Below, one piece after another: positions 1 to 38,491 of a stretch of 38,491 nt of DNA; within the stretch, counting starts at the first letter, position 1; each line of letters begins with the position of its first letter. The stretch is from assembly GCF_002095435.2 (NCBI RefSeq), contig NZ_MJEJ02000028.1, forward strand, positions 34,522 through 73,012. The letters run 5' to 3'. The notes beneath the pieces were generated by a model. It was given only the letters and a program-made list of their open reading frames with translations, searched no databases and was not told the origin of the DNA. Source of the DNA: Williamsia sp. 1138 (GTDB lineage: Bacteria; Actinomycetota; Actinomycetes; Mycobacteriales; Mycobacteriaceae). Position numbers and translations under genes: made by a program.

Positions 1-519
1 GTCGAGGGTGCCGAAACCACCCGGGAGGCAGACGAAGGCCTGCGCGTACTTCACGAACATCGTCTTGCGGACGAAGAAGTATCGGAAATTGATCCCGAGA
101 TCGACCCACTGGTTCAGATTCTGCTCGAACGGCAACTCGATGCCCAAACCGATGGAGTAGCCGCCTGCCTCGCAGGCCCCGCGGTTGACCGCCTCCATCA
201 GCCCCGGACCGCCGCCGGTCATCACCGGATACCCGGCGCCGGCGAGCGCACCACCGAGTTCGCGGCCGAGGTCGTAGTAGGGGGTGTCCGGAGCGATGCG
301 CGCCGATCCGAAGACGGTCACCGCGCCCGAGACCGTGGCCAGGTTGTCGAAACCCTCGACGAACTCGGATTGGATGCGCAGTACCCGCCAGGGGTCGCGC
401 TCGGAGTCGGCCGACCGCAGCAGCCGCTGGTCGGTGGTCTGAGTCGGCGTGGTCTGGTCTTCGCGGATCCGCGCTGCGCCGCGGTAGCTGAGTCTGGTGT
501 CGCGGTCGGGTGGAGGCAT
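1..519 (-). CDS. LOG family protein (TIGR00730, Rossmann fold), 3'-truncated by the window edge
   Basis: This frame reads from an ATG at 517-519 down to base 1 without a stop, giving 173 codons; the C-terminal part lies outside the window. The translation contains GSARI, then MTGGGPGLMEAVNRGA, and it ends in CLPGGFGTLD. The PGGxGT motif and the GGGPG(L/I)ME nucleotide-binding motif are hallmarks of the LOG/lysine-decarboxylase-like family. Characterised members are cytokinin riboside 5'-monophosphate phosphoribohydrolases, which release a free base from a nucleoside monophosphate. Mycobacteria carry a LOG gene near dapE, and dapE follows it here as well. The first 60 residues or so are polar and poorly conserved-looking. 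Family assignment is secure; the substrate is inferred. Confidence 0.9.
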   Translation of the reverse strand, partial: MPPPDRDTRLSYRGAARIREDQTTPTQTTDQRLLRSADSERDPWRVLRIQSEFVEGFDNLATVSGAVTVFGSARIAPDTPYYDLGRELGGALAGAGYPVMTGGGPGLMEAVNRGACEAGGYSIGLGIELPFEQNLNQWVDLGINFRYFFVRKTMFVKYAQAFVCLPGGFGTLD

Positions 520-544
520 GCCACGACGCTAGCCGAGCAGGACG

Positions 545-1657
545 CTAGCTCAGCAGATAACGCCGCAGGATGTCGGTCACCTCGGTGATCTGCGCGGTGG
601 GTACCCGCTCGTCGCGTTTGTGCGCGAGGTTGGGGTCGCCCGGACCCAGGTTGACCGCCGGGATACCGAGGGCCGAGAACCGGGAGACGTCGGTCCAGCC
701 GAACTTGGCCCGGAACCTGCCACCGGCCGCGGCGACGAGCGCGGCTGCCGCCGGGTCGGACAATCCTGGCAGCGCCCCGCCTGCCGCATCGGTGATCTCG
801 AAGGTGACCGCGCCCGAATCGATTGCGCCGGCGAAGACCTCACGGACGTGCTCGGTGGCCTGCTCGACGGAACGATCCGGGGCGAACCGGAAGTTCACGT
901 CGACGCTCGCGGCGTCGGGCACGACGTTTCCTGCCACGCCACCGTCGATGCGCACCGCCGAGAGCCCCTCTCGGTATTCGCAGCCGTCGATGTCGACGCG
1001 TCGTGGGCTGTAGTCGGCCAAGGTCTGCAGCACCGATCCGAGCTTGTGGATCGCGTTGTCGCCCTTCCACGACCGGGCCGAGTGTGACCGCACTCCGGAT
1101 GCGGTGAGCCGCGCCCGCAGCGTGCCCTGGCAACCGGCCTCGATCTGGCCCGCGGTGGGTTCGCCGAGGATCGCGACATCGGCGCGCAACCATTCCGGCA
1201 GCTCACGCTCGATGAAGCCCAGCCCGTTGTACCGGGCGGCGATCTCCTCGCAGTCGTAGAAGATCAACGTCAGATCGCAGGCGGGGTCCTCGAGCGTCGC
1301 GGCAAGATGCAGGAACACCGCGTCGCCGGATTTCATGTCCACCGTGCCGCAACCATGCAGCACGTCGCCCTCGGCACTGTCGCGTTCTCTTCGGCTCGGC
1401 ACGTTGTCGGTGATGGGCACCGTGTCCAGGTGCCCGGCGAGCATCACCCGCCGGCCCTTCCCGAAGTCGGTGCGGGCCAACACCCGATTGCCGTGGCGCA
1501 CGACCTCGAAGCCGGAGGTCTGCTCGCGGAGCGCGGCTTCGACGGCGTCCGCGATGAGGGATTCGTCGTGGCTCTCGCTGGGAATGTCGACCAGCGCCGC
1601 CGTCAGGTCGATCGGGTCGGAGTGCAGGTCCAATGCGGGAATGCTCACGGTGTTCAC
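545..1657 (-). CDS. dapE: Succinyl-diaminopimelate desuccinylase
   Basis: DapE hydrolyses N-succinyl-L,L-2,6-diaminopimelate to succinate and L,L-diaminopimelate in the succinylase branch of lysine and cell-wall DAP synthesis. The 370-aa protein is an M20-type di-zinc peptidase. It shows LAGHLDTVP (metal His and catalytic Asp), [10 protein letters not shown] (bridging Asp), CEEI (catalytic Glu pair), LGEPT, and a C-terminal [14 protein letters not shown] with the last metal His. I chose the GTG at 1655-1657 because it gives the short N-terminus usual for actinobacterial DapE and leaves 25 bases to the upstream gene. An ATG at 1709-1711 would add 18 Arg/Cys-rich residues and overlap that gene. 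dapD lies 2 kb away on the other strand. Confidence 0.93.
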
Positions 1658-1682
1658 CGTAGCGCCCGAAGCACGGCAGTCG

Positions 1683-2333
1683 TCAGCCTTGCCCCGACAT
1701 CTGGCGCGCAAGCACTTCCGTCCCGGGACCGGTGGTGTCCGCCAATGCGCAACCGCGCCCGGTCAGGATCAGCATCAGAGATACGGCCGGCCCCTCGACC
1801 ACCGGTCCGTCGCCCTGGCTCCAGGCGAGGTCTGTCGCCTGCCAGCGCACGCTGTCGATCGGCTTCGAGAACGGCGTATCTCCGGAATAGCCGGTGAGGA
1901 AGTCCAGCACAGCAACCTGCCTGTGCTCAGGTATCACGTAGGCGAGGTTCAGCGGCCGTCGAATGTCTTGTCCGTGCACAAGGATGTCGGCCAGTGGAGC
2001 CAGCGGCCCCTTCCCCGGTGGGGTGAATGTGCTGTGTGCCTTCGCGGCCAGCAGCTCGGGCAGATTGTCGCCGTGTTCGATGCGGGTGCGCCGGGTGATG
2101 TGCTGATTGGCCCGGTCGAAGTTTCCGCGATATCGAGCCATCGTCAATCCGAACTTCCAGAGCGGAGTGACCAGGGGCATCACCAGATGGGCCGCGACAT
2201 CACGGACCGTCCAGGCGTCGCACAGCGACTGGGTGTCCCACTGTTCGGTGGTCAGCGTCGCGAGGGTGTCTGCCATGATGCGCCGTTCCTCGGCTATCTC
2301 GGCAAAGATCGCGTCGTTCGACTCGGGTCTCAT
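1683..2333 (-). CDS. Mycothiol-dependent maleylpyruvate isomerase/DinB-like protein (TIGR03083 type)
   Basis: This 216-aa protein starts at an ATG preceded by AGAGGAG. It has the N-terminal four-helix pattern of the actinobacterial maleylpyruvate-isomerase-like family. Residues near 35-52 read [16 protein letters not shown], where the W-x-V-x-D-x-x-A-H segment carries the first metal-binding His of the DinB/MDMPI fold. A second segment, [12 protein letters not shown] near residue 100, supplies the HGxDxRxPL motif. Relatives are metal-dependent mycothiol S-transferases or isomerases, and the host appears to make mycothiol (mshB is in this window). The gene sits just upstream of dapE on the same strand and may be cotranscribed. 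The substrate is unknown. Confidence 0.75.
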
Positions 2334-2519
2334 GGATGCTCCTCTGAGATTGGCGCCGGGGCTCGCCCTGAGAACGTCCCCATTTCAAGGGTCGCCCGGC
2401 ATATCGCCAGGCGACCACCCGAAACGGGACGATCTCAGGGCAACCCCAGGTACACCAGACTTCAGAACTGTCCGAAATGTTCATGCCACCGGGACTGCCA
2501 CGCCGATAGCGTCGCCTGC

Positions 2520-2918
2520 ATGACATCTCCCACCCCGAACCTGAATGCCCTGTCGATCGTCGTCGACGACATGGCCGAGTCGCTGGCATTCTATCGCACC
2601 TGCGGTCTGGATTTCCCCGAAAATGCCGCCGCCCCGCATGCCGAAGCCACTGCTACAGGCGGATTCCGGATCTTGCTCGACACCGCCGCGAGCGTCGCGA
2701 CCTTCGATCCGGACTGGCGTCCCGCGACGGGTGGCCAGCGGATCTCACTCGCCTTCGAGTGCGCTGCTCCCGCCGACGTCGACGCCCGCTACGAGGCGGT
2801 GACCGCTGCCGGACACGCCGGGCACCTCGCACCGTTCGATGCAGTGTGGGGTCAGCGATACGCCACGGTCACCGATCCGAACGGCAACACCGTCGACTTT
2901 TACGCCGCGCTCCCCTGA
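2520..2918 (+). CDS. VOC-family (glyoxalase/bleomycin-resistance-like) protein
   Basis: The ATG at 2520 opens a 132-aa protein with the single vicinal-oxygen-chelate fold. It begins LNALSIVVDDMAESLAFYRT, in which the usual metal-ligand His of the first beta strand is not obvious, and it ends [14 protein letters not shown], the typical C-terminal VOC strand with DPxGNxxxF. Actinobacteria carry many such short VOC proteins, acting as dioxygenases, isomerases or drug-binding proteins, and the sequence does not show the substrate. Its stop overlaps by 19 bases the 3' end of the convergent AraC-type gene. Upstream lies a 186-base intergenic region shared with the divergent DinB-like gene. Confidence 0.8.
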   Translation: MTSPTPNLNALSIVVDDMAESLAFYRTCGLDFPENAAAPHAEATATGGFRILLDTAASVATFDPDWRPATGGQRISLAFECAAPADVDARYEAVTAAGHAGHLAPFDAVWGQRYATVTDPNGNTVDFYAALP

Positions 2919-3664
2919 TCCCCGGAAATGGGTTGTTCTGGCGAGGAAAAGCCCTGGTCGGCTCCGCCAGAACAACCCATCATCGGAGGACGGAAGTCGG
3001 CGGGTGGGCGGCCGGTCACGGATCGGAAGTCGCGGAACATGTGAGCGTAATCCGCATATCCGCAGTGGTGTGCCGTGTCGACGGCCGAACGGCCCGTCCG
3101 CAGATCGGCCATCGCCGCGTTCACCCGGAGTATCCGCTGCAACGCCTTCGCGCCGTAGCCGTAGTGATGCCGCGACCAGCGCTGCAGCTGCCGCGGACTG
3201 GCACTGATCTGATCGGCGACGCTCGCCACCTGATGACCCGCCGACAGCAGTGAGGTGGCCGGATGAAGCCATCGCGGAGGTGGGCTCCGGTCGACTTGCG
3301 CGGCCGCGAAACGCTCCAGGACATCTCCCGGTTCTCCGGCGGCGGCCTGCTCGGACAGGCAACGGGCCTGCGCCGACCCCGCGATGTCGGCGAAGTCGAC
3401 GCGGCCGTTGACCATCTCCTCGGCCGGTACTCCGAGTACCGACGGTGCGACGCCGGGATCGAACCGCAACGCCACCATGTCGCCGGAGCCCGTCGCGGTG
3501 ACCGGCCCCGTGTCGGGCCCGGCGATCAGCAGCCCGGTGCCCGTCCAGATCAAATCCATGCAGCCGTCCGGCAAGATCTCCGCAGGCGCAACCGGGCCCT
3601 GACGACGCCAGACCGTCGCCGGGACCAGCGTCGATCGCTGCTCGGAGTAACCCACACGCTCCAT
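2900..3664 (-). CDS. AraC-family transcriptional regulator
   Basis: This 254-aa protein starts at an ATG at 3662-3664, 38 bases from the divergent dapD start. The N-terminal half has the segment [12 protein letters not shown], typical of the small sensor domain found in actinobacterial AraC-like proteins (DUF6597 type). The C-terminal half has two helix-turn-helix motifs: [18 protein letters not shown], and [20 protein letters not shown] followed by TGRPPADFR, which is the AraC signature. It is therefore a DNA-binding regulator, possibly of dapD or the nearby VOC gene; the effector is unknown. Its last 25 codons contain a 16-bp perfect inverted repeat that looks like a terminator (listed separately). 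The end also overlaps the convergent VOC gene. Confidence 0.87.
2928..2980. terminator. Hairpin inside the araC-type gene's 3' end, shared by two convergent genes
   Basis: Bases 2928-2943 and 2965-2980 form a perfect 16-bp inverted repeat with a 21-base loop. It starts 9 bases after the VOC stop, so it is placed as a terminator for the plus-strand gene. For the minus-strand AraC-type gene the same hairpin is translated, because it lies inside the last codons. There is no long T-tract. Confidence 0.55.
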
Positions 3665-3688
3665 TGTCCTGGGTCGGGTCGCCCCGCG

Positions 3689-3702
3689 TAAACTCCAGAC
3701 CC
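3689..3702 (+). promoter_or_regulatory. Probable -10 box for a leaderless dapD transcript
   Basis: TAAACT at 3689-3694 lies 8 bases ahead of the dapD GTG at 3703, and no Shine-Dalgarno sequence is visible in between. This spacing fits transcription starting at or next to the GTG, giving a leaderless mRNA, which is common in mycobacteria and relatives. It is inferred from sequence only. Confidence 0.4.
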
Positions 3703-4653
3703 GTGACCAACGCATCTGGAGCCTCCGCAATCGGCATCGCCACCATCACCGACTCGGGCGCAGTGCTCGACACCTGGTATCCCTCCCCTGAATTGACCGA
3801 CGCAGGCGGATCCGGGACCACCGAACTCGACGCTGCCGACACCCCCGCCGAACTATCGTCGCTGGTGGGCACCGATTCAGACCGCGGCGTCCGGACCGTG
3901 GCGGTACGCACCTCGATCGTGCTGGCCGACGCTCCCGCCGACGCCCATGACGCGTACCTGCGTCTGCATCTGCTCTCGCACCGCCTCGTCATCCCGCACG
4001 GCGCCAACATGGATGGCGTCTTCGGCAAGCTGTCCAACGTGGTCTGGACGAACTTCGGTCCGTGTGCGGTCGACGGCTTCGAGGTGACCCGCGCCAAGCT
4101 CAAGAGCCGCGGCGCGGTGACCGTCTACGGCATCGACAAGTTCCCTCGAATGGTGGATTACGTTGTGCCGAGCGGAGTCCGGATCGCCGACGCCGGCCGC
4201 GTCCGCCTGGGCGCACACCTCGCCGACGGCACCACCGTCATGCATGAGGGTTTCGTGAACTTCAACGCGGGCACGCTGGGCCACTCGATGATCGAGGGAC
4301 GCATCTCGGCAGGCGTCATCGTCGGAGACGGTTCCGACGTCGGCGGCGGCGCATCGACGATGGGGACGTTGTCCGGCGGCGGCAAAGAGATCATCTCCCT
4401 CGGCAAGCGATGCCTGCTCGGCGCCAACTCCGGCTGCGGCATCGCGCTCGGCGACGATTGCGTGATCGAGGCCGGGCTCTACATCACCGCCGGCACCAAG
4501 GTCACCGGACCGGACGGCACCGTCGTCAAGGCCCGCGACCTCTCCGGCAAGAGCAACATCCTGTTCCGTCGCAACAGCACCACCGGTGCGGTCGAGGTCG
4601 TGCCGTGGAAGGGCGACGGTATCGAGCTGAACGCCGCGCTGCACGCCAACTGA
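3703..4653 (+). CDS. dapD: 2,3,4,5-tetrahydropyridine-2,6-dicarboxylate N-succinyltransferase
   Basis: DapD transfers succinyl from succinyl-CoA to tetrahydrodipicolinate, the committed step of the succinylase DAP pathway. The 316-aa protein matches the long actinobacterial type in motifs I recognise from the mycobacterial enzyme: [39 protein letters not shown] and [18 protein letters not shown]. These are followed by left-handed beta-helix hexapeptide repeats such as [17 protein letters not shown] and [19 protein letters not shown]. It acts as a trimer in the cytosol. The GTG at 3703 gives the family's usual N-terminus; an upstream in-frame ATG at 3664 would overlap the araC start. A strong hairpin follows the stop. 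Confidence 0.95.
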
Positions 4654-4675
4654 ATCGGGCGGTTCCACCGCTGCT

Positions 4676-4733
4676 CCACCCGAGTTTGCGCCGCCCACCG
4701 GTAATTGCCGGTGGGCGGCGCGAATTCGGGTGG
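4676..4733. terminator. Long bidirectional terminator hairpin between dapD and the Cys-rich operon
   Basis: Bases 4676-4701 pair with 4708-4733 over 26 positions. Twenty-four are Watson-Crick pairs and two are G-T wobbles, closing a 6-base loop (TAATTG). The stem lies 22 bases after the dapD stop and 38 bases after the end of the convergent Cys-rich gene, so it can serve both. There is no T-run, which is usual in high-GC actinobacteria. Confidence 0.75.
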
Positions 4734-4771
4734 GTGGTGGAGCCTGTGATGGCTGGCTGCTCTGTGGTTGA

Positions 4772-5053
4772 TCAGTCCCCTCCGCCGCCTCCACCGCAGC
4801 CCGAGCCACACGAGGAAGAGCTGCTGCACGACGACCCGGAGCTGCACGAGTTGCCTGAACCGCAGCTGTTGTTGCCATGGTGGTGCCCCGAATCCCAGGT
4901 GTCACCGGACGAACCGCTCCAGTGGCCACCGGTCCCGCCGGAATCATTCCGGTATCGGTCGGCCGCCCTGGATGAATGCGATCCCACGACCGCGATCAGG
5001 GCGATCACCGCCCCACCCGCCACACATGCCAGTATCACCACGAGAACTGTCAT
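4772..5053 (-). CDS. Single-TM protein with Cys every six residues in a Gly/Ser/His-rich tail (candidate RiPP precursor B)
   Basis: This 93-aa protein starts at an ATG preceded by GGAGG, 12 bases after the upstream Cys-rich gene. Residues 1-23 form one hydrophobic helix. Residues 25-35 carry the positive charges, so by the positive-inside rule the tail should face the cytoplasm. The tail contains GHHHG (56-60) and then cysteines at 64, 70, 76, 82 and 86, giving C-x5-C-x5-C-x5-C-x3-C in a Ser/Gly background. It is the last gene of an operon with a DUF692 oxygenase and its partner. DUF692 enzymes such as MbnB, TglH and ChrH modify cysteines of small peptides. A substrate role is inferred from this context. 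Confidence 0.72.
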   Translation of the reverse strand: MTVLVVILACVAGGAVIALIAVVGSHSSRAADRYRNDSGGTGGHWSGSSGDTWDSGHHHGNNSCGSGNSCSSGSSCSSSSSCGSGCGGGGGGD

Positions 5054-5065
5054 TGCCTCACCCTC

Positions 5066-5308
5066 CTACCCGCCGCTGCTTCCACAACCACCACCACCGC
5101 CGCCACCGGAGGATCCTCCCCCGCAACCGCTTCCGCACGAACTCCCGCAGGAGCCCCCACCACCGCCATCCCCGCCTCCGCTGCCGTCTCCGACCCAGCC
5201 GCCCGGACGCCGGCGGCGGGCCCTGTCCGTTCCAGAGTTGCTGTAGAAGGCCCTCGTCGAGAAGAGCACCGCTGCGCTCACGACGATCACAATCACCGCA
5301 ATGGTCAT
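5066..5308 (-). CDS. Single-TM protein with Cys/Gly-rich tail (candidate RiPP precursor A)
   Basis: This 80-aa protein starts at an ATG (5306-5308) that overlaps the stop of the partner gene as ATGA, with GGGAGGG just upstream. Residues 1-17 form a hydrophobic helix. A basic patch RARRRR at 29-34 suggests a cytoplasmic tail. The tail is almost all Gly and Ser, with cysteines at 54, 58, 62 and 75 (SCGSSCGSGCGGG). It resembles the downstream protein in its MT(I/V) hydrophobic start and its CGSGCGGG segment, so the two look like diverged tandem duplicates. The tight coupling to the DUF692/partner genes suggests it is their substrate. It lacks the larger TIGR04222-type domain I would expect in related actinobacterial loci. 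Confidence 0.75.
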   Translation of the reverse strand: MTIAVIVIVVSAAVLFSTRAFYSNSGTDRARRRRPGGWVGDGSGGGDGGGGGSCGSSCGSGCGGGSSGGGGGGGCGSSGG

Positions 5309-5778
5309 GACAATCCCTCCCTCTCGTCTTCCCGTGGTCGTGAAACAGCCAGATGCCAAGTGGTCGAACCGATCCCGATGATCCACACGCGCCTACCGCG
5401 ACAACGCACCCACGCAGACCGTGCGGCGCCGGCGTAGACCTTTTCGACGCGCACCCAGTCCCGTGTCACGCGGTCGACGTCGGAGCGCGTTCCGAGCCAC
5501 CGTGTGAACGCCGCGACATCGTCATGCGCACATCCGCTGACCGCGACCTCCCGTCCGTACTCGGCGAACCAGCGCCGCCACTGCGGCAGGGCGCCGAGTT
5601 GCGGTGCTGCCCGCAGGGCCGCTGATGCGCGTTTTCCGATCAGGATGTCGCTGGTCACCGCGGAGCCCACCGGATCGAACCCGTCCGGCACGCGGCCGGC
5701 CAGCAACTCGGTGACCACCGCGTGCTGCCTCGCTGCGAGCGCCGCCCGGGCGCCGTCACGTGCTGGGTTCGAGATCAC
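5305..5778 (-). CDS. DUF692 partner protein (SCO6045-like)
   Basis: I placed the start at the GTG 5776-5778, which has GGGAGGTGGG a few bases upstream and overlaps the end of the DUF692 gene by 23 bases. The 157-aa protein opens with RQHAVVTELLAGRVPDGFDP and then LIGKRASAALRAAPQL. This is the pattern I associate with the small partner proteins encoded beside actinobacterial DUF692 genes (SCO6045-like). The remainder, including WRRWFAEYG and a basic WVRCRGRRVWI segment, has no catalytic motif that I recognise. In characterised DUF692 systems the partner binds the precursor peptide and presents it to the oxygenase. That role is inferred here from position and the N-terminal motif. Confidence 0.7.
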   Translation of the reverse strand: MISNPARDGARAALAARQHAVVTELLAGRVPDGFDPVGSAVTSDILIGKRASAALRAAPQLGALPQWRRWFAEYGREVAVSGCAHDDVAAFTRWLGTRSDVDRVTRDWVRVEKVYAGAARSAWVRCRGRRVWIIGIGSTTWHLAVSRPREDEREGLS

Positions 5779-6658
5779 GCGATCCCACCTCCCGGCCAGA
5801 CGTTGCCGCGCTAATGATGTGGTCGATGACCTCCAGGTCGGCGGCCACCGCTGCTGAGGTGACGTCGCTGTCACGCTCGAGCATGATCCCCGGGAGCGGC
5901 AGACCGCCTTCGTCGCAGTGCTCGACGAACACTGTGAGCATCGACCCGACCTCCTCGATCATCGGATCTTCGTGGGTGTCGATGTACATTCCCTCCCGGA
6001 AGCGCCCACCGGCCGTATGGACATACGCAGCGTGCGCCAACGGGAACCGCCGGAGATCAGCCACCGGGTCGCCACCTCGGGCGGTTGCACTGGCGTAGAG
6101 GTTGGCCACATCGAGAACGAGTCGCACACCCGTGCGGCGGACGATCTCGGTCAGGTAGTCGGGTTCGTCGAACTCGTCTTCTGGCCAGCCGATCAGCGCC
6201 GCGACGTTCTCGAGCGCCAACGGCACCCCCAGCACGTCCTGAGCGCGGGAGATGTTGTCGCACAGAATTTCCAAAGCCTGGTGCGTCCGCGGTGGCGGCA
6301 GCAGGTGTCCGGCCTCGAGCACATCCCCGTGCATGGGGTCCGGCGACCCGGCGGCCCGGACGAAGGCGATGTGCTCGCTGACCAGCGGCGACTCCAGTTC
6401 GCGTGCCAACGCCGCGAGATGTGCCAGCCGGTCCGGGTCCGGTAGGTCCGCTCCAGCGAGACCGAGCCCCACCCCGTGCGGGATCACCACCACTCCCCGC
6501 GCCCGCAGTTCCTCGATCCCGCCGGGCAGCCGGCCGGGGGTCATGTTCTCGGCGACGACCTCGGTGAAGGTCAGCGATCCGGCGTCGGCGAGCCCGACGA
6601 GCATTTCCGAGATGGCCGGGCGCCACGCGATGGATGAGCCCGAGACTTGTGCCCTCAT
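5756..6658 (-). CDS. DUF692 multinuclear non-heme iron oxygenase (MbnB/TglH/ChrH-like)
   Basis: This 300-aa TIM-barrel protein keeps the metal-site pattern of DUF692: H61 (PHGVGL), E95-H96 (SEHIAF), E150-N151 (LENVA), D183 and N186 (LDVANLY), H214 (YVHTAG), D227 and H229 (IDTHEDP) and E261 (MLERDSD). Characterised relatives use two or three irons and O2 to rewrite cysteine residues of ribosomal peptides: MbnB makes oxazolone/thioamide, TglH excises a beta-carbon, and ChrH makes imidazolidinedione-type products. AAAGGA lies ahead of the ATG. It is the first gene of an operon with a partner protein and two Cys-rich membrane peptides. The chemistry performed here cannot be read from the sequence. 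Confidence 0.88.
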   Translation of the reverse strand: MRAQVSGSSIAWRPAISEMLVGLADAGSLTFTEVVAENMTPGRLPGGIEELRARGVVVIPHGVGLGLAGADLPDPDRLAHLAALARELESPLVSEHIAFVRAAGSPDPMHGDVLEAGHLLPPPRTHQALEILCDNISRAQDVLGVPLALENVAALIGWPEDEFDEPDYLTEIVRRTGVRLVLDVANLYASATARGGDPVADLRRFPLAHAAYVHTAGGRFREGMYIDTHEDPMIEEVGSMLTVFVEHCDEGGLPLPGIMLERDSDVTSAAVAADLEVIDHIISAATSGREVGSRDLEPST

Positions 6659-6828
6659 ATGCGCGTCCTTTCACTCGCTCACGAGTGGACGCCGTTGGCC
6701 ACATTCGAATCCGTTGTCCGAGTTACAGATTCGCAGTCACTTCTGTTCCTTGTCCACAGTTTCACCGAAACTTCGAGGCGTGGGGTAACGGACTGGTCTC
6801 AGATTGGACACAGCTGGAACGACGCAGG

Positions 6829-7944
6829 TCAGGAGGCCAGACGACTCGCCGCTTGCGCGATTCTCTCATCGGTGGCGGTCAAAGCCATCCGAACGTGCCG
6901 CACTCCGCGAGGTCCATAGAAGTCGCCGGGTGCGGCGAGGATTCCGCGGTCGGAGAGCCAGGCGACGGTCTCGCGACACGGTTCGTCCCGGGTGACCCAC
7001 AGGTACAACCCGGCGGCCGACTCATCGATCCGGAAGCCGGCGCCGGTCACCGCGTCCCGCAGGATCTCGCGGCGTCGGCGGTAGCGTTCCCGCTGGACGC
7101 TCGCGTGCCCGTCATCGCCGAGCGCAGCTGCCATCGCGGCTTGGATCGGGAACGGAACGATCATCCCGGCGTGCTTACGTACCGCCAGCAGTTCACCGAT
7201 CAGCGCGGGATCACCGGCAAGGAACCCGGCACGGTAACTCGCGAGGTTGGACGTCTTCGACAGCGAATGCACCGCGAGCAGACCGGTGTTGTCTCCGTCG
7301 GTCACCCGGGGGTCGAGAATCGAGACCGGCTCGTCGTCCCACGCCAGGCCGAGGTAACACTCATCCGACACGACGACCGTGCCACGCTCGCGCGCCCAGG
7401 AGACGACTTTGCGCAGATGCTCTACCGGCAGCACCTTGCCCGTCGGATTCGACGGCGAGTTCAGGTAGATCATCGCGGGTGCGGCCGGACCGATCTGGGT
7501 GAGCGAATCCGCCCGGAGAACATCTGCACCGGCCAGCAGAGCGCCGACCTCATACGTCGGGTAGGCGACCTCGGGTATCACGACCTGGTCACCCACGCCG
7601 AGCCCGAGGGTCGACGGCAATCCGGCGATGGCCTCCTTGGTGCCGATCACCGGAAGGATCATCGAGAGGTCCAGACCATCGATCCCGAACCTGCGCTGCA
7701 ACGCATCGATCGCCGCCCTGCGCACCTCGGGGGTACCGATGGTCGTCGGATACCCGGGAAAGTCGGATGCCGCCGACAGGGCGTCGCGGATCAGCGGATC
7801 AACCGGATCCACCGGCGTCCCGACCGAGAGGTCGACGATCCCGCCGGGGTGGGCAGCCGCGCGCTCCTTTGCATCGAGCAACGTGTCCCAGGGAAAATCC
7901 GGGAGTCGCCTCGACACCGGCGCTCGGCCGCGCAGCACAGACAT
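6829..7944 (-). CDS. dapC: N-succinyldiaminopimelate aminotransferase
   Basis: This PLP-dependent fold-type I aminotransferase converts N-succinyl-2-amino-6-ketopimelate and glutamate to N-succinyl-DAP, between the DapD and DapE steps. The 371-aa protein reads LPDFPWDTL, then LSVGTPVDPV, YPTTIGTPEVRRA, the conserved NSPSNPTGKVLP, VVSDECYLGLAWD, and the PLP-lysine segment HSLSKTSNLASYRAGF. The ATG at 7942-7944 gives the standard N-terminus; upstream in-frame sequence is the ferredoxin gene in another frame. Only 8 bases separate it from fdxC, and the fdxC-dapC pair is also adjacent in mycobacteria, so the two are very likely one operon. Confidence 0.93.
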   Translation of the reverse strand: MSVLRGRAPVSRRLPDFPWDTLLDAKERAAAHPGGIVDLSVGTPVDPVDPLIRDALSAASDFPGYPTTIGTPEVRRAAIDALQRRFGIDGLDLSMILPVIGTKEAIAGLPSTLGLGVGDQVVIPEVAYPTYEVGALLAGADVLRADSLTQIGPAAPAMIYLNSPSNPTGKVLPVEHLRKVVSWARERGTVVVSDECYLGLAWDDEPVSILDPRVTDGDNTGLLAVHSLSKTSNLASYRAGFLAGDPALIGELLAVRKHAGMIVPFPIQAAMAAALGDDGHASVQRERYRRRREILRDAVTGAGFRIDESAAGLYLWVTRDEPCRETVAWLSDRGILAAPGDFYGPRGVRHVRMALTATDERIAQAASRLAS

Positions 7945-7952
7945 CGGCGTCG

Positions 7953-8279
7953 TCAGTCCTCGGTGTTCATCGGAGGCAACGCCTTCACGAACGGCGAGTC
8001 GTGGTCGACCTTGCCGAGTTTGCTGGCTCCACCCGGGGACCCGAGATCGTCGAAGAAATCGACGTTCGCGTTGTAATATCCGGCCCACTCGTCGGGCACG
8101 TCATCTTCGTAGAAAATGGCCTCGACCGGGCACACCGGCTCGCACGCACCGCAGTCGACGCATTCGTCGGGATGGATGTAGAGCATCCGCCCACCCTCGT
8201 AGATGCAGTCGACTGGGCATTCCTCGACACATGCCTTGTCCAGGACATCAACGCAAGGCTCAGCGATGATATAGGTCAC
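7953..8279 (-). CDS. fdxC: 7Fe ferredoxin (3Fe-4S/4Fe-4S)
   Basis: This 108-aa ferredoxin begins at GTG 8277-8279 with GAGGAGGG upstream. It has C9, C17, C21 and C25, then C40, C43, C46 and C50 ([12 protein letters not shown]), the layout of Azotobacter-type seven-iron ferredoxins with one [3Fe-4S] and one [4Fe-4S] cluster. The C-terminal extension after residue 60 is also typical of actinobacterial FdxA/FdxC. It would be a low-potential cytosolic electron carrier for cytochromes P450 or other oxidoreductases. It lies directly upstream of dapC. Confidence 0.93.
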
Positions 8280-8646
8280 CGGCCACCCTCCTCACAATCA
8301 CGGTTCACTCACGCGTGGGCTGCACGCGCTCGAAAGCGGGCCTGCCTTTGTGGATTGAAGGTCGCCCAGCCTGCCCGCTTGTTGCCTCCCAGTATCCGCG
8401 TACTGCATTCCAAGTCAAAACCCGGGTCACCTCTCTCCCCGGCGCCTCCCCAGGTCAACGCGATCGACGCCGGCGGCAAACGTCTGACCACTGCTTTCAA
8501 ATCAGTCAGGTCCTAAACCTGTGCGCAAAGCCTCAGTGGGGGCAGTATCTGTTCCGTGACCGTGCGACCGAACCCCCTGTGGAACCGAATGTGTTGTTGC
8601 TGACCTCTGGCAACCAACACCAATCGATCCATCAGGAGTACCTCGC
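8280..8646. other. 367-base gene-free stretch between divergent fdxC and cysteine dioxygenase
   Basis: I see no convincing gene here. An open minus-strand frame at 8309-8500 lacks a ribosome site and any family motif. A small inverted repeat, CAGGT-CCTAA-ACCTG at 8507-8521, sits about 125 bases ahead of the dioxygenase start and could be an operator. AGGAG at 8636-8640 is the dioxygenase ribosome site. The stretch should hold promoters for both divergent transcripts. Confidence 0.4.
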
Positions 8647-9222
8647 ATGACCTCCACTCTTTCGCGGCCCGCCACTGTCGGCGCGTCCACACAGCACCTG
8701 TCCAGCCGCACCCCGACGCCCACCCATCACCTGCCGACGCGTCTGCGTCCCGCGGACCTGTTGCGGCTGACCGATCAGGGTGCATCCGACGTCCTCGACG
8801 GTCGCCACGACGACCTGCTGCCCAGGTACTGGGACCGGGAGAAGCGCTGGGCCACCCGCCTCCACTACGACGACGATGTCGATGTGTGGCTGATCAGCTG
8901 GACCCCCGACGAGTCCACGGATCTCCACGACCACGCCGGTTCCCTGGGCGCCCTGACCGTGCTGTCGGGCGCACTCACCGAATACCGATGGACCGGTAGT
9001 CAGCTACGTGCCCGCACCCTGCATGAAGGTGATCAGGCGTCGTTCCCGCTGGGCTGGGTCCATGACGTCGTCCGCAGCCCGAGCCGGGTCGTGACGAGCG
9101 AGCCGACCCTGAGCGTCCACGCCTACTCCCCACCTCTGACTGCGATGTCCTACTACGAAGTCACCGACAGCCAGTCGCTACGACGCACCAAGACGGTGCT
9201 CACCGACGGTGGCGCGGCATGA
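8647..9222 (+). CDS. cdo: Cysteine dioxygenase (cupin)
   Basis: This enzyme oxidises the thiol of cysteine to cysteine sulfinate using O2 and ferrous iron. The 191-aa cupin has H94 and H96 in DLHDHAGSLGA and H139 in GWVHDVV as likely iron ligands. H158 and Y160 in SVHAYSPPL match the conserved active-site His/Tyr pair of bacterial thiol dioxygenases. Other small thiols, such as 3-mercaptopropionate, are possible substrates. The ATG follows AGGAGTACCTCGC. Its 3' end is part of a 50-base tandem duplication. The downstream gene is a rhodanese, so the pair looks like a sulfur-handling operon. Confidence 0.87.
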   Translation: MTSTLSRPATVGASTQHLSSRTPTPTHHLPTRLRPADLLRLTDQGASDVLDGRHDDLLPRYWDREKRWATRLHYDDDVDVWLISWTPDESTDLHDHAGSLGALTVLSGALTEYRWTGSQLRARTLHEGDQASFPLGWVHDVVRSPSRVVTSEPTLSVHAYSPPLTAMSYYEVTDSQSLRRTKTVLTDGGAA

Positions 9223-9262
9223 GTTCGGGGCGACGCACCAAGACCGTGCTCACCGACGGTGG
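9181..9262 (+). repeat. Tandem duplication at the cdo-rhodanese junction
   Basis: Bases 9181-9212 recur at 9231-9262 with one mismatch in 32, and the units start 50 bases apart. The first copy encodes the C-terminus of cysteine dioxygenase and leads into ATGA at 9219-9222. The second leads into GTGA at 9269-9272, which is the rhodanese start. A junction with overlapping stop and start appears to have been duplicated. Confidence 0.85.
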
Positions 9263-9272
9263 TTCGGCGTGA
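9219..9272 (+). CDS. 17-codon overlapping mini-ORF created by the duplication
   Basis: The ATG at 9219 overlaps the cdo stop (ATGA) and reads MSSGRRTKTVLTDGGSA, then stops at TGA 9270-9272, which overlaps the rhodanese GTG (GTGA). The peptide is a copy of the dioxygenase C-terminus. It could keep translation coupled between the two genes across the inserted bases. It may have no function of its own. Confidence 0.3.
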   Translation: MSSGRRTKTVLTDGGSA

Positions 9273-9649
9273 GCGAACGACCCAAGACCATCGACGAGGT
9301 ACTCCTCGAGGCCCGCGCCGGACTCGACCGGCTCGCAGCGCAGGACGTACCGGCCGCGTTGGAACACGGTGGCATTCTCGTCGACATTAGGCCTGCCGCC
9401 CAGCGCGCCGAGGAGGGTGAGCACCCCGGCGCCCTGGTGATCGAGCGCAACGTCCTGGAATGGCGCACCGATCCGACCTCCGACGCCAAGATTCCCGAGG
9501 CCGTCGACCACGACGTCGCGTGGATCATCCTGTGCTCGCAGGGGTACACCTCGAGCCTGGCCGCTGCCGCGCTGCAGAACATCGGATTACACCGCGCCAC
9601 CGACGTCATCGGCGGATATGAGGCACTGATTCAAGCAGGACTGGTCTGA
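9269..9649 (+). CDS. Rhodanese-like domain protein
   Basis: This 126-aa single-domain rhodanese starts at GTG 9269. Features are LVDIRPAAQRAEEGEHPGA (the conserved DxR...G.hPGA motif) and an active-site loop beginning with cysteine, CSQGYTSSLAA. This matches the C-x-x-G-x-x(S/R) sulfurtransferase loop. The family moves sulfane sulfur between thiosulfate or persulfides and thiol acceptors. Pairing with a thiol dioxygenase suggests handling of sulfur released from cysteine or persulfide oxidation. The longer in-frame start at 9209 lies inside the cdo reading frame and is rejected. Confidence 0.85.
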   Translation: MSERPKTIDEVLLEARAGLDRLAAQDVPAALEHGGILVDIRPAAQRAEEGEHPGALVIERNVLEWRTDPTSDAKIPEAVDHDVAWIILCSQGYTSSLAAAALQNIGLHRATDVIGGYEALIQAGLV

Positions 9650-9675
9650 CCGCACCCATCGCGGGAATGATCCGC

Positions 9676-10431
9676 TCAGCGGATGTTCTTCACCGCGTTG
9701 TCGGCCGCCCGACGCAGCGCGCCGGTCTCCCCGATGTAATCCGCTGCGGCACCGATGAGCGGTAGCGCCCCGAGCAATCGCCAGGGCTGCCGTGACGACG
9801 GTCTCCGGGCGAGTTCGGAGAGGATCGCGCGCGACTTGCCGATCCCGTTCCAGGCCCCACGGGCGAGGTCCGTGGACGAGTGCTCGTCCTTGCCCGTATC
9901 AGGGGTGCTCAGCACGGCTTTCGAGTCCAGATTCCGGTTGAGGAGCACGCGTGCGAGCAAGTCCACATGGCGATGGCGATCGTCGACGCCATAAGCGCGG
10001 GCAACCGCGCACAGGAGTACGGCCTGCTGGGCGAAGCCGATGACGGTCTGCAGCGGAAGCCGATCGGCGATGACCCCGAAGACACCGGGATACGCCACAG
10101 CCAGGGTGCTGATCGGTCCGACCCGCTTGATCCACCAGTCCCGACGCTCTTCTGCGGTCCATCCCGCCCACTTCGCAGTGCCGGGCAGACCGGCGCTGTC
10201 GGACGCCCAGATCAGCGAATCATCAACGGCACCGAGGACCTTGGTGACGAGTGCCTCGGACGACATCGCCTGGTTCGCCTGTTGTTCCACGGTGCCGAAC
10301 GTGCGCCGTTTGATGCCCAACGGGTCGAGGTGCTCGACCGCGGACAGCGTCGGGTCGATCACACCCGTCAGGGTGTACAGCAGTTTGGCGACGTCGCGGT
10401 CGGTCAGCGCCTGAACGGGTGGGAGCAGCAT
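9676..10431 (-). CDS. EcsC-like protein of unknown function
   Basis: The start ATG (10429-10431) overlaps the cofG stop by one base (TGATG), so translation is coupled. The 251-aa protein has a long helical middle: AKWAGWTAEERRDWWIKRVGP, then an Ala/Leu/Val-rich segment with AYPGVFGVIADRLPLQ and AVARAYGVDD. This resembles the EcsC family, in which a PG-containing amphipathic stretch is followed by an AxxYG motif. No catalytic residues are evident. The C-terminus has a short hydrophobic, Gly-rich segment (LLGALPLIGAAADYIG) that may associate with membrane. The function is unknown; EcsC assignment is moderate. Confidence 0.6.
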   Translation of the reverse strand: MLLPPVQALTDRDVAKLLYTLTGVIDPTLSAVEHLDPLGIKRRTFGTVEQQANQAMSSEALVTKVLGAVDDSLIWASDSAGLPGTAKWAGWTAEERRDWWIKRVGPISTLAVAYPGVFGVIADRLPLQTVIGFAQQAVLLCAVARAYGVDDRHRHVDLLARVLLNRNLDSKAVLSTPDTGKDEHSSTDLARGAWNGIGKSRAILSELARRPSSRQPWRLLGALPLIGAAADYIGETGALRRAADNAVKNIR

Positions 10432-11783
10432 CAGCGCGCCTGTGTGGTCGAGGCGGGTGACGCCGGTGCTGCGTTCTCGTGCCACGGCGTGCCGGTCGGG
10501 TTGACGTCGACTGCGAGCCCGGTGTCCGGGTCGGCGAGCGCATGTACGTGCGCACTGATCCGTTCATCGATCCAGGGCGCACCGGTCAGCACGTATCGCG
10601 GTTGCGCCGCGACACGTTCGGTGAGTACGTAGCCGGTTCCGGCCGTGATCTGTGCCAGCGCATCGAGATTGGGCCATGGCCGCTCGGGGTTGACGTGGTC
10701 CGGTGTCAGCGGCGATACACCGCCCCAGTCATCTACTCCGGCACTGACCAGTGACGCACATTCTTCCGGCGACACGAGATTCGGCGGGGCCTGGATCCGG
10801 ATGTGGGGTCCGAGTACGAGGCGCGCCACCGCGACGGCGGCAAGGAACTCGTCGAACTCCGCGTCGGCGACCCCACGCATCGCGGTGTCGGGCTTTGACC
10901 GGAAGTTCTGCACGATGACCTCTTGCAGATGCCCGAACTCGTTGTGCACCTTGGCCATCTCGAACAGCGAGTCAGCACGCTCTGCCCGGTTCTCCCCGAT
11001 CCCCACGAGGATCCCGGTCGTGAACGGCACCGCGTTCTTGCCTGCATCGACGAGCACCTGTTTGCGGACCTCGGGGTCCTTGTCCGGACTCCCATAGTGG
11101 GCGTTGCCCTTGTCGGTGAACAACCTGCGGGCGGTGGTCTCGAGCATCATTCCCATCGACGGGGCAACGGGTTTGAGCCATGCCATCTCATCACTGGTCA
11201 TCACACCGGGGTTCAGGTGTGGCAGCAGCCCGGTCTCCTCGAGCACGCGGATCGCGGCGGCGCGGACGTAGTCGAGAGTCGACGCGTATCCATGGTCGTC
11301 GAGCCATGCCCTCGCTTCCGGCCAGCGATCCTCCGGACGATCACCCAATGTGAAAAGCGCCTCTTTACAACCCATTTCGGCGCCACGGCGAGCGATGTCA
11401 AGTACTTCGTCGATCTCCAGGTACATACCTTTGCCCGCCCGGGCGAGCTTGCCGGGGACGGTGACGAAGGTGCAGTAGTGGCAGCGGTCGCGGCACAGTG
11501 TGGTCAGCGGGATGAACACCTTGCGCGAGTAACTGATCTGCCCGCCGCGTCCCTCGGCCTCGAGTCCGGCGTCGCGGACCCGACCCGCATAGGTGCACAG
11601 CTCGGCGAGATCGTCGCCCCGCACACCGAGCAGGACGGTGGCCTCGTCCAGGTCGATCGACTCTCCGGCGCGCACCCGATCGAGCGCGCGCGCCACGTCA
11701 GCGGGTTCGGGTGGCTCATCGGACGGGTTCACGGCCCCGGGCATAGCCGGATCGGGCAGCAGCGTCGTCTCGGAGGTCACCAT
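10431..11783 (-). CDS. cofG: FO synthase subunit 1, CofG (radical SAM); CofH half absent
   Basis: CofG and CofH together form FO, the deazaflavin of coenzyme F420, from 5-amino-6-ribitylaminouracil and tyrosine. This 450-aa protein has the radical-SAM cluster motif [10 protein letters not shown], then [31 protein letters not shown] and a [17 protein letters not shown] segment, all typical of the N-terminal CofG half of mycobacterial FbiC. FbiC is usually about 860 aa with a C-terminal CofH half. Here the frame stops just after the interdomain region ([12 protein letters not shown]), and no CofH motif follows in the window. The ATG at 11781-11783 is 25 bases from the upstream gene. It sits in the mshB operon, as in mycobacteria. 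Confidence 0.9.
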
Positions 11784-11808
11784 CAGATAATGCTCCCTGG
11801 TAGCCGGT

Positions 11809-12207
11809 TCATTCCCTGCCACCCTTGCTCGGGTGCACCGGCGCCGCCTCCGACGCAGGTAGCAGGCCCGCGTAACCCGCGAACATCGGTGCCGCGACAC
11901 CCAGGGCCAGCAGCACGAACGAACGCCAGTCCTGCGGGATCACCGCGTCGCCGCCGGGACCGCCCGCAGCTGAGACGAAGAAGGCAACCGCGAACGCGAC
12001 GAGCGCTCCGAACTTCGCAGGCCCTGCGGTCAGGGTCGCGCTGAACCACAGCAATACGTAGTTCGCGAGCCCCGCCGCCAGCGCGCTGATCGGGAACGCC
12101 ACCGAACCGATGGACAGTTGCAGGAACGCGACGCCGAGGATGCCGACGAGAAAGCCATCGATCCACAGGAACCCGAGAAGGACCTTGCGCATCACCTCGC
12201 CCTGCAT
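11809..12207 (-). CDS. Small four-helix membrane protein (Rv1171-like position)
   Basis: This 132-aa protein is mostly hydrophobic, with about four predicted transmembrane segments: [53 protein letters not shown] and [20 protein letters not shown]. The ATG at 12205-12207 overlaps the mshB stop (TGATG); a GTG three bases further upstream is an alternative. The same position between mshB and fbiC is held by a small membrane protein in mycobacteria. No functional motif is visible. A role linked to mycothiol or F420 synthesis would be guesswork. Confidence 0.75.
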
Positions 12208-13079
12208 CACAGCCCTCCGAAAAGATCGGTTTCCCGCCCTACCGGGCCGAGCGGACCGGGTGCGCCGGCCACCAGCATGTAGTGTTCCTCGGCGAATATG
12301 GGCTGAATGATGTTGTTCGACAGAGCATATTCGGTGCCGGATGGTGCCACCGTGACCTGCGTCGCGTGTGCAGCCAGGGCCCGGACCTTGCGGTCGTAGA
12401 CCTCACGGACGTCGATGGCGGTGGTGATCTCGCCGTCACGATGGCTGGGCAGTTCGCCGATCGCCGGCATCCGCCAGCCGGCAGGGACGCGGGTCTGTGC
12501 AGAAGCCAGACCGTCGGACAGCGCCGACTCCTCGGTGACCGTCCAATAGTGCTTGGACACCGCCCAGGCGTTGTCGGCGGCAGCGGCGATGTCGATCGCC
12601 TCGGCACAGATCGCGTGCACCTGGATGTGGTCCGGATGTCCGTAGCTGCCGACCGGGTCGTAGCCGACCAACACCTGTGGGCGCAGTTCGACGATCAGCT
12701 CCGCGAGAACCTCCGCGGGCGCCCGCGACCCTGCTCCGATGAACGCGCGTGGATGGTCGTTCGACGGTGCGCCGGCCATGCCTGAATCACGCCAACGACC
12801 GGCACCGCCCAGAAAATGCGGTTCGAGCGGTGTCGCCGGATCGGGGCTGAGCGCCACCAGCGCTTCGGTGAGTTCGCCGATCCGATACCCACCGAGCTGA
12901 TCGGCGCCTCCGTCGGCCACGAGGCCGCCCCATCGCGCACCGATGACCTCGCCCTCTTCTCCGAGGGTGCAGGTGACCACGGTGACCTCGGCGCCGGCCG
13001 CCAGATACTTCGCGATGGTGCCGCCGGTGGTGATGGTCTCGTCGTCGGGGTGGGCATGCACGAGCAGCAAACGGTTCAT
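12207..13079 (-). CDS. mshB: N-acetyl-1-D-myo-inosityl-2-amino-2-deoxy-alpha-D-glucopyranoside deacetylase
   Basis: MshB removes the acetyl group from GlcNAc-inositol, the second committed step of mycothiol synthesis, using one zinc. The 290-aa protein has the AHPDDE motif at residues 9-14 and YDPVGSYGHPDHIQVH with the third metal His, the LmbE/PIG-L family signature. TCTLGEEGEVIG and the C-terminal SNNIIQPIFAEEHYMLV match the MshB subgroup rather than mycothiol amidase. It starts a minus-strand run with the membrane protein, cofG and the EcsC-like gene. Presence of this gene supports a mycothiol-producing actinomycete. Confidence 0.94.
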   Translation of the reverse strand: MNRLLLVHAHPDDETITTGGTIAKYLAAGAEVTVVTCTLGEEGEVIGARWGGLVADGGADQLGGYRIGELTEALVALSPDPATPLEPHFLGGAGRWRDSGMAGAPSNDHPRAFIGAGSRAPAEVLAELIVELRPQVLVGYDPVGSYGHPDHIQVHAICAEAIDIAAAADNAWAVSKHYWTVTEESALSDGLASAQTRVPAGWRMPAIGELPSHRDGEITTAIDVREVYDRKVRALAAHATQVTVAPSGTEYALSNNIIQPIFAEEHYMLVAGAPGPLGPVGRETDLFGGL

Positions 13080-13094
13080 CGTCTCGATTCGCTT

Positions 13095-15074
13095 TCAGTT
13101 ACCGGTCTGCTGCTGCCAGGCCGCGGATCCACCGAAGATACCGGTCTGCACCGGGCCGGTCACCGCGGCTCCGGTGACCAGTGGCGAGACCGCGGTCGTC
13201 AAGACGTCTTGGTAGACGGGCAGGTAGACCGACCGTTCGTCGAGCAGTCGCTGTGCTGTCCGCAGATTGTCGGTGGGGTCGTCTTCGGAGATCGCGCGGG
13301 TCGCGAGATCTTCCAGTTCGGGGTCGCACAGTCCGGAGACGTTGCTCGTGTACCGCGGCTCGCTTCGCTCGGCGTCGGGAGCCTGCGACGGAGTCGCGCT
13401 CGGTGCCGACTCGGGTGCGGTCGTCGGGGTCTCGGTCGTCGGGGTCTGGGTCGTCGGGCTCTGGGAGGTGCTCGGTGTCTCGGACACCCCGGGCACTTCG
13501 GTGCTCAGGCATTCGGTGTTCGAGGCGAGGGCGGTGGCCGGGGACTCCCCTGCCCGGCTCCAGCCGACCACGAGGTCGACCCGGCGGCCGGTGAGCGCTG
13601 AGCTGTACAACTCGGCGGTCGACAGCGTCACGGCCTCGGCCCGGATGCCGGACCGCCGGAGCTGATCGACGATGTTCGCCGCAGCGGCCCCGGTCCGCGG
13701 ATCGCCGGTCACCGACGCCACCCGGACGACCAGTGCGTCGCCGTCGCTTTCCTCGACTTCCTGCGCGCCGGCGGGCAGCGGCGGCAGGCTGCTGTTCTCC
13801 GATCCGGGCGTGCCCTCCTCGCCCGACGCGGGCGCCTCGGTCGTGGTGGTGGTGGTCGTCGCGCCGGGGGTGCTCTGCGCGGGGGTGGGAGCCGGCTCCA
13901 CCGGTCCGCGCTGGTATCCCGCCGACGTCAGCCATTGCTCGATCTGTTCAGGTGTCACGGCGGGCCGGGGCACCGGGTAGTAACCCGGGTCGGACGGCGC
14001 ATACACCGAGTTCTCGGCGGGCAGCACCTCGGTGTCGTCTGCCCCTGCAAAGGTGACGAGCCGGGTGTCGATCGACGCCAGGACCGCGCGCCTGAGGTCG
14101 AAGTTGGACATCGACTCGGTCCGCGTGTTGACGGTGACACCGAGCGTGCGTGACTGCGGGACGTTCCCGGTCTGCACGCCGCCGATACTGCCGAGGTTGG
14201 CGGCCAGGGCAGGTCCGCCGCTGACCGCGGCCACCCTGGTATCGCCCGAGCGCATCGAGTCGGAGAGCTGACTGGTGGTCCCGGCGCGCCGCAGGGTCAT
14301 CCGGTCCAGCAGCGCCGGGGTGAGCCAGAACCTGTCATTACGGATGAGCCGGACTTCGTCTCGACTGTGGTCGATGCCGCTGATGGTGAACGGACCGCCC
14401 GATGCCGGGAAGCCACTGTCCATACCTGATTGGAAACCGCCGGGTGCGCCTTTGAGGACGTGGGAGGGCAGCAGATCGTTGAACAGTTCGCGCCATGCCG
14501 GGTAGGGCGCCGCGAACGTCGCCGTGACCTCTTTGCCTCCTGCGCCACTGCGGACGTCGGTGATCAGGCGGTAGCCGGCCGGGGCCGTCACGTTCGGCTG
14601 GCGGCTCATCTGCTGCCAGAGGTAGATGAAGTCTTCCGCGGTGATCGGCAGTCCGTCCGACCACTGCGCATCTTCATGGATGCGATAGGTGACGGTGAAC
14701 GGCGCCGTACCGGAGACGTCCGCGCTGGTCAGCAGCGCGTTGTCCATCGTCCACACCACGCGTCCGCCCTCGTTCACCGGCCGGAACGAACTGGGCAAGG
14801 TCATCGCCGCGACTGCTGTGGTCACCGCGGACTGGTCCGCGGCGAGATGCGGGTTGAACCCGATACCGATCGAGTCGGTCGCCACGTACAGGACCTGCCC
14901 GGACGGTTCGGCAGGTTCAGGCGGGACCGAGTTGGTCTGCTGCACGGGGGGCGGCGGATCCGCGACGCAGCCGGTGAGGACGAGCAGGCACGACAACGTC
15001 AGCGCGAAAATCCATCGTTTGCCCAATTGCCCGCTTTCCCCTGTCCTACCCGTCGCCGCCGCGGCCCGGTTCAC
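13095..15074 (-). CDS. lpqW: LpqW-type lipoprotein (SBP_bac_5 family)
   Basis: This 659-aa protein starts at GTG 15072-15074. The signal sequence ends in LVLTGC with the lipobox Cys at residue 36, so it should be a membrane-anchored lipoprotein. The body has the peptide/nickel-binding-protein fold (WSDGLPITAEDFIYLWQQM, LLDERSVYLPVYQD). In mycobacteria LpqW acts in phosphatidylinositol mannoside and lipoarabinomannan synthesis rather than import, and it lies next to typA and mshB, as here. Two Thr/Pro/Ser-rich linkers interrupt the fold, one with seven consecutive Thr and one of TPTTE-like pentapeptides. mshB follows after 15 bases. The start has a weak ribosome site, so a downstream start is possible. 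Confidence 0.86.
   Translation of the reverse strand: MNRAAAATGRTGESGQLGKRWIFALTLSCLLVLTGCVADPPPPVQQTNSVPPEPAEPSGQVLYVATDSIGIGFNPHLAADQSAVTTAVAAMTLPSSFRPVNEGGRVVWTMDNALLTSADVSGTAPFTVTYRIHEDAQWSDGLPITAEDFIYLWQQMSRQPNVTAPAGYRLITDVRSGAGGKEVTATFAAPYPAWRELFNDLLPSHVLKGAPGGFQSGMDSGFPASGGPFTISGIDHSRDEVRLIRNDRFWLTPALLDRMTLRRAGTTSQLSDSMRSGDTRVAAVSGGPALAANLGSIGGVQTGNVPQSRTLGVTVNTRTESMSNFDLRRAVLASIDTRLVTFAGADDTEVLPAENSVYAPSDPGYYPVPRPAVTPEQIEQWLTSAGYQRGPVEPAPTPAQSTPGATTTTTTTEAPASGEEGTPGSENSSLPPLPAGAQEVEESDGDALVVRVASVTGDPRTGAAAANIVDQLRRSGIRAEAVTLSTAELYSSALTGRRVDLVVGWSRAGESPATALASNTECLSTEVPGVSETPSTSQSPTTQTPTTETPTTAPESAPSATPSQAPDAERSEPRYTSNVSGLCDPELEDLATRAISEDDPTDNLRTAQRLLDERSVYLPVYQDVLTTAVSPLVTGAAVTGPVQTGIFGGSAAWQQQTGN
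13418..13462 (-). repeat. Three 15-bp tandem repeats encoding a (S/T)PTTx linker in lpqW
   Basis: Units 13418-13432 and 13433-13447 are identical, and 13448-13462 differs at two positions. On the coding strand they give SPTTQ, TPTTE and TPTTA. They lie in the longer of two low-complexity linkers of the lipoprotein. Confidence 0.8.
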
Positions 15075-15110
15075 CCGTCAGGGCTGGCGACCTTTCTACC
15101 CGAAAGCGTC

Positions 15111-15132
15111 CCCGGGGCGTCGCCGCCCCGGG
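15111..15132 (-). terminator. Terminator hairpin after typA
   Basis: CCCGGGGCG (15111-15119) and CGCCCCGGG (15124-15132) form a perfect 9-bp all-GC stem with a 4-base loop, 12 bases past the typA stop. On the minus strand it is followed by ACGCTTTCGG. It separates typA from lpqW. Confidence 0.65.
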
Positions 15133-15143
15133 TCCGCCGCAGA

Positions 15144-17054
15144 TCAGCTGACGCTCTGGTTGCGAGCCTTGGTCTTCGACCGCTCGCGGGCACGGGTGTT
15201 GGAGTCGAGGTTGACCTTGCGCACCCGGACCACCTGAGGGGTGACCTCGACACATTCGTCGTCGGTACAGAACTCCATCGCCGCTTCGAGTTCGAGCTTG
15301 ATGGGCTTGGCGAGGGTCTCCATCACGTCGGCGGAGGACTGACGCATGTTGGTCAGCTTCTTCTCCTTGGTGACGTTGATGTCGAGGTCCTCCATGCGCG
15401 GGTTGATGCCCACGACCATGCCCTCGTAGGTGTCCGCACCGGGCTCGACGAAGAAGGTTCCGCGATCGGCCAGTTGGATCATGGCGAACGGGGTGACTGT
15501 TCCCGCGCGGTCGGAGACCAGCGAGCCGGTGTGGCGGGCGCGGATCTCGCCGGCCCACGGGGCGTAGCCGTCGAACACCGCGTTGGCGATACCGGTACCG
15601 CGGGTCTCGGTGAGGAAGTCGGTTCGGAATCCGATCAGGCCACGCGAGGGCACGATGAACTCCATCCGGACCCAGCCACTGCCGTGATTGGTCATGTCGC
15701 CCATACGGCCCTTACGGGCGGCCAGCAGCTGCGTGACCGCACCGAGGTACTCCTCGGGAACGTCGATCGTCAGGTGCTCGAACGGCTCGTGGAGCTTGCC
15801 GTCGACCTGCTTGGTGACCACCTGGGGCTTTCCGACGGTGAGCTCGAAGCCTTCGCGGCGCATCTGCTCGACGAGGATGGCCAGCGCGAGTTCGCCACGA
15901 CCCTGGACCTCCCAGGCGTCCGGACGCCCGATGTCGAGGACGCGCAGCGAGACGTTACCGACGAGCTCACTGTCGAGGCGGTCCTTGACCATGCGAGAGG
16001 TGAGCTTGTGGCCCTTGACCCGGCCGACCAGCGGCGAGGTGTTGGTGCCGATCGTCACCGAGATCGCCGGCTCGTCGACCGTGATCCGGGGCAGGGCGAT
16101 CGGATGGTCGACGTCGGCGAGGGTGTCACCGATCATGATCTCCGGCATACCGGCCACGGCCACGATGTCGCCCGCGACGGCGACCTCACCGGGGGTCCGC
16201 TCGACACCTACGGTGATCAGGAGCTCGGTGATCTTGGCGCGCTCGGTGACGGGCTGGCCATCCACCTCACGCAACCAGGCCACGGTCTGACCCTTCTTCA
16301 AGGTTCCCGCGTAGAGACGGACCAGCGCGAGGCGGCCGAGGAAGGCCGACGCGTCGAGGTTGGTGACGTGGGCCTGCAGAGGCGCATCGAGATCGCCCTT
16401 GGGGGCGGGAACATACGAGAGCAGTACATCGAAGAGTGCGTCGAGGTTTTCGCCCTCGGGGACGTTGCCGTTCTCGGGCGCCTTCGTGCTGGCTATGCCG
16501 GCGCGACCGGAGGCGTAGAGGACGGGCAGGTCGAGAGCGAGCTCAGCGGCCTCGGCGGCTTCGTCGTCGACGTCCGAAGCGAGGTCGAGCAGCAGATCGT
16601 GGCTCTCCTCGACGACCTCGGCGATACGGGCGTCGGGGCGGTCGGTCTTGTTGACCAGCAGGATCACGGGCAGCGAGGCGGCAAGGGCCTTGCGCAGTAC
16701 GAAACGGGTCTGCGGCAACGGCCCTTCCGAGGCGTCGACGAGGAGTACCACGCCGTCGACCATCGACAGGCCGCGCTCGACCTCGCCACCGAAGTCGGCG
16801 TGGCCGGGGGTGTCGATGACGTTGATGACGACCTCGGTGCCGTCGGGCTGACGACGGTGCACAGCGGTGTTCTTGGCGAGGATCGTGATGCCTTTTTCCC
16901 GCTCGAGGTCACCGGAGTCCATGACGCGATCGACGAGTTCGGCGCGTTCCTCGAAAACGCCCGATTGCCGCAGCATCGCATCAACCAGGGTGGTTTTCCC
17001 ATGGTCGACGTGCGCAACGATCGCGACGTTGCGGAAATTGGGGGCAGCAGTCAC
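15144..17054 (-). CDS. typA: Ribosome-associated translational GTPase TypA/BipA
   Basis: TypA is an EF-G-like GTPase that binds the 70S ribosome and helps 50S assembly and stress or cold adaptation. The 636-aa protein has the P-loop AHVDHGKTTL at about residue 14, switch II DTPGHADFGGEVER, the G4 motif NKTDRPDA, and the BipA-type C-terminal region with GRGELALAILVEQMRREGFEL and SRGLIGFRTDFLTETRGTG. Length is normal for the family. The GTG at 17052-17054 has GGAGA upstream and gives a standard start; the ATG at 17087 adds a non-conserved extension. A hairpin at 15111-15132 probably terminates it. Confidence 0.96.
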   Translation of the reverse strand: MTAAPNFRNVAIVAHVDHGKTTLVDAMLRQSGVFEERAELVDRVMDSGDLEREKGITILAKNTAVHRRQPDGTEVVINVIDTPGHADFGGEVERGLSMVDGVVLLVDASEGPLPQTRFVLRKALAASLPVILLVNKTDRPDARIAEVVEESHDLLLDLASDVDDEAAEAAELALDLPVLYASGRAGIASTKAPENGNVPEGENLDALFDVLLSYVPAPKGDLDAPLQAHVTNLDASAFLGRLALVRLYAGTLKKGQTVAWLREVDGQPVTERAKITELLITVGVERTPGEVAVAGDIVAVAGMPEIMIGDTLADVDHPIALPRITVDEPAISVTIGTNTSPLVGRVKGHKLTSRMVKDRLDSELVGNVSLRVLDIGRPDAWEVQGRGELALAILVEQMRREGFELTVGKPQVVTKQVDGKLHEPFEHLTIDVPEEYLGAVTQLLAARKGRMGDMTNHGSGWVRMEFIVPSRGLIGFRTDFLTETRGTGIANAVFDGYAPWAGEIRARHTGSLVSDRAGTVTPFAMIQLADRGTFFVEPGADTYEGMVVGINPRMEDLDINVTKEKKLTNMRQSSADVMETLAKPIKLELEAAMEFCTDDECVEVTPQVVRVRKVNLDSNTRARERSKTKARNQSVS

Positions 17055-17208
17055 TGAAGTTCTCCGGACGTGAAGTGGGCATGTCAAAACTGTCGAGCAA
17101 GTTGCTCAGACCTCTAACAGGGTATCGCGTACCTGCCTCGAGCCGCGAAGCGGAGCTGAGCCAGACTCCCCGATGAGAGCGCCGTCACAGCCGAGACCGA
17201 ACCCGAAT

Positions 17209-17227
17209 CAAGGTGATGCTAACCTCA
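17209..17227 (+). promoter_or_regulatory. IdeR/DtxR-type iron box
   Basis: The 19-base site CAAGGTGATGCTAACCTCA matches the mycobacterial/corynebacterial IdeR/DtxR consensus TTAGGTTAGGCTAACCTAA at 14 of 19 positions by my count, including a perfect right half GCTAACCT. It lies 35 bases ahead of the start of the 60-aa Cys-rich gene, between it and the divergent typA. Iron-dependent repression of the small gene is predicted. Confidence 0.6.
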
Positions 17228-17262
17228 CTTTCAGCGGACACATCAGACGAGAAGGCAGGTAC

Positions 17263-17445
17263 GTGGGCAAGAAGAAGGCGTCCAAAGTGTGTGGACTCAA
17301 GCCCAAGAAAAAATGCTGCCGCAGTTCCACGCGCTGCGTGCGCTGCCCCGTCGTGATCCACAAGATGCAGAAGCTCTCCGGTCAGGGTCTGTCGGAGAAA
17401 GAGCTCGGGAAAGCGCTGAAGAAGGTCCGCGACCGCGCCGCCTGA
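17263..17445 (+). CDS. 60-aa Cys/Lys-rich small protein behind an iron box
   Basis: The GTG at 17263, preceded by AAGGCAGG, opens a short basic protein beginning MGKKKASKVCGLKPKKKCC. Five cysteines at 10, 18, 19, 25 and 28 (C-x7-CC-x5-C-x2-C) form a likely metal or cluster site in the first half. The second half, from about residue 34, is an amphipathic Lys-rich helix (LSEKELGKALKKVRDRAA). I do not recognise a named family. The IdeR-like box upstream suggests it is made when iron is low. It may be a metal-binding or nucleic-acid-binding accessory protein. An in-frame ATG at 17173 would put the iron box inside the coding sequence, so the GTG start is preferred. Confidence 0.75.
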   Translation: MGKKKASKVCGLKPKKKCCRSSTRCVRCPVVIHKMQKLSGQGLSEKELGKALKKVRDRAA

Positions 17446-17461
17446 GCCTTTACACAGATGG

Positions 17462-17854
17462 CTAGGTGAGCAAGCCGGCCAGATCGTCGAGCCAGACCGC
17501 ATCGGCGGGGACCAGGTCACCGTCGGCCGCCATCTGGCGCAGGGCACCTGCACCCACCCATCGCACCGCCGTGTGTTCGGTGGGCTCGGGATGCCCACCG
17601 ACCACCGTTGCCAACAGCGCGACAAGCACGAGATCTGCCTTGAGCGGCACCCCGACACCGATCTGATCTCCCGCCCGCACGTCGATCCCGAGTTCCTCGG
17701 CCAGTTCCCGTTCCAGGGCCCGGGCGCGCGTCTCGCCCTCCTCGACCTTGCCTCCCGGGAGCTCCCACAAACCTGCGACCTCAGGTGGATAGCTGCGTTG
17801 GGCGAGCAACAACAGGCCGTCCGAGATCACTGCTCCGGCGACCACCTCACGCAT
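17462..17854 (-). CDS. Nudix hydrolase (MutT/NUDT1-like)
   Basis: This 130-aa protein has an intact Nudix box, GGKVEEGETRARALERELAEEL, seen as GGK...E...RELAEELG near residues 34-57. It begins REVVAGAVISDGLLLLAQR, typical of MutT-type enzymes that hydrolyse oxidised or non-canonical nucleoside triphosphates. The ATG at 17852-17854 overlaps the end of the thiamine-type ATPase gene by 8 bases, so it is probably cotranslated with that transporter. That context allows a different substrate, such as a thiamine or pyrimidine pyrophosphate. The sequence alone does not settle it. Confidence 0.87.
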   Translation of the reverse strand: MREVVAGAVISDGLLLLAQRSYPPEVAGLWELPGGKVEEGETRARALERELAEELGIDVRAGDQIGVGVPLKADLVLVALLATVVGGHPEPTEHTAVRWVGAGALRQMAADGDLVPADAVWLDDLAGLLT

Positions 17855-18884
17855 GGGGCGCCGCCGATCCCGGTTCGGCGATGATCGCAATCCTGTTGGG
17901 ATCGAGGGTGATACCCACCTCGTCGCCGACCTCCACCCGGATGTCGCTCACTGCGTCGAGTTCGATACCCGCCGTCGACAGGCGCACTCGGACACCGTCT
18001 GGCAGCGATGCGACGTGCACCGCGCGCCCGACCGGCCGGCCACTGCCCACCGGACCTGCGATCACCGCCTCGGGCCGCAGGCCCAGTCGCACCGGCCCGT
18101 CGGGCAGATCGATCGGCACCGACCCGAGCGAACTGGCGAGCACGCCCCCGCGGACCACGCCGTCGCACAGGGTGGTGCAGCCGATGAACCGCGCGACACT
18201 CTCGGTGCGCGGTGTTCGCCACAGTTTTTCGGGTACGTCGTCCTGGATGATCCGACCCGCTTCCATGACCGCGATCCGGTCGGCCATCATCGCCGCCTCG
18301 GTGTGGTCGTGCGTCACCACGATCGTGGGCGTGGCGGTGGCGGCGATGACCTCCGTGATCTGCAGCGCGAGTCGTTCGCGCAATTGCCGGTCGAGTGCCG
18401 ACAGCGGTTCGTCCAACAACAGCAGCCGTGGTCGCGGCGCGAGCGCACGAGCAAGGGCAACCCGCTGTTGCTGACCGCCCGACAGTTCGGCGACCTTTCG
18501 GGACCCGAACCCGGCCAGGTCGACGAGGTCCAGCAGTTCGGAGACCCGCTCGGCGACCTCGCGTTTCGGCCGTCGTCGCACCCGCAGCCCGTAGGAGATG
18601 TTGTCGGCGACGGTCCTGCCCGGCAGCAGTTGCCCGTCCTGGAAGACGACCCCGAAGTCGCGGCGATGCACGGGGACGGGCGCCAGGTCCACGCCGTCGA
18701 ACGTGATGGCTCCCCCGGACAGCGGTTCGAGCCCGGCGATCGCACGGATCAGGGTGGATTTCCCGCATCCGGACGGGCCGAGCAGCGCAGTGATCGCAGC
18801 GCCAGAGGTGCCGATCGCGAGATCGAGTTCGGTGAGCACCATCTCTGAGCGGTAACCGACTGTCACACCCGACAACTCGAGCAT
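17847..18884 (-). CDS. Thiamine-type ABC transporter ATP-binding protein
   Basis: This 345-aa ABC ATPase drives the importer encoded upstream. Walker A is GPSGCGKST (36-44). The signature is LSGGQQQRVALARAL, Walker B with D-loop is LLLLDEPLSALD, and the switch His is in VTHDHTEA. The C-terminal 110 residues form a TOBE-like regulatory domain, as in Fe3+/sulfate/thiamine/polyamine-type importers. Its ATG overlaps the permease stop by one base (TGATG), and its stop lies inside the Nudix start region. Substrate assignment rests on the binding protein, which resembles ThiB/TbpA. A short E. coli ThiQ lacks such a tail, so this is an extended version. Confidence 0.88.
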   Translation of the reverse strand: MLELSGVTVGYRSEMVLTELDLAIGTSGAAITALLGPSGCGKSTLIRAIAGLEPLSGGAITFDGVDLAPVPVHRRDFGVVFQDGQLLPGRTVADNISYGLRVRRRPKREVAERVSELLDLVDLAGFGSRKVAELSGGQQQRVALARALAPRPRLLLLDEPLSALDRQLRERLALQITEVIAATATPTIVVTHDHTEAAMMADRIAVMEAGRIIQDDVPEKLWRTPRTESVARFIGCTTLCDGVVRGGVLASSLGSVPIDLPDGPVRLGLRPEAVIAGPVGSGRPVGRAVHVASLPDGVRVRLSTAGIELDAVSDIRVEVGDEVGITLDPNRIAIIAEPGSAAPHA

Positions 18885-20524
18885 CAGAACTCCCCTCCTT
18901 CATCTTTGCGGACGACTTCGATCAGAGCGACCACCGCGGCGGTGACGACCAGCATCATCACCGAGCACGCCATCGCCGTCGCAAAATTCCCCGAACCGGG
19001 TTTGGCCAAGGATGAGCCGATCAGCACCGGCACAGTGGTGGTGTCGGGCCGGGCAACGAAACTGGTGGCCCCGAACTCGCCGATGGCGATGACGAATGCG
19101 AAACCCGCTGCGGCACAGAGCGCCCGTTTGATGACCGGCAGATCGACGGTCCACCACACCCGTAGCGGTCTGGCGCCGAGGGTCGCCGTCGCCTGCCGCA
19201 GCCGGTCATCGACCAGGCCCATCGCAGGGACGAGGATCCGGATCACCAACGGGCAGGCGATCAGTGCCTGTACGGCCGGGACGATGGCCGGGGAGGTACT
19301 GATCTCGCGGGGCATCCCCGTCAGGATCACCAAGTACCCTAGGCCCACCGTGACGGCGCTGACGCCCAGCGGAAGCATCGCGACGACGGTCGCCGCGCCC
19401 GCCAGCACCCCGCGCGCCCGGGAGAGCGCGAGGGCGCCGAGCAGTCCGAGCACCATCGCGATGACCATGGCCCAGGTGGCGCTGATCAACGAATATTGCA
19501 TGCTCTGCCACGGCGTCTGACCGTTCACCGAGTCGAACAGCGCCCGGTAACCGTCGAGATTCCAGCTGCCGCCGACCGTGGGCCGTACCGAACGCCAGAG
19601 CAGGACGACCAGCGGCGCGATCAGGATCAGCAGGGCCACCGCGACAATCGCGACGATCGGCACCCACTGGCGCCCGTGTGGCCTGCGACGCCGCCGCGGT
19701 GCCCCGACCGCCCGTGCGCGGCGACCCAGCACCGCACTGATCGTCACCACCACCGCGACGACAACGATCTGCACCATCGACAATGCCACGGCGGCAGGCA
19801 ATTTGAAGAAGCCGATGGCCTGGCGGTAGATCTCGGTCTCCAGGGTGTTGTACCGACCGGCGCCGAGGATGAGCACCACACCGAAACTGGTGGCACAGAA
19901 CAGGAACACCACCGTCGCGGCCGACGCGATCGCCGGAGCGAGCGCGGGGACGGTCACGGTCCGGAGCACGCGCCACCGGTTCGCGCCCAGGGTCCGGGCT
20001 GCCTGCTCGGCCCGTGGGTCGATCTGAGCCCAGACCGATCCGACCGTCCGGACCACCACAGCGACGTTGAAGAACATGTGCGCCAGGATGATCGCCCAGA
20101 GGGAAGCGCCGATGCCCAGCCATCCCAGCGGTCCGCGGTCCCCCAGCAGCACCGAGAAGGCCACGCCGACGACGACCGTCGGCAACACGAAGGGAATGGT
20201 GACGATCACCCGGAACCCCAGCGCGCCGGGCAGTTCATAAGTGGCCAGGACCCAGGCCACGGGGAGACCGACAACCAGGGTCGCGGCTGTGGACGCCGCG
20301 GCCTGCGCGATCGTGAACCACAGGAGATCGGCCGCGTTCGCGTCGGAGAGCAGTTGCGGCAGGTTGCGGCTCTCGCCGTCGCCGAATGCCCGCACCGCGA
20401 GAGCCAACAACGGCCAGCCGAACATGACCGCAACGAACAACAGGGGTAGGACGCCCAGCAGCGCCAGGCGGGAACCACGCGGACGCCGGAGCGGGGGTCG
20501 GCCCTCGACCCGGCCTGCCGTCAC
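18884..20524 (-). CDS. Thiamine-type ABC transporter permease, fused two-domain
   Basis: This 546-aa membrane protein has about twelve transmembrane segments arranged as two homologous halves. Each half carries an EAA-type loop (TLGANRWRVLRTVTVPALAP in the first, TLGARPLRVWWTVDLPVIKR in the second) that contacts the ATPase. This fused architecture is that of ThiP/FbpB permeases. The GTG at 20522-20524 lies 5 bases after the binding-protein stop and gives a short basic N-terminus before the first helix. A longer frame from 20641 would run through the binding-protein gene. Together with its neighbours it should import thiamine or a related compound. Confidence 0.85.
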   Translation of the reverse strand: MTAGRVEGRPPLRRPRGSRLALLGVLPLLFVAVMFGWPLLALAVRAFGDGESRNLPQLLSDANAADLLWFTIAQAAASTAATLVVGLPVAWVLATYELPGALGFRVIVTIPFVLPTVVVGVAFSVLLGDRGPLGWLGIGASLWAIILAHMFFNVAVVVRTVGSVWAQIDPRAEQAARTLGANRWRVLRTVTVPALAPAIASAATVVFLFCATSFGVVLILGAGRYNTLETEIYRQAIGFFKLPAAVALSMVQIVVVAVVVTISAVLGRRARAVGAPRRRRRPHGRQWVPIVAIVAVALLILIAPLVVLLWRSVRPTVGGSWNLDGYRALFDSVNGQTPWQSMQYSLISATWAMVIAMVLGLLGALALSRARGVLAGAATVVAMLPLGVSAVTVGLGYLVILTGMPREISTSPAIVPAVQALIACPLVIRILVPAMGLVDDRLRQATATLGARPLRVWWTVDLPVIKRALCAAAGFAFVIAIGEFGATSFVARPDTTTVPVLIGSSLAKPGSGNFATAMACSVMMLVVTAAVVALIEVVRKDEGGEF

Positions 20525-20529
20525 CTCGG

Positions 20530-21561
20530 TCAGCGGCCCATGACGGTGCGCCACTCCTGCTGCCACGCCTCCCGGTTCTCCGCGATGACTCCGGCCGGCA
20601 TGGAGGCCACGAACTCGGGCTCGGGTGCGTATTGCGCCCATTCAGCGGGCAGCGGTGTACCGGTCCGCACCGGATAGACGTACATCGATTCGGGCAGTGC
20701 CGCCTGCACGGGTTCGCTCAGCAGGAAGTCCACCACCTTCTGGCCACCTTCGACGTTCTCGGCGCCGCGCAGCACCCCCGCGTATTCGGTCTGCTCGAAG
20801 CAGGTGTTCAGCAAGGCCTTTGTTGTCGGCAGATAGGCGGGCGACGAGGCGTAGGAGACGACGACGGGCTTGGATCCCTTGCCCTCTCCGGCCGTGAACT
20901 CCTGGTTGTACGCCTCCGACCACCCGGGAGCGACCGCGACCTCGTTGTCGCGCAGCCGCTGCCAGTAACCTTGCCAGCCGCCTGCGGTCGAACTCGGGTA
21001 CGCGGCGATGGTCGCGAGCAGGAATGCCATCCCCGGCGACGACGTCGCGGGGTCGAGAACCACGGTCAGACCCTTGTAACGGGGGTCGGCGAGATCAGCG
21101 AAGTTCTGTGGGGGTTGCTGCCCTCGCTGTGCGAACCAATCGCTGTCGACGTTCACGCAGACGTCCCCGCGATCGATCGCGGTGAGGCGGTTGGGTTCGG
21201 GCAGGGCGTGCTCGTTCGGCCCGAGACCGTTGTCAGGGCTCGTGTAGGGCTCGAGGGCGTCCGCGTCGAGTACCCGCGACGCAAAGGTGTTGTCGATGCC
21301 GTAGACGACGTCCCCGCGGGGCGATCCGGCCGTCAGCGCGATCGACGATGACAACTGACCGGCATCGGACTCCTTCACGACCTTCAGGGTCAGTCCGGTC
21401 TGATCCTCGAATGAGCTCAGCAACTCGTCGGGCAATGCAAAGGAATCATGTGTGAGCAGCACGACTTCGTCGTCGGACCCCGAGTCGCCACAGGCGCTCA
21501 GCGCAGTCGCACCGACCGCCGCAGCGATCAGGACTGCAGCGATTTGGACTCTTCGACGCAT
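20530..21561 (-). CDS. Thiamine-type ABC transporter substrate-binding lipoprotein
   Basis: This 343-aa lipoprotein has a signal peptide ending LSAC with the acylated Cys at 24. The mature part shows motifs I recognise from E. coli TbpA/ThiB: LLTHDSFALPDELL (compare TYDSFA), DVVYGIDNT, DPATSSPGMAFLL (compare DPRTSTPGLGLL), PGWSEAYNQEF, VVVSYASSPAY and the C-terminal MYVYPVRTGTPLPAEW. It therefore most likely binds thiamine or its phosphates outside the membrane. TGGAGG precedes the ATG. It is the first gene of the permease-ATPase-Nudix operon. I found no TPP riboswitch consensus upstream. Confidence 0.85.
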   Translation of the reverse strand: MRRRVQIAAVLIAAAVGATALSACGDSGSDDEVVLLTHDSFALPDELLSSFEDQTGLTLKVVKESDAGQLSSSIALTAGSPRGDVVYGIDNTFASRVLDADALEPYTSPDNGLGPNEHALPEPNRLTAIDRGDVCVNVDSDWFAQRGQQPPQNFADLADPRYKGLTVVLDPATSSPGMAFLLATIAAYPSSTAGGWQGYWQRLRDNEVAVAPGWSEAYNQEFTAGEGKGSKPVVVSYASSPAYLPTTKALLNTCFEQTEYAGVLRGAENVEGGQKVVDFLLSEPVQAALPESMYVYPVRTGTPLPAEWAQYAPEPEFVASMPAGVIAENREAWQQEWRTVMGR

Positions 21562-21842
21562 GGTGCCTCCAGATAGCGGTGTTCTTCCCTCGTTGATCTA
21601 ACCAGCACGGGCGAGGTGACCCGCAGTCGAAATGTGACATCACAATTGCATCACCAGCCCCAATCACCCCACCCGTAACAGGCTATGGTCCCGGGGCGGC
21701 ACCAATCCCCGTCCGAACCCGGACGAATTGTCGGCCGCACTGTTGGCGGCAGCGTCACGGAACGGTTACCGTCAGCACGGCGATACGGAACACAGGCACC
21801 TGCGACAGCGGGTTACCAACGCAAGATGGGACACCAAGAACA

Positions 21843-22643
21843 GTGCTACTGAGTGAGCTGACAGGTCGCGACCGCGGACGTTTCAGGGCTGGGCGCACCG
21901 CCCGCCGGACGATGACGGCTGTGGCGATCGCGGCCTGCGCAGCGCTGGCACTGCCGGCGACCGCCTCTGCCGAGCCGACCGCACCACCCGCGCCGAAGAT
22001 CGATGAGGCGACCCTGCAGTCGCTGGGCGCCTTCGTGCCCGCGATCATCGGATCCGCTGCGACCCCGGGCCCCGACGGCAAGGTCAACGCCGACCTCGTG
22101 GCCAACGCCAAGACGCTCGCAGCCGACTCGGGTCTGCCACCGGATCTCGCCGAGATCTGGAACAAGGTCATCAGCTTCCTCGAAGGCACCGGCGGGGGCG
22201 GCCCCGCCATCCCCACCGGCGACGGCGCTCCGATCATCCAGCAATTCCTCTACCCCACCCTCGGCCAGGGTTGCATCCCCGGCGGCAACTCCGTCGGTAC
22301 CGCACTTGCCACCGCAGGTCCGCAGAAAGCCCCCGCCCCGGGCCCCGGCAAAGGTGAAGCCGGATTCGTCTACACCAGCCTCGGTACCGGCCCCGCCCTG
22401 AACAACAACGCAGCGCCGCTCACCGTCGCGTGGATCAACGTCGACACCGGCAAGAGCGGCCAGCAGAGCCTCCAGCGCAACGAGAAGATCAACGTCGCCG
22501 AGGGCCCCGGCACGTTCACCACCATCGCGAAAACCGGTCAGGGACGAATCATCTCGGCCATCTACGGCAACGTGACCACCAAGACCGAGGGCAAGACGGT
22601 CAGCTGCACCATCATCCCGACGGTGGGACTCGCAGTCGTCTGA
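21843..22643 (+). CDS. Secreted protein of unknown function, paralogue 1
   Basis: This 266-aa protein has an Arg-rich N-terminus followed by a signal peptide core (MTAVAIAACAALALP) and a probable cleavage site ATASA-EP. The start is uncertain: the GTG at 21843 gives a long n-region with RTARR, and the ATG at 21912 gives a short one. The mature protein is Pro/Gly/Ala-rich and ends with LTVAWINVDTGKSG and GRIISAIYGNV, then SCTIIPTVG. The same VAW(I/F)NV(D/N)T ... SA(I/V)(Y/F)G.V ... SC ... P(T/M)(V/I)G pattern occurs in the next gene, so they are paralogues. Two cysteines in the mature part could form a disulfide. A clear hairpin follows. Confidence 0.8.
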   Translation: MLLSELTGRDRGRFRAGRTARRTMTAVAIAACAALALPATASAEPTAPPAPKIDEATLQSLGAFVPAIIGSAATPGPDGKVNADLVANAKTLAADSGLPPDLAEIWNKVISFLEGTGGGGPAIPTGDGAPIIQQFLYPTLGQGCIPGGNSVGTALATAGPQKAPAPGPGKGEAGFVYTSLGTGPALNNNAAPLTVAWINVDTGKSGQQSLQRNEKINVAEGPGTFTTIAKTGQGRIISAIYGNVTTKTEGKTVSCTIIPTVGLAVV

Positions 22644-22665
22644 TCGCAGACTCCACAACCACAGC

Positions 22666-22697
22666 AACAGGCGCCGACCACCAGGTCGGCGCCTGTT
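22666..22697 (+). terminator. Terminator hairpin after secreted paralogue 1
   Basis: AACAGGCGCCGACC (22666-22679) pairs perfectly with GGTCGGCGCCTGTT (22684-22697) around a 4-base loop, 22 bases past the stop codon. TCTGCTGT follows the stem. This is a strong intrinsic-terminator candidate. Confidence 0.8.
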
Positions 22698-22843
22698 CTG
22701 CTGTCCGGGGGTGAAAGCCGTCACATTCTCCAGATTCGTTGAACCACAGGAGAAGTGCGGTTGGGTCGCAGTTCTGTCACAGGTAGGACTCGCAGCTTGC
22801 CAACTACGCGAATCACATGGTTGGCTTTAACAACCGCAACATT

Positions 22844-22876
22844 GGCCACATCTGTCACATCCGTAACATGTGGGCC
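22844..22876 (+). promoter_or_regulatory. Repeat cluster ahead of secreted paralogue 2
   Basis: GGCCACAT (22844-22851) and ATGTGGGCC (22868-22876) form an imperfect inverted repeat. The same bases contain three 9-base units, CACATCTGT, CACATCCGT and AACATGTGG. It lies 25 bases ahead of the start codon and could be an operator or leader hairpin. Confidence 0.35.
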
Positions 22877-22900
22877 GGTTTCGTCTGTTCAAGGAGAACC

Positions 22901-23776
22901 ATGCCGAACCAACCGCTGATCCGTCGTGGTGTCGTAGCACTCGCGATCGCGGCCTCAGCAGCCGTGATGTCGCCGGCACTCGCAGTGGCCGATCCGGTTC
23001 CGCTGGCCGACCTGACCCTGACCGCACCCACGAGCGTCCCGGCGGACAAGGCCTTGTCTGCAGCCATCGCGCAGCTGCAGAAGACCCGTGTCGATCCGGA
23101 GGCACTAGCGGCCGCCAAGGCGATACTCGGCGTCGGGTCACAGCTGCCGACGACCATGCCGGTCAAGTCCGAGGTCGCTGCGCCCACCGCGACACCCGCG
23201 GCGTCCCCCACCGACGTCCTCACCCTGCTCGCGGAGGCGAACTCCGCTCTGCGTCAGATGGGAATCCAGAGCTTCATCAACCCGTCGGTGGCATTCAATT
23301 GCACCGAACCGACGCCGGACAACCCCTTCGGCCTACTGCCCGCGGTCGGTGGAGCAGTACCCGGCCCGTTCTTCCTTCCCGGATTGAAACTCCCCGCGGC
23401 CATCGATGCCAACCTGGTCAAAGACGGTGAGACCCTGTTCGGTTTCGTCCCGTCCGGAATCACCAAGGACGGCGCCGCCAGCGGTATGCAGGTCGCGTGG
23501 TTCAACGTGAACACGCTGCAGGGCGGGTTCGCGGAGATGGCACCGGTCGGTACCACCCTGGTCGACATCTGGATGAAGAAGGTGCCCGACAACCCCTTCA
23601 AGGGACAGATCAAAGCAGCGCTCACGACGTTCGCCAATCGCCTCAGTGTGCCCGGGTCACGTCTGGCCCCGGTCAAGAGCGGTAACGGCACTGTGCTCTC
23701 GGCAGTCTTCGGCACCGTCGAGAACGGCAACCGCAGTTGCTTCTTCCTCCCGATGATCGGGATCACGCAGGCTTAG
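22901..23776 (+). CDS. Secreted protein of unknown function, paralogue 2
   Basis: This 291-aa protein begins at an ATG preceded by AAGGAGAACC. It has a signal peptide: basic NQPLIRRG, hydrophobic VVALAIAASAAVMSPALAV, then ADP after the probable cut. The C-terminal half contains MQVAWFNVNTLQGG, LSAVFGTVENGNRSCFFLP and MIGITQA, matching the upstream gene in motif order. It adds a FNCTEPTPDNPFGLLP segment with a second Cys, which could pair with the C-terminal one. No catalytic motif is seen. It may be a structural or ligand-binding envelope protein. The next gene follows after 32 bases and may be cotranscribed. Confidence 0.82.
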   Translation: MPNQPLIRRGVVALAIAASAAVMSPALAVADPVPLADLTLTAPTSVPADKALSAAIAQLQKTRVDPEALAAAKAILGVGSQLPTTMPVKSEVAAPTATPAASPTDVLTLLAEANSALRQMGIQSFINPSVAFNCTEPTPDNPFGLLPAVGGAVPGPFFLPGLKLPAAIDANLVKDGETLFGFVPSGITKDGAASGMQVAWFNVNTLQGGFAEMAPVGTTLVDIWMKKVPDNPFKGQIKAALTTFANRLSVPGSRLAPVKSGNGTVLSAVFGTVENGNRSCFFLPMIGITQA

Positions 23777-23808
23777 TCCGCTCGGCGCGGACCTTCGTAG
23801 GAGACATC

Positions 23809-24990
23809 ATGAAAAGTGTTCACAAACAAGCACTGCGACGTATCGGTACGTGTGGGCTGACCGCGACGGCACTGGCCGCAGTGGTCGCGAGCGGGCTGGG
23901 CGCCGGCACAGCTGCAGCCGCGCCCGTACCGACCGGCGGCACCGCGGGCAAGGTCTATGCCAACATCGGCCTACCCGATGACCGGTGGGTCACCGGAGCC
24001 GGATCGGCGAACCGGTTCACCTATTGGACCAATGCCGCCGCAGACCGTACCGAGCTCAGCAGCGCCGCGATCTATCTTCCGAACGGCGATGCCCCCGAAG
24101 GCGGTTGGCCCGTGGTTGCGTGGGCCCACGACACGGTCGGCCTCGCCGACAAGTGTGCTCCGTCGTGGTCGGGGAGGACGGAGTCGGCAGCGCGGTGGAA
24201 CGACATCACCCCGTGGCTGAAGAAGGGCTACGCGGTCGTCGCCTCGGACTACGCCGGGCTCGGCACAGAGGGCAAGTTGCCCGATCTGCAGACGACCATC
24301 AAGTCGGACAACATCATCGACGCGGTCAAGGCTGCGCACGACATCGCCCCGAACCTGTCTGCCAAATGGGCTGTCAACGGCAATGGCAGTGGTGCCACCG
24401 CCGCACTCGCGACCGCCCGCAACGCAGTGAAGCTGCAGGGGCCCGACCTCGATTTCCGGGGAGCGACGGTCACCAGCGTTCCGGCCGACCTCGGCGCTCT
24501 CGTGTTGAACGCAGGCCCCGGCTTCATCCCGGTGCCCTTGCCCACCGATCTCACCGCCGAGGTGCTATACGCCGTCGCCGGGATCCGGGCCTCGCACCCT
24601 GAGATCAACCTCGATTCTTACCTCAGCACCGAGGGTCGCGCACTCACCGACAAGGCCGTCAAGGTCTGCTCGGCAGAACTCCAGCGGGCAGTTGCCGGAA
24701 CGAGTTTGAACGAGCTGTTCACGAAGCCGGTGGCGTCGATCCCCAATCTCGGGCCGATCGTCGAGGCGTACCTGGGAGTGCCCGACAGCGGATTCGCCAA
24801 GCCGGTCTTCATCGGCCAGGGCTTACTCGACACCACTGTCGTGCTTCCCTACACGCTCGACTTCCTGAACCGCGTGCAGGCCACCGACCGCACCGCCACG
24901 ATCCGGACCTACCCGGTCGACGGCCCGGGCACCTCGGCCACGGCCCTGCCCGACGCCACCGCGTTCGTGTCGAAGATCCTGGGCGGCTGA
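23809..24990 (+). CDS. Secreted LIP-family alpha/beta hydrolase with degenerate active site
   Basis: This 393-aa protein has a signal peptide cleaved near AAAA-PVP (about residue 38) and GGAGAC ahead of the ATG. The layout follows secretory lipases (PF03583 type): VVAWAHDTVGLADKCAPS, ASDYAGLGTEG and a nucleophile-elbow segment WAVNGNGSGATAAL. It then has FIGQGLLDTTV, with the likely catalytic Asp at 341, and YPVDGPGTSATALPD. In active relatives the elbow reads G-H-S-Q-G and the last motif has DH. Here they read G191-N-G-S-G195 and D371-G372. The aligned Ser and His are therefore both replaced by Gly, with a Ser shifted to 194. It may be a non-catalytic binding protein. Confidence 0.8.
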   Translation: MKSVHKQALRRIGTCGLTATALAAVVASGLGAGTAAAAPVPTGGTAGKVYANIGLPDDRWVTGAGSANRFTYWTNAAADRTELSSAAIYLPNGDAPEGGWPVVAWAHDTVGLADKCAPSWSGRTESAARWNDITPWLKKGYAVVASDYAGLGTEGKLPDLQTTIKSDNIIDAVKAAHDIAPNLSAKWAVNGNGSGATAALATARNAVKLQGPDLDFRGATVTSVPADLGALVLNAGPGFIPVPLPTDLTAEVLYAVAGIRASHPEINLDSYLSTEGRALTDKAVKVCSAELQRAVAGTSLNELFTKPVASIPNLGPIVEAYLGVPDSGFAKPVFIGQGLLDTTVVLPYTLDFLNRVQATDRTATIRTYPVDGPGTSATALPDATAFVSKILGG

Positions 24991-24997
24991 CGCCGAG

Positions 24998-25711
24998 ATG
25001 GGTGTGCCCGGTTGGAAACTGCCGGAACGGAAGATCTTCGTCGCCGCGACAGTCGCGGTATCGGCCGCCGGCGCACTGCGCTGGCGACCGGGTGTCGCGG
25101 CGGCCAAGCCAACTGCACTCGCGGCGCTGGCGCTAACGCTGGCACGCGGCACCCGCGGTCGCAGCGCACCCGACAACGCCTTGCTGGCAGTGGCCGTCGG
25201 CGCATCGGCGGCCGGCGACTACTTCATGTATCGCGAGGAGTTCGCGACCGGGCCGGACAAAGACCGGTCACTGCAGACCGGCGCGACGATGTTCGGCCTT
25301 GCCCACCTCGCCTATCTGGGTGTGTTGACCCGGCACGGCGGCCGTCCGACGAATCGCCGCCTTCTCCCTCGTCTTGCCGTCATGAACGAGGTTGCAGCGC
25401 TGCTGATTTTGAATCAGCCGCGCATGCTGCCGATCCTGGGAATCTATGGCGGCACCTTGGCCACGATGGCGGCCACCGCCGCCGACCCGGTCCTCCTGCG
25501 TGGTTCGGGCGCCGACCCGACCCGCCTGCTGGCCGCGGGCGGCGTCGTCTTCATGGCATCGGATGCGACCCTGATGAATCGGCGGTACCTACTGCGCGAC
25601 CCGCTCCTGCGCGCCCTCGCCGAGACCACAGTGCTCTCCACGTACTTCGTGGCGCAGATGCTGTTGCTCGACGGCATGGACGCGCTGAGTCGCCGCGCCG
25701 GCTCCCACTGA
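24998..25711 (+). CDS. YhhN family membrane protein (lysoplasmalogenase-like)
   Basis: This 237-aa protein has about eight hydrophobic segments. It shows the YhhN/TMEM86 landmarks: AKPTALAALALTL (KP in the first helix pair), AAGDYFMYREEF (GD), FGLAHLAYLGV (H), YGGTLATMAAT and VVFMASDATLMNRRY (SD). Family members such as TMEM86 hydrolyse lysoplasmalogens. Bacterial relatives may act on lysolipids or be transporters. The ATG lies 8 bases after the hydrolase stop, with a weak ribosome site. Its stop codon abuts the stop of the convergent PspC gene (TGATCA). Confidence 0.82.
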   Translation: MGVPGWKLPERKIFVAATVAVSAAGALRWRPGVAAAKPTALAALALTLARGTRGRSAPDNALLAVAVGASAAGDYFMYREEFATGPDKDRSLQTGATMFGLAHLAYLGVLTRHGGRPTNRRLLPRLAVMNEVAALLILNQPRMLPILGIYGGTLATMAATAADPVLLRGSGADPTRLLAAGGVVFMASDATLMNRRYLLRDPLLRALAETTVLSTYFVAQMLLLDGMDALSRRAGSH

Positions 25712-25918
25712 TCAGGCGGCGACCGTGTTCACGTGCCCCTTATCCATCGGGATCACGAGCCACAGAGCGAGATAGAGCACGAACTGCGGACCCGGGAGCA
25801 GACACGACGCGATGAACGCCACCCGCACCAGATTCACATCCCATCCGTAACGCCGCGCGATGCCCGTGCACACGCCACCGAGCATCCGGCCCTGGGAAAC
25901 CCGAACCAACTTGTCCAT
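25712..25918 (-). CDS. PspC-domain small membrane protein
   Basis: This 68-aa protein is a single PspC domain: KLVRVSQGRMLGGVCTGIARRYGWDVNLVRV, where GGVCxGIAxxxGxDxxLVRV is the family signature, followed by one transmembrane helix with LPGPQFVLYLALWLVIP. In proteobacteria PspC senses envelope stress. Stand-alone PspC proteins in actinobacteria are widespread and usually linked to envelope or phage-shock-type responses. AAAGG lies ahead of the start. The ATG at 25916-25918 is preferred, with a GTG directly upstream as alternative. Confidence 0.88.
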   Translation of the reverse strand: MDKLVRVSQGRMLGGVCTGIARRYGWDVNLVRVAFIASCLLPGPQFVLYLALWLVIPMDKGHVNTVAA

Positions 25919-26101
25919 CACATCAACCTTTCGTCGACCGGGCGGAAATGGTCTCCCGCCTCACCTCATTCACGGTAGGGATCTGATGGCCTCGGCGGCA
26001 TCGGGGGACGACCCTGATCTTCGGTGTGCCCTTCCCTGACCCCGAGGCCGGTTTTCCCTGATCCGCGTCTCAGGGAATCGGGCACATGCCACGATGGCCC
26101 A

Positions 26102-26911
26102 ATGTCTTTCGTAGAGGTCGATCATCCCCGTCCGCACGTCGCCCTGGTGACTCTCAACCGTCCAGAACGCATGAATGCCATGGCGTTTGACGTCATGATC
26201 CCGTTCAAGGAGACCCTCGAGAAGATCAGCCGCGACAACGACATCCGCGCCGTGGTGATCACCGGCGCGGGGCCTGGATTCTGTTCCGGCGCCGATCAGA
26301 AGTCGGCAGGAAAGATCCCACACATCGACGGACTGACCGCGCCGACCATTGCCCTGCGTTCGATGGAGATGCTCGACGACGCCCTCGGCGCGCTGCGAGC
26401 AATGCATCAACCGGTCATCGCAGCGGTCAACGGCGCCGCGATCGGCGGCGGGCTGTGTCTCGCGCTGGCCTGCGACATCCGGATCGCCGGGTCGAGTGCC
26501 TACTTCCGGGCCGCCGGGATCAACAACGGTCTCACCGCCAGTGAGCTCGGCCTGAGCTTTCTGCTCCCGCGCGCGGTCGGCACCTCGCACGCGGCGGAGA
26601 TGATGCTCACCGGGTGGGATGTGCCCGCCGAGGAGGCGGCCAGGATCGGACTCGTCTCCCGTTCGGTGCCCGACGACGCTCTACTGACCGAGGCGTACCG
26701 CATCGCGACGAGGATCGCGGAGTTGTCGCGGCCAGGTATCGAACTCACCAAACGCACCCTGTGGTCCGGCATCCAGGCAGCCAACCTCGACGCCCACATC
26801 CAGGCTGAAGGTATGGGCCAGTTGTACGTCCGGCTCCTGACCGACAATTTCCAAGAAGCGACGGCAGCCCGAGCAGAGGGCCGGCCGCCGAACTTCTCGG
26901 ATTCGAAGTAG
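26102..26911 (+). CDS. echA12: Enoyl-CoA hydratase/isomerase (EchA12-like crotonase)
   Basis: This 269-aa crotonase-fold protein resembles mycobacterial EchA12 closely in motifs I recall: VTLNRPERMNAMAFDVM, TGAGPGFCSGADQKSAG (oxyanion hole), QPVIAAVNGAAIGGGLCLALACDIR, and FRAAGINNGLTASELGLSFLLPR. The family hydrates enoyl-CoA thioesters or isomerises them in lipid metabolism. The ATG at 26102 has no clear ribosome site and may be translated leaderless; in-frame codons upstream to 26024 do not look conserved. It is convergent with the sugar porter, with only 5 bases between the stops. Confidence 0.88.
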   Translation: MSFVEVDHPRPHVALVTLNRPERMNAMAFDVMIPFKETLEKISRDNDIRAVVITGAGPGFCSGADQKSAGKIPHIDGLTAPTIALRSMEMLDDALGALRAMHQPVIAAVNGAAIGGGLCLALACDIRIAGSSAYFRAAGINNGLTASELGLSFLLPRAVGTSHAAEMMLTGWDVPAEEAARIGLVSRSVPDDALLTEAYRIATRIAELSRPGIELTKRTLWSGIQAANLDAHIQAEGMGQLYVRLLTDNFQEATAARAEGRPPNFSDSK

Positions 26912-26916
26912 CCGGG

Positions 26917-28413
26917 TTACTTCAGATCCTTGGCCGCTGCCTTGTCGGCGGCCTTGTCTGCTTTCAGAGCCGCTTCGACGTCGCCCAGGGTGTCCATGTC
27001 CTCGAGTTCCATACCCTTGGTCTCGGGCACCTTGAGGCGGACGTAGAAGTACGAGGCAAACGCGCAGAAGGCGAAGAAACCGTAGATCCACGCGAGGCCG
27101 AGCGTCTCGTTCAGCTGCGGGAACAGCAGCGAGATCGTGAAGTTGGCGATCCAGTTGACGCCGGTGCACACACCCAGCGCCACACCGCGAATGCGGTTCG
27201 GGAACATCTCCCCCAGCATGACCCACATGACCGGGCCCCACGTTGCCGCAAACGCGACGACGAACAGGTTGGCTCCGATCAGCGCCACCAGACCCCAGGT
27301 CTTGGGTAGCGAGATGTCGTCGCCGGCGCCCTGCTGCTGCGTGAACGCCACGCAGGCGAGCACCAACCCGATGAACATTCCCACCGAACCGATCAGCAAG
27401 AGCTTCCGCCTGCCGATCCTGTCCACGAACAGGATCGCGCCGAAGGTCATGACGACGTTCACCACGGCGGTGATCACCGACGTCTTGAACGATTGGCTCT
27501 CGCTGAATCCGACCGACTGCCACAGGGTCGTCGAGTAGTAGAAGATCGCGTTGATGCCCACGAATTGCTGGAAGATCGCAATCCAGATGCCGACCCACAC
27601 CAGCGGGTGCAGTCCGAACGACGGCCCGCGAATGTCCTTGATGGACACGTTCGATTCGCGCTTGAGGGTCAACCGGATTTCTTTCACCCGCTCTAGCGGA
27701 TCCGCTTCACCGGTGACCTCGGTCAGAATCCGGGCAGCCTCTTCATCCATGTTGCTGCCGACGAGGTAGCGCGGGGACTCCGGGATGAGGAACGCCAGGA
27801 TGCCGTAGATGAGCGCCGGGATCACACCGACCATGAACATCCAGCGCCAGGCCTCTATACCGAACCACAGGTCGTTGGCGGCACCGCCGGCACTGTCGGC
27901 GAGCAGGGCGTCCGAGAGCAGAGCGACAAAGATGCCCATCGTGATGGCCAGCTGCTGCAACGATCCCAGCGCCCCGCGATAACGGGCCGGTGCGATCTCC
28001 GCGATGTAGGCGGGCGCGATCACCGACGCGATACCGATGCCGAGACCGCCAATGACGCGCCAGATCAACAGATCTGGCACCGCCCAGGCCAAACCGGTGC
28101 CGATTGAGGAGGCGATGAACAGGAAGGAGCCCAGCAGCATCACCTTCTTGCGGCCCCAGATGTCTGCGAGACGGCCTGCGAACCACGCGCCGAGCGCGCA
28201 ACCGAGCAACGCGATCGCGACCGAGAAGCCCTTCATGAAGTCGTTGAGCTCGAAATGGGTGCCGATCGAATCGACGGCGCCGTTGACCACCGAACTGTCG
28301 AAACCGAACAGGAAACCGCCGACGGCGGCCGCGACCGTCACCCCGATCACCTTGGCTACGTGAGCCTCTCCCACCTGCGGTGAGGGCGAACTCTTGCTCG
28401 CATTTGTGGACAT
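26917..28413 (-). CDS. MFS sugar porter
   Basis: This 498-aa protein has twelve transmembrane segments with the sugar-porter signatures: GGFLFGFDSSVVNGAVDS, RLADIWGRKKVM, RVIGGLGIGIASVIAPAYIAEIAP, PESPRYLV before the central loop, QQFVGINAIFYYST, VDRIGRRKLLL and the C-terminal PETKGMELEDM. It should carry a monosaccharide or polyol by proton symport. The C-terminal tail is Ala/Lys/Asp-rich (KADKAADKAAAKDLK) and unstructured. GGAAGGTGGG lies ahead of the ATG. The substrate is not evident, and the nearest sugar-acid genes are 4 kb away. Confidence 0.92.
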   Translation of the reverse strand: MSTNASKSSPSPQVGEAHVAKVIGVTVAAAVGGFLFGFDSSVVNGAVDSIGTHFELNDFMKGFSVAIALLGCALGAWFAGRLADIWGRKKVMLLGSFLFIASSIGTGLAWAVPDLLIWRVIGGLGIGIASVIAPAYIAEIAPARYRGALGSLQQLAITMGIFVALLSDALLADSAGGAANDLWFGIEAWRWMFMVGVIPALIYGILAFLIPESPRYLVGSNMDEEAARILTEVTGEADPLERVKEIRLTLKRESNVSIKDIRGPSFGLHPLVWVGIWIAIFQQFVGINAIFYYSTTLWQSVGFSESQSFKTSVITAVVNVVMTFGAILFVDRIGRRKLLLIGSVGMFIGLVLACVAFTQQQGAGDDISLPKTWGLVALIGANLFVVAFAATWGPVMWVMLGEMFPNRIRGVALGVCTGVNWIANFTISLLFPQLNETLGLAWIYGFFAFCAFASYFYVRLKVPETKGMELEDMDTLGDVEAALKADKAADKAAAKDLK

Positions 28414-28571
28414 CGGGGGTTACCCACCTTCCGATCGGCGGCCGGCGTCATTGCCGGCGTCGGACACCTTTGCGTGACGTTACTCCTCGGCGCCTGGCCA
28501 GTTCGTACGTCCTGTATAGAAAGTCGGTCACAATTCGAACACCCGCTCGCGGGCGCTGCCGTCCCGGTGGG

Positions 28572-29099
28572 TCAGACGGTGGCCGCTCCCCCACACGAGG
28601 AGTACTGCGGGTTCACCATCGGGAAGAATGCGAGCGCACCGATCTTCTGGCGAACGGTGAACTCGACTGCGCCGCGGCCCGTTCGCAACGAACCCTCCCA
28701 GCTCGCCGAACGACCCCGGGCCGGGATGATCACCTTGCCTCGAGCGCCCGTGGTCGTGTTCACCCAGGAGACGGAGGCTTCCACGTTGTATTCGAAGAGG
28801 AAACCGGCTCGCGGGTTGTTGGCGCTGAGGTAGAGCACCGGCCCCGTGGCACCGTCTTTCGGGAACTGCACGTTGTTGTAGAGGTCGATGTCGATGCGCA
28901 GCGGACTGCCGTTGCTGATGGGAGGCCCCCACGGATCGGGACTGTTGCAACTGATGGTGTCGACCAGGTTGGGTTCGGCCGCAGCCGGCGCGATCCCGAC
29001 CACCGTCATCGCGGTTGCCGCCACCGCGACTGCGGCTCCCACGATCCTTCTCCGTGCCGTGCTTGTGCCTGCTCCGATTGCCACCACGAACTCCCTCAT
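28572..29099 (-). CDS. Secreted protein of unknown function (beta-rich)
   Basis: This 175-aa protein starts at the ATG 29097-29099; two GTG codons 4 and 5 codons later are alternatives with a better-placed GAGGGAG. It has a signal peptide (ARRRIVGAAVAVAATAMTVVG, cut near APAAA-EP). The mature part has Asn-rich and aromatic beta-like strands, LRIDIDLYNNVQFPKDG, FLFEYNVEASVSWVN and AVEFTVRQKIGALAFFPMVN, with two cysteines (one in ISCNSPD, one in SSCGG) that could form one disulfide. I recognise no family. It lies divergent to the HhH-GPD gene. Confidence 0.7.
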   Translation of the reverse strand: MREFVVAIGAGTSTARRRIVGAAVAVAATAMTVVGIAPAAAEPNLVDTISCNSPDPWGPPISNGSPLRIDIDLYNNVQFPKDGATGPVLYLSANNPRAGFLFEYNVEASVSWVNTTTGARGKVIIPARGRSASWEGSLRTGRGAVEFTVRQKIGALAFFPMVNPQYSSCGGAATV

Positions 29100-29213
29100 C
29101 CCCGAGCCGAGTGTGTGTCCTGCCAGCATTGAACCAGCCGAGGGCGCGATTGTGCCGGGGAACCGCCCTATACGCTGGAGCGCGACGTGTCCGAACGGCG
29201 TTTGGAGGGCGAC

Positions 29214-29795
29214 ATGACCCGCGAGATCTGCATCGCACAAGATCCAGCAGCCGACGAGTTGTTGTCGAACGACGACTTCGCGCTCGTCGTGGGCATGACC
29301 CTCGACCAGCAGTATCCGATGGAAGCGGCGTTCAAGGGACCGCAGAAGATCGCCGAGCGGATGGACGGTTTCGACATCCACCGCATCGCCGAGTCGGACC
29401 CGGACGAGTTCGTGGCGTTGTGTTCGGTGACGCCCGCGATCCACAGATTCCCGGGGTCAATGGCCAAACGGGTCCACGACCTCGCGACGGTCATCGTCGA
29501 CGAATACGGCGGCACACCGTCGGCCATCTGGACCGAAGGCGACCCAGACGGCAAGACCGTTCTCAAACGCCTCAAGGCGCTTCCGGGGTGGGGCGACATG
29601 AAGGCACGGATCTTCTTGGCACTGCTCGGCAAGCAACTGGGCGTGGACCCGAAGGGCTGGCGGGAAGCCACCGGCCACTACGGAGACGACGGGTCACGCC
29701 GCTCCGTCGCCGACGTTGTCGACAACGCCACCTTGCAAGAGGTCCGCGAGTTCAAGAAGCAACAAAAAGCCGCCGCCAAGGCCAAAGCCGGGTGA
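29214..29795 (+). CDS. HhH-GPD family protein (TIGR03252 type), possible DNA glycosylase
   Basis: This 193-aa protein has an N-terminal helical domain with LVVGMTLDQQYPMEAAFKGP and a helix-hairpin-helix-like segment LKALPGWGDMKARIFLALL near residues 118-136. This matches the short actinobacterial HhH-GPD subgroup annotated as uncharacterised. Classical HhH-GPD glycosylases have a catalytic Lys and Asp after the hairpin. Here the equivalent region reads GKQLGVDPKGW, so activity is uncertain. GGAGGGC precedes the ATG at 29214; an upstream GTG at 29187 is possible. The C-terminus is Lys/Ala-rich. Confidence 0.82.
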   Translation: MTREICIAQDPAADELLSNDDFALVVGMTLDQQYPMEAAFKGPQKIAERMDGFDIHRIAESDPDEFVALCSVTPAIHRFPGSMAKRVHDLATVIVDEYGGTPSAIWTEGDPDGKTVLKRLKALPGWGDMKARIFLALLGKQLGVDPKGWREATGHYGDDGSRRSVADVVDNATLQEVREFKKQQKAAAKAKAG

Positions 29796-29834
29796 ATGTG
29801 CCCGGGGGTTACGGCAACGCCTTAGGCTGAGGCC

Positions 29835-30578
29835 ATGGATGCCAAATTGGTGATCGAGATCCCAACTCGGCTGGGATTCGCGGCAGCGGGGGCAGCATTG
29901 TCGGCCGTCGAGGCGAGTGTGGCCCTGAGCCGTGTCGCCGTCGAGAACGTGCACTACGAGATCTCCGCAGCGATGGGCCTGCGGGACAGTCCGGCCTTCC
30001 GCAGTCCCCTGCAGTTGCTGAACCAACTCGGCGAGCTACTCGAGGAGGACCGCTCGCTGGGCCGGATCCTGGCCCGCGGCGGTCCACTCGATCGGTTGCT
30101 CGCCGAAGACGGGCTGGTCGAACGCGTACTGGCCGACGACGGGGTGCTCGATCAGATGACCGAGGCCGGCGGTCCTCTCGACCGACTGCTCTCCCGGCAC
30201 GGACCTGTCGACCGGATGCTCGCCGAAGACGGGGTACTGGCCAAGCTCACGACACCCGGAGGGCTGCTGGACCGGCTGTCCGAGGACGAGGGTTTCCTCG
30301 ACAGGATGACGGCGGACGAGGGGCTGCTCGAACAACTGGTGGGCGAAAACGGTGCCTTGGAACGCGTCATCGCGCCGGGCGGACCCATCGACCGGCTCTC
30401 GGATCTGGTCGAGATGATCGGCCAACTGGCGCCGAGCATCGAGAAACTCCAATCGACGGTGGACGAACTCAACGACGCCGCCGAAACGCTCAGCGTGGCC
30501 GTCACCCCGCTCGGTGAACTCGTCGGGAAACTGCCGAAACGCCTCGTCCGGAGTAAGAACGGCACAGGCGAACACTGA
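29835..30578 (+). CDS. Decapeptide-repeat protein of unknown function
   Basis: This 247-aa acidic protein has three parts. Residues 1-73 are helical and Ala-rich with no signal peptide. Residues 74-193 consist of twelve consecutive ten-residue units with the consensus (P/L/V)-L-D-R-L-L-A-E-D-G, for example PLDRLLAEDG (84-93), VLDQMTEAGG (104-113) and FLDRMTADEG (154-163). Residues 190-247 begin with a coiled-coil-like heptad region (VEMIGQLAPSIEKLQSTVDEL) and end in a basic tail. Exact ten-residue spacing without a single insertion suggests a regular solenoid or stacked-helix structure. I do not recognise a named family and can assign no function. Confidence 0.82.
   Translation: MDAKLVIEIPTRLGFAAAGAALSAVEASVALSRVAVENVHYEISAAMGLRDSPAFRSPLQLLNQLGELLEEDRSLGRILARGGPLDRLLAEDGLVERVLADDGVLDQMTEAGGPLDRLLSRHGPVDRMLAEDGVLAKLTTPGGLLDRLSEDEGFLDRMTADEGLLEQLVGENGALERVIAPGGPIDRLSDLVEMIGQLAPSIEKLQSTVDELNDAAETLSVAVTPLGELVGKLPKRLVRSKNGTGEH
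30054..30413 (+). repeat. Twelve 30-bp coding repeats (decapeptide units)
   Basis: The coding region for residues 74-193 has a strict 30-base period. The units are diverged at DNA level but conserve GAC-CGG/CTG-rich codons for (L)DR(L) and a final Gly codon. The first and last units are the most diverged. Confidence 0.8.
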
Positions 30579-30629
30579 CGGCTCCGCCGCCGCGTGAACA
30601 GTGAGTGTGCCGCCGCCGCGCGAAGGCGA

Positions 30630-31970
30630 CTACCGACTCCCCGAGACGATCTGATTCCAGGCGATCGAGGCTCCGAGGATCTCCAGGTAATTGTCGATGT
30701 CGCCGACAGCGGACTCGGCGGCATGAACGCTGATCGCGACAGTGTCACCGATGCCGTGTACGGCGTGGGTCAAACCCATCACCGGGGAGAGCGCGGGAAA
30801 ACCGGTGGTGAAGGCGACCGGGGCGGCTCCGAACGTCAGGTCGGCCGCGCCCCGGTTGACGCTGGAGACGACGGTGTTGCCGATCACGGATTCGGGCACA
30901 TGCGTCGGGTCGAATTGCGCGACCCCCCATCGCAGCAGGGGCGCGGGCACTGCCGCGAAGGCCTCGTCACCCGCCCGCAGCGCGGGATGATTGTTGCGCA
31001 GCTGCCGCTGTCCCAGAGCGTTCGCGATGTGCCTCGAACGAACCCCCAGGTCGGCGGTGTCGGCATAGAGACCGATGCCGACATTCCGAAAATGATTGCG
31101 AGACAAAGCCGCACCCGACTTTGCCATCGTCACCTCGGCGCCGAGCGTGGTCGGGTCCTCTCCGCATTCACGGAGATAGTCCGAGAGTCCGAGTGAGATC
31201 GCGGTGAGCGCACTGACCGTCACAGTCGGCCCTGGAAAGTCATCGCGACGGCGCACCAGGGTGCGGACGGTGCGCACGCCCTCGGGCCTGGTGTTGGTCA
31301 ACAACAGCGGCCGACACCTGGCCTGCTGTGGCACAAGACCTTTGATCATGTCATCGACGAGCCGACGGTGCGTACGGGCAGCGTTGAGGCCACGCCAACC
31401 CAGCGAGCCGATCTGTATCGGGAGACGAAGAGCTGCCACGGCTGCGGCCTGCACAGCCGAGTAGGCCTGCTCGGTGCTGCCCGGCCTGGGACCTTCTGGT
31501 CCGATGGGGCCGAACAATTGCCGGGCCAGACCCGAGGATCGCCTACCGTCGGCCAGGGCGTGGCAGATCTGCAGCACGACGACGGTCGCCGTGTGATCAC
31601 ACCGCGGGGCGTCGGCCACTTGAGTGAACACGTGCAGCCGCCACGCCTTGTCCCGCGGGTCGAGCTGCGCGTCGGCCAGCCCGGCTATCGCGTCGAGGCA
31701 GTTGTCCCACTTCGGATCCACGAGGTCGCGAACGATGATCTGGTCCCAGTCGGCGTCGCACCGGACCCAATACGGGTAGTCCATCGCGCAGTCGACGTCG
31801 GCGATCCGAAGCCGTAGATCAGAAATCGATCCAGCTCGCTCGATCACGAAATCGATTGCCGATTCCAGACTTTGCGGGGCGCCGTCGAACACGAAGACCA
31901 GGAACTGATCGTTGGGGATCTTCTCCGACATCCAGTACATCTGGGCGTCGGCCGGCGACATTCGCTCCAT
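30630..31970 (-). CDS. WS/DGAT-family acyltransferase (wax ester synthase/diacylglycerol acyltransferase)
   Basis: The 446-aa protein begins MERMSPADAQMYWMSEK, typical of the family start (LSPxDxxFL), and has the acyltransferase active-site region LQICHALADGRR. In most relatives this is HHxxxDG; here the first His is Cys136, while the catalytic second His137, Asp141 and Gly142 remain. The C-terminal domain (PF06974/DUF1298 type) has FRNVGIGLYAD and GNTVVSSVNRG, near the usual NVPGP position, then an HGIGDTVAISVH segment. Family members esterify acyl-CoA to diacylglycerol or fatty alcohols for storage lipids. The sequence is diverged, so the actual acceptor is uncertain. Confidence 0.83.
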   Translation of the reverse strand: MERMSPADAQMYWMSEKIPNDQFLVFVFDGAPQSLESAIDFVIERAGSISDLRLRIADVDCAMDYPYWVRCDADWDQIIVRDLVDPKWDNCLDAIAGLADAQLDPRDKAWRLHVFTQVADAPRCDHTATVVVLQICHALADGRRSSGLARQLFGPIGPEGPRPGSTEQAYSAVQAAAVAALRLPIQIGSLGWRGLNAARTHRRLVDDMIKGLVPQQARCRPLLLTNTRPEGVRTVRTLVRRRDDFPGPTVTVSALTAISLGLSDYLRECGEDPTTLGAEVTMAKSGAALSRNHFRNVGIGLYADTADLGVRSRHIANALGQRQLRNNHPALRAGDEAFAAVPAPLLRWGVAQFDPTHVPESVIGNTVVSSVNRGAADLTFGAAPVAFTTGFPALSPVMGLTHAVHGIGDTVAISVHAAESAVGDIDNYLEILGASIAWNQIVSGSR

Positions 31971-32118
31971 GAAAGAAACCTACCGCAGGCGAACGACCGC
32001 AAACCCCGATTCTCGCAGGCGCGCAGATGTGGTGTTGACGTGCGTCGATTCAATTGAGCTATCGAAGATCGGCACATTTGACTTGGACAGGAATGGATCG
32101 GCCTCCTACGGTCGAGTT

Positions 32119-32208
32119 ATGACTCAGGTCACGCTTCTGGCTTTCCCGGGCGTGATCAGAGTCGGCAACGAGAGCACGCGCATCGACAACGCAAGGAATC
32201 GACCATGA
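32119..32208 (+). CDS. Possible 29-aa leader peptide upstream of the glucarate operon
   Basis: An ATG at 32119 reads MTQVTLLAFPGVIRVGNEST and nine further residues to a TGA at 32206-32208 that overlaps the dehydrogenase ATG (ATGA). TACGGT seven bases ahead could be a -10 element for leaderless transcription. It may be a coupling peptide or chance. There is no composition such as a run of one regulatory amino acid. Confidence 0.25.
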   Translation: MTQVTLLAFPGVIRVGNESTRIDNARNRP

Positions 32209-33803
32209 CAGCAACGGTAAATCAGACCGACGCCCTCACCGGGCAGATGATCATCGCGGGCACCTACGTGACCGGTAGCGGCGACACGATCCGTGGACTC
32301 GACCCGTCGACCAATCGCGTTCTCGAGCCCGGCTACGCCTACGGCAGTGATTCGGACGTCGACACTGCCTGCTCGGCCGCCGCATCGGCCTTCGACCAGT
32401 ACCGCGCGACGACGTCCGAGACCCGCGCAGGCTTTCTCGAAGCGATCGCGGAGAACCTGGAAGCCCTCGGGGACACCCTGATCAACCGGGCGGCCGCAGA
32501 GTCCGGTCTACCGGTCGGACGCATCACCGGCGAAGTCGGCCGTACGTCCGGCCAGTTGCGATTGTTCGCGGGCGTCCTGCGCGACGGCGGCTGGAACGGA
32601 GCACGCATCGACCCGGCGCAACCCGATCGTTCTCCCCTGCCACGCTCCGACATCCGCCAGCGGAAGATCCCCCTCGGGCCCGTCGCCGTCTTCGGCGCCA
32701 GCAACTTTCCACTCGCCTTCTCGGTCGCCGGCGGCGATACCGCGTCGGCGCTCGCCGCGGGATGCCCCGTGGTGGCCAAGGCCCATGACGCCCATCCCGG
32801 CACCTCTGAATTGGTGGGCCGCGCCATCACCGACGCCATCGCCCGCACCGGAATGCCTGCAGGCACCTTCTCCCTCCTGTACGGGTTCGGCCCGACCCTG
32901 GGCGCACGGCTCGTCACCGACCCCCGGATCAAGGCCGTTGGATTCACCGGATCCCGTTCCGGTGGAACAACTCTGGTGGCCGCAGCAGCTGCCCGGCGGG
33001 AGCCGATCCCCGTCTACGCCGAGATGAGTTCCATCAACCCGGTGTTCGTCCTCGACAAGGCACTGCAGACTCGTGGAGCAGAGCTCGGCAAGGCCTTCAT
33101 CGGGTCGTTGACGCTGGGCTCAGGGCAGTTCTGCACCAACCCCGGACTGGTCATCGCCGTGGACAGCCCCGGGTTGACCACCTTCATCGACGCTGCCGGG
33201 GCCGCGATCGCCGACACCGTTCCCACCCCGATGCTCACCCCGACCATCGCGAGCTCGTATTCAGCCGGCGTCGAGGCTCTCGCGGCCGCGTCGACGGTCG
33301 AAGCCCAGGCCCCCGGCTCCGGCGCGCCGAACAGTTGTGGCGCAGCTGTCTTCAGCACCGACGCCGACACTTTTCTGTCCTCGGACGTGCTGCAGCAAGA
33401 GGTGTTCGGCTCGGCGAGTGTGGTGGTCAAGTGCACCGATGCAGCGCAGGTCCGCGCCGTTGCCGCAGCACTCGAAGGACAACTCACCGCGACCGTGCAC
33501 GCCGACGACGCGGACATGGGCGACGCCGCGGCCCTGCTCAACGTCCTCGAACTCAAGGCCGGGCGAATCCTGTTCGACGGGTGGCCCACCGGGGTCGAGG
33601 TCGGGCACGCGATGGTTCACGGCGGCCCGTATCCGTCGACCTCGGATTCGCGCAGTACGTCGGTCGGATCACTGGCCATCGAACGCTTCTTGCGCCCGGT
33701 CGCCTATCAGGACGTCCCACCCGCTCTGCTGCCCTCCGCGGTGGCCGACGGCAACCCCGATCACCTGTGGCGCCGCATCGACGGCCGCCTCGTCCAAGAC
33801 TGA
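32205..33803 (+). CDS. 2,5-dioxovalerate (2-oxoglutarate semialdehyde) dehydrogenase
   Basis: This 532-aa NAD(P)-dependent aldehyde dehydrogenase oxidises 2-oxoglutarate semialdehyde to 2-oxoglutarate, the last step of D-glucarate catabolism. Seen are PVAVFGASNFPLAFSVAGGD (N167), cofactor Lys192 in VVAKAH, GFTGSRSGG (246-253), general-base E273 in YAEMSSINPVF, and nucleophile C310 in GSGQFCTNPG. The SNFPLAFSVAGGDTASALAAGCPV segment is characteristic of the KGSADH/PcaK-like subgroup. AAGGA lies ahead of the ATG. kdgD follows after 48 bases with its own ribosome site. Confidence 0.92.
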   Translation: MTATVNQTDALTGQMIIAGTYVTGSGDTIRGLDPSTNRVLEPGYAYGSDSDVDTACSAAASAFDQYRATTSETRAGFLEAIAENLEALGDTLINRAAAESGLPVGRITGEVGRTSGQLRLFAGVLRDGGWNGARIDPAQPDRSPLPRSDIRQRKIPLGPVAVFGASNFPLAFSVAGGDTASALAAGCPVVAKAHDAHPGTSELVGRAITDAIARTGMPAGTFSLLYGFGPTLGARLVTDPRIKAVGFTGSRSGGTTLVAAAAARREPIPVYAEMSSINPVFVLDKALQTRGAELGKAFIGSLTLGSGQFCTNPGLVIAVDSPGLTTFIDAAGAAIADTVPTPMLTPTIASSYSAGVEALAAASTVEAQAPGSGAPNSCGAAVFSTDADTFLSSDVLQQEVFGSASVVVKCTDAAQVRAVAAALEGQLTATVHADDADMGDAAALLNVLELKAGRILFDGWPTGVEVGHAMVHGGPYPSTSDSRSTSVGSLAIERFLRPVAYQDVPPALLPSAVADGNPDHLWRRIDGRLVQD

Positions 33804-33851
33804 CCTCCCTCCACCCGCTTGATCAGCCCCGACACATCAAGGAGATACACC

Positions 33852-34787
33852 ATGCTCGACGGAGTCCTGTTCTTCCCCGTCACCCCGTTCACGCCGGCCG
33901 GCGAGGTCGACTATTCGCTGCTCGCGCAGCACCTCGAGAAGGGTGTCGCGGCCGGTCCCGGCGGAGTCTTCATCGCTTGCGGGACCGGGGAATTCCATGC
34001 CCTCGGACTCGAGGAGTTCGGCCGGATCGTCGCCACCGCCGTCGATGTCGTCGCCGGTCGGGTGCCGGTGTTCGCCGGCGCAGGCGGCTCCCTGGTGCAG
34101 GCGAAGGAATTCGCGGTGAGCGCCAAGGACGCAGGCGCGGACGGCATCCTGCTGTTACCCCCGTACCTCGTCACGATGCCGCCTGCCGGCCTGGTCGCAT
34201 ACACGCGCGAGATCGCCGCAGCCACCGACCTGCCGCTCATCGTCTACAACCGCGGGACTGCGGTGTACAACGAGGCGGCCGCGGTGGAGGTCGCGCAGCT
34301 GCCGACGGTCATCGGATTCAAGGACGGCACCGGCGATCTCGACAACGTCGCCCGCATCGTCATCGCGGTGAAGGATGCGCTGGCGCCGTCCGGCAAGGAC
34401 TTCCTCTTCTTCAACGGACTGCCGACCGCCGAGATCACCCAGCAGGCCTACCGCGCCATCGGGGTGACCCTGTACTCGTCGGCGACGTTCGCCTTCGCAC
34501 CCGAGATCGCGCTGGCGTTCTACAACGCACTCGAGGCCGGGAACGACGAGCTCGCGGAAGGGCTGCTGCGCAGCTTCTTCCATCCGCTGGTCCGCCTGCG
34601 CAATCTCGTTCCGGGATATGCGGTCTCGCTGGTGAAGTTCGGTGTCACGATGGAAGGCATCGACGCCGGGCCCGTTCGCGCACCCCTCGTGTCGTTGTAT
34701 CCCGAACACCAGCAGGAGTTGATCGAGATCACTGCGGCGGGACGTGCAGTCCTCGACCGCGCTCTGGCGTCGGCAGTCGCGGTCTGA
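33852..34787 (+). CDS. kdgD: 5-dehydro-4-deoxyglucarate dehydratase
   Basis: KdgD dehydrates and decarboxylates 5-dehydro-4-deoxy-D-glucarate to 2-oxoglutarate semialdehyde. The 311-aa protein is a DapA-fold class I aldolase: it starts FFPVTPFTPAGEVDY, has the carboxylate-binding GTGE at 44-47, Tyr132 in VYNRGT, and the Schiff-base Lys157 in IGFKDGTGD. The C-terminal helix has VKFGVTMEGIDAGPVRAPL, a signature of KdgD. The ATG follows AAGGAGATACACC. Its stop overlaps the gudD start (TGATG). Its product feeds the dehydrogenase encoded just upstream. Confidence 0.94.
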   Translation: MLDGVLFFPVTPFTPAGEVDYSLLAQHLEKGVAAGPGGVFIACGTGEFHALGLEEFGRIVATAVDVVAGRVPVFAGAGGSLVQAKEFAVSAKDAGADGILLLPPYLVTMPPAGLVAYTREIAAATDLPLIVYNRGTAVYNEAAAVEVAQLPTVIGFKDGTGDLDNVARIVIAVKDALAPSGKDFLFFNGLPTAEITQQAYRAIGVTLYSSATFAFAPEIALAFYNALEAGNDELAEGLLRSFFHPLVRLRNLVPGYAVSLVKFGVTMEGIDAGPVRAPLVSLYPEHQQELIEITAAGRAVLDRALASAVAV

Positions 34788-36058
34788 TGGACTCCGCACC
34801 GGTCCGGATCACCGGGGCCCGTATCACCCCGGTCGCCTTCGTCGACCCCCCGCTGCTGAACACGGTCGGCGTCCACCAGCCCTACGCGCTGCGGGCGATC
34901 ATCCAACTCGACACCGATGCCGGACTGGTCGGGCTCGGTGAAACCTACGCCGATACCGCCCATCTGGCGCGGCTCGAAGCGGCAGCAGCAGCCATCGTCG
35001 GTCAGGATGTGTTCGCGCTGGGCGCCATCCGGCAGGCCATCGACGCCGAGCTCGACACCCTCTCGATCACCGGCGGCGATGGCGTCGCGGGGATGATCAC
35101 CACCGCGAGTACCACCGACAGGGTCCTCTCCCCGTTCGAGGTCGCGTGTCTCGACCTGCAGGGCAAGGTGTTGGGGCGGCCGGTCTCCGATCTGCTCGGC
35201 GGCGCCGTGCGCACCGAGGTGCCGTTCAGCGCGTATCTCTTCTACAAGTGGGCCGCCCATCCCGGTGCCGAGCCCGACGAGTGGGGCAGCGCACTCGATC
35301 CCGAAGGTCTGGTCCGCCAGGCGCACCGGATGATCGGCGAGTACGGCTTCAAGGCGATCAAACTCAAAGGCGGGGTCTTCCCGCCCGACCAGGAGATCGC
35401 GGCGATCAAGGCGCTGCGCGCGGCCTTTCCCGACCTGCCCCTGCGGCTCGACCCCAACGCCGCCTGGACGGTCGACACCTCGGTGCAGGTGGCGTCCGAA
35501 CTCGCGGGAATCCTGGAATACCTCGAAGACCCGACACCCGGCCTCGAAGGCATGGCCGAGGTCGCCGCCGAGGCCAAGATGCCCTTGGCCACCAACATGT
35601 GCGTCGTCGCCTTCGATCAACTCGAACCGTCGGTACGGCAGAACTCGGTGTCGGTGGTGCTCTCCGACCACCACTATTGGGGTGGCCTGCAGCGATCACG
35701 GCTGCTCGCCGGCATCTGCGACACCTTCGGTCTCGGACTGTCGATGCACTCCAATTCGCATCTCGGGATCAGCCTGGCAGCCATGGTCCATCTGGCGGCC
35801 GCAACCCCGAACCTCTCCTACGCATGCGACACGCACTGGCCGTGGAAGTCCGAGGATGTGGTCAAACCCGGTGCGTTGTCCTTCATCGACGGCGCCGTGC
35901 CGGTTCCGACCGCCCCGGGACTCGGAGTCGAGATCGACGAGGACGCACTTTCTGTCCTTCACCAGCAGTATCTCGACTGCGGCCTCCGCGACCGTGATGA
36001 CACCGGGTACATGAAGTCGATCGACCCGACGTTCGAGAACACCTGCCCGCGCTGGTAG
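34787..36058 (+). CDS. gudD: Glucarate dehydratase
   Basis: GudD converts D-glucarate (or L-idarate) to 5-dehydro-4-deoxy-D-glucarate, the first step of this pathway. The 423-aa enolase-superfamily protein has the catalytic Lys pair K192-x-K194 in AIKLKGG, metal ligand D222 in RLDPNAAW, E247-D248 in EYLEDPT, N270 in ATNMCV, D294 in LSDHHYWGG, and the His base at 321 within MHSNSHLG. This matches the mandelate-racemase-type glucarate dehydratase set. The start ATG overlaps the kdgD stop as TGATG. A 12-bp perfect inverted repeat follows 20 bases after the stop. Confidence 0.94.
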   Translation: MDSAPVRITGARITPVAFVDPPLLNTVGVHQPYALRAIIQLDTDAGLVGLGETYADTAHLARLEAAAAAIVGQDVFALGAIRQAIDAELDTLSITGGDGVAGMITTASTTDRVLSPFEVACLDLQGKVLGRPVSDLLGGAVRTEVPFSAYLFYKWAAHPGAEPDEWGSALDPEGLVRQAHRMIGEYGFKAIKLKGGVFPPDQEIAAIKALRAAFPDLPLRLDPNAAWTVDTSVQVASELAGILEYLEDPTPGLEGMAEVAAEAKMPLATNMCVVAFDQLEPSVRQNSVSVVLSDHHYWGGLQRSRLLAGICDTFGLGLSMHSNSHLGISLAAMVHLAAATPNLSYACDTHWPWKSEDVVKPGALSFIDGAVPVPTAPGLGVEIDEDALSVLHQQYLDCGLRDRDDTGYMKSIDPTFENTCPRW

Positions 36059-36078
36059 ATCCGCCTCTGACCGTCGCG

Positions 36079-36120
36079 GAAGGCGCGTACATTGATCCAT
36101 TGGGTCGCGTACGCGCCTTC
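36079..36120. terminator. Perfect 12-bp inverted repeat between gudD and lysR
   Basis: GAAGGCGCGTAC (36079-36090) and GTACGCGCCTTC (36109-36120) form a perfect inverted repeat with an 18-base spacer. The spacer holds TTGATCCA, which itself recurs inverted as TGGATCAA at the lysR start (36136-36143). It could be a gudD terminator or the regulator's own operator. There is no T-tract. Confidence 0.5.
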
Positions 36121-36142
36121 TCTCGATACCAGGAGTGGATCA

Positions 36143-37036
36143 ATGTTCTCGCTGGCCCGCCTCACGTGCTTCATCGCCGTCGCCGAAGAGCTGCATTTCG
36201 GCCGGGCCGCCGAACGTCTGCACATGACGCAACCGCCTCTGAGCAGACAGATCCAGCAGCTCGAGAACGAACTCGGCGTCCAGCTCGTCGACCGGACGAG
36301 CCGTTCGGTCACGCTGACGGCTGCAGGTACCGCATTCCTTCCTGATGCCCGTCGCATCGTCCGCCTGTCCGAGAGCGCGGTGCTCACCGTCAGACGAGTG
36401 CCCGCCGGCGACCTCGGCACCGTGATCATCGGATTCACCGGAGCGTCGGCGCACGCTGTGCTGCCCAGGCTGCTGTCGACTGCGCGCGAAAAACTCCCTG
36501 ACGTCAAACTGGTTCTTCGCGAGATGGTTTCGTCTGCCCAGATCGAATCGCTGTCCGGAGGCGAACTCGATCTGGGGCTCGTCCGGCCCATCATGACCCG
36601 CCCTGGGATCAGTAGCAGGCCCATCCATCACGAGCGGTTGATCGCGGCGCTGCCCACCGACCACGAACTGGTCGACGCGGAGCACCTGACGATCGAGGAT
36701 TTCGACAATCGTCCGGTGGTGATGTACTCCCCCGTCGACGCCAGGTACTTCCACGAACTGCTGATCAGCACCTTCACGATCGTCGGCGCGACACCGAAGT
36801 ACGTCCAGTACGTGACGCAGGTGCACACGATGCTGGTCCTGGTCCGGTCCGGGCTGGGGATGGCACTGGTCCCCGAATCAGCGGCCACCATGCATCCTGA
36901 GGGCGTGGTCTTCAAAGAGGTGACGTCGGTGCGGGACCGACCGGTCCAGATGAATGCCGCCTGGCGTCCGGACAACCAGAATCCGGCCCTGACCAGACTC
37001 ATGGAAGACGTGCTGCCGCAACGCGAGTGGATCTGA
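36143..37036 (+). CDS. LysR-family transcriptional regulator
   Basis: This 297-aa regulator has the LysR winged helix-turn-helix at residues 18-37: HFGRAAERLHMTQPPLSRQI, then QLENELGVQLVDRTSRSVTLT. The C-terminal effector domain has the periplasmic-binding-protein pattern (VIIGFTGASAHAVLPRLL, ELDLGLVRPIM, VRSGLGMALVP). AGGAGTGG precedes the ATG. It lies 84 bases downstream of gudD on the same strand, so it is a candidate regulator of glucarate use, although LysR genes are more often divergent from their targets. The IS element begins 47 bases after its stop. Confidence 0.9.
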   Translation: MFSLARLTCFIAVAEELHFGRAAERLHMTQPPLSRQIQQLENELGVQLVDRTSRSVTLTAAGTAFLPDARRIVRLSESAVLTVRRVPAGDLGTVIIGFTGASAHAVLPRLLSTAREKLPDVKLVLREMVSSAQIESLSGGELDLGLVRPIMTRPGISSRPIHHERLIAALPTDHELVDAEHLTIEDFDNRPVVMYSPVDARYFHELLISTFTIVGATPKYVQYVTQVHTMLVLVRSGLGMALVPESAATMHPEGVVFKEVTSVRDRPVQMNAAWRPDNQNPALTRLMEDVLPQREWI

Positions 37037-37082
37037 CCCCCCGGCTCCCCGGAGTTGGTGGGTTGTGATGAGGCCGACCTGG

Positions 37083-37107
37083 GGCAAAGTCAAGTGGTCA
37101 ACGCAAC
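37083..37107 (+). repeat. Left terminal inverted repeat of the IS30-family element
   Basis: This 25-base repeat starts GGCAAAGTCA and ends GGTCAACGCAAC. It matches the reverse complement of the other end except at four positions. Confidence 0.88.
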
Positions 37108-37251
37108 GAGCTGGTCTTAGCGGTGACTTCTTGATGGGCTTGGAAGACTCCGGGCTGGCGGCGTGGGTGATCGACCCGCGTCGCCTGTGGAGTGGCTTGG
37201 GGTAGTTGTTCTTGCTTCCGGTTCGAGGGCAGGGACGGGGTATGGATGTAC

Positions 37252-38445
37252 TTAGGCGGCGGCGTGTACGGCAAGTAGTTCCGTCAAGGCTTGGGCCGGA
37301 GTTTTCCACTCCAGGGTTTCCCTCGGCCGTCTGTTGAGGGTCGCAGCGACGCGGGCGACGTCGGCTGCGGTGTGCACGCTCAGGTCGCTGCCTTTGGCGA
37401 ACCAGTGGCGCAGAAGCCGGTTGGTGTTCTCGTTGCTACCGCGCTGCCACGGTGAGTGTGGATCGCAAAAGTACACAGGCGCTTGGAGTTCGAGCTGAAT
37501 CCGGTCGTAGGCGGCGAGCTCGGTGCCGCGATCCCAGGTAATGGATCGCCGTATGTGGGCGGGCAAGTCTCCCATCGCTGTGATCATCGCGCCAGCAACG
37601 GTATCGGCTTGGTGATTGCCCGGCAGGTGCAGCAAGATCACGAACCGGGAGGTTCGTTCGACCAACGTCCCGATCGCTGTGCCACCGGACCCCATGATCA
37701 GGTCACCTTCCCAATGCCCCGGAACCTTGCGATCTTTCACGTCAGGGCGGTCAACGATCTTGAGGGCTTTGTCGTAGATTTTGCCCTGTCGACTCGCGCT
37801 GATTCGCGACTTGCGCGCCGGCCTACTGGTGGACAGAGTCTTGTACAGGTCCGCCCGCAACGACCCACGCGACTGGACGTACAACGTGTTGTACAGCGTC
37901 TCGTAACTAATTTGATGCGCCTTGTCGTTGGGGAACTGAATCTTGAGCGAATGCGACACAAGCTTGGGACTCCACCCGTCGTCAAATGAGTCTTCTATCA
38001 TCTGCTGTTCGGGGTGGCCATCGAGCTTGAATGCTTTAGGCCGCAACGCATTGACCTTGGATCGCTGGTGCGCCATCAGCGCGTGATACGTGCCGTCGGC
38101 GTTCGAGTTGCGGCCGATCTCACGCCACACCGTCGTCCGCGGCCGACCTATGAGTATCGCGATCTCAGTGACGCCCAGATCGCGTTGCAGCGCCGACTGG
38201 ATCTCGATCCGCTCGCCCAACCCCAGTCGATGCCCACGCGTCTCAGTGCCATCGTCGTCGACCACAACCGCCAGGCCGCCTACTCCGCCCTTCATCAGTG
38301 TCATGCCGCCAGCATTCGCCCACCAGCGGTCGGCAGTGCTGTTCGACACGCCCATTACCCGAGCCGCAAAATCCTTCGTCGACCCCGTACAAAGCAGATC
38401 GAAGAACCCAAACCGAATAGCAATATCAAACGGACGTCTACCCAT
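37252..38445 (-). CDS. IS30-family transposase
   Basis: This 397-aa DDE transposase has the IS30 features: an N-terminal helix-turn-helix segment, a second DNA-binding segment RLGLGERIEIQSALQ followed by LGVTEIAILIGRPRTTVWREI, and catalytic D248 (GHWEGDLIMG), D305 (TWDRGTE) and E339 (RGSNENTN). Asp305 and Glu339 are separated by 33 residues, the IS30 spacing. The ATG at 38443-38445 has GGAGG five bases upstream; a TTG further out would overlap that ribosome site. Length is normal for an intact member, and I see no frameshift, so it may be active. Confidence 0.95.
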   Translation of the reverse strand: MGRRPFDIAIRFGFFDLLCTGSTKDFAARVMGVSNSTADRWWANAGGMTLMKGGVGGLAVVVDDDGTETRGHRLGLGERIEIQSALQRDLGVTEIAILIGRPRTTVWREIGRNSNADGTYHALMAHQRSKVNALRPKAFKLDGHPEQQMIEDSFDDGWSPKLVSHSLKIQFPNDKAHQISYETLYNTLYVQSRGSLRADLYKTLSTSRPARKSRISASRQGKIYDKALKIVDRPDVKDRKVPGHWEGDLIMGSGGTAIGTLVERTSRFVILLHLPGNHQADTVAGAMITAMGDLPAHIRRSITWDRGTELAAYDRIQLELQAPVYFCDPHSPWQRGSNENTNRLLRHWFAKGSDLSVHTAADVARVAATLNRRPRETLEWKTPAQALTELLAVHAAA

Positions 38446-38466
38446 CGCAACCTCCAAGCAGTCAGT

Positions 38467-38491
38467 GTTGCGTTGACCGTATGAATTTGCC
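38467..38491 (-). repeat. Right terminal inverted repeat of the IS30-family element
   Basis: On the plus strand it starts GTTGCGTTGACC and ends AATTTGCC at the last base of the window. It is the inverted partner of 37083-37107. Confidence 0.88.

Follow-up and report, generated by a model that had tools for sequence, protein, structure and literature searches.

A candidate MNIO modification cassette in Williamsia with two single-helix, cysteine-tailed membrane proteins as predicted substrates

Oxygenases of the MNIO (DUF692) type are cytosolic enzymes, and the substrates of the MbnB/MbnC and TglH/TglI systems are short leader-core peptides that, in contrast to the proteins described here, have no membrane helix. 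A locus of Williamsia sp. 1138, at which an MNIO gene and a partner gene are followed by two genes for small proteins with a single helix and a cysteine-containing tail, raises the question of whether membrane-anchored proteins can themselves be the substrates of such an enzyme. The locus lies between dapC and dapD in the stretch of 38,491 nucleotides that was analysed, referred to as the window (Table 1). Its architecture had been described in a first-pass annotation as four minus-strand genes, the first three overlapping by 23 and 4 bases and the last following after a gap of 12, and the coordinates agree exactly: the MNIO and partner genes share 5756-5778, those of the partner and small protein 1 share 5305-5308, and 5054-5065 separates the two small-protein genes. 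Scans for sigma-70-like promoters and terminators found no match in window positions 4500-7000, what we take to be a RicR-like box pattern has no match in the window, and a PADLOC search for defence systems returned nothing for the four cassette proteins at E <= 0.01.

Table 1. Features of the cassette and its flanks, in window coordinates
Feature	Coordinates	Strand	Description
MNIO (DUF692) oxygenase	5756..6658	-	300 aa, ATG start; PF05114
Partner protein	5305..5778	-	157 aa from GTG; helical N-terminal domain and short beta C-terminal part
Small protein 1	5066..5308	-	80 aa; one helix, Arg patch, GGWVGDG, tail with 4 Cys
Small protein 2	4772..5053	-	93 aa; one helix, SSRAADRYR, His-containing linker, tail with 5 Cys
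dapC	6829..8088	-	Flank marker upstream, outside the cassette; TIGR03539, 584 bits
dapD	3664..4653	+	Convergent flank marker; TIGR03535, 520 bits
Intergenic stretch dapC/MNIO	6659..6828	-	Conserved block CCAATCTGAGACC..TCCGTTACC, seven Williamsia sequences aligned

Elsewhere in the window are a type I cysteine dioxygenase gene (PF05995; 8647-9222) near fdxA and dapC, an ABC transporter set comprising ATPase, permease and solute-binding protein (17847-21561), and a transposase with an integrase core and HTH_38 domain (37252-38457) that is presumably IS30-like.

The enzyme, its partner and the small proteins

The oxygenase matches the Pfam profile PF05114 with E = 2.8e-57 and a score of 194 bits, where the cut-off is 25. 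Its best NCBIfam model is the bufferin maturase BufB, at 147 bits against a cut-off of 310, which makes it a relative and not a member. The nine best PDB matches of an AlphaFold2 model (pLDDT 85) are chains of TglH, HS_1138 / 3bww and MbnB, with E values from 8e-17 to 9e-12. The metal site, previously annotated as intact, indeed retains the site-3 residues N186, D227 and H229, which are invariant in all 18 aligned rows, the window included; the same is true of H61, H96, E150, D183, H214 and E261, which we assume to be metal ligands. According to the available excerpt of the relevant study, N175, D242 and H244 of HvfB were studied as site-3 ligands, and their substitution abolished activity (PMC13419390). 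HvfB N175 was placed at N186 by counting along the 3bww alignment, and we infer from the D-x-H motif common to MbnB and TglH that D242 and H244 correspond to D227 and H229.

The partner had been labelled 'SCO6045-like', a description that was not upheld: its 189-aa reading has no match to any Pfam or NCBIfam model, DUF2063 included, at E <= 1. An AlphaFold2 model (pLDDT 87) consists of a helical N-terminal domain and a small three-strand part, and in this it resembles the PME-type 2 partners as they are described in the available excerpts of Antoine et al. 2025 (PMC12452194); it also shares with them a gene position beside the MNIO and the lack of a DUF2063 signature. A Foldseek search of the PDB with this model gave no match at E <= 0.001, a profile of the partner found only four antibody chains among PDB sequences (E at least 0.28), and an hhalign comparison of the profile with five DUF2063-type partners, two of which had themselves been scanned and matched to DUF2063, was not significant (P 0.11, probability 0.5%). 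Kinship with the type-2 partners is not shown by these fold and profile tests, and the protein is therefore termed 'type-2-like' by position only.

That the last two genes encode one-helix proteins of 80 and 93 aa with Cys/Gly/Ser tails, as first annotated, is borne out by their ORF coordinates and sequences. A genome of high GC content readily yields Gly/Ser/Cys-rich frames, which might suggest that both are chance ORFs, and the scan used to collect similar proteins, hereafter minis, is indeed not free of these, as it also caught single-helix cysteine frames lying across long genes (for example at L035 and L160). Against this, comparison with five Williamsia relatives gives dN/dS values of 0.10-0.33 for small protein 1 and 0.06-0.35 for small protein 2, alongside 0.15-0.20 for the MNIO, and the 12-base gap between the two genes is kept in 5/5 of the relatives compared; the low dN/dS and fixed spacing indicate that these are real genes. 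Furthermore, a helix followed by at least three [SGN]C[GS] tail units occurs in just two of the 448 window frames of at least 50 codons, namely the two small proteins, and the mini of T. tyrosinosolvens is annotated as a gene. The chance-ORF reading of the window pair is ruled out by the dN/dS values, the fixed gap and the frame counts, and we regard its probability as negligible. The same helix and cysteine-unit pattern is found in 30 of 2474 frames at the 21 loci L039-L059, all 30 adjoining the MNIO by their coordinates, and in 0/219 frames of four control stretches, of which two share some sequence.

In total, 44 minis of 75-123 aa were collected, some of them identical or nearly so. In both window proteins the helix leads into a stretch with Arg, then a linker rich in Gly and finally the Cys tail, and across the 44 minis the tails have one to seven cysteines. 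Of the 194 tail cysteines, 192 have S, G or N before them and 191 have G or S after them, and at least two tail histidines are present in 28 of the 44. Small protein 2 also has a cysteine within its helix (ACVAGG), as do its Williamsia relatives. The linker often includes an aromatic residue followed by Gly or Asp-Gly, found in 14 of 21 representatives against a mean of 8.9 in shuffled sequences (16 of 2000 shuffles were as high); as the representatives were hand-picked from the 44 minis and the pattern itself was devised once the sequences had been read, its candidacy as a recognition motif is suggestive only.

Distribution of the cassette and its enzyme type

The order MNIO, partner, small protein 1, small protein 2 is found in eight of nine Williamsia genomes. 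In the ninth (G001), MNIO and partner are both missing and the final aligned codons of dapC and dapD are only 95 bases apart, so the cassette is absent from that locus; no mini is present at its dap locus either. Across the family, 107 of 401 genomes have an MNIO, and 22 of the 401, the window included, have one of the window type, scoring 182-203 bits against PF05114. All 22 encode at least one mini adjoining this MNIO. The other 85 MNIO genomes were covered in part, through L009-L038, each with flanks of 1.5 kb, and through the majority of L060-L078, and the covered loci outside the 182-203-bit type held long proteins, no mini that was found, or frames overlapping long genes.

Eighty named loci were also included, of which 14 belong to the window-type group (L079-L090, L092 and L093), four of these being places already represented among the 22 genomes. 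A mini with at least three tail cysteines stands beside the MNIO at 11 of the 14, and at two more (L087 and L088, around 5254-5510) a mini with a single tail cysteine (GYSGASCG) lies beside MNIO and partner. In N. albus (L083) the MNIO stands alone, and the mini is directly behind the partner, approximately 19 kb away. DUF692 loci that consistently lack the Cys-rich genes had been named at the outset as the observation that would speak against a common system; in fact a mini adjoins the MNIO at 13 of these 14 loci, as in all 22 genomes. The other 66 named loci, mostly from Streptomyces, have long multi-helix Cys-tail proteins or gave nothing in the mini scan, which uses thresholds, such that Streptomyces rows without a match are those in which that scan found none. 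Minis also occur in Nocardioides, Aeromicrobium, Metallococcus and Mycobacteroides, and two are present at 11 of 33 loci.

Gene order varies outside Williamsia. In T. tyrosinosolvens (L159, 2995-4573) the cassette again lies behind dapC, the stop of which overlaps the start of the MNIO, and is ordered MNIO, mini, partner; a second MNIO, accompanied by a TIGR04222 protein, is found on another record of the same organism. A link of the cassette to lysine/DAP genes is seen in both Williamsia and T. tyrosinosolvens. At L051 and L054, two minis are situated between MNIO and partner.

An iterated profile detects the partner family at 146 of 153 loci, duplicates included, with no match at L009, L060-L063, L083 and L121. 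At E <= 1e-6, 72 of the 401 family genomes carry it, all of them within the 107 that have an MNIO, the remaining 35 of which are without a match at this threshold. At 54 of 152 loci (L047, L053 and 52 of L091-L158, mostly Streptomyces), the partner domain and MNIO are fused in one reading frame. Its confinement, among the genomes sampled, to those with an MNIO and its fusion to the enzyme elsewhere tie the partner to the oxygenase.

A tree was built from 59 MNIO rows, comprising 31 mini loci, 23 hand-chosen long-type loci, four BufB and N. albus; L079, L080, L081 and L085 (the same places as L045, L041, L044 and L052) were left out, as were L159, which like L058 is a Tsukamurella locus, and the remaining long-type loci. 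A single group, with an SH-aLRT of 93, which is below the starred level, contains 29 of the 31 mini rows together with N. albus, and all 23 long-type rows fall outside it. The label 'mini' changes three times on this tree, against a mean of 19.8 when labels are shuffled. The two exceptions, L047 and L053, are MNIO-partner fusions with an upstream mini, and are placed outside the group on a long branch; as this branch meets that of the outgroup, their placement is unsure. Enzyme type and precursor type largely match, as would be expected for an enzyme and its substrate. The originally proposed system, a DUF692 enzyme and dedicated partner with two small-protein substrates, is accordingly favoured by co-conservation, co-absence, fusion and the tree, with the modification itself remaining a prediction.

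Tail topology and relation to published MNIO systems

In all 40 minis in which the nearest Met can be placed, the segment from this Met to the helix is free of Lys and Arg. Among the four in which it cannot is the mini of N. albus, which has a Lys directly after its likely GTG start. By contrast, the first 25 residues past the helix contain a mean of 5.6 Lys or Arg, and are net positive in 39 of the 44 minis and not in the other five. Few charges before the helix and positive charge after it would leave the tail in the cytoplasm under the positive-inside rule, itself a rule of thumb, and we consider a cytoplasmic tail fairly probable. This placement had been proposed from the start; it agrees with the charge pattern under that rule, and is the weaker part of the earlier proposal. 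The long Cys-tail proteins are ambiguous by the same kind of count, being net positive after the last segment in 33 of 72 cases.

Membrane-protein precursors had been thought unusual, yet a precedent exists. In the available excerpts of Antoine et al. 2025 (PMC12452194), TIGR04222 proteins, 70 to 643 residues in length, are presented as MNIO-linked membrane proteins with Cys tails and as candidate MNIO substrates. The minis share with these, as so described, a Gly/Ser/Cys tail past a membrane segment, an apparent lack of a Sec signal peptide, a position adjoining the MNIO, a partner that is type-2-like by position and an occurrence mostly in Actinomycetota. They differ in having one helix instead of several with a large domain, in sometimes forming tandem pairs, and in the predicted location of their tails, which Antoine et al. 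put in the periplasm for TIGR04222. Neither the window pair nor five other minis scored over the cut-off of the TIGR04222 profile, whereas all four of the long relatives scanned did so. As the published sizes begin at 70 residues, short TIGR04222 members may be similar to minis.

Other MNIO systems provide partial parallels. With the bufferins and oxazolins (BufA/B/C, HvfA/B/C) the cassette has in common an MNIO nearest to BufB among NCBIfam models, repeated cysteine units and a likely role with metals. Bufferin precursors have Sec signal peptides and DUF2063 partners in the excerpted account (PMC12452194); the window partner has no DUF2063 match, and no positive n-region is seen by Lys/Arg count in the 40 minis with a placeable Met. 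MbnB/MbnC and TglH/TglI are similar in enzyme fold and enzyme-partner layout. The excerpts of the same paper also mention uncharacterised proteins, rich in Cys or very small, that accompany MNIOs: adjamnio-I, of 122-293 aa and encoded upstream of the MNIO, from which the minis differ in size and gene order, and adjamnio-V, given there simply as very small proteins whose genes follow those of MNIOs. The minis may overlap with adjamnio-V and with the shortest members of TIGR04222. Judged by titles and abstract openings, no paper among the matches listed concerned single-helix Cys-tail precursors. TIGR04222 is not mentioned in the available portions of PMC12668002 and PMC12636315, the latter of which describes lipid-anchored MNIO products, another route to tethering. 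Relative to the excerpts of Antoine et al. 2025, what is new is a set of proteins with a single helix and no match to TIGR04222, which sometimes occur in pairs and whose tails are predicted to be cytoplasmic, and the cassette looks like a pared-down version of the TIGR04222 systems already published.

Proposed mechanism, alternatives and implications

The locus is probably a modification cassette of minimal size, in which an MNIO acts on precursors anchored in the membrane, and the prediction that both small proteins are substrates of the adjoining enzyme is one in which we have good confidence. The N-terminal helix would insert the small protein with its N-terminus out and C-terminus in. A complex of MNIO and partner might then bind the juxtamembrane basic and aromatic-glycine stretch and oxidise cysteines within the repeated [SGN]-C-[GS] units of the tail. 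A 5-thiooxazole or related heterocycle is a candidate product, with a likelihood that we put slightly short of even. The modified tail, which often has His nearby, would bind metal, a prediction somewhat more apt to be right than wrong; copper would be the initial candidate, as in the analogous bufferins and oxazolins. Such a tail would remain anchored in the membrane and serve there as a metal buffer.

The orientation of the tails and the identity of the substrate both admit other readings. If the helix were a Sec-inserted segment with its N-terminus inside, or a cleaved signal peptide, the tails would face outwards, and the minis would be extracytoplasmic metal binders similar to bufferins or TIGR04222 proteins; since MNIOs are cytosolic, modification prior to export would be possible. 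The Sec signals of bufferin precursors and the periplasmic TIGR04222 tails, both as given in the excerpts of Antoine et al. (PMC12452194), favour this arrangement, and the Lys ahead of the N. albus helix departs from the usual mini pattern, but the absence of Lys and Arg before the helix in 40/40 placeable minis and the mostly positive region after it run counter to it, and we consider outward-facing tails rather unlikely. Alternatively, the Cys- and His-rich tails could hold metal as they are, in the manner of metallothioneins, with the MNIO acting on another substrate. It is consistent with this that, in the available text of PMC12452194, over a quarter of TIGR04222 proteins have no C-proximal Cys and a third of the genomes with TIGR04222 have no MNIO. 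However, minis track the MNIO type in every one of the 22 genomes and are missing from the dap locus of the MNIO-less Williamsia, and the window has no further frame with the helix and cysteine-unit pattern to offer as the other substrate, leaving unmodified binders improbable.

If the preferred reading of a modification cassette with membrane-anchored precursors is correct, it would strip the TIGR04222 idea, that of a membrane protein bearing a modified tail, down to a single helix, linker and repeat. Membrane proteins as MNIO substrates, an open issue in the available part of Antoine et al. 2025, would thereby become testable with four short genes, and the range of one to seven tail cysteines forms a natural series for locating the unit of modification. 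More speculatively, and with considerable doubt on our part, MNIOs may make permanent membrane-tethered metal-binding surfaces that face the cytoplasm, formed by single-pass proteins in which the basic and aromatic-glycine juxtamembrane stretch replaces the leader and a tail of one to seven cysteines is modified in place and never released.
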